Positions 1 through 64,000 of a stretch of 64,000 nt of DNA are shown here, piece after piece (positions within the stretch are counted from its first letter, which is position 1; every line of letters starts with the position of its first letter). The position numbers and the translations under genes were made by a program. Origin of the DNA: an uncultured Synergistales bacterium (GTDB lineage: Bacteria > Synergistota > Synergistia > Synergistales > Aminobacteriaceae); the NCBI GenBank assembly GCA_905233565.1, contig CAJOCL010000001.1, positions 62,001 to 126,000 of the forward strand, given 5' to 3'. The notes beneath the pieces were generated by a model, which did not search any database, was not told the DNA's origin, and saw nothing but the letters and a program-made list of their open reading frames with translations.

Positions 1-1477
1 CGTCAAGCGTAAAATCTTTTACTTCATCCCCGACTCTGCGAATTATTTTCTCACCTCCTCTCAAAAATGTTGTGTATGCTTTCATTGAACATTCAACAGC
101 CGGCACAAATTCATCACCGCGATATTCGAGAGTTTCAGCCCTATCTATAGAACTTTCAATAACTGCTGCAGGAACTTCATAATTTTTTGCGAGTGATTTT
201 ATTTGAGGGACTGTGAAATATTTTTCAACTTTATGACGCTTGATTATGTCATTAAATAATTTTTCACGTTCGTTTCTTCCGGGAGCTTCAAAGAATACAC
301 TGAATAAAAATCTTCTCATGATTGACGGGTGAATATGATCAACGTGATTCGTTATCCAAATAACATGATTTTTAGGCCTCTCAAGCAGAGTAGTGAGCCA
401 TAATTTATCTTTGCCGTTTTCCTGTTGAGAATCTCTAAGGCTTGTATCTAAAATTTTTTCAGCCTCATCGACAACAACAAAACTTCCCGGATGTTTTGAA
501 GCTATATTCAAACATGCTATTACTGATGTAGCCGAAGCAAATACTTCATAGTCTCGTACATTTATTGTAAATGCTTTAATGCCAAGAGCTTTTGAAAGGC
601 TGCGGGCGAAAGTTGTTTTGCCTGTACCCGGAAGGCCGTACAGCATTATATGGACAGGAGCAGAACTTTTTGACTTCAAAAGACGGACAATATAATTTAA
701 TTCATCTTTTTTGATACTAAAATTTTCAAGCGGTAAAGTTTCACCTTTCATTTGAATGCAGAATAAATTTTGCGGATCAATTTCAGGTTGCTCAAAAATC
801 TTTATTATTGTGTCATCAAAACGAACTCCCTTGTCATTAAAACGAACTCCATTTCCGCCTTGTATTCCTGTGAAGACTTGTAAAATTTTACAAGTCTCAA
901 GTTCATTTATGGCATTGTCAAGTCTGAAGATATTCATGTTTAGAATGCACGCAAGAATTTTTTTGTTTCGTGGTCTCCATACATCAATAACATTACCAAA
1001 CCAATTGTCAGTATATAAATTTGTCTCGTATATATACGCAAACTCCAAAAAATCCAAAGCGTCATTACTTAAACCGAAAAATTTTTCAAATTTTTTCCGA
1101 ATAACCTCATAATTTTTAGCATCAGAAGTTTTGTATTTTGAAATTTCTTCGCAGATTTTCAATGCCTGTGTCATGATAAAACTTCTAACATAGGGGCATT
1201 CATCAGCAGCTTCAGATAATTCTCTGCTTAGCGCATCATGGTGGCGGTATCCTTGAACTTGATAAAGCAGCTTAAGAGCTTCTTGTTTTTCCGGAATATC
1301 ACGTTCACCTTTTACATTGTTAATTACATTACGCAACAAGTGTCTTAAATTTCCGCCCATATTATCAAGATATTCAAAAAAACGACTACCGACCTCGTCA
1401 GCCGTAAAATATTTTGCCCTTAACAATCTTGCCATATATAAAGCCGCTTTAGCATCTTCATATAAAATCTCACTCAT
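1..1477 (-). CDS. AAA+ ATPase, C-terminus cut by window edge
   Basis: The reverse strand is open for 492 codons from an ATG at 1477 to the left edge, so the C-terminus is missing. The start has AAGGAA 4 nt upstream, and an in-frame stop lies just before it. A Walker A motif GLPGTGKT lies near residue 280, a Walker B motif (VVVDEAE) near 332, and a sensor-1/SRH-like stretch with paired arginines (IMRRF) follows, as in classical AAA+ ATPases. The first 270 residues resemble nothing I recognise and are probably a helical recognition domain. The AAA module suggests remodelling or disassembly of a protein complex; the target is unknown. No partner gene is visible on this side of the edge. Confidence 0.85.
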   Translation of the reverse strand, partial: MSEILYEDAKAALYMARLLRAKYFTADEVGSRFFEYLDNMGGNLRHLLRNVINNVKGERDIPEKQEALKLLYQVQGYRHHDALSRELSEAADECPYVRSFIMTQALKICEEISKYKTSDAKNYEVIRKKFEKFFGLSNDALDFLEFAYIYETNLYTDNWFGNVIDVWRPRNKKILACILNMNIFRLDNAINELETCKILQVFTGIQGGNGVRFNDKGVRFDDTIIKIFEQPEIDPQNLFCIQMKGETLPLENFSIKKDELNYIVRLLKSKSSAPVHIMLYGLPGTGKTTFARSLSKALGIKAFTINVRDYEVFASATSVIACLNIASKHPGSFVVVDEAEKILDTSLRDSQQENGKDKLWLTTLLERPKNHVIWITNHVDHIHPSIMRRFLFSVFFEAPGRNEREKLFNDIIKRHKVEKYFTVPQIKSLAKNYEVPAAVIESSIDRAETLEYRGDEFVPAVECSMKAYTTFLRGGEKIIRRVGDEVKDFTLD

Positions 1478-1582
1478 TATTTCCTTATCCCCATCAATTT
1501 TTTTATTGAGTTTTATTTTACGGAAATAATACGCAAGTATAAGGTGTAGAGTTTTTTTCAATAAACTTCACGGCACTACGCT

Positions 1583-2209
1583 TTAATACGGATTATTCTC
1601 GGCCTCCTGCCTGTAACGCCTGTATATATCTTTTATCGTCTCCATAGGATTCCCTGTTCTTGAATTATTTATAACGGGGTCATGTCCTGCCTTCATTCTC
1701 AATAAAACGTAACAAAATTCGGGGTCGCTGTCATCGTTCCTCGTATCCCTCTGCATGAACTCAAGGTAATAATCAACGGGCTGACTTGTTAATTTTATTG
1801 TCTGTGATTTCTTTTCCGGATTCTCTTCTGAGTCAACCTCAATAACTTCTCCTTTTGAGTCAAATATTCTCACTGAATAAACATGATCTCCGCCCCAGTC
1901 CGATATTGTTACGATATTTTCTTTTGCCGTTATTTCCACCGGGTCTTGAGGATTAAGCAGGGCAATTTCACGTGTCGGGATACTTCCGCGCTTTACGGGT
2001 ACTGCTGAACGGACATGGCCGGTAATTGTAATATCAGGAATGGGCGAACCGTCAAGATTAACGCCGTCATTTTTGCTGACATAGACGTAATCATTACCGC
2101 CCTTAATCTCCGAAACATTATCTAATGCAGCATAAGGCGGTATAACATCAGCATGACAGAAACTGAATGACGAAATAACAAAAATAACAGCGCATAAAAA
2201 TTTTTTCAT
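1583..2209 (-). CDS. Secreted protein of unknown function
   Basis: 208 residues. The N-terminus is a clear Sec signal peptide: MKK, a hydrophobic core, then a CHA-like cleavage site near residue 20. GGAGG sits about 11 nt before the ATG. The mature part is polar and mixed charged, with no transmembrane segment and no domain I recognise. It ends with a stretch rich in Arg, Tyr and Glu. It is the last gene of a minus-strand run after an antiporter and a J-domain protein (18 nt gap), so it is probably co-transcribed with them. Envelope location is inferred from the signal peptide only. Confidence 0.75.
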   Translation of the reverse strand: MKKFLCAVIFVISSFSFCHADVIPPYAALDNVSEIKGGNDYVYVSKNDGVNLDGSPIPDITITGHVRSAVPVKRGSIPTREIALLNPQDPVEITAKENIVTISDWGGDHVYSVRIFDSKGEVIEVDSEENPEKKSQTIKLTSQPVDYYLEFMQRDTRNDDSDPEFCYVLLRMKAGHDPVINNSRTGNPMETIKDIYRRYRQEAENNPY

Positions 2210-2227
2210 GTGAAAATAACCTCCAAA

Positions 2228-3151
2228 CTATAATAATTTTTTTGCCCACGCCCTGACAGCAGCAGAAGAGTGATTTTCAAGTTCTGAAAGCCTCTTCCTG
2301 TGCTGTGAGGCAGATTTAGGAAAATGAGTTCTTATTGCTCCCAATAAAGGGACAAGAATACGAGCATCATCTGACGCTAATAATTTGCGAATTACTCCTG
2401 AGTTCATGATTTTCCCCGCCGGCCAGCGTCTTAATATAACTGCGGCATTATCGGGCAGAACATGAAGCAGCATACTTTCCATGACATTAGCATCACTGCC
2501 GATTAAACTTATTATAAGACCTGCAGGGAAATTTTTTGCGTTTGCGGCCGTGTCTAATGCTATCAGCTTTCTTGTTGTATCGTCAAAAGGCAATGTTCCT
2601 GCAATATCCGCTGTTGTTCGGTCAATTTCAGGGCGTTTCAGGATTTCAGTTAATGCCTTGCGAAATTCAACGCGGTTAGCAAATGACGCTGAATGTTTGA
2701 GAGCAGCGTTAATAACTTTCGGTTTTCCTGACTTCATCCGCAGAATTATCGCCTTCATGTCTGAATTGTCTGTGCCTGAATGATTATTGATATATTCCTT
2801 GAACTCCGCTTCATATTTCGTGAGTATGTCATCAATTTTTGCCGATAACTCTTCACGTTCCGCGTCAGCTTTCCTTTTCTGTTCGGCACGTTCTGCCATG
2901 AATTTTTCGTGTGCTGAAAGATTTTGAGTGAGTGCCGCTAATTCCTCAGGCGCAATATTTTTCAGCAGTGTATAAGCCCCCGTAACCTGCTGAAATCTGT
3001 AATTGCTTTTCTGACCCGTAACATCGGGGTGAAGTTCACGTGCTAATTTTCTGAATGCCGAGTGAATATCGTCTAATGTAGCTCCGGCATTAAGTCCCAA
3101 TGTTCTGAGACCGGCGATTATTTCTGCATTGTCTATGTTATTCTCACTCAT
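2228..3151 (-). CDS. J-domain protein with HEAT-like C-terminus
   Basis: 307 residues. An N-terminal J domain (about residues 10-65) carries the HPD tripeptide (ELHPD) that stimulates DnaK ATPase activity. A charged, probably coiled-coil stretch follows (about 80-130). The C-terminal half is made of short helical units with Leu/Ala periodicity and an ending (SSAAVRAWAKKLL) typical of HEAT-like repeats. It has no glycine/phenylalanine linker and no zinc-finger domain, so it is not the general chaperone DnaJ. It is more likely a specialised co-chaperone that brings a client to DnaK. Its ATG shares one base with the stop codon of the upstream antiporter gene, which indicates translational coupling. 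Confidence 0.8.
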   Translation of the reverse strand: MSENNIDNAEIIAGLRTLGLNAGATLDDIHSAFRKLARELHPDVTGQKSNYRFQQVTGAYTLLKNIAPEELAALTQNLSAHEKFMAERAEQKRKADAEREELSAKIDDILTKYEAEFKEYINNHSGTDNSDMKAIILRMKSGKPKVINAALKHSASFANRVEFRKALTEILKRPEIDRTTADIAGTLPFDDTTRKLIALDTAANAKNFPAGLIISLIGSDANVMESMLLHVLPDNAAVILRRWPAGKIMNSGVIRKLLASDDARILVPLLGAIRTHFPKSASQHRKRLSELENHSSAAVRAWAKKLL

Positions 3152-4323
3152 TATACGTTTGAATATTGTTTTTTCAGGCAGATAGGCGTTACAATCGAGC
3201 TTACAAGGATCATAAGTATTACGGCGGTGAAATAGTCAGCCGTCAGCAGTCCGAGAAGCAAGCCCTTCTGAGCCGTTATGAGTGCCACTTCTCCGCGTGT
3301 CATCATGCCTGTACCGACCTTCAGAGAATCGCCCGTGTTGAAGCCCATAAATTTCGCGCATATCCCGCAGCCTATTACTTTTGAGACGAGAGCAACGATA
3401 ACAAAACAGATACTGAACATTAAGAAGCGTGTATCCATAGCTGCGAAACTCGTTTTAAGCCCTATACCCGCAAAGAAAACTGGAGCAAAAATCATATAAG
3501 AGCTTATATCGATTCTGCGTTCGATATAATCCCTGTCTGCAATATTGCAGAGAATTACTCCTGCTACATATGCGCCGGTTATGTCTGCAATCCCGAAATA
3601 TGTTTCAGCTAAATAAGCAAGCAGAAAACAGTAGCACAAACTCGTTATAGGTACCCGCCTGTGATGTGAATATCTTCCGTCAAGCCACGACATAACTTTA
3701 TAGACTACAAAGCCCGTTGCTATTGCACCTGCAAAGAAAATGACGACTTTTAACAGAACGGTCAAAACGCTTTCAGATTCACTCTGTCCGCTCAATCCCG
3801 TTACAATCGTAAGTAGAATTATTCCAAGTACGTCATCAATGATTGCTGCGCTTACAATTGTTGTCCCGACCGTTTCGGACAATTTGCCGAGTTCTTTCAA
3901 TGCTGCAACGGTAATGCTGACTGAAGTTGCCGACATTATTGTTCCAAGAAATAAACCTCTCATGAAACGTTCTGAACCCGGTTCGTCAAAACCGTAAAAC
4001 GACATGAATAAAACCGTACCCATTATTAACGGAACAATTACACCTGAGCAGGCGATGAGAGTAGCTTTCAGGCCTGATTTTTTCAGTTCCTGAAGGTTAG
4101 TTCCAAGTCCGGCCTCGAACATCAGCATAATTACACCCAGTTCTGCCATTATTCTCAAAAACTCAGACTCTACGACAATTCCTAGAACTGCAGAACCGAT
4201 TACCAGACCCGCAAGAATTTCCCCTACTACTTCAGGAATGCCGAACTTTTTACCGATTATGCTGAAAAGTTTTGCAGTAAATAAAATCACTGCCAAGTCA
4301 AACAAATATTGAACATTACTCAT
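3151..4323 (-). CDS. Cation:proton antiporter, CPA2 family
   Basis: 390 residues, almost entirely hydrophobic, with about 11-12 predicted membrane helices. Signature stretches include the helix-2 region PEVVGEILAGLVIG and the central AAIIDDVLGI, whose paired aspartates are the ion-binding site of Na+/H+ and K+/H+ exchangers of the KefB/NapA type. No C-terminal TrkA-N (RCK) nucleotide-binding domain is present, so it corresponds to a membrane-only CPA2 protein. AAGGG precedes the ATG. It is the first gene of the minus-strand operon with the J-domain and secreted proteins. Whether it exchanges Na+ or K+ cannot be told from sequence. Confidence 0.88.
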   Translation of the reverse strand: MSNVQYLFDLAVILFTAKLFSIIGKKFGIPEVVGEILAGLVIGSAVLGIVVESEFLRIMAELGVIMLMFEAGLGTNLQELKKSGLKATLIACSGVIVPLIMGTVLFMSFYGFDEPGSERFMRGLFLGTIMSATSVSITVAALKELGKLSETVGTTIVSAAIIDDVLGIILLTIVTGLSGQSESESVLTVLLKVVIFFAGAIATGFVVYKVMSWLDGRYSHHRRVPITSLCYCFLLAYLAETYFGIADITGAYVAGVILCNIADRDYIERRIDISSYMIFAPVFFAGIGLKTSFAAMDTRFLMFSICFVIVALVSKVIGCGICAKFMGFNTGDSLKVGTGMMTRGEVALITAQKGLLLGLLTADYFTAVILMILVSSIVTPICLKKQYSNV

Positions 4324-4347
4324 TATTTATGCACCCTTCATTATTAC

Positions 4348-4381
4348 TGACTGATTGTTTTTGATTATAGACCTTCAGTCA
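4348..4381. repeat. Inverted repeat between antiporter and rpsO
   Basis: TGACTGA (4348-4354) and its reverse complement TCAGTCA (4375-4381) flank a 20-nt spacer. On the minus strand the spacer contains a perfect TATAAT (4364-4369). The position fits a regulatory site over the antiporter promoter, but no matching -35 box at standard spacing was found. Confidence 0.3.
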
Positions 4382-4509
4382 ACTTTCTTACACAAAAAAC
4401 TTGCCTGATGTGTTAATATATTCAGGCTTACACTCAAGGCTTAGAATATGGCTCTCTGGATTGGCTTTATTCTCAGCTCTGAAGTATTTTACAGGAGGTT
4501 TTTTCGTTC

Positions 4510-4776
4510 ATGATCCAGAAAGAAAAGAAACAGAATGTTATCGCCGAGTTCAAAACTCACGATACGGATACCGGCTCGCCTGAAGTACAGGTAGCAATAC
4601 TCACCGAACGCATCAGGGAATTAACGGAACACCTGAAAGTTCACAAGAAAGATTTCCATTCGAGACGCGGACTTTTGAAAATGGTCGGTTCAAGAAGAAG
4701 GCTTCTGCGCTACCTGATGAACAAGGACTTCAACAGATACCGTTCACTTATTGAGCGTTTAGGCTTGAGACACTAG
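4510..4776 (+). CDS. rpsO: 30S ribosomal protein S15
   Basis: 88 residues, the normal bacterial S15 length. It has the family signatures DTGSPEVQ near residue 20, the [11 protein letters not shown] stretch that contacts 16S rRNA helix 22, and the C-terminal [11 protein letters not shown]15 is a primary 16S rRNA-binding protein of the small-subunit platform. A strong AGGAGG lies 11 nt before the ATG. It heads a short ribosomal unit with rpmE 15 nt downstream. In many bacteria S15 represses its own mRNA through a leader structure; the 186-nt leader here could hold one, but I could not identify it. Confidence 0.98.
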
Positions 4777-4791
4777 GAGGGAATAATAAAC

Positions 4792-5019
4792 ATGAAAAAA
4801 GGCATTCACCCCGAGTATCAGGAATGCAAGGTTACATGTGCATGCGGAAATACCTTCATTACACGTTCAACAATGAAGGAAATCCGCGTGGGAGTCTGCT
4901 CAGCCTGCCACCCGTTCTATTCGGGCAAAAAAGGCAGAGTTCTGACAGAAGCAGGAAGGCTCGAAAAGTTCCAGCGCAAGTACAAAGGCGTAAACTACGG
5001 CCAGAAAACGGAAGTATAA
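4792..5019 (+). CDS. rpmE: 50S ribosomal protein L31, zinc form
   Basis: 75 residues. The zinc-binding type of L31 (C+) is indicated by cysteines in CAC near residue 16 and CSAC near 37, followed by the conserved HPFY(S/T)G stretch. L31 bridges the two ribosomal subunits. AGGAGGG lies upstream in the 15-nt gap after rpsO. A rho-independent terminator starts 16 nt after the stop, so rpsO-rpmE form one short unit. The intact cysteines imply that zinc-limitation replacement by a C- paralogue, if present, would be encoded elsewhere. Confidence 0.97.
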
Positions 5020-5034
5020 AAAAAATGACTTTCA

Positions 5035-5061
5035 CGGGGGCTGAAAGATGCTCCCGTTTTT
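5035..5061 (+). terminator. Rho-independent terminator after rpmE
   Basis: CGGGGGC (5035-5041) pairs with GCTCCCG (5050-5056) through one G-U pair around an 8-nt loop, followed at once by TTTTT. It ends the rpsO-rpmE transcript and lies before the thyX start chosen at 5079. Confidence 0.75.
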
Positions 5062-5078
5062 GTTATGAGAATAATGAA

Positions 5079-5768
5079 ATGGATGTAATATTATTATCAT
5101 ATACACCTGAGCCGGACGCTTTAGTCGCCGCAGCAGCAAGAATTTGTTACAGAGATATAACGGCCTCAGAATTATTGCACGGCGAGGAGCAGAAATTATC
5201 ACGCAAATTAATCGCCGAATTATTTTCAAGCGGCCATATGTCAACATTTGAGCATGTTTCTTTCACGTTCGGTATTGACGGATTGAGCCGGGTATCATCT
5301 CATCAGTTAGTCAGGCACAGGGTGGCAAGTTTCAGCCAGCAGAGCCAGAGATATGTAAAAATGACTGATGACCCCGACGCGGTAATCATACCCCCTTCAA
5401 TTCAGGATAACCCGGAGGCACTTAGGCTTTACGCTGAAGCCGTAAGAAAATCTCAGGAAACTTACAGGGAATTATCAGGAATGGGAATACCGAAAGAGGA
5501 CGCGAGATTTATACTTCCTCACGGTCATTCAACGCGTCTGGTGATGACAATGAACGCAAGAGAACTGCACCACTTTTTCAGTCTCAGGCTTTGCAGACGC
5601 GCTCAATGGGAAATTCACGAACTTGCACGGAAAATGTTAATACTGTGCCGCGAAAAAGCTCCCGTGTTATTTGAAAAAGCAGGGCCGGGCTGTATTTACG
5701 GGAAATGCGGCGAGGCAAGAACCTGCGGAAAGCCTTACAAAGATATGGAGGAATTATTATTTGTATAA
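5079..5768 (+). CDS. thyX: FAD-dependent thymidylate synthase
   Basis: 229 residues from this start. ThyX makes dTMP from dUMP using methylene-tetrahydrofolate and FAD/NADPH. The ThyX signature RHR..SFSQQS.RY is present near residue 79, as is the dUMP-binding C-terminal region LRLCRRAQWEI. The frame is open further upstream into rpmE, but homologues start close to LLSYTPEP and the rpmE terminator occupies 5035-5061, so ATG 5079 is preferred; its ribosome binding site is weak. The gene overlaps the next one by 8 nt. This enzyme replaces ThyA, as is common in anaerobes. Confidence 0.95.
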   Translation: MDVILLSYTPEPDALVAAAARICYRDITASELLHGEEQKLSRKLIAELFSSGHMSTFEHVSFTFGIDGLSRVSSHQLVRHRVASFSQQSQRYVKMTDDPDAVIIPPSIQDNPEALRLYAEAVRKSQETYRELSGMGIPKEDARFILPHGHSTRLVMTMNARELHHFFSLRLCRRAQWEIHELARKMLILCREKAPVLFEKAGPGCIYGKCGEARTCGKPYKDMEELLFV

Positions 5769-6699
5769 TTTGCTGAAGAAATTAAATTTATGTTTCTTAA
5801 TCGTAATAAATCTTTTTGCTGACGATTCAGAAGATAAAAAAATCCCTGTAGGCGGTCAGGCAGTAATTGAGGGCGTTTTAATGAAGGGCAAAAATTTATG
5901 GGGTTTGGCCGTCAGGAAACCTTCAGGGGATATATTCAAAGAAAGCTGGCCGCATTCATCGCGTACTCAGAGAATGCCTTATAAACTGCTTTTCATTCGC
6001 GGAGTTGTGATAATGTGCGAGATGATGGCTACGGGATTCAAGGCGTTATCCCGTTCTGCTGAAATTGCCCTCGAAGAAGAAAACGAAAAAATGACGTTCA
6101 AAGATATATTATTGTCGGTACTGCTTGCCGTCTTTGCTGTCGGCGGATTGTTCATAGCACTGCCTCTATGGCTTGCGGGAAAAATCGCAGTAACTCCGCT
6201 TTACGTAAATATAACTGAGGGAGTTTTGAGGGCAATAATATTTATAGGCTATGTTGCAGTTATAGGATTATGGAAAGATATACGCGAAGTCTTCAGGTAT
6301 CACGGAGCAGAACACAAGACGATTAATGCCTTTGAACACGGGCTGAAGATGACACCCGAAAATATTATGACGTGTTCAAGAATACACCCGAGATGCGGTA
6401 CTTCATTCCTTTTAATTGCCGTAATCGTCAGCATAATTATATTCTCACCCATAAAAACTTTAATCGCCGGTGAAAGTTTCATTCTTCAGGTACTCGCAAG
6501 GATAATATTAATCCCTGTCGTAATAGGAATATCGTACGAAGTTATACGGCTTGCATCAAGAACGGGAAAAATCGGCTTCTGCATTATTGCGCCGTTCCTC
6601 TCGCTTCAATTCCTGACGACAAGAGAGCCGAATATCAAACAGGCAGAAGTAGCGTTAATTTCACTTGATACCGCAATGAACGGAGGGATAATACAATGA
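5761..6699 (+). CDS. DUF1385 integral membrane protein (YqhQ-like)
   Basis: 312 residues. It carries the DUF1385 hallmark GGQAVIEGV(L/M)M near residue 30 and the later YHGAEHKTINA(F/Y)E and HPRCGTSF motifs. About four to five membrane helices lie in the middle and C-terminal parts. TTG 5761 is taken as the start because GGAGG lies 9 nt upstream and overlaps the end of thyX; the residues before it belong to the thyX coding region. DUF1385 genes commonly sit between rpmE and prfA in Firmicutes-like genomes, as here. The biochemical role of the family is not established. Confidence 0.85.
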   Translation: MYNLLKKLNLCFLIVINLFADDSEDKKIPVGGQAVIEGVLMKGKNLWGLAVRKPSGDIFKESWPHSSRTQRMPYKLLFIRGVVIMCEMMATGFKALSRSAEIALEEENEKMTFKDILLSVLLAVFAVGGLFIALPLWLAGKIAVTPLYVNITEGVLRAIIFIGYVAVIGLWKDIREVFRYHGAEHKTINAFEHGLKMTPENIMTCSRIHPRCGTSFLLIAVIVSIIIFSPIKTLIAGESFILQVLARIILIPVVIGISYEVIRLASRTGKIGFCIIAPFLSLQFLTTREPNIKQAEVALISLDTAMNGGIIQ

Positions 6700-7775
6700 A
6701 CATAGAACCGAAATTACAGGCAATCGAACAGGAATACGAGGAAACGGGAAAGAAGTTAGCTGATCCGTCAATCGCTTCAGACCCTAAAGAATTACAGATT
6801 TTAGGCAAAAAACGCGCACAGCTTGAACCTGTTGTCGAAAAATATCAGGAATACAAGAACGCCCAGAAATCAATAGCAGAAGCAAAAGAATTGCTTAAAT
6901 CAGGAGATTCAGAGCTTGAGGCTTTGGCACGTGAGGAGATTGCGGAGCTTGAACCGAAAATCGAGAGTTTCACGCATGATTTAACACTTCTGCTTTTACC
7001 TCAGGACCCTAACGATGACAAGAGCGTTATTATTGAGGTCAGGGCAGGAACGGGCGGAGATGAAGCTACACTTTTTGCGGCCGACCTTTTCAGAATGTAC
7101 GTGAGATTCTGCGAACGTCAGCGGTGGAAAATTGAAGTTATTGACAGCTCAACGAATACGGCAGGAATCGGCGGATATAAAGAAATAGTTTTCAGAATAG
7201 ACAGCAGCGGAGCTTACAGCAAAATGAAATACGAGTCGGGAGTTCACAGAGTGCAGAGAGTCCCCGTAACTGAGGCAAGCGGACGCATTCACACAAGCGC
7301 GGCAACTGTTGCGGTTCTGCCGGAAGCTGATGATGTCGAAGTCGAAATACGCCCCGAAGACCTGAAGATTGACACTTACAGATCAAGCGGTGCAGGAGGG
7401 CAGCACGTAAACATGACTGACAGCGCAGTGAGGATAACACACCTTCCGACCGGCATTGTCGTAACATGTCAGGACGAACGCTCACAGATTAAGAACAAAG
7501 CCCGCGCAATGTCATATCTTAAAACAAAACTTTATGACCTTGAGCAGCAGAAGCAGAGCAGTGAACAGGCAAGCGAACGTAGGGGAATGATAGGTTCAGG
7601 CGACAGAAGCGAACGCATAAGGACTTACAATTTCCCTCAGAACAGAATAACGGATCACCGCATTAATTTAACTTTGTACAAACTTGAAAGCTATTTGGAC
7701 GGCGATTTGTATGAAATGATTGATGCAATGCTGCTTGCTGAACAGACACAGAAACTTCAGAATCTTGAAGGTTAA
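6696..7775 (+). CDS. prfA: Peptide chain release factor 1
   Basis: 359 residues, the usual RF1 length. The GGQ tripeptide that triggers peptidyl-tRNA hydrolysis sits at about residues 234-236 in GAGGQHVN. The anticodon-like motif is PVT, the RF1 form that reads UAA and UAG, rather than the SPF of RF2. Its ATG overlaps the TGA of the DUF1385 gene, showing coupling. The downstream neighbour is prmC, the methyltransferase that modifies this GGQ glutamine, a widely conserved pair. No frameshift is seen. Confidence 0.98.
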   Translation: MNIEPKLQAIEQEYEETGKKLADPSIASDPKELQILGKKRAQLEPVVEKYQEYKNAQKSIAEAKELLKSGDSELEALAREEIAELEPKIESFTHDLTLLLLPQDPNDDKSVIIEVRAGTGGDEATLFAADLFRMYVRFCERQRWKIEVIDSSTNTAGIGGYKEIVFRIDSSGAYSKMKYESGVHRVQRVPVTEASGRIHTSAATVAVLPEADDVEVEIRPEDLKIDTYRSSGAGGQHVNMTDSAVRITHLPTGIVVTCQDERSQIKNKARAMSYLKTKLYDLEQQKQSSEQASERRGMIGSGDRSERIRTYNFPQNRITDHRINLTLYKLESYLDGDLYEMIDAMLLAEQTQKLQNLEG

Positions 7776-8574
7776 TGATTACATAAAACGCTTGGAGCAT
7801 TCAGGCATTCAAAACGCAAAGCAGGAAGCATTGTGGCTGATGTCTCATGCTCTGGGCGTAAGTCATTCAGAAATTTTTGCACACCCTGAATTTTTGCCTT
7901 ATGAACAGTCAGTTATTAATGCAGCAATTTCACGGCGCGAAAACGGCGAGCCATTGCAATATATTCTTGGAATTGAAGATTTTTACGGGCGTTCATTCAG
8001 CGTCGGTCATGGAGTTTTAATCCCGAGACATGATACTGAAACGCTTATCGAAGGCGTTAAAAAATGCTTTAATCATGATGATGATTTCAAATTCCTTGAC
8101 TGGGGTACCGGCTCGGGCTGCATCGCTGTAACTTTACTTCTTGAATTTCCCAAATCTTACGGATATATGCTTGACATAAGCGATGACGCGTTAAAATATG
8201 CACGTGAAAATTTATCGCGTTACAATCTCATTAACAGGTCAGAAATTATCAGCAGGATTAATTCTGCACATATTGACATGATTATAAGCAATCCGCCGTA
8301 TATCCCTTCAGGCGAAATTCAGGGGTTAATGCGTGAAGTTAAAGATTATGAGCCTCATTCGGCACTTGACGGGGGATCTGACGGAATGAAATATTACCGT
8401 GAAATTTTTGACCTTGCAGTTAAGATATTAAAGCCTAAAGGGTATATAATTTTTGAGACCGGCAATATTAATCAGGTTAATGAAATTGAAAAAATGAATA
8501 ATAATTTTGAAGCCTATTGCAGAATTTTTGATGACGGTAATTTTCCGAGATGTCTGGTACTGAGAAGGGAATAA
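7765..8574 (+). CDS. prmC: Release factor glutamine methyltransferase
   Basis: 269 residues from TTG 7765. PrmC N5-methylates the glutamine of the GGQ motif in release factors. The NPPY substrate-binding signature is present (SNPPYIP, near residue 172), as is the SAM-binding motif LDWGTGSGCIA; an N-terminal helical domain contacts the release factor. The start is uncertain. TTG 7765 overlaps prfA by 11 nt and gives an N-terminus like homologues, while TTG 7720 or ATG 7723 would extend it about 15 residues inside prfA. Neither has a strong ribosome binding site, so translation probably depends on coupling to prfA. Confidence 0.93.
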   Translation: MKVNDYIKRLEHSGIQNAKQEALWLMSHALGVSHSEIFAHPEFLPYEQSVINAAISRRENGEPLQYILGIEDFYGRSFSVGHGVLIPRHDTETLIEGVKKCFNHDDDFKFLDWGTGSGCIAVTLLLEFPKSYGYMLDISDDALKYARENLSRYNLINRSEIISRINSAHIDMIISNPPYIPSGEIQGLMREVKDYEPHSALDGGSDGMKYYREIFDLAVKILKPKGYIIFETGNINQVNEIEKMNNNFEAYCRIFDDGNFPRCLVLRRE

Positions 8575-8600
8575 TTATCGCTTAAAATATATAACAGCAC

Positions 8601-8628
8601 AGATAAAGCATAGAAGATAAAGCATAGA
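8601..8628. repeat. 14-bp tandem duplication upstream of fliY
   Basis: AGATAAAGCATAGA occurs twice head to tail (8601-8614 and 8615-8628), just before the AAGGAAAT ribosome binding site of fliY. The copies are identical. Confidence 0.9.
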
Positions 8629-8642
8629 AAGGAAATAGATAA

Positions 8643-9701
8643 ATGCCTGATGACTTATTGAGTCCAGATGAGATTAACGCCCTTCTTTCAGGCGGAGGAG
8701 ATTTCGGGGACACAGATGAAATTTCAGCCTCAGACGCTGAACAGCTCGCAAAAGTATCTGATACCTTCGCAAATGCAGAAAACAGCGTTATTAATATGCT
8801 TGCCGGAAAAAACGTTACTACGAGCGTCGGAAGCCCGGAAGTTTTGACGCAGGAAGATTTTTCCGGCAAATTTGAAGATCTTCCGTTTCTGTTCTCAACG
8901 ACTTTCGGGGGAATGGATGACCGGCCTTTAGCTCTTGTTGTTGACCAGAAGGGCGCATTAACCCTCGCGGATCTCATGATGGGCGGAGGCGGTGCGGATA
9001 TTCCCGAACCCAGCGATTTATACTGGAATGCGGCTCAGGAAGGATTAAGCCAGGTTGTAGGCTCTGCGTTTACCAGCCTGAGCGGATTATTGGCCGGACG
9101 AAGGTTAATGCCTGAGAATACGACTTCAGCACTCGGCGAGGATCAGTGGCGTGCCCTTTCGCTTGAACCTGCTGACGCTAAAATCTGGGCAAGCCCCGTT
9201 AATGTCGTTATTGACGGATTGAAGCCGTTTAATATATGGACTTGCATGACGCTTGATAATGCTCTTGACATTGCAGGATTTATGCGCGATGCACTTGAAG
9301 GCAAAAAGCCTCAGCCGGAAGCATCGAATAATAACCCTATGGGAGGCGGAAATATGGGAGGAGGAAGACAGAACGCAGGCCCTGCAGTCGACGTAAGGCC
9401 CGCTGCGTTTCAGCCTTTGGGAGGCTCCGGCGGCGGCGGTACACCCAGCCCGATAGATCTGATCGCGGATATTCCTGTCCGTGTTACTGTTGAGCTTGGA
9501 AAGGCAAGGAAGAGCGTTTCAGAAATTCTCGCGCTCACGGCCGGTGCAGTCGTTGAACTTGACAAAATGGCCGGTGAACCCGTTGATATTCTCGTCAACG
9601 GAAAATTAATCGCACACGGCGAAGTTGTAGTTATTGATGAAAATTTCGGAGTACGTATCACTGACATTATACCCGGAGGCGCGGCGAGGGCAGCTTCTTA
9701 A
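8643..9701 (+). CDS. fliY: Flagellar motor switch protein FliY/FliN
   Basis: 352 residues. The N-terminus carries the LSPDEINALLSGGG motif shared by FliM and FliY, which binds phospho-CheY. A CheC/FliM-like middle domain follows (about 60-220), then a Gly/Pro/Asn-rich linker (about 225-265) and a C-terminal SpoA (FliN) domain that forms the switch ring. This matches FliY, which in Bacillus also dephosphorylates CheY-P. I did not verify its phosphatase residues, so it could be an inactive long FliN. AAGGAAAT precedes the ATG. It is the first gene of the flagellar run, with cheY 83 nt downstream. Confidence 0.9.
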   Translation: MPDDLLSPDEINALLSGGGDFGDTDEISASDAEQLAKVSDTFANAENSVINMLAGKNVTTSVGSPEVLTQEDFSGKFEDLPFLFSTTFGGMDDRPLALVVDQKGALTLADLMMGGGGADIPEPSDLYWNAAQEGLSQVVGSAFTSLSGLLAGRRLMPENTTSALGEDQWRALSLEPADAKIWASPVNVVIDGLKPFNIWTCMTLDNALDIAGFMRDALEGKKPQPEASNNNPMGGGNMGGGRQNAGPAVDVRPAAFQPLGGSGGGGTPSPIDLIADIPVRVTVELGKARKSVSEILALTAGAVVELDKMAGEPVDILVNGKLIAHGEVVVIDENFGVRITDIIPGGAARAAS

Positions 9702-9721
9702 TTTTAGCCGTTTTTGCTGTT

Positions 9722-9732
9722 CGTGTTATAAT
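9722..9732 (+). promoter_or_regulatory. Candidate extended -10 promoter for cheY
   Basis: TATAAT at 9727-9732 is preceded by TG and one base (9724-9726), the extended -10 form. No good -35 box is seen. It could start a transcript for cheY and the fli export genes. Confidence 0.4.
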
Positions 9733-9784
9733 GCAGGAGAGATTTCTGTAATTATATATTTTTCATTTGAGGGAGAGTTTTCGG

Positions 9785-10147
9785 ATGGGCAAAAAAGTGT
9801 TAATAGTCGATGACGCGGCATTCATGCGTATGATGCTGAAGGACATTCTCACAAAAAATGATTTCGAGGTCGTCGCTGAAGCAGAAAACGGAAAGGCAGG
9901 AGTAGCAGCTTTCCAGAAATACAAGCCCGACATCATTACAATGGATATTACAATGCCTGAGATGAACGGAATAGATGCCGTTAAAGCGATCAAGGCATTA
10001 GATCCCAGTGTCAAAGTAGTAATGGTCTCAGCAATGGGGCAGCAGCCTATGGTTATTGAGGCGATACAGGCAGGGGCAAATGACTTTATCGTCAAGCCTT
10101 TCCAGCCTGAGCGCGTAATCGAAGCCATAACAAAGGTGCTGTCATAA
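9785..10147 (+). CDS. cheY: Chemotaxis response regulator CheY
   Basis: 120 residues, a stand-alone receiver domain. The acidic pair is Asp9/Asp10, the phosphorylated residue is Asp54 (TMDITMPEM), the switch Ser is Ser82 and the conserved Lys is Lys104 (KPF). The ATG at 9785 is favoured by GAGGGAGAG about 8 nt upstream. It carries no output domain, so it works by binding the FliM/FliY switch. It sits between fliY and fliO, a common place for cheY in flagellar operons of Firmicutes, Thermotoga and spirochaetes. Confidence 0.95.
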   Translation: MGKKVLIVDDAAFMRMMLKDILTKNDFEVVAEAENGKAGVAAFQKYKPDIITMDITMPEMNGIDAVKAIKALDPSVKVVMVSAMGQQPMVIEAIQAGANDFIVKPFQPERVIEAITKVLS

Positions 10148-10163
10148 AATACAGAGCGTAAAT

Positions 10164-10442
10164 CTGACAGCCTATTTAATAAGGGCTGTTGCAGCATTAA
10201 TATTAATGTCCCTTTGTGCAGTCCTGTTTGTTAAGTATGCAAGAAAACACGGCATAAACCCGAAGGGTTCGGATAATGTTAAAGTAATTTCGTCCCTGCG
10301 CCTGACAGCCAGGGATATATTTTTAGTCGTTCACTGCGGCCCTGATGTTATGGCTTTCACGATCGGGCCGCACGGTACGTGTTTGCTGGGCAGGTGGAAT
10401 TATGAGGAATGGGAAAAAAACAAAACTGAACCGGGCAGTTAG
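10164..10442 (+). CDS. fliO: Flagellar biosynthesis protein FliO-like
   Basis: A short protein with one membrane helix and a small cytoplasmic domain (VISSLRLTARDIFLVV), placed between cheY and fliP where fliO usually lies. FliO helps assemble the FliP ring of the export gate. The only ATG (10206) would cut the helix in half and has no ribosome binding site. The frame is open upstream, and starting at CTG 10164 gives 92 residues with a full helix (YLIRAVAALILMSLCAVLF). I therefore give the CTG start, though an unusual initiation codon makes this uncertain. Identification rests on context and topology, because FliO is poorly conserved. Confidence 0.65.
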   Translation: MTAYLIRAVAALILMSLCAVLFVKYARKHGINPKGSDNVKVISSLRLTARDIFLVVHCGPDVMAFTIGPHGTCLLGRWNYEEWEKNKTEPGS

Positions 10443-11229
10443 AATCTTTGCGCCCGTAATGCTGCTGTTGCTGCTCGTTCTTCACGGCATATCTTCAGGA
10501 GCTGTTCTTAATCCGCCGAGAGCCCCCGAACTTTCAGGGGTTATTCCGCTGCCTTCAATAACGCTTGGAGTAGGTCAGACAGATTCGCCCCGTGATGTTG
10601 CCTTAACACTTCAGATATTGGCATTGATGACGGTGCTTAGTCTCGTGCCGGCAATTTTATTAATGGTAACGAGTTTCACGAGGATAATTATTGTCATAGG
10701 CTTCGTACAGCGTGCAATCGGTCTTCAGCAGTCGCCGCCCCAGCAGGTTATAGCGGGGTTATCGCTGTTCCTGACAATGTTCACAATGTACCCGACTTGG
10801 ACACAGGTTTACGAAAACGGGCTTAACCCGTATTTATCGGGAAGCATTACGGCTCAGGAGGCTTGGCAGAAATCTATAGCACCCATCAGAAATTTCATGT
10901 TCCAATACACAAGGCAGGAAGAGTTATCGCTGATAATCTCAATGGCAGGAGCAGACAGGCCGGCTAATCAGTCTCAGGTTCCGACAAGAATATTAATCCC
11001 GGCTTTCATGCTCAGTGAAATGAAAACGGCTTTTCAAATGGGAGTTGTAATATATATTCCGTTTTTAGTTGTTGACATGGTAGTTTCAAGCGTCCTTCTT
11101 GCTATGGGTATGATGATGCTGCCTCCGATGATGATCTCGCTGCCGTTCAAGCTGCTGTTATTTGTAATGGCTGACGGCTGGAATCTGGTTGTTATGAGCG
11201 TCCTGAAAAGTTTTACAAACGTTCCTTAA
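10402..11229 (+). CDS. fliP: Flagellar export gate protein FliP
   Basis: 275 residues. A signal-peptide-like N-terminus (about 10-30) is followed by the conserved core: MLVTSFTRI-like stretch, QQSPPQQV, and the C-terminal helices with MGMMMLPP and LPFKLLLFVMADGW. FliP forms the central ring of the type III export gate in the inner membrane together with FliQ and FliR. ATG 10402 has AGGTGG 6 nt upstream and lies within the end of fliO (41 nt overlap). All family motifs are intact. Confidence 0.96.
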   Translation: MRNGKKTKLNRAVRIFAPVMLLLLLVLHGISSGAVLNPPRAPELSGVIPLPSITLGVGQTDSPRDVALTLQILALMTVLSLVPAILLMVTSFTRIIIVIGFVQRAIGLQQSPPQQVIAGLSLFLTMFTMYPTWTQVYENGLNPYLSGSITAQEAWQKSIAPIRNFMFQYTRQEELSLIISMAGADRPANQSQVPTRILIPAFMLSEMKTAFQMGVVIYIPFLVVDMVVSSVLLAMGMMMLPPMMISLPFKLLLFVMADGWNLVVMSVLKSFTNVP

Positions 11230-11263
11230 AATAAATAATAGTTAAAGAAAGAGTGATTAAAAA

Positions 11264-11539
11264 ATGAATACTACAGTGTTGAGCCTCCCGGATATTATGA
11301 CGGGAGCAATATGGACAATGATTTCGGTTACTCTGCCGATTTTGCTCGTTGCAATGGTAATAGGATTATTTATAGGAATTTTGCAGACAGCTACATCAAT
11401 TCAGGAACAGACATTAATATTTATCCCGAAAATTTTAGCGGTCTTCCTGTGCATAGTTTTATTATCTCCTTGGATAGGACAGAGAATGTTAGTAATGACC
11501 CGTGAAATTTTAGGACAGCTTGAACGTTTTATAAACTGA
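11264..11539 (+). CDS. fliQ: Flagellar export gate protein FliQ
   Basis: 91 residues with two membrane helices, the standard FliQ size. The conserved stretch IGILQTATSIQEQTL connects the helices, followed by IPKILAVF. FliQ assembles around FliP-FliR in the export gate. AAGAGTG lies before the ATG; the gap to fliP is 34 nt and to fliR 13 nt. Confidence 0.95.
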   Translation: MNTTVLSLPDIMTGAIWTMISVTLPILLVAMVIGLFIGILQTATSIQEQTLIFIPKILAVFLCIVLLSPWIGQRMLVMTREILGQLERFIN

Positions 11540-11552
11540 ATTAACGCTAAAA

Positions 11553-12350
11553 ATGCGGGGGCTTGAACTTCCTTCACAACTTCTTGCAGTATATCTGATT
11601 TTACACCTGCGCTATATCGGGCTGGTGTTTAGTTCGCCTGTTTTCACGTCAACAATGCCTCCGGCTCCGTTGAGATATTTATTTGTCGTAATGCTTACAG
11701 TATGTTCAGTAGGAGTCATAAAAACTGAAGAAATTCCCATGATATATTTTGACGAGGTAATATTCATTGCCGCTGTTTGTCTTCGTGAATTGCTGATAGG
11801 CGTTGCGCTGGGTTTTATATCTGCACTGCCTCTTTATGCTCTCAGGGTTGCCGGTGAACAGACGGGAACGACAATAGGTTTTTCAATGGCTCAGGTAATG
11901 GATCCTTCAACGCAGAGTGAGACATCAATTTTAGGACAGTTAAACTTCTTTGTAGCAATGTGGTTCTATTTTCGCTGGAACGGTCATTTATTGATGATAC
12001 AGGCATTAATCGAAACGTTGAAACTTGTTCCGCCCGGCCAGATTTCATTGTTCCCTTCAGGAGATTTGCAGCTCGGTACATGGCTTCAGAACATGTTCAT
12101 TCTTGCAATGAGAATGGTAATACCGTTTTACTGCGCGTTAGTGCTTTCTGATGTCGGACTTGGATTTCTGGCGCGTACAGTCCCGCAGATGAATATATTT
12201 GTCGTCGGACTGCCCGTCAAAGTCATGCTCGGGTTTATGGTCTTGGCTGCCGTGATGCCTTTAATGATGGATTTGATACATAATAATTTTGAACACTGGA
12301 TCGAGTTCGCACTTGGTGTTCTGAGAATGTGGAGGCCGCTGAATGGCTGA
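11553..12350 (+). CDS. fliR: Flagellar export gate protein FliR
   Basis: 265 residues with about six membrane helices. Typical FliR landmarks are the N-terminal R.....SSPVF, the central GEQTGTTIGFSMAQVMDP, and the C-terminal VPQMNIFVVGLPVK. FliR is the single-copy subunit of the FliP5-FliQ4-FliR1 export gate. It starts at ATG 11553 and overlaps flhB by 8 nt, so flhB translation is probably coupled. In some genera FliR and FlhB are fused; here they remain separate. Confidence 0.96.
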   Translation: MRGLELPSQLLAVYLILHLRYIGLVFSSPVFTSTMPPAPLRYLFVVMLTVCSVGVIKTEEIPMIYFDEVIFIAAVCLRELLIGVALGFISALPLYALRVAGEQTGTTIGFSMAQVMDPSTQSETSILGQLNFFVAMWFYFRWNGHLLMIQALIETLKLVPPGQISLFPSGDLQLGTWLQNMFILAMRMVIPFYCALVLSDVGLGFLARTVPQMNIFVVGLPVKVMLGFMVLAAVMPLMMDLIHNNFEHWIEFALGVLRMWRPLNG

Positions 12351-13401
12351 AGAACGTACAGAAGAAGCGACACCGCATAAGCGCGAAAAAGTCCGGGAAG
12401 AAGGGCGCGTCTGTGTCAGCAAAGACCTTAACGCCGCTGCAGCAATAATCACGGCACTTTTAGGGCTTGCGCTCATAGGCTCAATGACATGGAGGACGTT
12501 AATCGGGTTGATTCAGTTCATGTTCGGGGCAATCGGAGACAGGGCGGTATTGCAGGACGGCTGGTTTGCGTGGGTTTCATGGGAGGCGTTGAAGCGTTAT
12601 TTTGCCGCATGGCTTCCGCTGGGGGGGCTTATTGTTCTTTTTGCGACTTCTGCGGTAATTGCTCAGGTCGGTTTTGCGTTTGCAAGCGAGCCTTTTGTGC
12701 CTAAATTTGACAGGCTCAACCCTTTTACGGGAATGAAAAAAATAATATCACTGCGTTCAATCGTCGAACTGTTAAAAGGATTATTGAAGTCTGCAATATT
12801 CGCAGTGATGATATACAACGCAATAAAAAATTATCTGCCCTTATCGTCAAAGGCAATGCAGATGCCGTTAGAACTGGGGAGCCGTCAATTCTGGGATATG
12901 CTCTGGGATCTGGCCATGAGGCTGGCATTGATGCTTTTAGTTATGGCATTTGCTGATTATTTTTATCAGAAATGGGATTTTGAGAAGTCTATACGAATGA
13001 GCAAGAAAGAAATTAAAGACGAGTATAAACAAATGGAGGGCGATCCGCAGATAAAACAAAAAATCAGGCAGAAACAGCGCGAAATGGCAAAACAAAGAAT
13101 GATGGCAGATGTTCCCAAAGCTGACGTTGTTATAACGAACCCGACACATATTGCCGTAGCCCTTCAGTATGACAGGGAAATGATGAAGGCTCCGCAGATT
13201 ATTGCCAAAGGTGCCGACTACCTCGCTAAACGTATCAGGGAAATAGCAGAAAATAATCTCATACCCGTAATCGAAAATAAGCCGCTCGCTTGGGCATTAT
13301 ATGAAAATGTTGAAGTCGGCGAGGAAATTCCCGAAGACTTCTACAGGGGAGTTGCTGAAGTTCTGGCGTTTGTTTACAGGCTGAAAGGCAAGGCATCATA
13401 A
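12343..13401 (+). CDS. flhB: Flagellar export switch protein FlhB
   Basis: 352 residues. The N-terminus EERTEEATPHKREK.REEG is diagnostic, then four membrane helices (about 30-210), and a cytoplasmic domain with the autocleavage motif NPTH at residues 266-269. FlhB cleaves itself there to switch export from rod/hook to filament proteins. A ring of conserved residues after the motif (HIAVAL.Y) is intact. It is the last gene of this flagellar run; flhA, flhF and the sigma factor genes are not in the window. Confidence 0.97.
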   Translation: MAEERTEEATPHKREKVREEGRVCVSKDLNAAAAIITALLGLALIGSMTWRTLIGLIQFMFGAIGDRAVLQDGWFAWVSWEALKRYFAAWLPLGGLIVLFATSAVIAQVGFAFASEPFVPKFDRLNPFTGMKKIISLRSIVELLKGLLKSAIFAVMIYNAIKNYLPLSSKAMQMPLELGSRQFWDMLWDLAMRLALMLLVMAFADYFYQKWDFEKSIRMSKKEIKDEYKQMEGDPQIKQKIRQKQREMAKQRMMADVPKADVVITNPTHIAVALQYDREMMKAPQIIAKGADYLAKRIREIAENNLIPVIENKPLAWALYENVEVGEEIPEDFYRGVAEVLAFVYRLKGKAS

Positions 13402-13434
13402 AAAAAATTCCCCTGCCAATCTCTGACAAGGGAA
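13401..13434 (-). terminator. Terminator of the DEAD-box gene (minus strand)
   Basis: TTCCCCTG (13408-13415) pairs with CAAGGGAA (13427-13434) with one mismatch. On the minus strand the hairpin is followed by seven T residues (13401-13407). It lies between the convergent flhB and helicase genes. Confidence 0.65.
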
Positions 13435-13439
13435 AGTGT

Positions 13440-15053
13440 TTATTTTCGTCTCCGTTTATCATCGTCCGGGAACAGTCCGAATTTTGACAACCCCGCAATT
13501 CCCTGCTCAAGCCTCGAAACGGCAAGCGGCATCAGCTCAACAATAACGTGATTATCCTTGAGCCTTATTGCGCCGACTTCAGAGCGTTCAACCTTCAAGG
13601 CACGGCACATCGCGTTCAGTACATGGCCGACATCCTGAGCCTGACTGCTTCTGAAATGCTTAAATGCTCCCTTAGGCTTTGACGTTTTTGAGCCTGCATT
13701 TGCCTTAGACTTTGGACGCTGTGAAGGCTTTTTGTTACGGCGTTCCTGTTCGCGCTGCAATTCCCTGTCCAAGCTGTAGCCCCTGTTACGCGTACTCAGG
13801 ACGGCAAGAAGTTTAGCGATTATCACTTTAGGTTCTGCACGCGTTATTAAATCTCCTGCCCATTCAACGCATTCCCCGTAAAATTCGTCAATCGGTGCCG
13901 CGAAAATATCCTGTTCAGCCGAATCTCTCCACGCGCTCCGTATCTTCTCAATTCCCGGTATGTCGTGCCATTCCGTGCGAATGTCAGTTCCCCTTAACAT
14001 TTCCCTAAAACGTCCGATTTCAGGCGGTGAAAGCAGAACGATATTTATACCTTCATGGCCTGCCCTTCCCGTCCTTCCGCTCCTGTGTATGAAAGTTTCG
14101 CGGTCGTCAGGAAGTCCGAGCTGTATCACGTGGCTCACTCCCTCAATGTCAAGACCCCTTGCAGCAACATTCGTGGCAACAAGGCACGGAACTGAACCCG
14201 ATTTGAACGATGCTAAAACCGCGTTCCTCTCGCCCTGTGTCATATCTCCCTGCAATGCCGCCGCGCTGAATCCGTGATCCTGCAGCCTCTGTGCAATCTC
14301 AATTGATTCCATTTTTGTATGGCAGAATACAAGGCTTCTTGAAGGGTGTTCCCACAAAAGGACATCGACAAGCCCCTCAAATCTTTTCTGTGAAGGTATC
14401 CTGTAAACTCTGTGAATTATATCGCCGTGCTGTTCTCCTTCTTCGTTTACTGAAAGAGTTATCGGGTCATTGAGATAACGTTTGGAAAGTTCGCGGACTT
14501 CAAGGGGCATTGTTGCGGAAAAAAGCCAGCGTCTTCCTTCGGGCATTGCGTCAAGTATCGCTTCGAGTTCCTCGCGGAAGCCCATATCAAGCATTAAATC
14601 TCCTTCATCAAGTACAACGCTGTGAATTTCATCAGTTTTCAGGGTTCCCCGCTGTATGTGGTCGCGGACACGTCCGGGAGTTCCGGCAATTATTGCCGCG
14701 CCGTGACGCAATGTCTTTAACTGCGGTACTATATCCATTCCTCCGACAAGTGAGGCCGCCGAAATGTTCAGGAAGCGTCCGAGAAATTCGGCCTCATCTG
14801 CCGTCTGCTGTGCAAGTTCCCGTGTCGGTGCAAGTATTAATATCTGCGGTATGCGTTCCCCGATTTTCATTTCCTGCATTAAGGGGAGAAGAAATGCTAA
14901 AGTTTTTCCTGAGCCCGTACGCGCACGGACTATTAAATCATTGTTCCAGTCCTCTGATAATACCCTGTCCTGTACTTCCATCGGTGAAGTAAATCCGTGT
15001 TCTTTCAGGGCAGATAATAATTCTTTCCTGAGGCCGTATGAATTGAAATCCAA
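13440..15053 (-). CDS. DEAD-box ATP-dependent RNA helicase
   Basis: 537 residues. RecA-like domain 1 has motif Q, motif I (ARTGSGKT), Ia (APTRELA), Ib (GTPGR), motif II as DEGD instead of DEAD, and III (SAT). Domain 2 has ARGLD and HRSGRTGRAG. A basic linker rich in Lys/Ser/Gln (about 415-455) leads to a C-terminal domain of about 75 residues resembling the DbpA/CsdA RNA-binding fold. Such helicases act in ribosome assembly or cold-stress RNA remodelling. The start is TTG 15053, because GGAGG lies 11 nt upstream at 15065-15069; an earlier ATG (15083) has no ribosome binding site and would include it. The DEGD variant is unusual. Confidence 0.92.
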   Translation of the reverse strand: MDFNSYGLRKELLSALKEHGFTSPMEVQDRVLSEDWNNDLIVRARTGSGKTLAFLLPLMQEMKIGERIPQILILAPTRELAQQTADEAEFLGRFLNISAASLVGGMDIVPQLKTLRHGAAIIAGTPGRVRDHIQRGTLKTDEIHSVVLDEGDLMLDMGFREELEAILDAMPEGRRWLFSATMPLEVRELSKRYLNDPITLSVNEEGEQHGDIIHRVYRIPSQKRFEGLVDVLLWEHPSRSLVFCHTKMESIEIAQRLQDHGFSAAALQGDMTQGERNAVLASFKSGSVPCLVATNVAARGLDIEGVSHVIQLGLPDDRETFIHRSGRTGRAGHEGINIVLLSPPEIGRFREMLRGTDIRTEWHDIPGIEKIRSAWRDSAEQDIFAAPIDEFYGECVEWAGDLITRAEPKVIIAKLLAVLSTRNRGYSLDRELQREQERRNKKPSQRPKSKANAGSKTSKPKGAFKHFRSSQAQDVGHVLNAMCRALKVERSEVGAIRLKDNHVIVELMPLAVSRLEQGIAGLSKFGLFPDDDKRRRK

Positions 15054-15147
15054 GATTATATATTCCTCCAAATTTTTTATCATTTTATATTATATGACTG
15101 TATCTGCGTCAATTTAATGTTATTATATTCAAAAAAGGTGATTATTT

Positions 15148-16023
15148 ATGTATCATGAGCCTGTTATGCTCAATGAAGTTTTGGCACTTACAGAAAGTTA
15201 TCGGCATAAAAAAATTCTTGACGGCACTTTAGGCTTGGGCGGATACTCAGAAGCTATTCTCAAAAAATTTCCTGAAAGCTCAGTAACCGGCATTGACAGA
15301 GACTCGGAGGCAGTCAAATTTTCAGTTGAACGCCTTAAATCTTACGGATCGAGATTCACGGCCATGTGCAGAAATTTCAGCAGTATCTCAGAAATTAATG
15401 ACATAAAATCTTATGACGTTCTCATTTTTGATCTGGGCGTTTCAAATATGCAGCTCTCAATTCCTGAGCGCGGATTCTCTTTCGCTAAGGACGGCCCCCT
15501 TGACATGCGTATGAATCCTGATGATGATACGCCGACGGCCGCAGAAATTCTGAATAATCTTGACGCTGACACGCTTACAAAAATTTTCAGGCTTTACGGC
15601 GAGGAACGTTTTTCCCGTCAGATCGCTTCAGCCATAAAACGCCTCAATACTCCCCTGAAAACAACAGGCGAACTTGTAACTTTAATCCGCGAAACCCTCC
15701 CTCAGCCCGTCCAAAGAAAAATGGGTACTCACCCGGCTCGCAGAATTTTTCAGGCTCTCCGTATTTACGTCAACAATGAGGCCGGTGAACTTGAAAACCT
15801 GCTCGCTTCACTGCCCGAATGTTCGGAAAATGCCCTGATTATATTCGTCTCTTATCATTCATTAGAAGACAGGCTAATTAAGCATTCTTTCAAAAGCTGG
15901 CAGCATTACGAAAAAGGAATTATTCTCACCAAACACCCTTTAACCCCTTCTCAGGACGAAATTGATTTTAACTACAAGGCAAGGAGCGCAAAATTAAGGG
16001 CATTTCTTATGAAAAAAGACTAG
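15148..16023 (+). CDS. rsmH: 16S rRNA m4C1402 methyltransferase
   Basis: 291 residues. The N-terminus YHEPVMLNEVL is the RsmH (MraW) signature; the SAM-binding motif is DGTLGLGGYS, and DLGVSNMQL and RG FSF..DGPLDMRM-type stretches follow, as does FVSYHSLEDRL(I/V)K near the end. RsmH N4-methylates C1402 of 16S rRNA in the decoding centre. It opens the division and cell-wall cluster (ftsL-like, ftsI, murE, murF), as in most bacteria. AAAGGTG precedes the ATG. Confidence 0.97.
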   Translation: MYHEPVMLNEVLALTESYRHKKILDGTLGLGGYSEAILKKFPESSVTGIDRDSEAVKFSVERLKSYGSRFTAMCRNFSSISEINDIKSYDVLIFDLGVSNMQLSIPERGFSFAKDGPLDMRMNPDDDTPTAAEILNNLDADTLTKIFRLYGEERFSRQIASAIKRLNTPLKTTGELVTLIRETLPQPVQRKMGTHPARRIFQALRIYVNNEAGELENLLASLPECSENALIIFVSYHSLEDRLIKHSFKSWQHYEKGIILTKHPLTPSQDEIDFNYKARSAKLRAFLMKKD

Positions 16024-16105
16024 GTATTTTTTGCAAAATATGATATTATCTTCTCACTAAATTTTAATTAGAGTTAAAAATTAACGAATCAGGAGGCGAA
16101 CGGGA

Positions 16106-16483
16106 ATGCGTAAAAACAATTCAAATAAATTAAGAGTGATCATGAAGTTCGTGTTAGGTTTTGGGGTAGTCATCTCTCTTTTGATTGGTCTGGGCATTCT
16201 GAGATTCCATGCTGCGCGTCTTGCTTACTATCTTGAATCAGTGAATCAGTCCATTCAGAAATATTCTGATGAAGAAGTAATACTGAGACAAGAACTCTCT
16301 GCACTTGTTGCGCCTATAAGAATTTACTCTTACTGCAAGGAAAGTTTGGGTATGCAGAAAGTTCTCAAAGCTGAAACACTTCCTGTCAGAGTACGCAGTA
16401 CAACAATGGCCGCTTCAGTCAATGCTTCAAAATTTGACAATCAGGGCTGGCGTTCAAGTCTGGCCTGGCTCTTCGGTAGGTAA
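16106..16483 (+). CDS. FtsL-like cell division protein
   Basis: 125 residues with a basic N-terminus, one membrane helix (about 14-35) and a short predicted coiled coil (about 40-75). Sequence conservation of FtsL is low; the call rests on this topology and its place between rsmH and ftsI, where ftsL normally lies. FtsL links FtsB and FtsQ and helps activate FtsW/FtsI at the septum. GGAGGCG lies upstream of the ATG. The last 40 residues are not recognisable. The gap to ftsI is 6 nt. Confidence 0.7.
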   Translation: MRKNNSNKLRVIMKFVLGFGVVISLLIGLGILRFHAARLAYYLESVNQSIQKYSDEEVILRQELSALVAPIRIYSYCKESLGMQKVLKAETLPVRVRSTTMAASVNASKFDNQGWRSSLAWLFGR

Positions 16484-16489
16484 TGAACG

Positions 16490-18169
16490 ATGTCGCCTGC
16501 ACGTCTGGGAAGAGCCGGAAATCCTTGGATTTTATTTGTATTGTGCTTTACCGTCATCGGATGTACTTTAGCGGCCAGACACTGTTATCCTGATCCCAGA
16601 GTAGTTCAGCAGTCCCAGCATCAGTACTGGCGTAGAGTACCCCTAAAATCAACAAGAGGCATAATTCAGGATGTAAAGGGAAATGCGCTCGTAATCTCCG
16701 AAACAATACCTTCATTTGCCGTTGATCCTTCAATGGTAAGGTCAAAAGACTTTGAGAAAATCGCTCAGGTTGTATCGCCCGATACGCTGATAAAAATCGG
16801 CAACGCAATGCAGACAACTTCACGCTTCATGTGGCTCAATCACAGAGTTTCAGAAAGTGAAGCTTCAAGATTCAGGGAATTAATGCGGACAGTAAGGGCA
16901 ATACGCGAAATTGACGAACCCTACAGGAAATACACAAATCAGCGTCTCATGTCCCATGTTCTCGGCTTCTGCGACAATGAAAACAAAGGACAGGCAGGAA
17001 TCGAGCAGGCTTGGGATAACACTTTATACAGCCCTCCGGGACAGAAAATAGTTGTACGCCGTCAGGGCAGTCAGGCAGCCTCCCTCATGGAACGCGAGCC
17101 GGAACGCAGGGCGGTAACCCCTATAGTAACTCTTACGCTTGACAGCAGAATACAGTACGTTGTCGAAAAACACCTGTTCAAGACAGCTGAACAGGAGCGC
17201 GCAAAATGGGCCGTTGCACTCTGCATGAATCCGAATACGGGCGAAGTCCTCTCTATGGCAAGTTACCCTACCTTTGACCCTTCAAACCGCAAAAGCCTCA
17301 CAATGGAAGCACTATCAAACGGAGCTATAAGCCGGGCATATGAACCGGGTTCAACATTCAAGCCAATATATATGGCAATTGCTCTCGACAGGGGAATCGT
17401 CGGGAAAGACGAAACTTTTTTCTGTCCCGCAAAATTAAAAGTTGCTGACGGTTTTATCAGGGAGTCGGACGCAAGAGTTGCACTCGGCAGCGTAACAACA
17501 GCACAGCTTCTCATAAAATCGTCAAACGTCGGAATGGCTCAGATCGGAATACGCGCAAACAGCAACGTTATATATGAAAGCCTGAAAGCTATGGGCTTCG
17601 GTCAGGAGTCAGACATCGAACTTCCCGGAGTTGCACGGGGCATTCTCCCCTATCCTGAGAACTGGCGCGGAATTACTCCGGCTAATATCGCTATCGGTCA
17701 TGGCCTTGCCGTTACCCCCCTTCAGCTTGTTACGGCAATGTCGGCAGTTGTCAACGGCGGTAAATTATTGAGTCCCTATATCGTCAAAGAAGCCGTAAAC
17801 TCTCTAGGCGAGCTTGTCTACAAGGGTGAACCGAAAGTCATGCGCGAGGTTATGACGACGGATACAACGGCTTGGATACGCCTTGCGATGAGGCGCGTAG
17901 TTACCGAAGGAACTGGAAGAAGGGCGGCAACTTCAATCACTGATGTTGCAGGAAAAACGGGAACGGCTCAGGTTGCTGAGGGCGGAAAATACGCAAAGGG
18001 CAAATATGTCGGCTCATTTATAGGCTTCTGGCCTTATGAAGACCCTAAATATATTATGCTTATTGCCATCGGCGAGCCGTCAAACGGGAGATTTTACGGG
18101 GGCGATATAGCTGCTCCGGTGTTCAAGTCAATAGTTGAAGAAATGGCGGAATTAGAATATTATTCTTGA
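16490..18169 (+). CDS. ftsI: Septal peptidoglycan transpeptidase FtsI/PBP3
   Basis: 559 residues. An N-terminal membrane anchor (about 12-30) is followed by a class B penicillin-binding protein dimerisation domain starting at the RG.I.D..G box. The transpeptidase domain has the catalytic serine at about 288 in GSTFK, the SSN motif near 344 and KTGTAQ near 489. It cross-links septal peptidoglycan in the periplasm. No PASTA domains follow, unlike SpoVD and many Gram-positive homologues. It starts 6 nt after the ftsL-like gene. Cysteines in the anchor region could be incidental. Confidence 0.95.
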   Translation: MSPARLGRAGNPWILFVLCFTVIGCTLAARHCYPDPRVVQQSQHQYWRRVPLKSTRGIIQDVKGNALVISETIPSFAVDPSMVRSKDFEKIAQVVSPDTLIKIGNAMQTTSRFMWLNHRVSESEASRFRELMRTVRAIREIDEPYRKYTNQRLMSHVLGFCDNENKGQAGIEQAWDNTLYSPPGQKIVVRRQGSQAASLMEREPERRAVTPIVTLTLDSRIQYVVEKHLFKTAEQERAKWAVALCMNPNTGEVLSMASYPTFDPSNRKSLTMEALSNGAISRAYEPGSTFKPIYMAIALDRGIVGKDETFFCPAKLKVADGFIRESDARVALGSVTTAQLLIKSSNVGMAQIGIRANSNVIYESLKAMGFGQESDIELPGVARGILPYPENWRGITPANIAIGHGLAVTPLQLVTAMSAVVNGGKLLSPYIVKEAVNSLGELVYKGEPKVMREVMTTDTTAWIRLAMRRVVTEGTGRRAATSITDVAGKTGTAQVAEGGKYAKGKYVGSFIGFWPYEDPKYIMLIAIGEPSNGRFYGGDIAAPVFKSIVEEMAELEYYS

Positions 18170-18210
18170 TACTAATAAAAATTCAGTAAAAATTCAGGAG
18201 GATAAATATT

Positions 18211-19689
18211 TTGAGCGTAAGTTTTAGCGATGTCCTGAACTTAATACGGGCAAAAGGTGAAAATGTTGATGTCCGTATCAAGTCTCAGGACAATTTTAAT
18301 ATAAGCATTTCTGATGTTATTTCAGACAGCAGGGACGTTAAGCCCGGTTCTCTCTTTGCATGTATAACAGGTGAAAATTCAGACGGCCATAAATTCGCAG
18401 GCATGGCAGAAAATAACGGAGCATGTGCCTTGTTATGTGAACATGAAGTAAATTCGGATCTTCCCCAGATTATTGTTAAACGTGTACGCGATTATCTCGG
18501 CGAAGTCTCGTCGCTTGTCTATGATAACCCGTCAGAAAAATTATTAATGATCGGCGTTACGGGAACGAACGGAAAGACTACAACGACATATATAATCCGC
18601 AGCATTTTACAGGCTTCGGGAATGCGCACGGGGCTTTTAGGGACAATAATAGAAAGCGACGGCTTTGAAGACAAAGAGGCTGACAGAACGACACCTGAAA
18701 GCTGCATAGTTCAGAGGCAGCTTGCTTCAATGGTAAAGAACGGCTGCAGAGCCTGCGTTATGGAAACATCATCACACGGCTTATTCTTGGGACGCTTGAA
18801 GGGCGCGTTGTATGACGTTCCGATATTCACGAATTTATATCCTGAACATCTCGATTTCCACAAGGATATGGAAAATTATTTCGAGGCAAAAAAGTTATTA
18901 TTCAAAAACTACACAAAGAAAAATTTCATGGGAGCCGCGAATTTTGATGACCCCTACGGAAAAAGATTAATTTCTGAATTTCCTGCAAACCTTCGGGGCT
19001 TCGGCCTTAATGAAAACGCAGCATCACGGGTAATATCATCAAAAACAGGCATTGACGGAACGGAACTTGAAATCTTCACTGAGGGTTTCAAAACTCTTAA
19101 ACTTCACAGCCCTCTTGTAGGCGATTTCAACATAATGAATACTCTTTGTGCTGTTACGGCAATGAGGGGAGTTGTTGACGATGACGCTATAGTTAAGGGA
19201 GTTTCAAACGTTCCGCAGGTTCCGGGAAGGCTTGAAAGAATTGACCTTCCTAACGGCGCATGTGTATTCGTTGATTTCGCTCATACACCTTCAGCCCTTA
19301 GGAGCGTTCTCGGAGTGATACGAAAACTTTCGGGCAGTGAACGCAGAATAATATCAATCTTCGGACACGGCGGAGGACGTTACCAGCAGAACAGGCCGGA
19401 ACTTGGAAAAGCAGCGTCAGAATTTGCGGACGAAGTAATCATAACTTCAGATAATGCCAGAGATGAAGAGCCTCAAGACATTGCAGGGGCAATCGCAGGA
19501 GGGGTTACGGTACCTTACAGAATAATTATTGACAGACCAGAAGCCGTAAAAACCGGCCTTGAAAGTCTTAAATCAGGGGACATTCTCGTTATTACGGGCA
19601 AAGGCCCGGAGAATTTCATATTAATCAAGGACAAAAAAATACCGTTCAATGACGCAGAAGCCGTTAAACTATGGAGGGATTCACATTAA
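18211..19689 (+). CDS. murE: UDP-MurNAc-tripeptide synthetase MurE
   Basis: 492 residues from TTG 18211, with AGGAGG 9 nt upstream. The N-terminal UDP-binding domain begins DSRDVKPGSLFA. The ATP loop is GTNGKTTTT near residue 117, and the C-terminal Mur ligase domain holds FGHGGGR and the amino-acid specificity loop DNARDEEP. MurE adds the third residue of the stem peptide. The arginine in the loop matches meso-diaminopimelate enzymes (consensus DNPR), although the Pro is replaced by Ala. A diaminopimelate peptidoglycan is therefore likely, as known for diderm anaerobes. Confidence 0.96.
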   Translation: MSVSFSDVLNLIRAKGENVDVRIKSQDNFNISISDVISDSRDVKPGSLFACITGENSDGHKFAGMAENNGACALLCEHEVNSDLPQIIVKRVRDYLGEVSSLVYDNPSEKLLMIGVTGTNGKTTTTYIIRSILQASGMRTGLLGTIIESDGFEDKEADRTTPESCIVQRQLASMVKNGCRACVMETSSHGLFLGRLKGALYDVPIFTNLYPEHLDFHKDMENYFEAKKLLFKNYTKKNFMGAANFDDPYGKRLISEFPANLRGFGLNENAASRVISSKTGIDGTELEIFTEGFKTLKLHSPLVGDFNIMNTLCAVTAMRGVVDDDAIVKGVSNVPQVPGRLERIDLPNGACVFVDFAHTPSALRSVLGVIRKLSGSERRIISIFGHGGGRYQQNRPELGKAASEFADEVIITSDNARDEEPQDIAGAIAGGVTVPYRIIIDRPEAVKTGLESLKSGDILVITGKGPENFILIKDKKIPFNDAEAVKLWRDSH

Positions 19690-19690
19690 C

Positions 19691-21034
19691 ATGAATATGA
19701 CACTTAAAGAATTATTTGACGATGTTCCGCAGGAATTTGAAGGACTTGAATTTCCTTCACATCTGGCCACTGACAGCAGGGACGTTATACCGGGCGGAGC
19801 TTTTGTCGCTCTTGAAGGTGAAAAGACTGACGGCCATAATTACATACCGCAGGCAGTAAAGAACGGTGCAGGATTAATAATCGTCAGAAAGGGCAAAAAT
19901 CCCGGCGGCCTTAACATTCCTGTTATTGAGCTTGAAAATCCTGAACGCGATTTGGCAGAAACTGCATCGCGCAAGTTAAAGGCTCATAATCTCACTGACA
20001 TAATCGCAATAACCGGAAGTGTCGGAAAAACTACGACAAGGGCAGCACTTCAGAAAGTTTTAGCAGGTAAATTCAAAGTTCACGCGCCCGAACGAAGTTT
20101 TAACACTCTCATCGGATGTACTTCAACAATAATGGCAATGCCGAAAGAAACAGAAATATTAATCCTTGAATTTGGAGCGAACAAGCCCGGCGAAATCCGC
20201 GAATTGACAGGGTATTTTCAGCCGACAATAGCAATCTTGACCGCTGTAGCTCCCGTTCATCTTGAAGGTTTCGGAAGCATTGAGGGCGTTCTCAGCGAAA
20301 AACTGGAAATCACACACTCAGAAATTTTACGGGCAATAATCTACAACAATGATAATGAATATCTCTCGGATTCTTTCAAGTATGTAGTAAAGTCAATGGG
20401 GGTCGGTGAAAATAAAGACGCTGATTTCGTCATCTCTCATGACACTTCAGAATACGTTCTCCCTGCAATGTCTTTCGTTCTCGCTCACAGGCCGACGCAG
20501 GAAATTGCACGGTTTACGGCAAACATCTGGGGCAGACACAACGCCATTCCTTTATCAATAGCAGCAGCGACAGCACACGAACTTAATATCAGCCTTCAGG
20601 AAAGCGCGGAGGTTCTGAGTGATTTTCATGCACTTGAAGGGCGCGGAAGAGTAATCATTCTCGATGAGGGGCGGAAATTCCTAGTTGATGACGCTTACAA
20701 CGCTAACCCTGCTTCAATGACGGCATCTCTTGAAACGTTTTCAAAGGTAAAGTGTTCGGGAAAAATTGCGGTACTCGGCGAAATGCGCGAGTTAGGCGAA
20801 AATTCGGCCATGTATCACGCTGAATTATCACCCCTTCTTGAAGATATAGAACACGTTATACTTGTCGGCGAAATCTGGCAGGAAGCAATGAAAGCCAATA
20901 ATGATTATGTTTATGTGAAAACATGGCAGGAGGCTCTGGAAATTCTCAAAAATATTGACGAATGGCAGGGAATGCTGGTTAAAGGCTCTCACAGTATCGG
21001 CCTTGAAAATATCGTGAAGGAGTTTGAAAGTTAA
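19691..21034 (+). CDS. murF: UDP-MurNAc-pentapeptide synthetase MurF
   Basis: 447 residues. Landmarks are TDSRDVIPGGAFVAL near residue 30, the ATP loop TGSVGKTTTR near 110, and the C-terminal DDAYNANPASM motif. MurF adds D-Ala-D-Ala to the UDP-MurNAc tripeptide in the cytoplasm. ATG 19691 lies one base after the murE stop; the open frame before it lies within murE and is not used. The stop codon directly abuts rmlA, so the rhamnose genes are co-translated. The usual next genes mraY and murD are absent here. Confidence 0.96.
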   Translation: MNMTLKELFDDVPQEFEGLEFPSHLATDSRDVIPGGAFVALEGEKTDGHNYIPQAVKNGAGLIIVRKGKNPGGLNIPVIELENPERDLAETASRKLKAHNLTDIIAITGSVGKTTTRAALQKVLAGKFKVHAPERSFNTLIGCTSTIMAMPKETEILILEFGANKPGEIRELTGYFQPTIAILTAVAPVHLEGFGSIEGVLSEKLEITHSEILRAIIYNNDNEYLSDSFKYVVKSMGVGENKDADFVISHDTSEYVLPAMSFVLAHRPTQEIARFTANIWGRHNAIPLSIAAATAHELNISLQESAEVLSDFHALEGRGRVIILDEGRKFLVDDAYNANPASMTASLETFSKVKCSGKIAVLGEMRELGENSAMYHAELSPLLEDIEHVILVGEIWQEAMKANNDYVYVKTWQEALEILKNIDEWQGMLVKGSHSIGLENIVKEFES

Positions 21035-21928
21035 ATGAAGGGAATTGTTTTAGCAGGAGGAAGCGGAACGAGGCTTTACCCCCTTACGCTGGTAACGTCA
21101 AAGCAGCTGCTGCCGGTCTATGACAAGCCGATGATATATTATCCTGTTTCAATACTTATGCAGGCTAAAATCCGCGACATTCTCATAATTTCAACACCAG
21201 AAGACCTTCCGCGCTTTGAAAAACTTCTGGGAACGGGCGAACGTTTCGGCGTTAATTTTTCGTATGCTGAACAGCCTTCGCCTGACGGGCTTGCACAGGC
21301 TTTTATAATCGGCAAAAAATTTATTGCAGATGACCACGTTGCAATGATTCTCGGCGATAATATATTCTCAGGGCAGGGATTGGCAAAACGCCTGAACGAG
21401 GCCGTAAATGACGCTGAAAACGGAAAGGGCGCAACGATATTCGGATATTATGTTGATGACCCTGAACGCTTCGGAATTGTTGAATTTGACGAAAACGGCC
21501 GGGCAATCTCAATCGAAGAAAAGCCAGAACACCCAAAGAGCAATTACTGTGTTACGGGATTATATTTCTATGACAACAGGGTTGTTGAGTTTGCCGAAAA
21601 TCTCAAGCCCTCAAAGCGCGGTGAACTTGAAATTACTGATCTCAACAGAATATATCTTGAACGCGGTGAATTAAACGTTAAATTACTCGGTCAGGGATTC
21701 ACATGGCTTGACACTGGGACGCATGAGAGCCTCGCAGATGCAACTAATTTCGTCAAAACTCTTGAAACTCATCAGCACAGAAAGATAGCCTGTCTTGAGG
21801 AAATTTCATATCTGAACGGCTGGATAACCCGCGAAGATGTCATGAAAGTATCCGAACAGCTCAAGAAAAATCAATACGGGCAGTATCTCAGGGATGTTAT
21901 TGAAGGGAAGTATATAGATGCAAAATAA
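21035..21928 (+). CDS. rmlA: Glucose-1-phosphate thymidylyltransferase
   Basis: 297 residues. RmlA (RfbA) makes dTDP-glucose from dTTP and glucose-1-phosphate, the first step to dTDP-L-rhamnose. The nucleotide-binding loop is [13 protein letters not shown], followed by [11 protein letters not shown] and later the conserved ILGDNIF, EKP and WLDTGTH motifs. The length is normal for the family. ATG 21035 follows the murF stop with no gap and overlaps rmlD by 11 nt. Confidence 0.97.
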
Positions 21929-22823
21929 ATTTTTCATAACCGGCGCAAATGGTCAGCTTGGGCGCGATTTAATCCATGAGCTGACTTCAAGGGGTGTTGA
22001 CTGTGTTGCGTCAGACATTCAGGATAAATTTTCAGGCTCTGAAAACTGCACTTATGTACAGCTTGATATAACGGATTATGACGCTGTTAAAAAGGCAATT
22101 CATGAAACAATGCCTTCAAGAATACTTCACTGTGCAGCATGGACCGCCGTAGATGCAGCAGAAGATGACGGAAACAAGCCAAAAGTTTACGCCGTCAACG
22201 TTACCGGGACTGAGAATATCGCCCGTGTTTGTGAAGAATATGACATTGCAATGACTTACATCAGCACTGACTATATTTTTGACGGTACGGGTACGGAGGC
22301 TTGGAAGCCTGAAGATGAGGCATTTTCACCGCTTAATTATTACGGACAGACGAAACTTGAGGGCGAATTTGCAGTAAAAAAACATCTTCATAAATTCTTT
22401 ATTGTCCGGATAGCTTGGGTTTTCGGGAAAAACGGCAATAATTTTGTGCGTACAATGCTGAAAATTGCTAAGACACACGACACTTTGAGGGTTGTCAATG
22501 ATCAGATAGGGACTCCGACTTATACGCCTGATTTAGCGCGTCTTCTTGCTGATATTAACATGACCGAAAAATACGGGATTTACCACGCAACTAACGAGGG
22601 CGGTTATATAAGCTGGTATGATTTTGCACGTGAAATTTTCAAACAAGCCGGCGTTAATGTTAATGTCTTTCCCGTTTCAACTTCTGAATACGGTTTGTCA
22701 AAAGCTAAGAGGCCGTATAATTCGAGACTGGATAAGAGCAAATTAGTGTCATCAGGTTTCAGGCCGCTGCCTGACTGGAAGGACGCATTAAGGAGATATT
22801 TAGCTGAAAATGGGACAAATTAA
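21918..22823 (+). CDS. rmlD: dTDP-4-dehydrorhamnose reductase
   Basis: 301 residues of the short-chain dehydrogenase (extended) type. The NAD(P) motif is [11 protein letters not shown], and the catalytic Tyr-Lys appear in YGQTKLEGE. RmlD performs the last reduction to dTDP-L-rhamnose. It overlaps rmlA at its start and rmlC at its end (14 nt), showing tight coupling. Confidence 0.96.
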
Positions 22824-23367
22824 AGTTGATTATGACGTTGCGGGGATTAAAGGTCTCTGCGTTATTACTCCGTCAGTTCACGGCGACAAACGCGGATATT
22901 TCAGCGAGACTTACAATCAGAGGGACATGAACGAGGCAGGGTTAAATTATACTTTCGTTCAGGATAACCAGAGCAGCAGCACTAAAGGAGTTTTGAGGGG
23001 TCTTCACTTTCAGATTAATCACCCTCAGACAAAATTAGTCAGGGTTATTCGCGGTGCTGTCTATGATGTTGCCGTTGATGTCAGAAAAGGAAGTGAAACA
23101 TTCGGGAAATATTACGGGCTGATAATGACTGAAGACAATCACAAACAGTTCTTGATTCCCAAAGGTTTTGCACATGGATTTCTTGTTCTTTCGGATTTTG
23201 CCGAGTTCTGTTACAAGTGCGATGATTTCTGGCACCCTAACGATGAGGGCGGAATAATATATAATGACCCTGATATTAATATTTCATGGCCTGAAGTCAA
23301 TGTTTCTCTGAATATTATTGAACGCGACAGGAATTTGCCGACACTGAAAGGAGCTGTATTGCCGTGA
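22810..23367 (+). CDS. rmlC: dTDP-4-dehydrorhamnose 3,5-epimerase
   Basis: 185 residues, a cupin fold enzyme. Family signatures: GYFSETYNQ, FVQDN.S.S.KGVLRGLHFQ (with the active-site His) and the later IPKGFAHGF. RmlC epimerises C3 and C5 of the keto-sugar intermediate. It overlaps both rmlD and rmlB (4 nt). Confidence 0.97.
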   Translation: MGQIKVDYDVAGIKGLCVITPSVHGDKRGYFSETYNQRDMNEAGLNYTFVQDNQSSSTKGVLRGLHFQINHPQTKLVRVIRGAVYDVAVDVRKGSETFGKYYGLIMTEDNHKQFLIPKGFAHGFLVLSDFAEFCYKCDDFWHPNDEGGIIYNDPDINISWPEVNVSLNIIERDRNLPTLKGAVLP

Positions 23368-24344
23368 AAATTGTAGTTACGGGCGGAGCGGGATTTATCG
23401 GGAGCAATTTTATATTTCACATGCTGAACGCTCACCCTGAAGATAAGATTATCTGCATAGACAAGCTCACATATGCAGGGAATATAAACACTCTGAAAAA
23501 AGTTATCGAACAGGAAAAAATATCATTTTTCAGGCTTGACATATGCGACAGGGAGAGGATTTACGAACTTTTCGGGCGCGAAAAACCCGACATAATCGTA
23601 AATTTTGCTGCTGAATCACATGTTGACAGGTCTATTGACAATCCGGGAATATTTCTTTTCACTAACACTCTTGGAACAGGCGTTCTTCTTGATGCCTGCA
23701 TGAAATACGGTATAAAACGCTATCATCAGGTAAGTACTGACGAAGTTTACGGGGATCTGCCTCTTGACCGTCCCGATTTATTTTTCACCGAAGAAACGCC
23801 CGTAAAAACATCGTCGCCATACTCAGCTTCAAAGGCCGGAGCTGATATGTTAGTTCTTGCATATCACAGGACGTATAAACTGCCGGTCAGTATTTCGAGG
23901 TGTTCAAATAATTACGGGCCTTATCATTTCCCCGAAAAATTAATCCCCCTGATGATAATAAATGCGCTTCATGATAAGCCGCTGCCTGTTTACGGTCAGG
24001 GTATTAACGTAAGGGACTGGCTTTACGTTGAGGATCATTGCAGGGCTATCGACATGATAATACGCGACGAAAAATCAGAAGGCGAAATTTACAACGTCGG
24101 CGGTCATAACGAGATGAGGAATATTGATATTGTAAGGCTTATTTGCCACGAACTCGGAAAGCCTGAGAGCCTCATTAATTTCGTAACTGACAGAAAAGGC
24201 CATGACCTCAGATACGCTATCGACCCGACAAAAATATATTTAAGGCTGGGCTGGCGGCCTGAAACAAGATTTTCTGACGGCATAAAAAAGACAATTAACT
24301 GGTATCTTGAAAATAAGGAATGGTGGGAACCGCTAATTAAATAA
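23364..24344 (+). CDS. rmlB: dTDP-glucose 4,6-dehydratase
   Basis: 326 residues from GTG 23364. Extended SDR enzyme with TGGAGFIGSNF at the NAD site, LTYAGN, the STDEVYGDL active-site stretch and the catalytic Tyr-Lys in SPYSASKA. RmlB makes the 4-keto-6-deoxy intermediate from dTDP-glucose. It completes a full rmlADCB set. The rhamnose probably goes to O-antigen-like, capsule or glycoprotein glycans; no rhamnosyltransferase is adjacent. Confidence 0.97.
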   Translation: MKIVVTGGAGFIGSNFIFHMLNAHPEDKIICIDKLTYAGNINTLKKVIEQEKISFFRLDICDRERIYELFGREKPDIIVNFAAESHVDRSIDNPGIFLFTNTLGTGVLLDACMKYGIKRYHQVSTDEVYGDLPLDRPDLFFTEETPVKTSSPYSASKAGADMLVLAYHRTYKLPVSISRCSNNYGPYHFPEKLIPLMIINALHDKPLPVYGQGINVRDWLYVEDHCRAIDMIIRDEKSEGEIYNVGGHNEMRNIDIVRLICHELGKPESLINFVTDRKGHDLRYAIDPTKIYLRLGWRPETRFSDGIKKTINWYLENKEWWEPLIK

Positions 24345-24395
24345 CCTGATTGTGAGAATATAATACTCTCATAGAACGATCAGGGAGTGAAATTT

Positions 24396-27300
24396 TTGAC
24401 CGCCGAAGAAAAACAGCAGGTACAGAATTTAATCAATGCAAGAACTAAATTACTGACTGAGAAGACAGCACGTCAGGAAGAACATATAAAGTCTCTGAAT
24501 GACAAAATAACGGAGCTTAACTCAGAGATTGAGACACGAAAAAAGGAGATTGACGGCCTCAAATCAGAGCTTACGCAAGCTCAGGAACAAAGCCGCAAGC
24601 TCCTTGCACTCGTTCAGTCAGAGCCTAAACCGCCCGAGCCGGTCATTGTTGACGCTGAAAAATCACGGCAGAAGCCTAATTATTTATTATCGTTGCTGCG
24701 TCAGCACTTCGGTTTCAATTCGTTCAGACCCGGACAGGAAGAGGCTATCGATGCCATTTTGTCAGGCCGCGACGTTTTCTGCTCAATGCCCGATAATTAC
24801 GGCAGAAGTGTATGTTACAGGCTTCCGGCTCTGTTAATGCCCGGATTGACATTAGCAATTATTCCTGATGATTTTGCACCTGAAATCAGCGATCAGCATT
24901 CCGAAATTCTAAACTCATCACTTTCACCGTCAAAGAGGCGCGAAATTCTCAGAAAAATAAAGAACGGCTCATGTAAAATACTTTATTCAAATTTGAAAAA
25001 TCTTGCGGAACCTGATGTCTTGTCAGCCCTGAAATCTTCTGAAATATCAATGTCAGCAATAATATCAAGTCTTGGCAATGCCCATAATCTTTCAGGCTAT
25101 TTATCACTGATTTCAAGCATATCTGCAAGGCGCATAACAACTGGGATTTTTGCGGACGAAACAAGCCCGCAGTTAAGGCAGGAACTTTTGAAACTTTCCG
25201 CCCTGCGCTCGCCGCTGAAGATTATCACGGGTTTTTACAGGGAGAATTTAACGTTAAAAATTTTTAGGACTGAAAATAAATCAGCAATATTAAGAGATAT
25301 TGTCGAACAGAAAAAAGATTCTGCAGGCGTTATTTACTGTTCGACGATTGAGACAGCGTTTATTTTGAGCGGACTTCTAAGCGGTTTTGACGGTCTCGGC
25401 GAAAAAATATTAATCAATACAATGTCTTCATACGGAGAGATTAAGGGAAATGATATTAAATTCATCGTACACTATGACATTCCAAAGGACTTATGCAGTT
25501 ATTCAAAGCATATTAATATCTCCGGCATAAGCAGCGCAAATTGTGAATGTATGATGCTCATCTCCCGTGAAGATTTGAAAAACGCCGATAACTCTATACT
25601 TTCTTTCTGCAATTCTAAAAAGCCTGAAGAGTTTATGCTTTCTTATCTCGGAGAAGATGAGAGCATTTCAGCAAGAAATGAAAATAACGTAAATGTAACG
25701 GACAGTGAGGGCATTACGCCCGATGATGTCGCTGATTTTGATTTCGGGACTTCAAACGAGGCTCAGAAAGAAGCCGCAACACATACTGAAGGGCCTCTGT
25801 TAATCCTTGCGGGGCCTGGAACGGGCAAGACTTTCACACTTGTTCAGCGCATAGTCTTCATGATACAGAAAAAGCGCGTTATGCCTGAAAATATAATGAT
25901 AGCTTCCTTCACCGACAAGGCCTCTAACGAAATAATAACGAGAATAAATGAGGAGCTGTCGTTACGCAAAATAACGGCTGATACAGGCTCGATGTATGCA
26001 GGGACTTTTCATTCAATTTGTGCCAGAATCCTTAAAGAATACTCTGATTTTACGCAGTCAGGAAAAAATTTCAGAATGCTTGATGAATTTGATCATGCTT
26101 ATTTAATAATGCAGAATATTAAGCGTTTCATGTCAATTCAGGGCATTAATGACGCGTTAAAGACAAAAGGGAAATGGCCTAATTCTCAGGAGCTGAGAAA
26201 TTATATAAATACACTTTCAGAAGAGCTTGCCGACCCTGAAGAATTAATTTGCGATTCTGATCCTGCGGTAAGTGCTTTGGGGCATGTCCTGAAAATTCAT
26301 GATGATATTTTAACTGAAACTAATTCGCTCAGTTACTCGGCCATACTCGTAAAAGCGTACAGGCTGTTAAGGGATAACCCGGAAATCCTGAAGGATTTAC
26401 AGAAAAAAATTAAATATGTCATGGTCGATGAGTATCAGGACACTAATTATGTTCAGGAACAGTTAGCGTTTATCATTGCCGGCGAAAATAAAAATATCTG
26501 TGCTGCCGGCGATGATGACCAGAGCATATACAGATTCAGGGGCGCGGAAGTCAGGAATATATTGGAATTTCCCGAACGCTTCAATAAAAATGAATGCCGA
26601 ATAGTCAAATTAATGATTAATTACAGGTCAAGGCCGGGAATCGTGAAATTCTTTAATGAATGGATAAATAATACAGGGAATTTCTTTTCATGGGACAATT
26701 TCAGGCATGACAAGAAACTTGAGGCTTACAGGACTAATTTTAACAATCATTCAGTTATGAGGCTTGCAGGGCTTAACGATGCAAACGAATGGCACGAAAA
26801 AATTTTGCACGTCATAAATGCATTGAAGGACGCAGGAAAAATCACGGACTACAGCCAGATAGCGTTTTTGTTCAAGTCGGTAAAAACTCCTGATGTTAAG
26901 GCTTTATCACAATATCTTGAGGACAATAATATAAATATTTTTTCGCCGCGTTCAAACATGTTCTTTCAGCGCGGTGAAGTTAAATTTGCGTTAGGCTGCT
27001 TGATTTCAATTTTCCCTGAATATTTCAAATCATTGAAAGGCGGCGCATTCGCTTTTAACGGTGTTGAACCTGAGCATATAGCATATTACAAGGGCTGTAT
27101 TCAGAATGTTGCCAGATATATTGAGAAGCCCTTATATTCTGAGCTAAAAAAATGGATGATTAATAAGCGCAATTTTCATGAAAAGTTACAGAATTACGCC
27201 GGCTATACGTATTCAGATCTGCTTTATGAAATGTTCGGCTTTTTCCCGTTCACACATTCCCTTGACGCTGATATTAACGGGACAGTAAAGGAACTCAGGG

Positions 27301-28607
27301 CAGCACGGAATCTTTCAAAACTCGTTCAGGTATTCAGGCAGTATGAGCGCAGTTACAACGTTATTAACATAAACGCTAAATATATTGTCAGTCAGTTTCA
27401 GGTTTTAATGAATATATATCTCCGTTTCAAGATTGAAGAAGGAATCGACGAGTACGAGGACAGCAATAATTCAATACCTCAGGGCCATGCTGCTTTCATG
27501 ACGATACATCAGGCAAAAGGAATGGAATTTCCAATCGTCTTTACTGATTCGCTCTGGGCATATCCTCAAGATAACGTGAAAAATAATAATGACATCATGA
27601 GCGAAATATTGCGGACATATTGCAGAAGGGCGGATTTTGAACCGTCAGAGAGAATAAAATATTTTGATTTATGGAGGCTTTATTACACGGCATTTTCACG
27701 CGCTCAAGACCTGCTTATATTGACATGCTGCGAGGATAACAGGACTCCCAGCAAATATTTTGAGGCGGCATATAACAGGCTTGATGATGCTGATGAAATT
27801 CTGAAGCCTTCAGAAGTTGAAATTACTCATGCTAAATTTATAGGTCTCAGGAAGACTTTTTCATTTACATCGCATATTCTGACTTATGAAAAATGCCCCA
27901 TGCAGTATAAATTTCTGCATGAACTTGAATTTTTGCCCGGCCGCTCACAAAATACATTCTTGGGGAATTTAATTCACTCAGTTCTTGAAGATATTCACAT
28001 GTCGGCAATAAATCATGAGGAAAACAAGATAAACGAGCAGAATATATATAAATGGTTCAATGAAGAGTATGAAAATCTTTCGCGCACTGAACAGGCATTT
28101 TTGACGAAGGCAACACGTGAAACGGCCTTATCACAGATTATGCGTTACGTTCAGCGGCAGGGTGATGACTGGTCATCAATAAGAAAAGCTGAGTACGATG
28201 TAAACATGGTCAGAAAGAATTATATTCTTGAGGGAAAAATAGACCTGCTGACAATCCGTGACGGCGAGACTGAAATAACGGACTTCAAATCAGGGTCTAA
28301 ACCCAATATCAATATAAACACTGACAGGGATAGAATCGAAACGTACAAGAGACAGGTTTTTGCGTATGCTTATCTTGTTGAGCATTCGTCAGGGCTGAAA
28401 GTCAGCAGAATGAAGATTTACTATCTCGGTGAAAGCTCTTCAAATCCTGAAATGATTTACACATATAATCCTGATGAGGCCGAAAAAATCATGACCGTAT
28501 TTGATGAAACCGTTGACAGGATTACGGCAAAAGATTTCAATCATAAGGCTTCTGATATTGAGCAGTGCAGGGAATGTGTATTCAGGTATTACTGTGAAAG
28601 GGCATGA
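24396..28607 (+). CDS. RecQ-like/UvrD helicase/Fe-S nuclease fusion
   Basis: 1403 residues. The order is: N-terminal coiled coil (about 1-80); a RecQ-like SF2 region (about 85-430) beginning FGFNSFRPGQEEAI but with a broken Walker A (MPDNYGRS) and no DEAH box or arginine finger; then a complete UvrD/PcrA SF1 helicase with GPGTGKTF near 472, VDEYQDTN near 675, GDDDQSIYRFRGA near 705 and AFSRAQDLL. A C-terminal PD-(D/E)XK nuclease follows with EGKID and EITDFKSG near 1278-1295. Cys near 1167 and a terminal CRECVFRYYC resemble the Fe-S cluster of AddB/Cas4. It probably unwinds and trims broken DNA. TTG 24396 is chosen because AGGGAG lies 8 nt upstream; GTG 24387 overlaps that site. Confidence 0.88.
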   Translation: MTAEEKQQVQNLINARTKLLTEKTARQEEHIKSLNDKITELNSEIETRKKEIDGLKSELTQAQEQSRKLLALVQSEPKPPEPVIVDAEKSRQKPNYLLSLLRQHFGFNSFRPGQEEAIDAILSGRDVFCSMPDNYGRSVCYRLPALLMPGLTLAIIPDDFAPEISDQHSEILNSSLSPSKRREILRKIKNGSCKILYSNLKNLAEPDVLSALKSSEISMSAIISSLGNAHNLSGYLSLISSISARRITTGIFADETSPQLRQELLKLSALRSPLKIITGFYRENLTLKIFRTENKSAILRDIVEQKKDSAGVIYCSTIETAFILSGLLSGFDGLGEKILINTMSSYGEIKGNDIKFIVHYDIPKDLCSYSKHINISGISSANCECMMLISREDLKNADNSILSFCNSKKPEEFMLSYLGEDESISARNENNVNVTDSEGITPDDVADFDFGTSNEAQKEAATHTEGPLLILAGPGTGKTFTLVQRIVFMIQKKRVMPENIMIASFTDKASNEIITRINEELSLRKITADTGSMYAGTFHSICARILKEYSDFTQSGKNFRMLDEFDHAYLIMQNIKRFMSIQGINDALKTKGKWPNSQELRNYINTLSEELADPEELICDSDPAVSALGHVLKIHDDILTETNSLSYSAILVKAYRLLRDNPEILKDLQKKIKYVMVDEYQDTNYVQEQLAFIIAGENKNICAAGDDDQSIYRFRGAEVRNILEFPERFNKNECRIVKLMINYRSRPGIVKFFNEWINNTGNFFSWDNFRHDKKLEAYRTNFNNHSVMRLAGLNDANEWHEKILHVINALKDAGKITDYSQIAFLFKSVKTPDVKALSQYLEDNNINIFSPRSNMFFQRGEVKFALGCLISIFPEYFKSLKGGAFAFNGVEPEHIAYYKGCIQNVARYIEKPLYSELKKWMINKRNFHEKLQNYAGYTYSDLLYEMFGFFPFTHSLDADINGTVKELRAARNLSKLVQVFRQYERSYNVININAKYIVSQFQVLMNIYLRFKIEEGIDEYEDSNNSIPQGHAAFMTIHQAKGMEFPIVFTDSLWAYPQDNVKNNNDIMSEILRTYCRRADFEPSERIKYFDLWRLYYTAFSRAQDLLILTCCEDNRTPSKYFEAAYNRLDDADEILKPSEVEITHAKFIGLRKTFSFTSHILTYEKCPMQYKFLHELEFLPGRSQNTFLGNLIHSVLEDIHMSAINHEENKINEQNIYKWFNEEYENLSRTEQAFLTKATRETALSQIMRYVQRQGDDWSSIRKAEYDVNMVRKNYILEGKIDLLTIRDGETEITDFKSGSKPNININTDRDRIETYKRQVFAYAYLVEHSSGLKVSRMKIYYLGESSSNPEMIYTYNPDEAEKIMTVFDETVDRITAKDFNHKASDIEQCRECVFRYYCERA

Positions 28608-28678
28608 ATTGCCTAAACTAAACTTCAACATGTTATCATTATTCAAGTCTAATCCAAATGAGGGGAGTATTTATATTA

Positions 28679-29809
28679 ATGTCATACTTAGGCGAGGAAA
28701 TCAAAAAATTAGGTTTCGGGTTAATGCGTCTTCCGAGAATTGCAGGAAGTGAGGACGTTATCGACATTGAGCAGACAAAACAGATGGTTGATGAGTTTTT
28801 AGCGGCAGGATTCACGTATTTTGATACGGCGTGGGCATATGCAGGCAGCGAGGAGGCAATACGCAAGGCACTTGTAGAGCGTTATCCGAGAGATAAATTT
28901 CAGCTTGCTACTAAAAATGCTGCCTGGATTAACTGCAAGACAAAAGATGACGCAATAAAACAGTATGAAACATCGCTCAGGCTGTCAGGAGCAGGGTATT
29001 TTGATTTTTACCTTCTGCATAATCTCGGCCAAAAAAGGACAAAGTATTTTGAGGATTTCGGGCTTTGGGATTACTTCTTGGGTGAAAAGGAAAAGGGAAA
29101 AATAAAGCACTTGGGATTTTCTTTCCATTCAACGGCAGAAGAGCTTGAAGAGATTCTGAACAAGCATCCTGAGGCAGAATTTGTACAGTTACAGATAAAT
29201 TATGCTGACTGGGAGAGCAATTCAATACAATCACGGAAATGTTACGAAGCTGCCAGAAAGCACGGCAAGCCCGTAATCATCATGGAACCCGTGAAGGGCG
29301 GAAATCTCGCAACGCCTCCTGAGAGTGTCGAAAAGATTTTCAAGGCTGCCGATCCTGACGCTTCATGCGCTTCATGGGCTGTTCGTTTTGCCGCTGATCT
29401 TGAGGGCGTAATCACAGTGTTATCCGGAATGTCGAACATTGAGCAGATGAGGGATAATCTGTCATACATGAAAGATTTCAGGCATTTGACCCCTGAGCAG
29501 AAAAAAGTTATTGAGGCTGTAAGTGAGGCGTTGTCAAAGATTCCTGTTGTTCCCTGCACGACATGCAATTACTGTGCTAAAGTCTGCCCGATGAATATCG
29601 GTATTTCCGGCTCATTCGGCGCGTTGAACATGTACACGCTTTATGGAAATTATGACCTTGCCACGAACCGTGAATATTTTGATGTCGTTATGCAGGGACA
29701 TAAAAAGGCCGCTGAATGCATAAAGTGCGGAGCCTGTGAAGCTGTCTGCCCTCAGCATATTGAGATTCGCAAAGAACTTGAGCGCGTTGCGGAGACGTTC
29801 AAAGGTTAA
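28679..29809 (+). CDS. Aldo/keto reductase with 2[4Fe-4S] C-terminus
   Basis: 376 residues. An N-terminal aldo/keto reductase TIM barrel (about 1-280) carries the catalytic Asp and Tyr in YFDTAWAYAG and the Lys in ATKNAAW. The C-terminus has two ferredoxin-type motifs, CTTCNYCAKVCP and CIKCGACEAVCP. Such iron-sulphur aldo/keto reductases are frequent in anaerobes and probably couple NAD(P)H to ferredoxin-level electrons; the substrate is unknown. ATG 28679 is preferred, with GAGGGGAG about 12 nt upstream. No clear operon partner precedes it. Confidence 0.92.
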   Translation: MSYLGEEIKKLGFGLMRLPRIAGSEDVIDIEQTKQMVDEFLAAGFTYFDTAWAYAGSEEAIRKALVERYPRDKFQLATKNAAWINCKTKDDAIKQYETSLRLSGAGYFDFYLLHNLGQKRTKYFEDFGLWDYFLGEKEKGKIKHLGFSFHSTAEELEEILNKHPEAEFVQLQINYADWESNSIQSRKCYEAARKHGKPVIIMEPVKGGNLATPPESVEKIFKAADPDASCASWAVRFAADLEGVITVLSGMSNIEQMRDNLSYMKDFRHLTPEQKKVIEAVSEALSKIPVVPCTTCNYCAKVCPMNIGISGSFGALNMYTLYGNYDLATNREYFDVVMQGHKKAAECIKCGACEAVCPQHIEIRKELERVAETFKG

Positions 29810-29825
29810 GAGAACGTTAATTTTT

Positions 29826-29855
29826 CCCCCTTGTCCATAACGGCAGGGGGATTTG
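29826..29855 (+). terminator. Possible weak terminator after the aldo/keto reductase
   Basis: TCCCCCT and AGGGGGA form a 7-bp stem around a 13-nt loop, but only TTT follows. It may terminate or attenuate transcription before the BrnA-like gene. Confidence 0.35.
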
Positions 29856-29884
29856 CTCAATTGGCTATGAGGAGGTTGAAAAAA

Positions 29885-30130
29885 ATGGCGACTGATTACG
29901 AGGCTTTAGCGGCTATGACGGATGAAGATATTGACTGCTCAGATCTGCCGGAATTCTCTAAAGAATGGCTTGATAACGCTGAAATAACTGTTACATTTCC
30001 GAAAAAGGAGCTTATAAGCCTGAGAATAGATAAAAACGTTCTGGATTTTTTCAGAAGTAAAGGCAGAAATTACCAGAGCAGAATTAATGAAGTTCTAAAG
30101 ACATACATGAAGTTAAAGACAGCTCAGTAA
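29885..30130 (+). CDS. BrnA-like antitoxin/DNA-binding protein, orphan
   Basis: 81 residues. The C-terminal half (SLRIDKNVLDFFRSKGRNYQ followed by RINEVLKTYM) matches the BrnA/DUF4415 ribbon-helix-helix family, whose members bind DNA and neutralise the BrnT ribonuclease. No BrnT is encoded upstream, where it normally lies: the neighbour is the aldo/keto reductase. GAGGAGG lies about 9 nt before ATG 29885. The stop codon overlaps the cobS ATG by one base, so it is translated with the cobalamin genes. It may be a solitary repressor of that operon, or an antitoxin left over after toxin loss. Confidence 0.75.
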   Translation: MATDYEALAAMTDEDIDCSDLPEFSKEWLDNAEITVTFPKKELISLRIDKNVLDFFRSKGRNYQSRINEVLKTYMKLKTAQ

Positions 30131-30882
30131 TGCTGAAAGTTCTGTCCTCACTTATCATAGTATTGTCATTCATATCAACAATACCCGTACCGCAGAGATT
30201 TTTACCTGAATGGAACTCATCTAACCTGCGTTATTTTCCCTTAATGCTCCCCGTAACAGGCTTAATTTTCAGCGCATTATGGCTCATATCGTGGCAAATT
30301 CTCTCAATCATTCCTGAAATGTCATCAATCCTTCGCGGTTTTATGATGATGCTGTTTACCCTGACGCTGACGGGCGGACTTCACCTTGACGGCTTAATGG
30401 ACACATGCGACGCTGTTTTTTCACACAGGGACAGAGATACGCGCCTGAAAATATTATCTGATACACATTCAGGGAGTTTTGCCGTAATCGGCTGCACAGT
30501 TATATTAATTGCGAAGACGTTATTATTTTCTGAGCTGTTGAAAATCAGCATCATCAATTTAACTTTCCTGTTAATTCCCGTATATTCCCGTCTCGGAATG
30601 TCAATAATACTAACAAATCTGCCTTTTGCAAAATCAGACGGTCTCGCCGTAATGTTAGGCTCATCGCGTCATAAATCTGACAATATATTTTTTACCCTGA
30701 TGTTTATAATTCTGATATTTCTTGATGTTTCTGCTGCTTTAATATTCATTTTGTGCCTTTTTATTCACGTGTTAATATGCTTAAAGATTTTTGGAGGAAT
30801 TACCGGCGACCTTCTCGGCGCATTCGTTGAATTTTCTGAAGTGATTATGCTTTTTGGGACGGTGATTAAATTTTGCATTTGA
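30130..30882 (+). CDS. cobS: Adenosylcobinamide-GDP ribazoletransferase
   Basis: 250 residues, very hydrophobic with about six membrane helices. The CobS (CobV) signature GGLHLDGLMDTCDAVFS with nearby RLKILSDTHSGSFA is intact. It joins alpha-ribazole to adenosylcobinamide-GDP to complete cobalamin at the membrane. Its ATG shares one base with the stop of the BrnA-like gene, and it overlaps the CobU-like gene by 10 nt. Together the two genes form a nucleotide-loop assembly pair; no corrin-ring genes are in view. Confidence 0.95.
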   Translation: MLKVLSSLIIVLSFISTIPVPQRFLPEWNSSNLRYFPLMLPVTGLIFSALWLISWQILSIIPEMSSILRGFMMMLFTLTLTGGLHLDGLMDTCDAVFSHRDRDTRLKILSDTHSGSFAVIGCTVILIAKTLLFSELLKISIINLTFLLIPVYSRLGMSIILTNLPFAKSDGLAVMLGSSRHKSDNIFFTLMFIILIFLDVSAALIFILCLFIHVLICLKIFGGITGDLLGAFVEFSEVIMLFGTVIKFCI

Positions 30883-31256
30883 TTTTGGGCGGGCGTTACA
30901 TGGGCAAGAAGGATTACGCCTTTAGATTATACGGAAAATTTGAGAATATAATTGACCTTGAATTTGATGATCCTGAAAATATAAACTCAGGATTAAATTT
31001 AATAACAAATTTGCAGGAAGGCACAAAATCTTTAATTCTCAAAAATATTAACCCTCTTGAATATTTCACTTCAAAAATTGAGACTTTAAGAAACTGTGTC
31101 ATAACAGGCGATGAAATTTGCGGAGGCGTTATCCCCGTTGATTCTTTTGAACGGAAATGGCGCGAACATACCGGCAGGCTTTACCAGTATTTAGCGTCTG
31201 AATCAGATATTGTTGACAGAATTTTCGCCGGCCTAGCAATCAGATTGAAAGGATAA
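30873..31256 (+). CDS. Short CobU-like cobinamide kinase/guanylyltransferase
   Basis: 127 residues from TTG 30873, against about 180 for classical CobU. The N-terminal loop GGRYMGKK replaces the CobU P-loop (GG.RSGKS), and the C-terminal part keeps the CobU pattern: GDEICGGVIPVD, R.WREHTGRLYQYLA and the final AGLAIRLK. This resembles the short GGAYQGK-type CobU forms I know from Clostridia. Full CobU phosphorylates and then guanylylates adenosylcobinamide before CobS acts; whether the short form keeps both activities is uncertain. It overlaps cobS. Confidence 0.75.
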   Translation: MHLILGGRYMGKKDYAFRLYGKFENIIDLEFDDPENINSGLNLITNLQEGTKSLILKNINPLEYFTSKIETLRNCVITGDEICGGVIPVDSFERKWREHTGRLYQYLASESDIVDRIFAGLAIRLKG

Positions 31257-31263
31257 TTTTATA

Positions 31264-32037
31264 ATGAAATACATTTTTTTTGATATTGACAACACATTAA
31301 TCAGCCACAGGGGACAGCCCCATATACCGCCCGGAACGTTAAAAGCTATAGAACTTCTCAAAAAATCCGGCCATGTCCCCGCAATCGCTACGGGTCGCGC
31401 ATCATTTCTAACCATGAAAACTGCTGCGTCATTCGGCATTGATTATATTGTATGCTCGGGAGGCTCTGAAATTTTCATAAAGGGCGAAAAGATTCATTCA
31501 GCGTTTTTATCTGATGACCATATCGAAGCATTTCTTGAAATTTCAAAAAAATTTCCTGAGATTACCGCCGCTGTCGATGATAAATATTTATATGCTGACG
31601 CGGCTTTTGACCCCTTCAGAAATTATTTCAACTCACAGGCCGGTTATGACTGCTTCAGGCCGATTAAAGAACTTGAACATTTACTGATGTGTTACGTCAT
31701 GCGCCCTCATGAAGAATTAACGGCTGAACACGGGATATTTTTTTCACCGCCTGAAGATACGAGGCTCGAAAAAATGCGCAGTTTCACTGAAGTACGTTAC
31801 GGACTTTCAACAAAATGGAACGGAATAGAACGTATGATTAACCATCTCGGCGCGGATATTGAAGACGTAATAACTTTCGGGGACGGCCCTAATGATGCGG
31901 AAATGCTTAAACGCGCAAATATTGGCGTTGCTGTCGGAATATCTTCTGATGAAGCTAGGAATGCTGCCGATTATGTCTGTGATGACATTGACAACGGGGG
32001 AATATTAACGGCCTGTGAATATTTAGGGCTGATATAG
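31264..32037 (+). CDS. HAD-family Cof-type phosphatase
   Basis: 257 residues. HAD motif I is FFDIDNTL at the N-terminus, motif II ATGR near residue 42, and motif IV GDGPNDAEML near 200, with a C2-type cap between, as in Cof/YbiV-type sugar phosphatases. It dephosphorylates small phosphorylated metabolites; the substrate cannot be predicted. It starts 7 nt after the CobU-like gene and ends at a bidirectional hairpin. It could supply alpha-ribazole phosphatase activity in this operon, but Cof proteins are promiscuous, so this is only a guess. Confidence 0.88.
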   Translation: MKYIFFDIDNTLISHRGQPHIPPGTLKAIELLKKSGHVPAIATGRASFLTMKTAASFGIDYIVCSGGSEIFIKGEKIHSAFLSDDHIEAFLEISKKFPEITAAVDDKYLYADAAFDPFRNYFNSQAGYDCFRPIKELEHLLMCYVMRPHEELTAEHGIFFSPPEDTRLEKMRSFTEVRYGLSTKWNGIERMINHLGADIEDVITFGDGPNDAEMLKRANIGVAVGISSDEARNAADYVCDDIDNGGILTACEYLGLI

Positions 32038-32038
32038 A

Positions 32039-32078
32039 AAATCCCCATTGCAGCAAGGCAACGGGGATTGAATTTTCG
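32039..32078. terminator. Bidirectional terminator hairpin
   Basis: AATCCCC (32040-32046) pairs with GGGGATT (32063-32069), extended by TTGC/GCAA inside one mismatch. TTTT follows on both strands. It lies between the convergent HAD phosphatase and ferredoxin genes. Confidence 0.65.
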
Positions 32079-32090
32079 ATTAAATTTTCT

Positions 32091-32264
32091 TTACTGTGAA
32101 ATTGCGCTTACAGGGCAGGTTGAAACGCAGCTTCCGCACTCTACGCACGTATCTGCATCTACTTTTGCCTTTCCGCCGTCAACTGAAATTGCTGAAACAG
32201 GGCAAGCCCCTACGCATGATTCGCAACCTACGCAAACATCCTGATCAACTACTGCTTTTGCCAT
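32091..32264 (-). CDS. 2[4Fe-4S] ferredoxin
   Basis: 57 residues, a typical clostridial-type ferredoxin with two CxxCxxCxxxCP motifs: CVGCESCVGACP and CVECGSCVSTCP. It carries two [4Fe-4S] clusters and shuttles low-potential electrons in fermentation. AGGAGG lies 11 nt before the ATG at 32264. An extended -10 promoter is seen about 75 nt upstream, and a hairpin terminator follows, so it is probably a single-gene transcript. The sequence is complete with no unusual residues. Confidence 0.95.
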   Translation of the reverse strand: MAKAVVDQDVCVGCESCVGACPVSAISVDGGKAKVDADTCVECGSCVSTCPVSAISQ

Positions 32265-32337
32265 GATAATATTTCCTCCTCATAAAATCTTATTCATATC
32301 GTTTGTCTTGAAGTCCCTCAACTTCTTAACATCGAAA

Positions 32338-32348
32338 ATTATATCACA
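32338..32348 (-). promoter_or_regulatory. Extended -10 promoter of the ferredoxin gene
   Basis: On the minus strand TATAAT (32343-32338) is preceded by TG and one base (TGTGA). It would start a transcript near 32331 with a leader of about 66 nt before the ferredoxin ATG. No good -35 is visible. Confidence 0.55.
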
Positions 32349-32390
32349 GCACATGCAAAAAATCCTTTGTTTGACTGTACAACCTTCAAA

Positions 32391-33137
32391 TTAACCCGAA
32401 AAAACGCGCCATTTTAATGCCTCGCAAAGCCAGGCACTTCCGCCGGCAGAGATATGAGCCTCAATTTTTTCCGAGTCGCTGCCCAATGGGACAACAAGAT
32501 GAGTTATTCCAAGACGTGAAAAGGCTTCAGGGATTGCAGGAATGCCCGGCCCCTGAAGAAAACAGCCCTTCTTTTCGCGCAGAATATTTTGTGTTGACAA
32601 CAGCCACCTGTCCCGAATTGCTTCAGGAGAGAGCCAGACCCATTCAGCTTCTTTGACGGCGCGTGAAAATTCCCCCTGACAAAAGCAGTCCTGTCTTCCT
32701 GCGAACCTGTCATCAAAGAATGCCGAACGCCAGCCCCAGTCCCGCATGAACGGCACCAAATCACGTTCATAGCCGAGAACTGCAACTTTGTCGCCCCTCG
32801 CGCAGGTCATTACCGCATCCATGTACCGGCCGCCATTTTCCGTAAACGGGACAAGCACGGAACATGCAGCACTTGCGGCCGCAAATTCCTGCGGAAAAGG
32901 CGAAACGTATAACCCTGCAAGTTCTTTAAGCGTTGAAGTCATCAGAGCTTCAGTGTGTACGGGTCTTGCAGTGTGAGGCTCAATTCTCGAATCAGGAACG
33001 AAACCGACACCCATTCGCCCGTCTTCAGAAATAATAAAACTTGCGTGCCATCCTAAAATCAGGTGAGACACACGGGAATTTTTTTTGCTTTCTAAAATTT
33101 TTGACAGGTCCGAAAAAAAATTAGTGCTGTAATTCAA
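32391..33137 (-). CDS. DUF364/DUF4213-type heavy-metal chelation protein
   Basis: 248 residues. An N-terminal DUF4213-like segment (LGWHASFIISEDGRMGVGFVP) precedes a DUF364-like domain with Rossmann-type strands (KVAVLGYERDLVPF). Solved members of the family bind metals or cofactors, but the reaction is unknown. The ATG overlaps the upstream glycosyltransferase by 4 nt. Local composition is richer in G and C than the polymer locus at 35.9 kb. The neighbouring glycosyltransferase and ABC-F genes give no functional clue. Confidence 0.6.
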   Translation of the reverse strand: MNYSTNFFSDLSKILESKKNSRVSHLILGWHASFIISEDGRMGVGFVPDSRIEPHTARPVHTEALMTSTLKELAGLYVSPFPQEFAAASAACSVLVPFTENGGRYMDAVMTCARGDKVAVLGYERDLVPFMRDWGWRSAFFDDRFAGRQDCFCQGEFSRAVKEAEWVWLSPEAIRDRWLLSTQNILREKKGCFLQGPGIPAIPEAFSRLGITHLVVPLGSDSEKIEAHISAGGSAWLCEALKWRVFSG

Positions 33138-33928
33138 GGCAGGAATTTTATTACTGCATCATAAAGTCCGATTCGCCTCAAGACAGCCCCGCAGCAGACA
33201 TAAAGGAATCTGGGGAAAAGATGATTAAAATCTGTCCTTGAAAATGCGCAGGTTGTCCTTATGAACGGAAATGAGGCAGAATATTTTCTGCACAGCCTGT
33301 AAAATCCATACTGAAATAATACGCTTCTTGTCCCTGATGACAGGTGAATGAGAGGGACATCGCAGGCGTATACCTTTCCGATGTTTAACGATTTTGTCCG
33401 CAGGCATTCTTCAGCGGCGTATAAATGCCAGTTGTTGCAGACTATTTCATCAAACGGGTAATTCCTGAAATGCTCAGTATATCCGCCGAAAAAACATTCG
33501 TCTAACGTATCACATTCCGTCATGCCGCTTTCAAAGAAGGATGTTTCAGAGAGAAATGAGGCTAAATGTACTAATTCGCCCGTTTTATTATCCCTGTGAG
33601 TTATATTTGTAAGCGTAATACTTGAATAGAATTTCATTCCCGCAACGCCGAGAATGTCATCACATTTTATGCGTTCAAGATAAGATATGAATTTTTCGAC
33701 AGTATCAGGTTCATTTAACAGTATATCCTGATGCGAATATATGACATATTTTGTCTTTATTTGATTTATTGCTGAGTTGTACGCGCCTGAACATGAAGAA
33801 AATTTATTGTTGCCTGTGTTGTCAATACCTATAATTTCACATTGTACGGTCTGAGCTTTTAGGGTACTGATGAACTCATCATACATTTTCTTATTGTTAT
33901 AACAGCATACTACAGTAACATCACTCAT
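33134..33928 (-). CDS. Glycosyltransferase, family 2-like
   Basis: 264 residues. The N-terminal VVCCYNN and the YSHQDI stretch (near residue 70, in place of the DxD of standard enzymes) match the small Glyco_tranf_2_5 group of GT-A glycosyltransferases. A conserved FFGGYTEHFR follows mid-protein. There are no membrane helices apart from a weakly hydrophobic C-terminus. Probably adds a sugar to a surface glycan; the acceptor is unknown. It starts 4 nt after the ABC-F stop and overlaps the DUF364-type gene, so all three are on one transcript. Confidence 0.75.
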   Translation of the reverse strand: MSDVTVVCCYNNKKMYDEFISTLKAQTVQCEIIGIDNTGNNKFSSCSGAYNSAINQIKTKYVIYSHQDILLNEPDTVEKFISYLERIKCDDILGVAGMKFYSSITLTNITHRDNKTGELVHLASFLSETSFFESGMTECDTLDECFFGGYTEHFRNYPFDEIVCNNWHLYAAEECLRTKSLNIGKVYACDVPLIHLSSGTRSVLFQYGFYRLCRKYSASFPFIRTTCAFSRTDFNHLFPRFLYVCCGAVLRRIGLYDAVIKFLP

Positions 33929-33932
33929 AAAA

Positions 33933-35825
33933 TCACCCTTTCAAATCTTCAAGTTTAAGGCTTAAATTTTCCCAGTCAGAATATAAATCTTTAAGTTCTT
34001 TGTCAATATTAGCACGTTCAGTCATAAGGCTTTGTATTCTCGCTGAATCTGAAAGTGTTTCGGGCTGACATAAAAGGCCGTCAATTTCCTGTATTCTTTC
34101 CTCATAATCTGATATTTTCTTTTCATGCTGAGCAATTGATTTTTTCGTCTCCCGTATTTCCCTGAGATTGTCATCTCTTTTCTGTAATTTTGCCTTAACG
34201 GGCGTTTTAACGTTTTGAATTTCAGGGTTTTGAGCCTCTTCGCGTTTTTCCAGGAACCAGGAATAATTACCCGGATAATCGTATAATTTCCCGTCCCTTA
34301 TCTCAAGCACCCTTTCAGCAAGCGAATCAAGAAAATGCCTGTCATGCGAGACAATCAGCAATGTACCCTGATACTTCAGCAAAGCACGTTCAACAATCTC
34401 ACGGGTATTCTGGTCAAGATGGTTAGTCGGCTCATCAAGTATCAAAAAATTAGTCTCTTCAAGCATTAATTTATAGAGTGCTAACCGTGCCTTCTCACCG
34501 CCTGAAAGGACGCTTGCAGGTTTGAAAATTTCATCGCCAGAAAACAGGAACGCTCCGAGAAGATTACGTCTTTCAACGTCATTTAATTTTGATGATACTG
34601 CTCTGGCTTCCTCCCAGACCGTATTTGAATAATTGATATTCTGTGCGCTTTCCTGTGAATAATATGAAAATTTAACGTTATGTCCGAGTTTGACGGTTCC
34701 TGACGTTGGAGCTTCATTGAGGCTGAGGAGGCGTAAGAGGGTTGATTTTCCTGCGCCGTTGACCCCTACAAGCGCGACCCGTTCACCTCTGGTAATCACA
34801 AAATTAACGTCATCAAAGACTTTCAGATCGTCATAAGATTTAGCGAGGCCGGTAACTTTTAAGACTTCATGGCCGCTTTGAGGGGCTTCAGGGATTGAGA
34901 GTTTTACGGATTTGCTGCCCTGAGTGATTTCAATACGCTTTATTTTTTCAAGCTGCTTTATTCTGCTTTGAACCTGAGCCGCTTTTGTTGCCTTGTATCT
35001 GAAGCGGTTTACGAATGATTCTATGCGCTGAATTTCTGACTGCTGACGGGCGAAAGCCTTTTCCTGAAGTTCGCGGTTCTGTTCCTTCGTGCTGATATAG
35101 TCATCATAGCTGCAGGGATAAAGAGTAATTACCCCGTGTTCAAGATCGGCGATATTTTCGGCGGTATTTTCAAGAAATCTTACATCATGTGAAACTGAAA
35201 CGACTGCGCCCCTGTGAGTCCTGAGCCAGCCTTCAAGCCATTCCATAGACTCAGTGTCGAGATGGTTAGTCGGTTCGTCAAGCAACAGGACATCAGGAGA
35301 CGAGAGCAATAACGCGGCCATAGCGATACGCATTTTCCAGCCGCCGGAAAAGTCTTTACAGTTTTTGAGTTCGTCAGATTTTCTGAAGCCTAAGCCGTGC
35401 AAAACTTTCATGGCCATAGCCTCGAACGCGAAACCGCCGGAATCCTCGAATCTCCGTTCAAGCCTTGAATGTTCCTGCAATAAGCCGTCATGATTTTCCT
35501 GTGAATGTGATAATCTTTCCTCAACAGATCTCAATTTTGCTTCAATAACTGAAATTCCTGCCTTGTCCTTTAGATACTGCATGAGCGGAACGGGTTCAAG
35601 CTCGGCGAGGTCTTGCGGCAAATATCCGACAGTAAGGCCGCGTGAACGTTCGATTGTTCCGCCGTCGGGTTCAATTTCGCCCATGATTACGCGCAGAAGC
35701 GTTGTTTTTCCTGCACCGTTGAGGCCGACAATGCCTATTCTTGCGTTGTCCTTAATTTGAAGGTTAAGGCTGCGGAATATTACATGTTCACCGAACGAGA
35801 GTGATAAATTCTTAATGTCAATCAT
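33933..35825 (-). CDS. ABC-F family ATPase
   Basis: 630 residues with two ABC ATPase domains in one chain and no membrane helices. Walker A sequences are GLNGAGKTT (near 35) and GVNGAGKST (near 355); signatures are FSGGWKMR and LSGGEKAR; Walker B stretches are LLLDEPTNHLD and LILDEPTNHLD. A linker of charged helices separates the domains, and a C-terminal coiled coil (about 545-630) resembles Uup/YdiF. ABC-F proteins act on the ribosome, rescuing stalled translation or giving antibiotic resistance. No ribosome binding site is seen before ATG 35825; a promoter predicts a nearly leaderless mRNA. Confidence 0.95.
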   Translation of the reverse strand: MIDIKNLSLSFGEHVIFRSLNLQIKDNARIGIVGLNGAGKTTLLRVIMGEIEPDGGTIERSRGLTVGYLPQDLAELEPVPLMQYLKDKAGISVIEAKLRSVEERLSHSQENHDGLLQEHSRLERRFEDSGGFAFEAMAMKVLHGLGFRKSDELKNCKDFSGGWKMRIAMAALLLSSPDVLLLDEPTNHLDTESMEWLEGWLRTHRGAVVSVSHDVRFLENTAENIADLEHGVITLYPCSYDDYISTKEQNRELQEKAFARQQSEIQRIESFVNRFRYKATKAAQVQSRIKQLEKIKRIEITQGSKSVKLSIPEAPQSGHEVLKVTGLAKSYDDLKVFDDVNFVITRGERVALVGVNGAGKSTLLRLLSLNEAPTSGTVKLGHNVKFSYYSQESAQNINYSNTVWEEARAVSSKLNDVERRNLLGAFLFSGDEIFKPASVLSGGEKARLALYKLMLEETNFLILDEPTNHLDQNTREIVERALLKYQGTLLIVSHDRHFLDSLAERVLEIRDGKLYDYPGNYSWFLEKREEAQNPEIQNVKTPVKAKLQKRDDNLREIRETKKSIAQHEKKISDYEERIQEIDGLLCQPETLSDSARIQSLMTERANIDKELKDLYSDWENLSLKLEDLKG

Positions 35826-35832
35826 GCTTCGT

Positions 35833-35863
35833 AATATACCACAAGACGCGGAAAAATTGACAA
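35833..35863 (-). promoter_or_regulatory. Candidate promoter for ABC-F, leaderless
   Basis: Minus strand: TTGTCA (35863-35858), 19-nt spacer, TATATT (35838-35833) with TG plus one base just before it. The expected start site is 35825-35827, at the ATG itself. Confidence 0.4.
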
Positions 35864-35885
35864 ATTCCCAGTTATGATATTAAAT
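35857..35885 (+). promoter_or_regulatory. Candidate promoter for the polymer locus
   Basis: TTGACA (35857-35862), 17-nt spacer, TTAAAT (35880-35885). Its -35 box overlaps the -35 of the divergent ABC-F promoter. Confidence 0.5.
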
Positions 35886-35918
35886 AATTCAAAAATATTA
35901 ATTAATTGAGGAATATTG

Positions 35919-37070
35919 ATGAATAGAATATTAAGATATTGTTTAACAAGAATGTTACGTGCAATATCAAGGCTGTCATTTATTATGCCGTTAAGAGAGA
36001 AGCAAATTTTATTTTATTCTTTCTATGGTAAACAATATTCTGATAGTCCTAAATATATATCGGATTATATATTGGCTCATAATCAAGATTATAACTTTAC
36101 GATGTATTGTGGAGTTAAGGAGCCTGATAAATTTAAGGATTTTGAAACTCAAAATTTACATTTCATTAAATATAAGGGATTGCGATTTGCATTTGAGCAC
36201 ATGCGCTCTAAGTTTATTATAACAAATACTACAACATTTCGACTTTTTGCAAGACGAAAAAAACAAGAAATGATTAATACGTGGCATGGTGGAGGCGCTT
36301 ATAAACGTGATAGTTTTATGCTTAATAGCCAATCAAAAATAAAAAGCTACTACAGAAAAATATATACGGTAGATGTTACGTTATTTTTGAGCAGCAGTAA
36401 AGCATTTACAGAGGCTTTTCTTTATAATGTGCATCATTACAAAGGAAATGTTCTTAATGTTGGTTTGCCAAGAAATGATGTAATTCTAAATACTGGTCTT
36501 CATGAAGAAATCAAAAAGAAAGTAAGACAGTTTTTTAATTTCAATTCAAATATACATATTGCCTTGTATGCGCCAACATGGAGGGGATATGATAACGGAA
36601 ATTCTGAAAAAATTAATTTTGAGCTTTTATCAGATTCCCTTAAAAAACGTTTCGGCGGGGATTGGGTTTTACTGTACAGGGCACATGACAGGACGTATAC
36701 AAATGATTTTCAGCAGGTTAAAAACGCTACAATTTATCCGGACATGCAGGAGCTGCTCATTACGGCTGATGTTCTGATAACTGATTATTCCTCGTCAATT
36801 TGGGATTATTCACTTCTTAAAAAACCTGCCTTTTTGTATGTTCCGGATTTGAAATTGTATGAAGAACGTGTCGGATTTGTTACTCCGATTAATAAATGGG
36901 GGTTTGCGGTGTGCGAATCAAATAAAGAACTTGCAAAAAGCATAGAAAATTATGATTCTGAAAAGCAGTTAAAAGCAATAAATGAAAATCATGAACTTTT
37001 TCAAAGCTACGAAACCGGCGAAGCATCTAAAAGAGTTTTTGATTATATAGTGAGCAGATTGGATAAATAA
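35919..37070 (+). CDS. CDP-glycerol/ribitol-type polymer transferase
   Basis: 383 residues. The C-terminal half carries the glycerophosphotransferase (TagB/TagF) motifs: MINTWHGGGAYKRD with the catalytic His near residue 125, LYAPTWRG, LYRAHDRT, and LITDYSSSIWDY. These enzymes polymerise glycerol- or ribitol-phosphate from CDP-activated units at the inner face of the membrane. GAGG lies 7 nt before ATG 35919. The gene is distinctly AT-rich compared with the housekeeping genes nearby, suggesting horizontal acquisition. The adjacent TarI-like cytidylyltransferase supports a polyol-phosphate polymer. Confidence 0.88.
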   Translation: MNRILRYCLTRMLRAISRLSFIMPLREKQILFYSFYGKQYSDSPKYISDYILAHNQDYNFTMYCGVKEPDKFKDFETQNLHFIKYKGLRFAFEHMRSKFIITNTTTFRLFARRKKQEMINTWHGGGAYKRDSFMLNSQSKIKSYYRKIYTVDVTLFLSSSKAFTEAFLYNVHHYKGNVLNVGLPRNDVILNTGLHEEIKKKVRQFFNFNSNIHIALYAPTWRGYDNGNSEKINFELLSDSLKKRFGGDWVLLYRAHDRTYTNDFQQVKNATIYPDMQELLITADVLITDYSSSIWDYSLLKKPAFLYVPDLKLYEERVGFVTPINKWGFAVCESNKELAKSIENYDSEKQLKAINENHELFQSYETGEASKRVFDYIVSRLDK

Positions 37071-37072
37071 AA

Positions 37073-37801
37073 ATGAATATAGCGGTAATATTTGCAGGTG
37101 GTGCGGGAATCCGTATGAATAGTAAGGAAAAGCCTAAACAATTCCTCGAAATTTATAACAAGCCTATTATTATTCATACACTGGAACATTTTGAAAATAA
37201 CAGCGAGATTGACGCGATTGTCATTGCGTGTCTGGAAGACTGGATTCCTTATTTAGAAAAACTTTTGTATAAATTCAGAATTGAAAAGGTTAAAAAAATA
37301 GTACCCGGAGGTTCAACAGGTCAGCTTTCAATATATAACGGTTTGAAAGCTGCAAAGGAAGTTTCAGGCAACAGCAAATCTATAGCCTTGATTCATGACG
37401 GTGTAAGGCCGATTATAAATTCGGAATTAATTTCTGAAAATATCGCTGCTGTAAAGAAATATGGATCAGCAATAACAGCAAGTATAGTCAAAGAAACTAT
37501 TCTTGTTGTCAATAATGAAATGGAAATCGAGCAGATTCCGACAAGAGCAAAATCGAGAGCTGCAAAAGCTCCCCAATCTTTCTGGCTTGACGAAATCATA
37601 GCCGTACATGAAAAGGCTTTGGCTGATGGCGAAGATAATTCAATCGATTCTTGTACCCTTATGAAACAATATAGCAATAAAAATCTTCATGTGATTGACG
37701 GGCCGTATGAAAATATAAAGATTACAACGCCTGATGATTTTTTCATGATGAGAGCTATTTTAGACGCTAGGGAAAATAATCAAATTTATCTTTTTGAGTG
37801 A
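37073..37801 (+). CDS. IspD/TarI family cytidylyltransferase
   Basis: 242 residues. The CTP loop is VIFAGGAGIRM followed by KPKQFLEI; DGVRP near residue 105 and the C-terminal NIKITTPDD are intact. The family includes IspD (isoprenoid pathway) and TarI (D-ribitol-5-phosphate). The variant N-terminus, and the position 2 nt after a polyol-phosphate polymerase with an SDR-type enzyme downstream, favour synthesis of a CDP-polyol for surface polymer over a role in isoprenoid synthesis. A second, true ispD should then exist elsewhere in the genome. Confidence 0.88.
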   Translation: MNIAVIFAGGAGIRMNSKEKPKQFLEIYNKPIIIHTLEHFENNSEIDAIVIACLEDWIPYLEKLLYKFRIEKVKKIVPGGSTGQLSIYNGLKAAKEVSGNSKSIALIHDGVRPIINSELISENIAAVKKYGSAITASIVKETILVVNNEMEIEQIPTRAKSRAAKAPQSFWLDEIIAVHEKALADGEDNSIDSCTLMKQYSNKNLHVIDGPYENIKITTPDDFFMMRAILDARENNQIYLFE

Positions 37802-37814
37802 TAAACGCAGACTG

Positions 37815-37820
37815 TATAAT
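37815..37820 (+). promoter_or_regulatory. Candidate -10 box for dinJ-yafQ
   Basis: A perfect TATAAT lies 30 nt before the dinJ ATG, just after the cytidylyltransferase stop. The best -35 (TTGAGT, 37794-37799) is only 15 nt away. Confidence 0.4.
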
Positions 37821-37850
37821 TATTAGGAATCTTTAGGGGAGGCCATTATT

Positions 37851-38171
37851 ATGGATGGAAAAGCTAATAAGACTGCTACTATTACTTTACGTATAAATCC
37901 GAGAACAAAAGCTGATCTTGAATACCTAGTTGAAAATCTTGGAATGACCATAACTGAAGCTGTAAATATATTCTTTGCACAAATGCTTAAAGTTGGTGGT
38001 TTACCCTTTGATGTAAAGGCTAAGGATTTTAGTCCTGATTTCAATGACGAAACTATAGAAGCTATGCGGGAAGCATTGGACATAAACGCTGGTAAGATAC
38101 CGGCAAAACGCTATCATTCCGCACGGGAATTATTTGAAGCAAATAACGCAGAAATAGTTGCAAATGCTTGA
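37851..38171 (+). CDS. dinJ: RelB/DinJ family antitoxin
   Basis: 106 residues. The N-terminal ribbon-helix-helix region (TATITLRINPRTKADLEYLV followed by GMTITEAVN) is typical of DinJ, and the C-terminal part wraps the toxin. AGGGGAGG lies about 10 nt before the ATG. It overlaps the toxin gene by 8 nt, the usual antitoxin-first arrangement. The complex normally represses its own promoter. It is inserted between two polymer biosynthesis genes and has its own -10 box. Confidence 0.92.
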   Translation: MDGKANKTATITLRINPRTKADLEYLVENLGMTITEAVNIFFAQMLKVGGLPFDVKAKDFSPDFNDETIEAMREALDINAGKIPAKRYHSARELFEANNAEIVANA

Positions 38172-38442
38172 TATTGTCCAAACTTCAACATTTAGGAAAG
38201 ATTATGCGCTTCTTGTAAAACAAGGCAGGGATATGTCGTTGCTTGAGAAAGTTATCGATCTTCTTGCTGAGGGAAAACCTCTTCCAAAAAAGTATAAAGA
38301 CCACCCTCTTATTGGCGATTGGGTTGGCTTTCGTGAATGCCATATTCAAGGTGACTGGATTCTTATTTACATAATTAATGATAATGAATTGACGCTTACA
38401 TTATCCCGTAGCGGCTCTCATAGTAGAATTTTTAGGATTTAG
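38164..38442 (+). CDS. yafQ: YafQ family mRNA interferase toxin
   Basis: 92 residues. The YafQ core is present: YKDHPLIGDWVGFRECHIQ, then DWILIY and the terminal SRSGSHSRIF, giving the expected catalytic His residues and aspartates. YafQ cuts mRNA on the ribosome. ATG 38164 overlaps the antitoxin stop codon region. The gene looks intact, so the pair is probably functional. A 108-nt intergenic stretch follows with nothing recognised in it except a GGAGG ribosome binding site for the next gene. Confidence 0.92.
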   Translation: MLDIVQTSTFRKDYALLVKQGRDMSLLEKVIDLLAEGKPLPKKYKDHPLIGDWVGFRECHIQGDWILIYIINDNELTLTLSRSGSHSRIFRI

Positions 38443-38550
38443 TAATTACTTATAAACAAGCATGTTAATCGTGATAAAATATTTCGTAAAGCAGGATTTA
38501 TTAAGAAAAAGTTATTTGTTTAAGCTATAACACGGAGGTTTTTTAGTTAA

Positions 38551-39732
38551 ATGAAAAGGATTGCGATAGTGAGTTTAGAAAACATTGCTAATTGGGGAGA
38601 TCATTTTCTGAAAGATACTGTTGCTTTCATTGTTAAAAATAGATTTCCTGAAGCAGAGCTGGTAATGCTTGATCTTGAAGCCTCAATTAATCATAATCTT
38701 TTATATTATTTTACTGGAGCAATAAATAAGATAATGTCTATGTTTCCTAAAAGTAACTTAATGCATAGGATACGATTCTATAATATGAAACTTAGATTGA
38801 AACGATACTATAGCAAATTATTAACAGGTGTTGACGCTTTAATTTTTTCAGGAGGCTCCTTCAAGTATGGTACTCAGAGAGTTTGGATAAGGTATTCGAT
38901 ATTTATTGAATGCTGTGAGGAGAAAAATATTTTAGTAATGTTTAATGCTGTAAATATTCAGGAATATAAACATAATGACTGGCGATGCCAATGCTTAAAA
39001 GAACATTTGAATTACCCTTGTGTAAAGTATATTACTACCAGAGACGGCCCCTTCGGGGTAAAAAGGCTTATATCTGATTACATAACAAAATCAGATATTG
39101 CATGTTCAGAAGCCGGTGATCCGGGACTTTGGATTCCTGAATGTTACGGAATACAAAGGAAAACGGGTGATGTCATTGGAATCAATTTAATTCGTCCCAG
39201 TATTTTTAATGGTTATAGTTTCAGCGGAGCTAAATCTGATAATGACATTATCAGCTTATATGAAGATCTTATTTCATATTTAATTAATTCTGGAATTAAT
39301 TTTGAATTATTTACTAACGGATTACCTAGCGATGCCCGTCTGTTGGATAAAATTCAAGAAAGGGGAAAATTTACACAAGATTTACATCAATATTTATATG
39401 TACCCGCAAACGCAAGGGAATTGGCTGAACGTATATCAAAATATAAAATAGTTTGGGCTGCACGGCTTCATGCTTGTATTTGTGCAATTTCATTTAATGT
39501 TCCTGTAGTATGTTTTGCGTGGGACGAAAAAATACTGCATTTTGCTAATTACGTCGGTATAGAGCGCTCTCTCCTTCTCCCTTCTCAATTAGACTCGAAA
39601 ACAGCAATCGCTAAACTTAATGATTGTCTTAATAACTGCACTGATTGGCAGTATGATCAGCCGAAATTAAATAAATTAAAAATGCTGACAAGCGATACTA
39701 TATATAAATTTATCAGTGAATATACAATATAA
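38551..39732 (+). CDS. Polysaccharide pyruvyl transferase family protein
   Basis: 393 residues. It has the family's N-terminal NWGDHFL stretch (substituting for N.GD), a GGSFKYGTQ motif, a middle TTRDGPFGVKRL and the C-terminal AARLHACICA(I)SFNVPVV typical of the PS_pyruv_trans fold. Members transfer pyruvate ketals from PEP or act as GT-B-like sugar-modifying enzymes. GGAGG precedes the ATG. It is AT-rich like the polymer transferase. It could decorate the polyol or rhamnose polymer. The remnant at 44902-45262 belongs to the same broad family. Confidence 0.82.
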   Translation: MKRIAIVSLENIANWGDHFLKDTVAFIVKNRFPEAELVMLDLEASINHNLLYYFTGAINKIMSMFPKSNLMHRIRFYNMKLRLKRYYSKLLTGVDALIFSGGSFKYGTQRVWIRYSIFIECCEEKNILVMFNAVNIQEYKHNDWRCQCLKEHLNYPCVKYITTRDGPFGVKRLISDYITKSDIACSEAGDPGLWIPECYGIQRKTGDVIGINLIRPSIFNGYSFSGAKSDNDIISLYEDLISYLINSGINFELFTNGLPSDARLLDKIQERGKFTQDLHQYLYVPANARELAERISKYKIVWAARLHACICAISFNVPVVCFAWDEKILHFANYVGIERSLLLPSQLDSKTAIAKLNDCLNNCTDWQYDQPKLNKLKMLTSDTIYKFISEYTI

Positions 39733-39735
39733 ACC

Positions 39736-40716
39736 ATGTTTGAAGAGTTAAGAAACAGTACATTTCTAGTTACAGGCGCAACAGGTCTTATCGGTCAGGC
39801 AATAGTCAGAAAACTGATAAACATTAATGCAAAAGTTATAGCTGTCGTAAGGGACGTTGAAAAAGCTGAAAAATTGTTCGGCCTTAATGAGCGTATCTCA
39901 TACATAGTTTCAGACATAACTAAACTTGACATAAAGATAGTGAGTGTTGATTACATCATTCACGCTGCTTCGAATACATCAAGCAGGGCATTTGTCGAAA
40001 ATCCGGTTGAAGTTGCTTCGATTGCTTTAGAGGGTACAAAGCGGGTACTTGAAATTGCTAAACTCAGCAACGTTAAAGGGCTTGTCTACCTTTCAAGCAT
40101 GGAAGTATACGGAACTCCGAATACAGATGAAAAAATAGACGAGACTCACAGCACAAACATTGACACAATGAAAAACAGGTCAGCTTATCCGGAAAGTAAA
40201 AGAATGTGTGAATGTTTATGTGCATCTTACGCTTCACAATTCAAAGTCCCTGCTAAAGTAGTCCGCCTAACACAGACATTCGGGCCCGGAGTTCAGTATA
40301 ACGATGGCCGCGTATTCGCTGAGTTTGCAAGATGCGTCATGGAGGGAAGAGATATAGTTCTTCACACAAAAGGCGAAACAAAAAGAAGTTATCTGTACAC
40401 AGATGACGCTGTAAATGCAATATTGACCGTGTTATTAAAAGGCAGTACAGGAGAAGCATATAACGCAGCAAATGAAGAAACTTATTGCTCTATATATGAA
40501 ATGGCTAAAATCGTAGCGGAAAATTGCGGGAACGGAAAAATTAAAGTCAGGATAGAGGAAAAGGATACTTCTGCGTTTGGATATGCCCCTAAGCTATGTA
40601 TGAATTTGGACACGGGAAAACTTCAAAAGTTAGGCTGGAAACCTGCAATGGATTTAACTGGCATGTTCATAAGCATGATTAATGCTTTGAAGAGGCAATT
40701 AAAAACTAGTCAATGA
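39736..40716 (+). CDS. NAD-dependent sugar epimerase/dehydratase
   Basis: 326 residues, extended SDR fold. The NAD motif is VTGATGLIGQA; the catalytic Ser is in YLSSMEVYG and the Tyr-Lys pair in AYPESKR. It resembles UDP-glucuronate decarboxylase or NAD-dependent epimerases found next to TarI-like cytidylyltransferases. The substrate is not predictable; candidates are a nucleotide sugar or CDP-linked polyol precursor. It starts 3 nt after the pyruvyl transferase and is the last gene of the locus. Confidence 0.88.
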   Translation: MFEELRNSTFLVTGATGLIGQAIVRKLININAKVIAVVRDVEKAEKLFGLNERISYIVSDITKLDIKIVSVDYIIHAASNTSSRAFVENPVEVASIALEGTKRVLEIAKLSNVKGLVYLSSMEVYGTPNTDEKIDETHSTNIDTMKNRSAYPESKRMCECLCASYASQFKVPAKVVRLTQTFGPGVQYNDGRVFAEFARCVMEGRDIVLHTKGETKRSYLYTDDAVNAILTVLLKGSTGEAYNAANEETYCSIYEMAKIVAENCGNGKIKVRIEEKDTSAFGYAPKLCMNLDTGKLQKLGWKPAMDLTGMFISMINALKRQLKTSQ

Positions 40717-40743
40717 TATTTATCCCCTACGTAAAATTAACTA

Positions 40744-40772
40744 TTGCTTTTTTCAGAATACAGGTTTAATAT
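40744..40772 (+). promoter_or_regulatory. Promoter of groES-groEL
   Basis: TTGCTT (40744-40749), 17-nt spacer, TAATAT (40767-40772): a good housekeeping-type promoter placed directly before the CIRCE element. Confidence 0.75.
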
Positions 40773-40787
40773 TCCCCTCGTTGTTAG

Positions 40788-40814
40788 TTAGCACTCTTTA
40801 TGATTGAGTGCCAT
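40788..40814 (+). promoter_or_regulatory. CIRCE operator (HrcA binding site)
   Basis: TTAGCACTC, 9-nt spacer, GAGTGCCAT. The consensus is TTAGCACTC-N9-GAGTGCTAA, so the left arm is perfect and the right arm differs at the last three positions, two of them relative to pairing. Binding by HrcA would repress the gro operon until heat shock. hrcA itself is not in the window. Confidence 0.9.
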
Positions 40815-40838
40815 TAAGCAAGAGGAGGTTATTATATT

Positions 40839-41129
40839 ATGAAACTTAAACCATTAGGCGACAGAATAGTAGTAAAAGTTCTTGAGCGCGAAGAAAAAAC
40901 AAAGGGCGGATTATTCCTTCCCGACACGGCAAAAGAAAAGCCGACAGAGGGCGAAGTTCTCGCAGTCGGAACAGGAAAGATCCTCGACAACGGCCAGAAG
41001 CAGCCCGTAGAAGTTAAAGTAGGCGACAGAATTATATTCAGCAAATACGCAGGTACTGAAGTCAAAGTTGACGGCGAAGACCTCGTTATCTTCAGCGAGC
41101 GCGATGTTCTCGCAATTATAGAGAAGTAA
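40839..41129 (+). CDS. groES: Co-chaperonin GroES
   Basis: 96 residues, normal length. The signatures [12 protein letters not shown] at the N-terminus and [13 protein letters not shown] (mobile loop) are intact, as is the C-terminal GEDLVIF..RDVLAI. GroES caps the GroEL barrel in the cytoplasm. AGGAGG lies before the ATG. It is 15 nt upstream of groEL in a two-gene operon under a CIRCE element. Confidence 0.98.
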
Positions 41130-42779
<1,650 letters not shown>

Positions 42780-42809
42780 ACTAAAGCCGGATAACACGCA
42801 GAATATCAG

Positions 42810-42855
42810 ATTCCCGGAGGTCTCCTCTTAAAAAAGAGGCTTCCGGGAATTTTTA
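42810..42855 (+). terminator. Terminator of groES-groEL
   Basis: ATTCCCGGA pairs with TCCGGGAAT around an inner CCTCTT/AAGAGG stem, followed by TTTTT. This is a strong rho-independent terminator. Confidence 0.85.
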
Positions 42856-42861
42856 TGTCAC

Positions 42862-42892
42862 AAAAAAACTCCCCCCAACTTCAGGGAGGAGT
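42862..42892 (-). terminator. Terminator of the solute-binding protein gene
   Basis: ACTCCCCCC pairs with GGGAGGAGT with one mismatch; on the minus strand the hairpin is followed by seven T residues (42868-42862). Confidence 0.75.
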
Positions 42893-42931
42893 CTCAATCT
42901 CAAAACTCTTAAATCCCACAGGCTACTTTGT

Positions 42932-43849
42932 CTACTTTGTCAGGAAAAGCACCTTTTCCCAACGGTAATAAGGCTCTGACAAAATTACGCCTTCCGTTGT
43001 GTCATTGATAACCTTATTTACGGGGTTATCGTTTACGGCTATCTCTTTGGGGAACTCAACGCCTTCTGTCGTCCTGTACCAGAAAATTACATCAGCACGT
43101 CCTGAAGTCAGAGATGCAGACCTTGCTCCGGCCTCAATGTTAATTATCTCAACATTTTTCTTCAGACGCTTCCCTATCTCAGAAATTACTGCCGTGTTGT
43201 AACCGGCTGCCGCACCTTTCTCGTTAATATAATCCACAGGAGGCATATCACCCGTAACAGCTACTTTGATTGTTTCAGCTCCGTCAAATTTTGTGAAAGC
43301 TGCACTGTCAGCCTCAAAGTCAGTTCCGTTACCTATGTACTTTCCTTCAAGCCCTTTCAATGTCCCGTCAGCTTTCATGGCCGTTATTGCTTTGTTGAAC
43401 TCATCGCGCAGAGCTGTGTTGTCATTCCTGAAACCGAACGCGATAGCACTGGGCATACGAAGTGCGAAAAGAATTTTGTATCCGGCATCATTCTTCATGA
43501 CGTACCTTGCAGTAATCTCAGGCAGTGAAATCTCGTCAACTTTACCCGAGTCCAGTGCCATTAGCATAGCCGTAAGCGAGTCGAAAAACGTAACAACGTA
43601 ACGGTTTTCCTGAAAAACTTTCAGCATCTCCAAAACGTCAGCCGCGTAATTCCGTGAAAAGCCTACGCCCATCATGGAAACGCGCATAACCGAGTTCAGC
43701 TCATCGACACTCTGCTGGAATGCTTCCTCAGTAGTGCCGAGATAACTGAGCATTCCTCCGCGTAGTTCGGCAGGCTTGCGCGCAGCAAACGCTCCTGTTG
43801 CGAAAGCAAGCAGAACAAGCAGTGTGCAAAAAAATTTTCTTGTGTTCAT
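42932..43849 (-). CDS. Solute-binding protein with permuted SBP_bac_3 lobes
   Basis: 305 residues with a signal peptide ending near GAFAAR. The C-terminal 115 residues look like the first lobe of an SBP_bac_3 amino-acid-binding protein (IKVAVTGDMPPVDYINEKG, then SGRADVI, ending YYRWEKVLFL at the hinge). The N-terminal part looks like the second lobe plus the returning C-terminal helices (GTTEEAFQ, TFFDSLTAMLMALDSGKVDE, FGFRNDN, MKADGTL..LEGKYIG). The order is therefore lobe 2 then lobe 1, a circular permutation. It is probably a periplasmic amino-acid binder. No ABC permease or ATPase gene is adjacent. Confidence 0.8.
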   Translation of the reverse strand: MNTRKFFCTLLVLLAFATGAFAARKPAELRGGMLSYLGTTEEAFQQSVDELNSVMRVSMMGVGFSRNYAADVLEMLKVFQENRYVVTFFDSLTAMLMALDSGKVDEISLPEITARYVMKNDAGYKILFALRMPSAIAFGFRNDNTALRDEFNKAITAMKADGTLKGLEGKYIGNGTDFEADSAAFTKFDGAETIKVAVTGDMPPVDYINEKGAAAGYNTAVISEIGKRLKKNVEIINIEAGARSASLTSGRADVIFWYRTTEGVEFPKEIAVNDNPVNKVINDTTEGVILSEPYYRWEKVLFLTK

Positions 43850-43922
43850 GAAAAAAAATTACATCCTAAAAAAACTTGGTGTTCTGCATTTTTGTTAAAG
43901 CGGAATGATTAACCGCGTGAAC

Positions 43923-43928
43923 ATTATA
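43923..43928 (-). promoter_or_regulatory. Candidate -10 box for the solute-binding gene
   Basis: A perfect TATAAT on the minus strand lies about 75 nt before the ATG; the -35 is not clear. Confidence 0.35.
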
Positions 43929-44065
43929 CTATATTGCAGCCTATATCCCCATGAGATGAAAAAACTATATCAAAAAAATAGCGCGCTTTCATCCCAGAGC
44001 TAAAGCATCTGGGATTTCTCGTGTGTTATACTAAACAAAAATAATGTGAAAAGAGTTTAATTAAC

Positions 44066-44903
44066 ATGGGAAATTATGCCGTGATTGATACGAACCAGTA
44101 TGATACGACTATTATTATTCCTATTTATAATGTAGAAAAATACCTTCCTGAATGTGTTGAAAGCGCAATCAATCAAACATATCCATACATTAAGATTGTT
44201 CTTGTTGATGACGGTTCAACAGATTCAAGCGGCAAAATTTGCGATGAATATGCACAGATTGACTCAAGAATTACCGTAATCCACAAACTTAACAGCGGGG
44301 TTTCAGATGCCAGAAATGCCGGACTTTCTATAGCAGGTACGAAATATGTATATTTCCTAGATAGTGATGATTATATAGCGCCTGAGGCTTCTGATTGAAA
44401 ATGATCTTACCTTCAAAAAAGGTATAATTCATGAGGATGAGCTATTTATTTTCTTAACCCTTCTAAGTGCAAAACGTGTGAAGCATATTCCTATAACCCT
44501 CTACAATCGCAGATACCGCTCTAATTCAATTATGACCACGCCTTTTACACAGCGCAATTCAGACTGTATGTTCATAATCCTTCAAGAGGCACTGAGTAAA
44601 TATGATTATTTTCACGATAACCCAGAAATAAGGTTGGCCTATGACTTAGGCGTTAAGCGTCTTGTAAGATTATATACAAAGCGGTATGTTGAAACTTTTA
44701 GGTTTCAGGATGAGAGAGGACATTCGCAGTTCAAAGCCATGATGGAGAAGCTGAAATCTCTAGGCTATGATACATCCAAAATGGAAAGGCGTGTGAGGTT
44801 ACGGTACTTATACAGTATCAAGGAAGCAATCGGCAGGAAGCAGGAACTTAAGAAATTTCTGAAAGAAATATTACATTTACGCAAAGAGTATATATTATTT
44901 TGA
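44066..44903 (+). pseudogene. Broken family 2 glycosyltransferase
   Basis: The first frame (44066-44398) encodes a standard GT2 N-terminus: IIIPIYNVEKYLPECVESA, VDDGSTDSSG, SDARNAGL and the DSDDY metal site, then stops after 110 residues. Downstream, a different frame from about 44382 reads ENDLTFKKGIIHEDEL and continues through NRRYRSNSIMT to 44903, which is the C-terminal part of the same type of enzyme (capsule or exopolysaccharide GT). About 70 central residues are missing at the junction, and the frames differ, so an internal deletion inactivated it. The N-terminal fragment alone lacks the acceptor-binding part. Confidence 0.85.
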
Positions 44904-45262
44904 CAACAAGCAGGGTAAACGGGAACTCGAACATGACAGGCGAGTATTTACTAACTTAAAAGAATCTTCATGTTTTTGTGCGCGACAGAAATTCATATGA
45001 ACTCATACACAGGACAGACTTGTTTCCTAATGCAAAAAGCGTGACTCATATTCCCGATATGGTCTGTTCAATGGATTTTCAGAATCTATCATCAGAAAAA
45101 CGTTCTGGTGTTTTAGTATGTATGAGGAATGATATTGAGGGGGTACTGGAGGAAAAAGAGCGTAATAAACTTTACGCTTGTCTTCTCAGTGAAGAAGGAA
45201 AGCTCTGGACTCTACGCATAAATGGAGCAATTCAGGACTTCTGCCATATTTCAGCAAAATAA
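44902..45262 (+). pseudogene. Broken polysaccharide pyruvyl transferase
   Basis: The reading GKRELEHDRRVF (about 44902-44955) in one frame, then KNLHVFVRDRNSYEL and PDMVCSMDF with GVLVCMRND in another (44960-45262), match consecutive segments of the middle of a pyruvyl transferase. The N-terminal part is absent, the frame shifts near 44957, and the C-terminal catalytic half is lost after about residue 85 of the second frame. The remnant directly abuts the broken glycosyltransferase, pointing to a deletion between the two genes. Confidence 0.75.
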
Positions 45263-45290
45263 CAGCTTTAATTTCAGAGAGAAATTGAGA

Positions 45291-45530
45291 ATGATGAATA
45301 ATCAAGAGATAATCAAGAGATTCGTTGAATGTACAATACCGATTTCGCACTGTAACCTAAAGTGTAGCTACTGCTATATTATTCAGGAAAAACGAAGGAA
45401 TGTCGATATGCCGCAATTTCAATACTCACCTAGCTATAGGCAAGGCTTTCAGCAAAAAACGCTGGTGAGGTACTATGCTAGTGAATCTGTGCGGGGTCAA
45501 TGAAGCTATATACGTTATTATTCTTACTTT
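45291..45530 (+). pseudogene. Broken radical SAM protein, N-terminal fragment
   Basis: The fragment begins at ATG 45291 and reads ECTIPISHCNLKCSYCYI, with the CxxxCxxC cluster motif of radical SAM enzymes. After PQFQYSPSY the frame is lost: another frame continues IGKAFSKKRW then, past a stop, MLVNLCGVNEA, as expected for the intact family. A frameshift plus truncation removes the rest of the TIM barrel. Members near polysaccharide genes often act on glycans or peptides, but this copy cannot work. Confidence 0.75.
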
Positions 45531-45576
45531 GTACTGTTCCTTATTTCTCCGCTCAAAATTAACACCTCCTTCGGAA

Positions 45577-45622
45577 TATAAAATAAAACTCCCCCGCTGA
45601 TTTATTTTTTTCAACGAGGGAG
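45577..45622 (-). terminator. Terminator of the citrate lyase operon
   Basis: CTCCCCCG (45589-45596) pairs with CGAGGGAG (45615-45622) with one mismatch; on the minus strand TTTTATTTTA follows. It lies 17 nt after the citF stop. Confidence 0.65.
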
Positions 45623-45638
45623 CCTGTTATTTTTTACG

Positions 45639-47210
45639 TTAAATTTCGCAGGGTTTAATCTCGCGCACAACATCGAGAATTGTCCCGTCGCGTGCCTCAA
45701 GAATAGCCACAACTTTATCTTTCCACTGAAGGTCATCAGGTTTCCCGACAAGCGAGTATGCTTTTTCCTGAAGTTCCTTGATCGGTACGTGCTTTATTCC
45801 GGCCTTGTCAAGTGCCTCAATGATGTCCGTACGTCTAGGGTTGACGGCAGTTCCGTAATCCGTAACAACAACGTCAACGCAATCGCCCGGTGTCGTAACC
45901 GTAACTACATGTTCGCAGATCGTTGCCATTCTGCCCCTCGTAAGCGGCGTAACGATGACGCAGCATTTTGCGCCCTCCGCAGTATCAGGGTGTCCGCCCG
46001 GTGCGCCTCTCAGTACTCCGTCAGAGCCGGTTATAACGTTTACGTTGAAATCAGTATCAACTTCGAGTGCTGCAAGTACAACGAAATCAAGTTTGTTTAC
46101 GAACGCGCCCTTATTCGCAGGGTTCGCGTATTCGCTGGCCGTCATCTCAAAGTGATTCGGATTCGTCCTTATGTCCTCGATTGCTCCCGTGTCGAAGTCC
46201 TGAACGTCGATAATTTTTCCGACAAGTCCTTTTCTCTGAAGCTCGCAGATTGCCGCAGTGATTCCGCCGATTGCCCAAGCCATTTTTATTCCCTTCTCGT
46301 TCATTAACGGCTCAAGGAATCTGTTTACGGCAAGTGAAGGCCCGCCCGCTCCCGTCTGGAAGCTGAATCCGTCTTTGAACCACGGAGTAGCGGCGATAAC
46401 TTTCGCTGTGTTCTCGGCCATCATCAAATCTCTTGGATTCTGCGTCATTCTTGCGGCTGCCGATGCAATTTTCTTCGGATTTCCGATCTCGTCAACTTTA
46501 ACAACGTAGTCAACGTTTACGCCGTGAATACTGGGCGGGAAATTCGGATAATCAACAAGAGTATCAGTTATAACGACAACTTTATCTGCATATTCTGAGT
46601 CAACAACTGCATAGCTCAATACTCCGCAGTCGCCCTTTCCTCCCAGTGCCCTTGCGTTGCCGTATTCGTCAGAAGTCGGCGCACCGATAAACGCTACATC
46701 AATATGAACGTCTCCTTCTTCAACAGCCCTTACTCTTCCGCCGTGTGAACGGAGTATCGCGGGGGTCTTGAGTTTGCCGTGTGAAACGACATCGCCCATT
46801 TTTCCTCTGATTCCTGATGTCTGAATGCCCGTAACGATTCCTTCTTCGATATACTGGGCTATAGGGTCATGAGCATCACCGAGACTTGAAGCAGCGATTG
46901 TAATATCTTTTATGCCCAAGTCAACTATCTCTTTCATTACCATGTTGACGATATAATCGCCGTTCCTGAAATGATGATGGAATGATACAGTCATGCCGTC
47001 TTTAATTCCGCAGGCTATGACAGCGTCACGGATTGACGGTAATAATTTGCTCTCTTTGGGATTCTCGTAAATCTTTGTCGTAGGGCCGGCCTTTTTGATG
47101 TATTTTCCGTCCCTGTAGCCTTTGCCCTGATAGGGTTCGTATTTCCTGCCGTTCTTTAATTCAACGGCTAATGCCTCTGCGGGTATCTCTCTTCCTACTG
47201 CGTTTTTCAT
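45639..47210 (-). CDS. citF: Citrate lyase alpha subunit
   Basis: 523 residues, the usual CitF length. Conserved stretches include FHHHFRNGDYIVN, SHGGRVRAVEEG, FQTGAGG.SLAVN, and GAPGGHPDTAEGAK. CitF is the citrate:acetyl-ACP transferase subunit: it swaps acetate for citrate on the CitD acyl carrier. It starts 3 nt after the citE stop and is the last gene of citDEF. The genes for prosthetic-group synthesis (citX, citG) and activation (citC) are not in this window. Enzyme presence implies anaerobic citrate fermentation. Confidence 0.97.
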   Translation of the reverse strand: MKNAVGREIPAEALAVELKNGRKYEPYQGKGYRDGKYIKKAGPTTKIYENPKESKLLPSIRDAVIACGIKDGMTVSFHHHFRNGDYIVNMVMKEIVDLGIKDITIAASSLGDAHDPIAQYIEEGIVTGIQTSGIRGKMGDVVSHGKLKTPAILRSHGGRVRAVEEGDVHIDVAFIGAPTSDEYGNARALGGKGDCGVLSYAVVDSEYADKVVVITDTLVDYPNFPPSIHGVNVDYVVKVDEIGNPKKIASAAARMTQNPRDLMMAENTAKVIAATPWFKDGFSFQTGAGGPSLAVNRFLEPLMNEKGIKMAWAIGGITAAICELQRKGLVGKIIDVQDFDTGAIEDIRTNPNHFEMTASEYANPANKGAFVNKLDFVVLAALEVDTDFNVNVITGSDGVLRGAPGGHPDTAEGAKCCVIVTPLTRGRMATICEHVVTVTTPGDCVDVVVTDYGTAVNPRRTDIIEALDKAGIKHVPIKELQEKAYSLVGKPDDLQWKDKVVAILEARDGTILDVVREIKPCEI

Positions 47211-47213
47211 CTC

Positions 47214-48131
47214 TTAAAGATCCCCCTCATAAATTCCGCTGGCTTTTGCCAACTTGATTACTCTTTCAGCACCGGGTACAAACGCGATGTCTATCATTTT
47301 ACCGTTATCAAGCGTGAAGACTCCTACTCCCTCGCTTGCGTGTTCACGATAAGCGCGAACGATCTTTTCAGCCTCTGCAATTTCCTTCTGTGTCGGGGCA
47401 AGCATCTCATGAACAATGGGAATCTGTTTCGGGTTGATCAACGATTTCCCGTCGAAGCCCATTTCAACATTCTGTTTAACTTCAGCCCTGAAGCCCTCGT
47501 CATCGTTCAAATTCGTAAAGACCGTATCAAAGCACTGAATCCCTGCAGCTCTTGCGGCATTGAGCATTAAGCCCCTTGCGAAAAGCATTTCGATTCCGCC
47601 GGGTATTACTTTGACCTGCATACACTTCCTGTAATCTCCGCCGGAAAGTGCAACGCCGAAAAGTCTGGGCGATGCCTGGCAGATTTCATAAGCGTTCAAT
47701 ACACCTTTCGGACTTTCAAGGGCTGCCATTAAAAGCGTCCTGCCTACCTCAACACCGAACTCTTTTTCAGCCTCAGTTACTGCCTCGTCAACCGTCTTAA
47801 CGTCCTGCGCACTTTCAGTCTTTGCGATTCTTATGCCGTCACAGCCTCCTGCAACGCATACCCTTATATCTTCCTTCCAGTGGGGAGTATCAAGGCCGTT
47901 GATTCTGACTATTACTTCAGTGTCGCCGTAATCAATTTCTTTGAGTGCGTGATAAAGCGAGAATCTCGCGCTGTCCTTCTGATTTTCCGCAACAGCGTCC
48001 TCAAGGTCAAGCATTATGCTGTCAGCACCGTAAATATAAGCGTCCTTTATGAGGCCGGGTTTCTGTGCGTTCATGAACATCATTGTACGGCGGAGACGGA
48101 ATCTCTCCGGTTTCGGTCTCGGTAAACTCAT
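47214..48131 (-). CDS. citE: Citrate lyase beta subunit
   Basis: 305 residues, a TIM-barrel lyase of the CitE family. The N-terminal RRTMMFMNAQKPGLIKDA, the metal-binding LDLEDAV, ARFSLYHAL and the catalytic region GFDGKSLINPKQIP are intact. CitE cleaves citryl-ACP to acetyl-ACP and oxaloacetate. The ATG overlaps the citD stop as ATGA with GGAGG upstream, so the subunits are made together. Confidence 0.97.
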   Translation of the reverse strand: MSLPRPKPERFRLRRTMMFMNAQKPGLIKDAYIYGADSIMLDLEDAVAENQKDSARFSLYHALKEIDYGDTEVIVRINGLDTPHWKEDIRVCVAGGCDGIRIAKTESAQDVKTVDEAVTEAEKEFGVEVGRTLLMAALESPKGVLNAYEICQASPRLFGVALSGGDYRKCMQVKVIPGGIEMLFARGLMLNAARAAGIQCFDTVFTNLNDDEGFRAEVKQNVEMGFDGKSLINPKQIPIVHEMLAPTQKEIAEAEKIVRAYREHASEGVGVFTLDNGKMIDIAFVPGAERVIKLAKASGIYEGDL

Positions 48132-48436
48132 CTTATTACACCTCCCCAGTCAAACTTACCGTCCATATCACAGCCGCAGCCGCGATAGAACGCGCATTCA
48201 ACACGAGCCTTAATCGTGCAGTCCAATGCGCCGTGATCGTTGACGATGACTTTAGCATTTTTAACGCCGAGCCTTTCAAGTGAAGCCAGTACTTCTGCTT
48301 TAATCTGCCTGCCGTACTGGTTAAGTACAGAGCTTTCAAGGGTCAAATCAATACCGCCGCTGTCTCTGGGTTCAAGCGTTACCATTATGTCGCTTGACTC
48401 AAGAGTTCCGGCAGTTCCAACCGCTTTTAACTCCAT
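48128..48436 (-). CDS. citD: Citrate lyase acyl carrier protein
   Basis: 102 residues from ATG 48436; an earlier GTG at 48448 overlaps the AGGAGG ribosome binding site and is not used. With this start the carrier serine in GTLESSD is Ser14, the residue that carries the dephospho-CoA-type prosthetic group in known CitD proteins. DHGALDCTI.ARVE near the end is also conserved. CitD is the swinging-arm subunit of citrate lyase and is the first gene of citDEF. Confidence 0.96.
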   Translation of the reverse strand: MELKAVGTAGTLESSDIMVTLEPRDSGGIDLTLESSVLNQYGRQIKAEVLASLERLGVKNAKVIVNDHGALDCTIKARVECAFYRGCGCDMDGKFDWGGVIR

Positions 48437-48514
48437 TTGAATGAACACCTCCTGAAAATTTTTGTAACACAGTTTATATTAAGTGAACTGCTTTTCCTGT
48501 ATTAGATTTTAATT

Positions 48515-48542
48515 GCTATATGATCTGGATATATTTTTTCAA
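48515..48542 (-). promoter_or_regulatory. Candidate promoter of citDEF
   Basis: Minus strand: TTGAAA (48542-48537), 16-nt spacer, TATAGC (48520-48515), about 80 nt before citD. Confidence 0.35.
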
Positions 48543-48560
48543 TATTTAGGATTATAGCAT

Positions 48561-48611
48561 AAAAAAAAAAGCCCTCTCCTGCGCGAGCGTGATTAATATC
48601 ACAGAGAGGGC
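48561..48611 (-). terminator. Terminator of the small 63-residue gene
   Basis: GCCCTCTC (48571-48578) pairs perfectly with GAGAGGGC (48604-48611); on the minus strand ten T residues follow (48570-48561). It starts 13 nt after the stop of the small gene. Confidence 0.9.
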
Positions 48612-48624
48612 ATATTATCTTGAA

Positions 48625-48816
48625 TTAAACATACTGTTCAACCTGATCATGAACGACTACAAGATTGTTGAAGTCTTCAATCTGCGGACGCTGTACCATG
48701 ATAGGTTCCCTTACGTGCATGAACTGCGTTTCCGTCCTGCGGATAACGAAACCGCGTTCAAGCCTGCTGACATGTCCTGCCGTATTGTTTATTACGCTTG
48801 TCTGTACTACTCGCAT
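48625..48816 (-). CDS. Small protein of unknown function
   Basis: 63 residues. It is supported by a strong ribosome binding site (AAGGAGGG, 9 nt before the ATG) and by an excellent terminator 13 nt after its stop, which together mark a real short gene. The protein is rich in Val, Arg, Gln and His, has no membrane helix or signal peptide, and no domain I know. A later stretch REPIMVQRPQIEDFNNLVVV is mildly amphipathic. It lies between the Synerg-CTERM gene and citDEF, but the terminator separates it from the citrate genes. Function unknown. Confidence 0.7.
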   Translation of the reverse strand: MRVVQTSVINNTAGHVSRLERGFVIRRTETQFMHVREPIMVQRPQIEDFNNLVVVHDQVEQYV

Positions 48817-48863
48817 AATGGAAATCCCTCCTTGAATTTCTTTGATTATGCGTTAATTTTACA

Positions 48864-49607
48864 CTATCTTTTGCGTTTGAGCGAATAAATTAGCGCAGTT
48901 GCTGCGAATACCGCAAAGCCGCTTAGACCTGCATCACAGCCTCCGCTGGTGCCTACTCCCCACAATCCGTCATTGAAATATACCATTGTTGCAACGCTGG
49001 CATATCCGCCTAAATCTTTATCAGTGAAACTTGCTACGATGTCCTGAGAGGTCAGATTTGCTTTTGTTGCGCTGTTCCAGTTGAAGACTTTGAGCGACAT
49101 TGCACCGCCGATCGGGCCGGCTCCTAAGAAGAGATACCCGTGTTCAGTGTCTTCAAATATGCCAAATTCCATCTGTACATTTTCCCTGACAGCAGCGTAA
49201 CTTGTTAAATAATCTCCGCTTACGTTCAAATATGCAGAGGCCGGAACATCGAACAGGCCTAAATCAGCAACTATGTCAGGAGATACCCTCCAGCTTGAAC
49301 AGTGATAGAATTTCACGTCAGAAGAGAACGCGCCGACATCAACGCTCTTGTTGAGATATTCAGGATTGCCGTTCAGTTCAGAAACAACGAAATAGAATCC
49401 GTTATTGCCGTCTAACGGAGGATTTTCAACTTCAAGCTCCATTGTAGAAGAGTATACGACTGAATAGCCGTCGGTACTGTTCCAGTGAGAGAGGAAATCT
49501 GCATCGTCAGAGAGGATAACACCCTCAACCATGAAATATATACCGTCATGGCCGTCAGTGAAGGGCTTTTCAATCTCAACGCCGAAGCGGCTGCCGTTAT
49601 CCATCAT
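48864..49607 (-). CDS. Synerg-CTERM protein, C-terminal part (frameshifted)
   Basis: 247 residues with no signal peptide of its own, though the mature region looks secreted. The C-terminus SGGCDAGLSGFAVFAATALIY followed by KRKR is the Synerg-CTERM type of sorting signal: a GC motif, a hydrophobic helix and a basic tail. The body repeats a (H/N)WNS unit every 90 or so residues, like a beta-propeller. It is the downstream part of the gene at 49618-50832; a 13-bp duplication at 49643-49668 puts it out of frame. Deleting one copy gives a continuous 651-residue protein. As it stands this part has no ribosome binding site and may not be made. Confidence 0.8.
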   Translation of the reverse strand: MMDNGSRFGVEIEKPFTDGHDGIYFMVEGVILSDDADFLSHWNSTDGYSVVYSSTMELEVENPPLDGNNGFYFVVSELNGNPEYLNKSVDVGAFSSDVKFYHCSSWRVSPDIVADLGLFDVPASAYLNVSGDYLTSYAAVRENVQMEFGIFEDTEHGYLFLGAGPIGGAMSLKVFNWNSATKANLTSQDIVASFTDKDLGGYASVATMVYFNDGLWGVGTSGGCDAGLSGFAVFAATALIYSLKRKR

Positions 49608-49617
49608 GGTAAGAACA

Positions 49618-50832
49618 TTATTTGCCCCGTCCCAAATGTACGTATGAAGTCTGTATATGAAGTCTGTAATTAGACTGCCCGGCGATGTCTGCAGATTCAG
49701 TAGAGTAGAACAATACTATTTTTCCCTTATGGTCTCCCGAAGCAATGACGAGATCTGCCGTTGTCTGTGCATTTGCGAGGGTTGCTTTTGTTAATCTCTT
49801 AGTGCTGTTCCAGTGATAAACGGCTGTATCCTTGCTTGCCGTTCCTGCCTGCGCGTTAATGTCGCCTGAGTAAGTGCCCATATAAAAGCCTCCGACGTTG
49901 TCAGGAATGGGGGACTCAGTGTCGATGTTGTATCCGCCTATGTCTGCAGACGTTATTATTACTTCATATGATACGGGGTTAGCGGCCTCATTGATTCTTA
50001 TGATTTTTGCCGCGTCAGACGATGCAGTGTCATAGACTACAAGGACTGTTGACTTGTCCGTTGCCGTGTTGCTGATGTCGACAAGTCCGCGTCCGGGTTC
50101 AGGGGCAGCGTTGGCAGCGGTCTCATCGTCAGGACGTTTCGGCGTAATGTCAAGGCCCGTTCTCGGGAAATGGAAAGCGGCCTTTCTTTCCAGAGTATTC
50201 CTGTCATAAACGAAAATGTCACTGCTTATGGGTGTATATGATCCGTCAGCACTTACCGCAGTACGGTTTGAAGCCCAGACGTAAAGGACATTTGCGTTAT
50301 TCGTCAGACCTACGAGGCTGTAGACGTTATAACCGCTCTCAAGGGTTGTGCTTCTCGGTGCCTCCCAGTTGAGAAGGTCATGGCGCGTCAAAGTAGTTCC
50401 GTTGATTGCGTATATAATGCCTTGTGTATCGGGAGCAAGTTTCAGGTCTGCGGAAGCTATGGGATTCGGCGTAACTGAAAGCGTCAGTTCAGTTGCGAGC
50501 GGAAGGTCTATCCCGATAGAGGCATCATAGACATCGAAGTAATTTATGTTTTCGTTGGTCTTGTTTACTTTCGTGTCGTAAATGTACCTTTTTCCGTTGC
50601 GCGTGAACTCCGCTAAACCGTGCTGTCTGTTGTCGCCTGAGATTACGACTCTAGGAACGATTCTGCCGTTCACGAAATCAATACGCCCTATGCCGTAAGT
50701 TGCAATACTGGCAGCATTCGGGGCGAGAATGTCTCCTGAAGAAAAGCTGTAGAGAAGCGATGAAGCGGAAGACGGGACAGCCAAAGAAAATATCAACAAC
50801 AATGAAACTGCAATAAGTACTAACTTTTTCAA
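49618..50832 (-). CDS. Synerg-CTERM protein, N-terminal part (frameshifted)
   Basis: 404 residues. A signal peptide (MKKLVLIAVSLLLIFSLAVPSSAS) starts it. The body has repeated NWEA/HWNS-type blade motifs shared with the downstream part, consistent with a surface beta-propeller. The last 13 or so residues are out-of-frame sequence after the 13-bp tandem duplication, so the encoded protein lacks the Synerg-CTERM tail and would be released rather than anchored. AAGGGAG lies upstream of the ATG. The two parts are one gene split by the duplication. Its role at the surface is not known. Confidence 0.8.
   Translation of the reverse strand: MKKLVLIAVSLLLIFSLAVPSSASSLLYSFSSGDILAPNAASIATYGIGRIDFVNGRIVPRVVISGDNRQHGLAEFTRNGKRYIYDTKVNKTNENINYFDVYDASIGIDLPLATELTLSVTPNPIASADLKLAPDTQGIIYAINGTTLTRHDLLNWEAPRSTTLESGYNVYSLVGLTNNANVLYVWASNRTAVSADGSYTPISSDIFVYDRNTLERKAAFHFPRTGLDITPKRPDDETAANAAPEPGRGLVDISNTATDKSTVLVVYDTASSDAAKIIRINEAANPVSYEVIITSADIGGYNIDTESPIPDNVGGFYMGTYSGDINAQAGTASKDTAVYHWNSTKRLTKATLANAQTTADLVIASGDHKGKIVLFYSTESADIAGQSNYRLHIQTSYVHLGRGK
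49643..49668. repeat. 13-bp tandem duplication causing a frameshift
   Basis: TATGAAGTCTGTA occurs twice head to tail (49643-49655, 49656-49668), identical. Thirteen is not a multiple of three; one copy less restores the reading frame across the Synerg-CTERM gene. Confidence 0.95.
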
Positions 50833-51003
50833 AGGTTATCTCCCTTTCGTAAAATAAAACAATTGATACAAGTTTAGCCATTATACACTAAGTTTTTTAA
50901 TGAGTACATGATAATTTCGCAGTCTTTCCGCTCTTGACATGCCAACAAATATACTGGAGTTCTCATAATCATGATAATATTATTTTTCAAGAGGTGATTT
51001 TTT

Positions 51004-51384
51004 ATGATAACTTTTGAAAATGATCTGCTTTATACAAAATCCAATGAATGGGCTAAAAGAATTGATGATGTTGTCAGAATGGGAATTGATGATTATTCAC
51101 AGTCATCATTGGGAGACATAGTTTATATTGATGTTTCGGGCGAGGGTGAACGGGTTACGGCCGGTAAATCATTCGGGGCTGTTGAGGCTACAAAATCAGT
51201 CAGTGAAATAAACGCTCCGGTATCAGGCGTAATCGTCAAAATAAATCCTGAAGTCCTGAAAACTCCTGCAATATTGAATGTTGACCCGTTCGGGGAAGGC
51301 TGGATCGCTGAAATTAAGCCGGATAATTTTTCACAGCTTGACAGCCTCATGAACTGCAATGACTACAAGGCTTTTATAAAGTAA
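51004..51384 (+). CDS. gcvH: Glycine cleavage system H-like lipoyl protein
   Basis: 126 residues. The GcvH fold is clear: YTKSNEWAK near the start, DYSQSSLGDIVYID, and the lipoylation motif EATKSVSEINAPVSG with the acceptor Lys near residue 64. GcvH carries aminomethyl groups between the P and T proteins on a lipoyl arm. Here gcvP, gcvT and lpd are not adjacent; instead a radical SAM gene follows after 13 nt. GAGGTG precedes the ATG. It may serve glycine cleavage encoded elsewhere, or act as a lipoyl-assembly platform. Confidence 0.92.
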   Translation: MITFENDLLYTKSNEWAKRIDDVVRMGIDDYSQSSLGDIVYIDVSGEGERVTAGKSFGAVEATKSVSEINAPVSGVIVKINPEVLKTPAILNVDPFGEGWIAEIKPDNFSQLDSLMNCNDYKAFIK

Positions 51385-51397
51385 CAAAAATTTTTGA

Positions 51398-52354
51398 ATG
51401 ATGAGCAGTTCTTCAGAAAGAATACGAAATATTAACAGGCTTAAACGCGAAATTTACAGGGAATACGGATTTTATTATTACGTCCCTATGGCTGAGGCTT
51501 ATACCGTACAAGTCCCGGTTACCGTGAGCTGTTCTTACGGTAAGTGCCTGTTCTGCGATTTGAATCAGGGCATGAAATTCAGGGAGTTACCGCTTGATGA
51601 GATTTCCGGCCATGTCAAGAATCTGCGTTTAATAAATGAGGGCAGAAAGTCATCAAGATTCCTTTTAGCCGGCGGAAATCCTTTTGTTTTGAAAACAGAA
51701 AAATTATTGCAAATATCAGATATAATACGCGAAAATTTCCCCGAATGCAGTTATATTTCGGCGTTTTCAAGAGCTGACGACATAACCCGAAAAACTCCCG
51801 AAGAACTTAAAGCACTTAAAACTGCAGGTTATGACCGTCTCTGTATCGGAATTGAAAGCGGAAGCGATGAAGTATTGAAATTTCAGAACAAGGGCGTAAC
51901 ACGTTCAGGAAATCTTCAGGCAATGAAAATGCTTGACGATGCTGATATTAAATATTCAGTGTATATAATGCTCGGCTTGGGCGGTCAGGATATGAGTGCT
52001 GCACACGTCAATGAAACTGCAAGCCTTCTTAACATGGCCTCACCTTTTGAGCTTACTGTTGTAACTCTTGTACTTTTCAAGGGCGCGGAGCTTATCGAAC
52101 GCGTAAAATCTCATGAATTTCACCGTATGCACCCTTTGGACGCTCTCAAAGAGGGCAGAAAATTATTATCAATGCTCGAAATTCCCACGATATGGGACGC
52201 TACGCACAAGACTAATATTTTTCCGCTGAAGGGCAAAATCCCGGAACATAAAGATAAATTGCTGAAAAGAATCGATGATGTAATTTCTGAAATTGAAAGT
52301 ACTGACCTGAAACAGTATGAGCTTAAACGCTGGAGGAAATGGGGAACGGAATAA
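51398..52354 (+). CDS. Radical SAM protein with Cx4Cx2C cluster motif
   Basis: 318 residues. The cluster motif is SCSYGKCLFCDL, with four residues between the first two cysteines, as in the group carrying CPHNKCTFC. Downstream LCIGIESGSDEVLK is the SAM-binding GxIxGxxE-like region typical of Elp3/HemN-related enzymes. The TIM barrel is complete. The substrate is unknown. It starts 13 nt after gcvH (ATG 51398 or 51401), so a link to lipoyl-protein modification is possible, though the family is broad. Confidence 0.85.
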   Translation: MMSSSSERIRNINRLKREIYREYGFYYYVPMAEAYTVQVPVTVSCSYGKCLFCDLNQGMKFRELPLDEISGHVKNLRLINEGRKSSRFLLAGGNPFVLKTEKLLQISDIIRENFPECSYISAFSRADDITRKTPEELKALKTAGYDRLCIGIESGSDEVLKFQNKGVTRSGNLQAMKMLDDADIKYSVYIMLGLGGQDMSAAHVNETASLLNMASPFELTVVTLVLFKGAELIERVKSHEFHRMHPLDALKEGRKLLSMLEIPTIWDATHKTNIFPLKGKIPEHKDKLLKRIDDVISEIESTDLKQYELKRWRKWGTE

Positions 52355-52436
52355 ACTCACATAATCATTATTGAGCGATAGAAAAAATCTATGTATCATC
52401 ATAAAAATAACTTTTTATGAGGGTGAAAAATTAACT

Positions 52437-53588
52437 ATGTTGTCGTTACCGAAGAATTTTGAGACGTTCAACGATGCCCGTAAAAAATCATTCATGACGC
52501 TTTACGAGGCAAAGCAGGCCGGCAAAAAAGTAATCGGCGTATTCTGCACATACACGCCTGTTGAGATAATCAACGCGGCCGGAGCAATTTCCGTAGGTTT
52601 ATGCGGGAAATCAGAGCAGGGAATACCGGAGGCTGAGGCGCATCTCCCTAAAACTTTATGCCCGTTAATCAAGGCAAGTTACGGAATGGCTTTAACGGAT
52701 CAATGCCCGTATTTTTATTTTTCTGACGGTATATTGGCCGAGACGACATGCGACGGGAAAAAGAAAATGTATGAGCTTATGAGCAGGTTCAAGCCCGTAC
52801 ATGTTCTTAACCTTCCGCAGGGACGGGATCAGGCTATGGCTCTTGATATGTGGACGGAAGAAGTAAGGCAGGCCGCAAAATTCCTTGAAAAACTGTTCGG
52901 AGTTGAAATTACTGACGAAAAATTACACGATGCAATTGTCTACAGGAACAAACTGCGAAGGGCGATCGTTGATTTGTATGAAGTTGCAAAATTAAAACCA
53001 TCTCCCGTATCAGGCTATGAAATAAGCACAGTTGCAGAAAGTGCGGATTTTCATTTCACTGATGATGATTTAATCGCAAAAATCGAGAAGACAACACGCG
53101 AGTTCAAAGAGAGAATAAGGAATGACGGTTCAAACAGGCCTAGAGTGCTGATAACAGGCTGCCCGAATGCAGGAGTACGCGACAAGATAATAAAGCGTCT
53201 TGAGGAACTCGGAGCAGATTACGTCTGTGCAGACAACTGCGCCGGGCCGAGAACGCAGAAGTTCATGATTGACGAAAACGCCGACGATCTTTACAGGGCA
53301 ATCGCTGAACGTTACCTGAAAATTAACTGCTCAGTTATGACACCTAACACGAAACGTTTTGAAGACATTCGGGAATTAGTCCGGGAGTATCAGGCTGACG
53401 GAGTTATTGAGATTGTACTTCACGGATGCCATACTTTTGCCGTTGAGGCATTCACGACAATGAACATCGTTCAAAATGAACTCGGACTGCCGTATTTGAG
53501 GCTTGACACTGATTTTTCGCAGTCAGACAAAGGTCAGATTGAAACGAGGCTCGAAGCGTTCATCGAAATAATGACGGACGCAGCATAA
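52437..53588 (+). CDS. Double-cubane-cluster anaerobic reductase (YjiM-like)
   Basis: 383 residues. It belongs to the HgdB/2-hydroxyacyl-CoA dehydratase D family and strongly resembles E. coli YjiM and the double-cubane-cluster proteins: KKVIGVFCTYTPVEI, LCPLIKASYG, CPYFYFSDGILAETTCDGKK, and later ITGCPNAG and the CHTFAVE end region. These bind an unusual [8Fe-9S] double-cubane and reduce small molecules at very low potential with an ATP-driven activator. GAGGGTG lies 11 nt before ATG 52437. No activator (HgdC-like) gene is adjacent. The substrate is unknown. Confidence 0.88.
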   Translation: MLSLPKNFETFNDARKKSFMTLYEAKQAGKKVIGVFCTYTPVEIINAAGAISVGLCGKSEQGIPEAEAHLPKTLCPLIKASYGMALTDQCPYFYFSDGILAETTCDGKKKMYELMSRFKPVHVLNLPQGRDQAMALDMWTEEVRQAAKFLEKLFGVEITDEKLHDAIVYRNKLRRAIVDLYEVAKLKPSPVSGYEISTVAESADFHFTDDDLIAKIEKTTREFKERIRNDGSNRPRVLITGCPNAGVRDKIIKRLEELGADYVCADNCAGPRTQKFMIDENADDLYRAIAERYLKINCSVMTPNTKRFEDIRELVREYQADGVIEIVLHGCHTFAVEAFTTMNIVQNELGLPYLRLDTDFSQSDKGQIETRLEAFIEIMTDAA

Positions 53589-53612
53589 AAAGTTAAACAG
53601 AAGCCGGACTTT

Positions 53613-54035
53613 TCATTTTATATTTTCGTTGACTTCAAAGTTAAAAAATACGAATTTGAATCTGCATAAGTCTAAATCTTTTTCGTTTACTATGTCAGCG
53701 TCAATATAGAATATTCTTTTTCCGGCTTTTCTTACTTTTGAAGTGCAGATTAGCTTTTCAGCATTTCTTGCGCCCCTGAGATAGTCTACGTGTCCGTTGA
53801 CGGTTACGCCGTTTCCCCCTGCGCTTATGAACGCAACGCCCGCCGTATCATCGGCCATAGTGAAGAGAACTCCGCCGTAAGGTATTCCGTAAGGGTTGAA
53901 ATGATATTCCTGAAGGTCAAGTTCGCTTATTGCGATTCCGTTTTCAATTTTTATGAACCTGAAGCCTGTTTTGCATTCTATGTCATCTTTCAGCGTCTTT
54001 AATGCCTCGTGATTAATCTTTATATTTTCTGCCAT
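53613..54035 (-). CDS. PaaI-type hotdog thioesterase
   Basis: 140 residues, a single hotdog domain of the 4HBT/PaaI family. The conserved stretch HFNPYGIPYGGVLFTMADDTAGVA contains the active-site region (N.....GG......D), and the following VNGHVDYLRGA fits. It hydrolyses acyl-CoA thioesters; the substrate cannot be predicted. ATG 54035 has GGGAG 8 nt upstream; a TTG 9 nt earlier is less likely. It is convergent with the double-cubane gene and divergent from gdhA. Confidence 0.88.
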   Translation of the reverse strand: MAENIKINHEALKTLKDDIECKTGFRFIKIENGIAISELDLQEYHFNPYGIPYGGVLFTMADDTAGVAFISAGGNGVTVNGHVDYLRGARNAEKLICTSKVRKAGKRIFYIDADIVNEKDLDLCRFKFVFFNFEVNENIK

Positions 54036-54162
54036 AATCAACACTCCCGTAATAAAATCTAAATTAAATTATACGAAAAAATTTGACAAAATTAAAATTT
54101 CCCTGTAAAATTTCCCGCCGTTGAAAGTTAGAATATACAGAATATTTTGAAGGTGTTATTTT

Positions 54163-55455
54163 ATGGTTGATGAAAACGGAAGAAGAAGATCAAATAACCT
54201 GATACTCGACACAGCGTTGAGGGATTTTTACGCGGCCGCTGATGCAATGCATCTCAACGAGGGATTAATTCAGATTTTAAGCTATCCCGAACGCAGGGTA
54301 GACGTTTCAGTACCCGTAACGCTCGATGACGGTTCCGTAAAAGTATTTCAGGGCTTCAGGGTTCAGCACTCGACAGCTTTAGGCCCCTCAAAAGGCGGTA
54401 TCCGTTACGCAATGGACGTTACTGGTCAGGAGTGTGAAGGTCTGGCAATGCTCATGACTTGGAAGTGTTCACTTGCCGGCATACCTTACGGCGGAGGCAA
54501 GGGCGGAATTTGCTGCGACCCTACGAACATGTCAAGAAACGAAAAAGAAAGAATGTCCAGAACTTTCGGCGCAAGAATAGCACCGATTATCGGCAGATGG
54601 TCAGACGTTCCCGCTCCCGACATGTACACCGGCGGTCAGGAAATGGTCTGGATTATGGACACTATCTGCAAGATGCTCGGACATTTTGAGCCCGCAATGC
54701 TCACGGGAAAGCCCATAGACTACTGGGGCGCGCCGGGAAGAACTGAGGCAACGGGGCGCGGATTGGCAGCCTGTGCATTTGAGCTTATGAGGATTAAGGG
54801 CATTGACCCGTCAAAAGTCAGGGCAGCAGTTCAGGGCTTCGGAAACGTCGGAAGTTACGCGGCTAAGATACTCAATGAAGCAGGCGTTAAAATCGTTGCA
54901 ATAAGCGACACGACAGGAACGTATTACAACCCGGACGGCATTAATATATCAAAGGCATTCGAGTACATGAACAGAGAACCCGGCAAGAGAGGCCGCAAGC
55001 TCACAGGCTTTGAAAAAGAAGGCTGTGAAAAATTACCCGGAGATGAAATTATCGGGCTTGACTGCGATGTATTCATTCCGTGCGCAGCTCAGGGCGTTCT
55101 TAATCAGGATACGGCAGGGAAACTTAAGGCTAAGTACGTTTTTGAGGGTGCAAACAGCCCCACAACCCCTGAGGCTGAAGACATACTCAATGACAACGGC
55201 GTTATAGTTGTTCCCGACTTCTTGGCGAACGCGGGCGGCGTTGTCGGCTCATATTTTGAATGGGCGCAGAACCTTCAGGGATTCACTTGGACTGAGGACG
55301 AATATAACAAGCGTCTTGTCGAACTGATGAAAAATAACTTCTGCAAAGTCTGGGAATATGCCGAGAACAACAAAGTAACAATGAGGCGTTCAGCATATAC
55401 GGCAGCAATAAAAAGGGTTTCGGACATCGTAGAACTCAGAGGCGTTTATCTGTAG
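54163..55455 (+). CDS. gdhA: Glu/Leu/Phe/Val-type glutamate dehydrogenase
   Basis: 430 residues. The catalytic lysine sits in PYGGGKGGI, the substrate region HSTALGPSKGGIRY precedes it, and the Rossmann motif is QGFGNVGSYAA. It interconverts glutamate and 2-oxoglutarate, and in fermenters links amino-acid catabolism to NAD(P)H. AAGGTG lies before ATG 54163. A terminator follows 30 nt after the stop, so it is monocistronic. Homology within the family does not separate glutamate from other amino-acid substrates, but glutamate is the best guess. Confidence 0.93.
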   Translation: MVDENGRRRSNNLILDTALRDFYAAADAMHLNEGLIQILSYPERRVDVSVPVTLDDGSVKVFQGFRVQHSTALGPSKGGIRYAMDVTGQECEGLAMLMTWKCSLAGIPYGGGKGGICCDPTNMSRNEKERMSRTFGARIAPIIGRWSDVPAPDMYTGGQEMVWIMDTICKMLGHFEPAMLTGKPIDYWGAPGRTEATGRGLAACAFELMRIKGIDPSKVRAAVQGFGNVGSYAAKILNEAGVKIVAISDTTGTYYNPDGINISKAFEYMNREPGKRGRKLTGFEKEGCEKLPGDEIIGLDCDVFIPCAAQGVLNQDTAGKLKAKYVFEGANSPTTPEAEDILNDNGVIVVPDFLANAGGVVGSYFEWAQNLQGFTWTEDEYNKRLVELMKNNFCKVWEYAENNKVTMRRSAYTAAIKRVSDIVELRGVYL

Positions 55456-55485
55456 CAGCAACAAAAGATATTTTTACTCGCAATG

Positions 55486-55514
55486 CTCCCTTCACAAAAG
55501 AAGGGGGTTTTTTT
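55486..55514 (+). terminator. Terminator of gdhA
   Basis: CTCCCTTC pairs with GAAGGGGG (one G-U) around ACAAAA, followed by seven T residues. A strong rho-independent terminator. Confidence 0.85.
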
Positions 55515-55545
55515 GTTACCCCCCCTCAATGTGAAGCGAATTTCT

Positions 55546-56859
55546 TTACATGAAAACTTCAGCGGAGCCGTATTCGTCCCATTTTATGAGACATTTAAGA
55601 GGTTCGATTATCTGATCCGGGTACATTACGGGCCAGAACGTATCTGACTCATCATTCAAAATATAAAATGTGTATCTGTCCTTGTCAGAATCCTCAAAAT
55701 CATCCCTCAGCGAGCGGACGTCCAATTCTCCCCTTGAAATATCAGTTACTGAGTCCAATAACTGCTTCCACATGGCCTTCTCTGATTCGGGCAGCATGTC
55801 TATAATATCGCTCTTTATTCCCTCTTCATACGGCCCTGTTGATACGCGCTTTTCATTCGGCTGAATTTTCACGGGTTCAGGCACTGCAGGCTTTTCGCTT
55901 TGCAAAGTTTCCGGCTCCGGCTCTGATACAGGCTCGGACACGGGGTCAGGCTCAGGCTCAGGCTCTATATCCGGCTCAGGTTCAATAACCTGCTCATGCT
56001 CAGGCTCTGTAACCGTTTCAGTTTCAATTTTGGCCGGCTCTTCGTCAGGAACATTCACGGGAGTTTCTGCAATTTCAGCATGTTCCGCCACACTGTCAGC
56101 ACCTTCAAATCTCCTTAACAATTCCTGAGTTACCGCCCTGTAGCATTCAGCACCTTTTGACTTCGGGGAATACTCGAATATTGACATGCCCATGCTTGAC
56201 GCTTCAATTATGCTGACATTCTGACGTATATAGCTGTCGAATAATAATTCACCGAACGAGTTTTTAACGTCCTCGTAGATTTTTCGGGATATATAAAGTC
56301 TCGGGTTATAGTTCGTCATCAATATTCCAGCGATTTCAAGTTCAGGGTTAAGGCGTTCCCTGAAAATTCCCATTGAGCGGTCTAACAGCCTCAATCCGAA
56401 AAGGCTGTAAAATCCCCCGTCCATCGGCACAATTATTTTATTGCAGGCAGCAAGAACATTCTGCGTGAATATTCCGAGCTGAGGAGGGCTGTCGAGAAAA
56501 ACATAATCGTATCTGTCCGGATCAATCTTCTTCAGGGCATCACGCAAGGCAGTTTTTTTGCTGACGGGGCCTTCATCGTTCAATTCTGCCATTACAAGGC
56601 TTAACGAACTGGGGACAACGTCGATCCCCTCTTTGTTTATCACTATATCGTCCCATTCGGCAGAACCTGAGAGCAGATCAAACACCTGAGGATCCGTAGG
56701 CGACGGATTAAGCCCGAAACCTGCGCTCAGGTTGCTTTGAGGATCCATGTCAACAACTGCAATTTTTTTGCCCATTTTTGACAGTGCTGACGCTATATTT
56801 TGACATGCGGTTGTTTTTCCGACACCGCCTTTAAGGTTGCAGAAGCCTATTATAATCAT
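55546..56859 (-). CDS. ParA-family ATPase with acidic C-terminal extension
   Basis: 437 residues. The deviant Walker A KGGVGKTT lies near residue 10, VDMDPQSNLS near 38 and FLDSPPQLG near 120, as in Soj/ParA ATPases. From about 260 to 335 comes a low-complexity Glu-Pro-rich stretch, then a C-terminal domain of about 100 residues I do not recognise. ParA proteins position DNA or protein cargo in the cell. No parB or parS-like site is next to it. Its ATG overlaps the stop of the secreted TPR gene (ATGA), so the two proteins are made together. Probably not a chromosome-partition ParA. Confidence 0.85.
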   Translation of the reverse strand: MIIIGFCNLKGGVGKTTACQNIASALSKMGKKIAVVDMDPQSNLSAGFGLNPSPTDPQVFDLLSGSAEWDDIVINKEGIDVVPSSLSLVMAELNDEGPVSKKTALRDALKKIDPDRYDYVFLDSPPQLGIFTQNVLAACNKIIVPMDGGFYSLFGLRLLDRSMGIFRERLNPELEIAGILMTNYNPRLYISRKIYEDVKNSFGELLFDSYIRQNVSIIEASSMGMSIFEYSPKSKGAECYRAVTQELLRRFEGADSVAEHAEIAETPVNVPDEEPAKIETETVTEPEHEQVIEPEPDIEPEPEPDPVSEPVSEPEPETLQSEKPAVPEPVKIQPNEKRVSTGPYEEGIKSDIIDMLPESEKAMWKQLLDSVTDISRGELDVRSLRDDFEDSDKDRYTFYILNDESDTFWPVMYPDQIIEPLKCLIKWDEYGSAEVFM

Positions 56860-58712
56860 TGTGCTGCCCCCTGCTTCCTCAAAAATGCCTCGATTTCCGC
56901 GTTTTTGTGAGTTCTCAGGCTCTCCCTGTAAAGTTCAAAAGCCTCTTTCTTTTTCCCTGCCTTGAAAAGGGCGTTTGCTTCCGCTATAAGCCTGTTTGCG
57001 GCGTTCACCGCGTCCCGTTCCTTCAAAATAGAATCAAGACGTGCAACAAATTTCCTCATTTCGTCCGAAGGTGCTATAGCCTGAGCCTTCCTGTAAAGAA
57101 CCGCTGCTCCGTCAATATCTCCTTTTGAATACAGCTCATCAGCTTCCTGAATTATTCTCTGTGCATCGCTTCTCGTTCCTATTCCGAAATCTTCAGGACC
57201 ACGAATCACGGTATCAGGAGCTAATCTAGTGCTTCTGCTCAACTGCTGAACTCCCTGTTTTGCGTTGTCGTTTGGCCATACGTTCATACTTTCGGTGTAA
57301 CGCTTCAGGGCTTCCTGATTTTGATTACGCCTCTGAAGATCCCTGCCTTCACGGTAAAGGGCGCTTGCCTGACGTTCACGGCGTGAAATTACGCTCTGAA
57401 GTTCCTCGATATGCTGCCTCAGTGTAGCGTCAGGGTTGCTCTGTATGCTTGCGGCGTAATGATTCAAAGCCTCCTGCAGTCTTCCTTCACGTTCAAGATT
57501 TGCACCCTCGCCGGCGTATCTGTCAGCGTCTGCGATTAAAACAAGCCTGTTCTGTATCCGTTCTATTCTGTCGGAGACTGCATCATTTGAAAGTACCGCT
57601 ATGCTCTTTGCGTAATAGTCCAGAGCTTCTTCGTACATGTTTTCATTGTCATACGCGCTTGCCGTGTCCCTGAGCCATCCTGCTTCCTGCTGAAGTTTTC
57701 TGAAATCGTCGACTTTCTTTTCTGCTGCCTTTATTGCCTCTTCACCGTCTTCAACCGGCCAGATGATTTGAGCTATTCTAAGATTTTTCAAGGCATCGTC
57801 AAACCTTCCTGATTCGTCGAATTTCTTTGAATCGCTGCGTAGTTTTTCAGCTTTCATAAATCTTGAATAATTCGTCGACATTGCGCGGAGGCCGTCAGCA
57901 ATTTCAATATCTCTCGGAGATAATGAAGATGCTCTTGTTGCCAGCGCAAGGGCTTCTGAATATTGCTTTGATTCCCATAAAGACTGGGCGTTTTTCCAGC
58001 TTTCCCAAGCGTTACGCTCCGTATTTGACTCGGCAAAAGTTGAGACGGGCAGCATTATTATTACTTTGCTCTCACCGCTTCCCAGTTTTACGCCTGACGA
58101 ATTGAAAGCCGTTACTGAAATTTCACTCTCTCCGACCGTTCCGCGCCTCATGAAAATGTCGTCCATATCCTGACTCATTAAGGCCGTTGCAGCATCGCTG
58201 TTCCATTTGAAGGAATGTTCACCCTTAAACGGCGGATTCAAAGATGCCCGCAGTCTCACCGGAGTGTTGGCCATAATTATATCGGCACTCAAAGCGTAAT
58301 CAGAACGTCTTGACGGATCCCAAAGTTCTATGGGCTTTTCAACAACTATGGATATATTAATCTCAAACTCTTTGGGCGTAACCAGTTTTTCACTGCTTGA
58401 AAGAACTTCGCCGTTCCTGTTAATAAATGAGGATGTAACTTTTATCGGCTGTGTGTCAAGCGGAGTAAAAGCAAATTCGCGGCCTCCTGCCCTCACTGAT
58501 ATTCTGTCGGGATATTTTCCCGTAGTCGGGCTTACCGACCATTCAACAGAACCGTTTGAAGGTATCTGAGACGCCTCGACCGTCAAAACAGCCTGTTCGC
58601 CAACATGAGCCTCACCGTTTATTATTATTGACGGCGCGGCAGAAAAAACAGGCACTGCTGTTGAAAAAAGCATTGTCATTATCAGCAGTGCATTAAAAAA
58701 CTTTATACGCAT
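56856..58712 (-). CDS. Secreted TPR-repeat protein with Ig-like N-terminus
   Basis: 618 residues. A signal peptide (about 1-25, ending VFSA) is followed by a beta-rich, Ig-like part (about 28-230) and then many tetratricopeptide-like helical repeats with motif A.....G...EAL..Y..S (about 240-615). The mature protein is periplasmic or surface-exposed and should act as a scaffold for protein binding. AAGGAGG lies before the ATG. The gene is coupled to the ParA-like gene, an unusual partnership between cytoplasmic and exported proteins. Possibly it helps place a cell-surface machine. Confidence 0.85.
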   Translation of the reverse strand: MRIKFFNALLIMTMLFSTAVPVFSAAPSIIINGEAHVGEQAVLTVEASQIPSNGSVEWSVSPTTGKYPDRISVRAGGREFAFTPLDTQPIKVTSSFINRNGEVLSSSEKLVTPKEFEINISIVVEKPIELWDPSRRSDYALSADIIMANTPVRLRASLNPPFKGEHSFKWNSDAATALMSQDMDDIFMRRGTVGESEISVTAFNSSGVKLGSGESKVIIMLPVSTFAESNTERNAWESWKNAQSLWESKQYSEALALATRASSLSPRDIEIADGLRAMSTNYSRFMKAEKLRSDSKKFDESGRFDDALKNLRIAQIIWPVEDGEEAIKAAEKKVDDFRKLQQEAGWLRDTASAYDNENMYEEALDYYAKSIAVLSNDAVSDRIERIQNRLVLIADADRYAGEGANLEREGRLQEALNHYAASIQSNPDATLRQHIEELQSVISRRERQASALYREGRDLQRRNQNQEALKRYTESMNVWPNDNAKQGVQQLSRSTRLAPDTVIRGPEDFGIGTRSDAQRIIQEADELYSKGDIDGAAVLYRKAQAIAPSDEMRKFVARLDSILKERDAVNAANRLIAEANALFKAGKKKEAFELYRESLRTHKNAEIEAFLRKQGAAQ

Positions 58713-58783
58713 GTATTAATATTCCTCCTTACTATATAAAAAAGCGTTTGTGAAAAAGTTAATATAATTATACATGATAAAGA

Positions 58784-58812
58784 TTGAATTAATCGGCATA
58801 ATCACATAAAAT
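58784..58812 (+). promoter_or_regulatory. Candidate promoter of glgB
   Basis: TTGAAT (58784-58789), 17-nt spacer, TAAAAT (58807-58812), about 60 nt before the glgB ATG. Confidence 0.55.
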
Positions 58813-58874
58813 TAACATCACGAAAAAATCACATGAAATTTAATTCTAATTTTTTAAGGGGGTAATTTAACCTA

Positions 58875-60809
58875 ATGGCAGGCGATATAAGACACGGCGT
58901 ATCACCGATAACGGATTATGATATTTTCCTGTTCAAGCAGGGAACTCATTATCATCTTTATGAAAAGATGGGCGCACAGAAATTTACGGATGCTGACGGC
59001 ACGGAAGGAGTTGCTTTCAGCGTATGGGCACCGAACGCGCAGGCAGTCAGCGTTGTAGGGAACTTCAACGGCTGGAACACTGAGTCACACCCTCTGGCTG
59101 CACGCTGGGACGGCTCGGGAATCTGGGAAGGTTTCGTTCCCGGAATAAGCAAGTGGGAACTGTATAAATTCTGCATAAAAAATTCTCACGGCGAAATCAA
59201 AGAAAAAATGGATCCTTTTTCACGCGCCTTTGAACTTCCTCCGAGAACGTCATCAATTACTCACTGGCCGGAATATCAATGGGGCGATTCTGAATGGCTT
59301 TCAAAACGCGGCGAAAAAATGAATCTTTCGGCACCTTTAAGCGTCTATGAAGTTCATATGGGATCATGGCGCAGGCACTGGGATGACGGTTTATCGCTCT
59401 CATACCGTGAAATGGCTGAGGAACTTCCCGGTTACTGCGAAGATATGGGCTTCAACGCTGTTGAATTTCTGCCCGTTATGGAACACCCGTTCTACGGCTC
59501 ATGGGGTTATCAGACTTTGGGATATTTTGCGCCTACAGCGAGATACGGTACTCCCGAAGATCTGATGTACCTGATTGATGAGCTTCACAAGAAAAATATA
59601 GCCGTAATCCTTGATTTTGTCCCCAGCCATTTCCCGACTGATGATTTCGGCCTCGCACGTTATGACGGAACGGCACTTTATGAGCATGAAGACCCCCGAA
59701 AAGGCTATCACCCTGACTGGGGCAGCTACATATTCAACTACGGGCGCAACGAGGTAAGGAGTTATTTAATCTCATCGGCTGCTTTCTGGATTGACCAGTA
59801 CCACGCTGACGGGCTGAGAATTGATGCTGTTGCTTCAATGCTTTATCTTGACTATTCACGCAAAAACGGCGAATGGGTTCCGAACATTTACGGAGGACGT
59901 GAAAATCTCGAGGCAATATCGCTTTTAAGGGACATGAACAGCGAGTTATTCGGGCGTTTCGGGACAATCCAGACAATCGCCGAAGAAAGCACCGACTGGC
60001 CTATGGTAACGCGCCCCGTATTCTTGGGAGGCTTGGGCTTCGGAATGAAATGGAACATGGGCTGGATGCACGACACACTCGATTACATGAGCCATGAGCC
60101 TATTCACAGGAGCTGGCATCAGAATCAATTGACATTCTCAATCTGGTACGCATTCAGTGAGAATTTCATGCTTCCTTTGTCACATGACGAAGTTGTACAC
60201 GGAAAAGGCTCGTTAATAAACAAGATGCCCGGCGACTGGTGGCAGAAACGCGCAAATCTGAGGCTTTTATACGGCTATATGTGGGCGCATCCCGGCAAAA
60301 AACTTCTCTTCATGGGCGGTGAATTTGCACAGGGTCTCGAATGGAACCACGATTCAGCCTGTGAATGGCATTTGCTGCAGAAAGAAGATTTCAGGGGGAT
60401 TCAAGAGTGGGTTAAGGATTTGAATCACGCGTTGCAGAAATACAAGCCGTTATATGAACTTGATTTCAGCCCTGAAGGTTTCAGGTGGGTTGACTGTTCG
60501 GACTGGCAGCAGAGTGTTATAGTATGGCTCAGAAAAGGCAAGAGCGATGATGAGTACATACTGTGTGCGGCAAACTTCACGCCCGTTCCCAGATACGGCT
60601 ATCGTGTCGGCGTTCCGCGTTCGGGATTCTGGAAGGAAATTCTGAACAGTGACGCACCCAAATACGGCGGAGGCGGTTTAGGAAACTGCGGAGGATTTGA
60701 GGCTGAAATGGTAGAGTGTCATAATCTGCCGTACTCATTAGTGCTTACGCTCCCACCGCTCGGAATAGTTATGTTTCATTTCAAAGTGAACAACGGACAG
60801 AATAATTAA
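58875..60809 (+). CDS. glgB: 1,4-alpha-glucan branching enzyme
   Basis: 644 residues. An N-terminal carbohydrate-binding module 48 (VGNFNGW near 60) precedes a GH13 barrel: DFVPSHF, the nucleophile Asp near 316 in GLRIDAVASMLY, the acid Glu near 370 in IAEEST, and the third acid in LSHDEVVHGKGS. GlgB forms alpha-1,6 branches in glycogen. AAGGGGG lies upstream. No other glg genes are adjacent. The length is slightly shorter than E. coli GlgB, which has an extra N-terminal module. Confidence 0.97.
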   Translation: MAGDIRHGVSPITDYDIFLFKQGTHYHLYEKMGAQKFTDADGTEGVAFSVWAPNAQAVSVVGNFNGWNTESHPLAARWDGSGIWEGFVPGISKWELYKFCIKNSHGEIKEKMDPFSRAFELPPRTSSITHWPEYQWGDSEWLSKRGEKMNLSAPLSVYEVHMGSWRRHWDDGLSLSYREMAEELPGYCEDMGFNAVEFLPVMEHPFYGSWGYQTLGYFAPTARYGTPEDLMYLIDELHKKNIAVILDFVPSHFPTDDFGLARYDGTALYEHEDPRKGYHPDWGSYIFNYGRNEVRSYLISSAAFWIDQYHADGLRIDAVASMLYLDYSRKNGEWVPNIYGGRENLEAISLLRDMNSELFGRFGTIQTIAEESTDWPMVTRPVFLGGLGFGMKWNMGWMHDTLDYMSHEPIHRSWHQNQLTFSIWYAFSENFMLPLSHDEVVHGKGSLINKMPGDWWQKRANLRLLYGYMWAHPGKKLLFMGGEFAQGLEWNHDSACEWHLLQKEDFRGIQEWVKDLNHALQKYKPLYELDFSPEGFRWVDCSDWQQSVIVWLRKGKSDDEYILCAANFTPVPRYGYRVGVPRSGFWKEILNSDAPKYGGGGLGNCGGFEAEMVECHNLPYSLVLTLPPLGIVMFHFKVNNGQNN

Positions 60810-60821
60810 ATTAAGAATAAC

Positions 60822-60850
60822 ATCCCCCCTTTGAGTTTGCGAGGGGGGAT
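60822..60850. terminator. Hairpin after glgB
   Basis: ATCCCCCC pairs with GGGGGGAT over a 13-nt loop; 8 bp, strong, but followed by only a weak T-run. It may be a terminator or RNA-stability element between glgB and the DUF362 gene. Confidence 0.45.
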
Positions 60851-60941
60851 AAAATTAGCAAAATTCACTATTGTATTAAACTCAGCTTTAACATTTATTT
60901 TTCACCCCAGCAATATAAAAATCAGGAGGCAAATATTTTCA

Positions 60942-61877
60942 ATGAAAAAAATCGTATTATTATTCACAGTTTTGTCCTGCGTTGCTTTAATGACCGGGAC
61001 ATCTTTTGCGGCTTCAACGGTGTATTTCACTAAGGACATTTCACCGGCAGGGTTAATGGCCGTCTATAACGCGTTAGGGCGCACGGCATCGGGGCGTGTA
61101 GGCGTAAAGTTAAGCACGGGCGAGGCCGGCAACACTCATTATCTTTCACCTGACTTAATCAAAGAGTTAGTTCAGAAAGTCAACGGAACTATAATCGAGG
61201 GCAATACGGCTTACGGCGGTTCACGTTCAAGCACTGCAATGCACATGCAGGTAGCTGAGGATCACGGCTTCACGAAAATAGCGAATGTTGATATTTTAGA
61301 CTCTGAAGGTGAAATGTCGCTCCCGGTTTCAGGCGGAAAGCATTTAACACAGGACGTTGTAGGCTCTCACTTCGGGAATTATGATTTTGTTCTTGTCCTG
61401 ACACATTTTAAGGGTCATGCAATGGGCGGATTCGGCGGAGCTTTGAAAAATATCTCAATCGGTATCGCCTCGCCTCGCGGAAAAGTCATAATCCACACGG
61501 CAGGTACAAAAGAATCAGGCAGCGTATGGTACGACAAGCAGGATGATTTTCTTGAGTCAATGGCTGAAGCAGCAAAGGCAGTCTCAGACAGTTTAGGAAA
61601 CGGAAGGCGCATAATGTACATAAGCGTAATGAACCATCTTTCTGTTGACTGTGACTGCGACGGCTCACCGGCTGCACCTGATATGCACGACATAGGGATA
61701 TTAGGCTCTCTTGACCCCGTTGCACTGGATCAGGCCTGTGTTGATTTAGTTTACAAAGCTCCCGACGGCCAGTCCCTTATAAAGCGCATGGAATCGCGTC
61801 ACGGCATTCACACGGTTGAACACGCTGAGGCTATCGGTTTAGGCTCAAGAACATACGAACTTGTAAATCTTGATTAA
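60942..61877 (+). CDS. Secreted DUF362 protein
   Basis: 311 residues from ATG 60942, with AGGAGG 11 nt upstream; a reading frame further upstream exists but would bury the signal peptide. The signal peptide (about 1-23, ending TSFAA) is followed by a DUF362 domain: LSTGEAGNTHYLSPDL, GNTAYGGSRSST, THFKGHAMGGFGGALKN and the terminal region GSLDPVALDQA. DUF362 proteins bind metals and often carry ferredoxin motifs; none are present here. Export to the periplasm is unusual for a redox-partner protein. It overlaps the permease gene by 8 nt. Confidence 0.85.
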   Translation: MKKIVLLFTVLSCVALMTGTSFAASTVYFTKDISPAGLMAVYNALGRTASGRVGVKLSTGEAGNTHYLSPDLIKELVQKVNGTIIEGNTAYGGSRSSTAMHMQVAEDHGFTKIANVDILDSEGEMSLPVSGGKHLTQDVVGSHFGNYDFVLVLTHFKGHAMGGFGGALKNISIGIASPRGKVIIHTAGTKESGSVWYDKQDDFLESMAEAAKAVSDSLGNGRRIMYISVMNHLSVDCDCDGSPAAPDMHDIGILGSLDPVALDQACVDLVYKAPDGQSLIKRMESRHGIHTVEHAEAIGLGSRTYELVNLD

Positions 61878-62778
61878 TATTTTACGAAGGGAATTTATTT
61901 ATCTCTGGTACTATTTCACTCTTCAGCTTGAGCAGATTTATGCTTATTGGCTGTGGGGTATGGCTATAGGATCGTTTGTTTCAGTTTTCGGGAAAAATAA
62001 GATTCACGGCCTTTTTGCCTCAATGAGTGAAAAAAGAATGAGCGTTTTCGGGATTGTTCCGGCCTGCATTCTCGGCATAGCTTCACCGCTGTGCATGTAC
62101 GGGACAATTCCGATCGCCGCTTCATTCAGTGAAAAGGGAATGCGTGAAGACTGGCTTGCATCGTTCATGATGGCTTCAATCCTTCTGAACCCTCAGTTAA
62201 TCGTCTACAGTTCGGCACTCGGGAAAACTGCACTGACCGTGAGAATATTATCCTGTTTCTTCTGCGGTATTTCTGCAGGTCTTGCGGTTAATGTTTACGG
62301 GAAATTAACGGGTAAAAAGTTCTTCAGCTTTTCAGGATTTTACGAAATTTCAAACCGCGACACTGACCCGAATATTTTTATGCGTTACGTTAAAAATTTC
62401 GGGCGCAATGTCAAAGCTACTGGAATATATTTCCTTGCAGGTATATTTCTGACCGCGCTTTTTATGCGTTACGTTCCCGGTGAGAGTTTTGCGAGGCTTT
62501 TCGGACGTAAAAACGGGTTCGGCGTTCTCATGGCCGCAACTATAGGCGTTCCGTTATATGCCTGCGGAGGGGGCACGATTCCGCTGTTAATTCAATGGCT
62601 TGCTGACGGTATGAGTTTGGCAAGTGCAAGCGCGTTCATGATTACGGGGCCAGCAACGAAAATTACAAATTTAGGAGCGTTAAAAATCGTTCTTAACGGC
62701 CGCAAATTTATAGCTTATCTGACTTTTATTATTCTCTACTCACTTGTTAATGCTCTTTTTGTTGAATTTTTGTTCTGA
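61870..62778 (+). CDS. Membrane permease, DUF318/ArsP-like
   Basis: 302 residues with about eight membrane helices. It has the two-fold repeat of the PF03773 family: GIASPLCMYGTIPIAASFSEKG in the first half and GVPLYACGGGTIPLL in the second. ArsP and relatives export organoarsenicals or other small solutes; this member's solute is unknown. TTG 61870 is the only early start in frame and overlaps the DUF362 stop. The pair is therefore a coupled unit. Its last 43 nt overlap the convergent kinase gene. Confidence 0.85.
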   Translation: MINILRREFIYLWYYFTLQLEQIYAYWLWGMAIGSFVSVFGKNKIHGLFASMSEKRMSVFGIVPACILGIASPLCMYGTIPIAASFSEKGMREDWLASFMMASILLNPQLIVYSSALGKTALTVRILSCFFCGISAGLAVNVYGKLTGKKFFSFSGFYEISNRDTDPNIFMRYVKNFGRNVKATGIYFLAGIFLTALFMRYVPGESFARLFGRKNGFGVLMAATIGVPLYACGGGTIPLLIQWLADGMSLASASAFMITGPATKITNLGALKIVLNGRKFIAYLTFIILYSLVNALFVEFLF

Positions 62779-64000
62779 GCAGCGGTCAACGCACAGCCTG
62801 AAGCCGCTTCTTCTGAGTATCTCGCCAAGTTTTCAGTCAGTCCGAATAACAGTGATGCCGTCTTCCGCATTACTTCGTTATTCCTCATGCCGTTGCCTGA
62901 AACGTAAAGGCTTCCTGCCTCAATGCCCGTTATCATTTTCATCTGTTCATACATTGATTTAAGCTCCGAGATTATGCCCCTGATTACTCCTACGGTGAAT
63001 GCGCCGGCGCAGAAATTTTCCGCACTTATCCCCGTTATGCTTCCCGTAATATCGGGCTGTGTTCTCGTTCCGTTGAAACGTGTGTCGACATTCCACGCTT
63101 TTCCCAGTCCGCAGGATTTCAGGAAATCAGCCGCTTTTTCGTTCATAATTCCGTAGCAGTCATTGCCTGCAATTTCCCTGAAAAGCCCTTCAAGCATTGC
63201 ATAAGCCCTCCCCCCGCAAAGTGCTGAACCTGACAAAATATAATTATCACCGAACGGCCTGATCTCTATATCACTATGGACATCAGAAAATTCACGAATC
63301 ATTAATGAAACCTGGGAACCCGTCCCAACGTTCAGGAGAAGAACATTCCCTGAATTTTCACCGCCCGTTGCCCCCATGAAGCACGCCTGATTATCGCCCA
63401 TTGAACAGATTACCGGCACTCCGTCTTTAGTATGTCCGACAGCCTCATAATTTTTCACTGTTTCGGGAATGTATGAGAGATTTACGCCCGAACTTGATAA
63501 CGCGTCATTCATGAAAATTTTATTTTTAACGTCATATCCTCCCATACCTGCGGCCATGTCAGGCGAAAGAACAGGGCTTTTATTTCCGCATAGCCTCATC
63601 GCTATATAGTCGCTCATCGTCGTGAATTTCACGGCATTGCTTGGAATTTTCCCGCTCTCCTGAAGGTATAAATGTGTTCCCATTCCGTAACCTTTTGGAA
63701 CGTTCAGGCCGTTTTCTTTCAGGATTTCACAGGCCGTCTTTCCGTCATGATTTTTCAGGCTTAAACTTCCGCTGTTGTCCTGCCATGTGTAAAGGGGGCT
63801 TGCTGATTTCCCGTTTTTGTCAACATAAAGTATTCCGTGCATTTGTCCCGTTAAGCCTATAGCTGAGGGCTTTTCACCGCCGAAATTTTTAACTAAGTCA
63901 TCAACATTTGAAAATACTAAATCCGCTATGCGTTCGGGATTTTGAATTTTGCTCCCTTCAGATTCTCCCGTTATGAATGCCCCGTGCTTTATCGTTCTGC
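62736..64000 (-). CDS. FGGY-family sugar kinase, N-terminus beyond window
   Basis: The frame is open to the right edge, so the N-terminus is cut off. The conserved LTGQMHG motif of FGGY kinases lies near the start of the visible part. The following stretches (TGSQVSL, the phosphate-binding region; CGGRAYAMLEG; and VSGNGMRNNEVMRK, the adenosine-binding site) place it near sedoheptulokinase or xylulokinase. It phosphorylates a sugar, feeding the pentose-phosphate pathway. The substrate cannot be fixed. Its last 43 nt overlap the permease gene head-on. Confidence 0.88.
   Translation of the reverse strand, partial: RTIKHGAFITGESEGSKIQNPERIADLVFSNVDDLVKNFGGEKPSAIGLTGQMHGILYVDKNGKSASPLYTWQDNSGSLSLKNHDGKTACEILKENGLNVPKGYGMGTHLYLQESGKIPSNAVKFTTMSDYIAMRLCGNKSPVLSPDMAAGMGGYDVKNKIFMNDALSSSGVNLSYIPETVKNYEAVGHTKDGVPVICSMGDNQACFMGATGGENSGNVLLLNVGTGSQVSLMIREFSDVHSDIEIRPFGDNYILSGSALCGGRAYAMLEGLFREIAGNDCYGIMNEKAADFLKSCGLGKAWNVDTRFNGTRTQPDITGSITGISAENFCAGAFTVGVIRGIISELKSMYEQMKMITGIEAGSLYVSGNGMRNNEVMRKTASLLFGLTENLARYSEEAASGCALTAAQNKNSTKRALTSE

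Follow-up and report, generated by a model that had tools for sequence, protein, structure and literature searches.

A surface-protein gene of an uncultured Synergistales bacterium has probably been inactivated by a recent, spontaneous 13-bp duplication. The gene lies in the window, the 64,000-nucleotide stretch of DNA analyzed here, and appears to be a single-copy gene for an exported protein with a Synerg-CTERM tail; the duplication shifts its reading frame, and the result is better described as a loss-of-function allele than as an evolved switch. The original prediction had offered a recent mutation as one of two readings, and this one is supported, as no relative shares the duplication, it is the sole lesion in the frame, and it has counterparts in seven other species whose copies carry breaks of their own.

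Organization of the split gene

The gene is represented in the window by two consecutive frames on the minus strand. The 5' fragment (49618..50832) is a 404-aa frame with a TTG start, the hydrophobic N-terminus of which resembles a signal peptide by eye, and which is 55-60% identical to its relatives in genomes G009 and G016. The 3' fragment (48864..49607), a 247-aa frame, follows directly and ends in a Synerg-CTERM-like tail composed of a GGC motif, a hydrophobic stretch and KRKR. Near the end of the 5' fragment, the 26 bases at 49643-49668 consist of two exact head-to-tail copies of TATGAAGTCTGTA (on the coding minus strand, two copies of TACAGACTTCATA), which confirms the predicted repeat. 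A 13-bp unit (13 = 1 mod 3) shifts the frame, and the 404-aa frame stops at a TAA about a dozen out-of-frame residues past the duplication. Deletion of one copy yields a single frame of 651 residues (48864..50832, minus strand) with its stop at 48864, again as predicted.

An apparent signal peptide (by eye) at one end and a Synerg-CTERM tail at the other had also been predicted for the joined protein. The former is present on the joined frame and on the intact homologues, while assignment of the latter is borderline: the 247-aa frame reaches 20.2 bits with the TIGR04564 profile, and a search of the genome gives 23.7 bits, against a curated cut-off of 22.5. At its C-terminus the protein shares a GGC motif, a hydrophobic stretch and a basic end with Synerg-CTERM proteins; however, the score lies near the cut-off, and the body matches no Pfam family. 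Neither half, nor the intact homologues, reached the cut-off of any family in Pfam, and a profile search of the PDB returned no relative of the protein body. A fold could not be taken from the predicted structure of a homologue, as the model, built with three sequences, was poor (mean pLDDT 36). Rhombosortase-processed GlyGly-CTERM anchoring was considered and set aside, there being no TIGR03902 match in the genome at E 0.1. Synerg-CTERM was not mentioned in the literature searched.

Ancestral form and age of the break

The genome of the window (G000) is a 2.02-Mb draft in 34 contigs, and the genomes compared with it, one per species, are likewise all drafts, several of them fragmentary. Homologues of the joined protein were found in 11 of 37 genomes of the genus and in 0 of 24 from the rest of the order. 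Two are intact, in G009 (683 aa; L003/L017) and G002 (649 aa; L008); both are colinear with the joined frame and have a hydrophobic segment at the start and a Synerg-CTERM-like tail at the end. The relatives read straight through the junction (...HVIKPYIWDG in G009, compared with ...YRLHTYIWDG in the one-copy frame of the window), and neither the 13-bp pair nor any other exact tandem at the same place occurs in the aligned homologues. Alignment thus identifies the joined 651-residue form as ancestral, and excludes the case, named in the original prediction as its refutation, that all relatives carry two separate genes here.

The coding sequence has been under constraint. For the pairs in which saturation is less severe (G002, G006, G022, G030), dN/dS is 0.12-0.19, in broken and intact copies alike; pairs that include the window copy give 0.14-0.24, values that are only indicative due to saturated dS. 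The window copy contains zero further stops in its 1953 coding bases, from which an upper bound (95%) of about 0.05 substitutions per site follows for neutral decay since the loss. The duplication is its only lesion, and one frame-destroying lesion in an otherwise constrained frame is what characterizes a recent pseudogene or null allele. Together, coding constraint and a single lesion suggest that the break is young.

Recurrent breakage across the genus

Of the 11 carriers, eight, including the window copy, are broken, two are intact, and one (G006) has an in-frame deletion. Judging from the alignments, the same gene is broken independently in seven other species of the genus, and no frame-breaking lesion is common to two of the copies aligned. 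The lesions are varied: G022 contains two nonsense codons and G030 one; G016 combines a 1-nt deletion, an in-frame deletion and a stop; deletions in G029, G019 and G010 have left only pieces of the gene; and in G007 the frames of the signal peptide and of the body lose register at a G7 tract. As the genomes are drafts, several of them fragmentary, individual lesions could be consensus errors. An apparent decayed copy before the small conserved gene of G011 (see below) proved to be another frame, which is open and has a tail resembling Synerg-CTERM.

Breakage of this kind is rare in the control genes, which were looked for in 22 of the 36 relatives from the same genus, a set of genomes not identical to the test set. 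The Fisher tests were confined to two control families: L018, another Synerg-CTERM protein, was broken at 0 of 13 places matching at 38% identity or more (against 8/11, p = 2.2e-4), and glgB, a glycogen-branching-type enzyme (58875-60809), was split in at most 1 of about 20 (against 8/11, p = 1.7e-4 with 1/20). In the larger L022 family three stops were seen. A surface protein is therefore repeatedly inactivated across uncultured, apparently gut-associated species of Synergistota while comparable proteins stay intact in largely the same genomes, and this contrast offers a measurable sign of selection against the protein or of a relaxed need for it.

Several details of the sister copies are of separate interest. 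The G7 run of G007 (L006, around 3393, minus strand) is located at the end of the signal-peptide frame and is a slippage-type lesion. The copy in G006 (L009) retains an open frame from which roughly 50 residues are missing between two VYD/AYD motifs, and about the same 50-60 residues have been lost in frame, in parallel, from the G016 copy (L014), on a separate branch of the family. Both deletions fall between two short direct repeats (TATGAC); in the window copy, two TATGACA direct repeats (50028..50208, minus strand), 174 bp or 58 codons apart, are in register with the ends of the deletions.

Origin and consequences of the duplication

The 13-bp pair is not explained by chance. Exact tandem pairs of period 10-39 number four in the window against a mean of 0.12 in first-order Markov copies of it, and those of period 13 or more number two against a mean of 0.0. 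Short exact tandems arise here as ordinary products of mutation: 106 with a period of 8 or more occur in the 1.08 Mb surveyed (53% of the genome), and in 64 of these the period is a multiple of three. Of the 106, none but the 13-bp pair brings two substantial frames together when a copy is removed, and a genome-wide strategy of tandem-duplication switches was rejected on this count. Further short tandem arrays are found in the window at 811-850, 8601-8629, 55820-56002 and 63705-63760; taking one copy out of the array at 8601 does not connect any two substantial frames. An exact 10-bp tandem, ATTCTGAAAA, is located at L103:2283 (G000 contig position C14:22283) inside a 716-aa frame, assigned by eye as FtsK-like, that is apparently intact and that would be broken by the loss of one copy.

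The duplication may have arisen in a single step. An origin through microhomology was considered and discarded, as the repeat has no overhang (the run is exactly 13) and hence no visible junction microhomology. The frameshift would yield a 404-residue product lacking the C-terminal 40% and the sorting tail, so that the anchored protein would be destroyed; the apparent signal peptide and the Synerg-CTERM-like tail lie on different chains in the window allele. Since it retains the apparent signal peptide, the truncated product could be exported and released. Many host-associated populations may do without the gene or select against it, in which case null alleles would recur and become the majority. 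The duplication could also collapse by replication slippage, and with two of the eight lesions being of slippage type (the 13-bp pair and the G7 tract of G007), occasional phase variation would fit as well.

Alternative explanations

Reversible phase variation, in which the 13-bp pair forms and collapses by slipped-strand pairing and the protein alternates between an anchored full-length form and a truncated form that is released or null, is an unlikely account of the locus. An exact two-copy repeat with a unit that is not a multiple of three, in a surface-protein gene, is what such variation calls for, the frame of G007 breaks at a homopolymeric tract, and pneumococcal capsule genes offer a precedent, at least by the titles of the reports (Waite 2001, 2003, cited in PMC4022640). 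However, the repeat is absent from all homologues, which have no site in common, and most sister lesions, being nonsense codons and large deletions, are not reversible by slippage. Moreover, silent two-copy repeats exist in the same genome, such as the 10-bp pair in the FtsK-like gene, and no similar gene-splitting repeat occurs in 1.08 Mb. The repeat therefore alters the frame, as expected of slipped-strand phase variation, but is not kept in relatives. A dedicated switch predicts that the repeat is conserved or that other surface genes contain similar ones; neither was seen, and it is thus not favored. The on/off switch between anchored and released forms in the original prediction has accordingly gained no positive evidence.

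Slightly less probable still is a contingency locus at the level of the genus, where random lesions, some of them reversible (tandem duplication, G-tract slippage), would switch the gene off under fluctuating selection, for example by phage or host immunity; the 8 of 11 species with broken copies would then happen to be in the OFF state, with the coding sequence still constrained over the longer term. The nonsense codons and large deletions in the relatives point to loss rather than to such a locus. That the living cells carry one copy, and the second is an assembly or sequencing artefact, is very unlikely: the draft does consist of 34 contigs with runs of N, but a 26-base stretch is much shorter than a read and would normally be resolved by a de Bruijn assembler, exact 13-bp insertions are atypical of short-read error, and the control families are intact in this genome. 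Least probable of all are two separate functional genes, with translation of the 3' frame beginning at an ATG of its own, at 49607, or by reinitiation. Overlapping stop/start motifs do follow the break (TAATG, then TGATG), but the protein is one chain across the junction in all intact relatives, and a 3' product without a signal peptide would not be sorted to the surface.

Known systems resemble the recent null allele favored here to different degrees. In pneumococci of types 3, 8 and 37, spontaneous tandem duplications in capsule genes have been linked to phase variation, according to the titles cited (Waite 2001, 2003; PMC4022640). As at the present locus, these appear to be short duplications that lie within the reading frame of a surface determinant and could in principle revert; however, phase variation is reported there, whereas here only genomes are compared, and the relatives carry lesions that do not arise by slippage. 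In nontypeable pneumococci, wchA has accumulated independent lesions of several kinds, including premature stops, frameshifts, a short tandem duplication and a deletion (PMC4022640). The mixture of many independent lesions in one gene is the same, although wchA varies across strains of one species and has a known function, whereas the split gene varies across the species of a genus. In Staphylococcus aureus, a minority of inactivating agr mutants revert (PMC6686034), and a minority of otherwise random lesions may be revertible here too; the agr reversions shown occurred via a poly(A) tract or a duplication-plus-inversion, and an agrA duplication mutant gave no revertants (PMC6686034). Were part of the losses reversible, this would be, to our knowledge, a first hint of phase variation in the Synergistota group. 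Otherwise, they caution that a split gene in drafts of this kind is often a null allele of recent origin.

Neighboring genes

The split gene adjoins a gene for a conserved small protein of 63 aa (48625..48816, minus strand), both in the window and in five relatives. The small protein is present in one copy in 37 of 37 genomes of the genus, including those without the surface protein, and in 0 of 24 elsewhere in the order; it is 68-94% identical in the relatives and has no Pfam match. It is not needed to explain the split gene.

Elsewhere in the genome, contig C13 carries, a short distance apart, two frames of Synerg-CTERM type whose tails are similar (L020:39-362 and 1471-2958), perhaps reflecting a gene duplication. 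In the window, short frames on the plus strand at 44978-45503 have a CxxxCxxC-like motif (CNLKCSYCY) and a radical-SAM-like start, end after about 90 residues, and contain an 11-bp tandem near the start (45298-45321); they have no Pfam match and are possibly a gene remnant.
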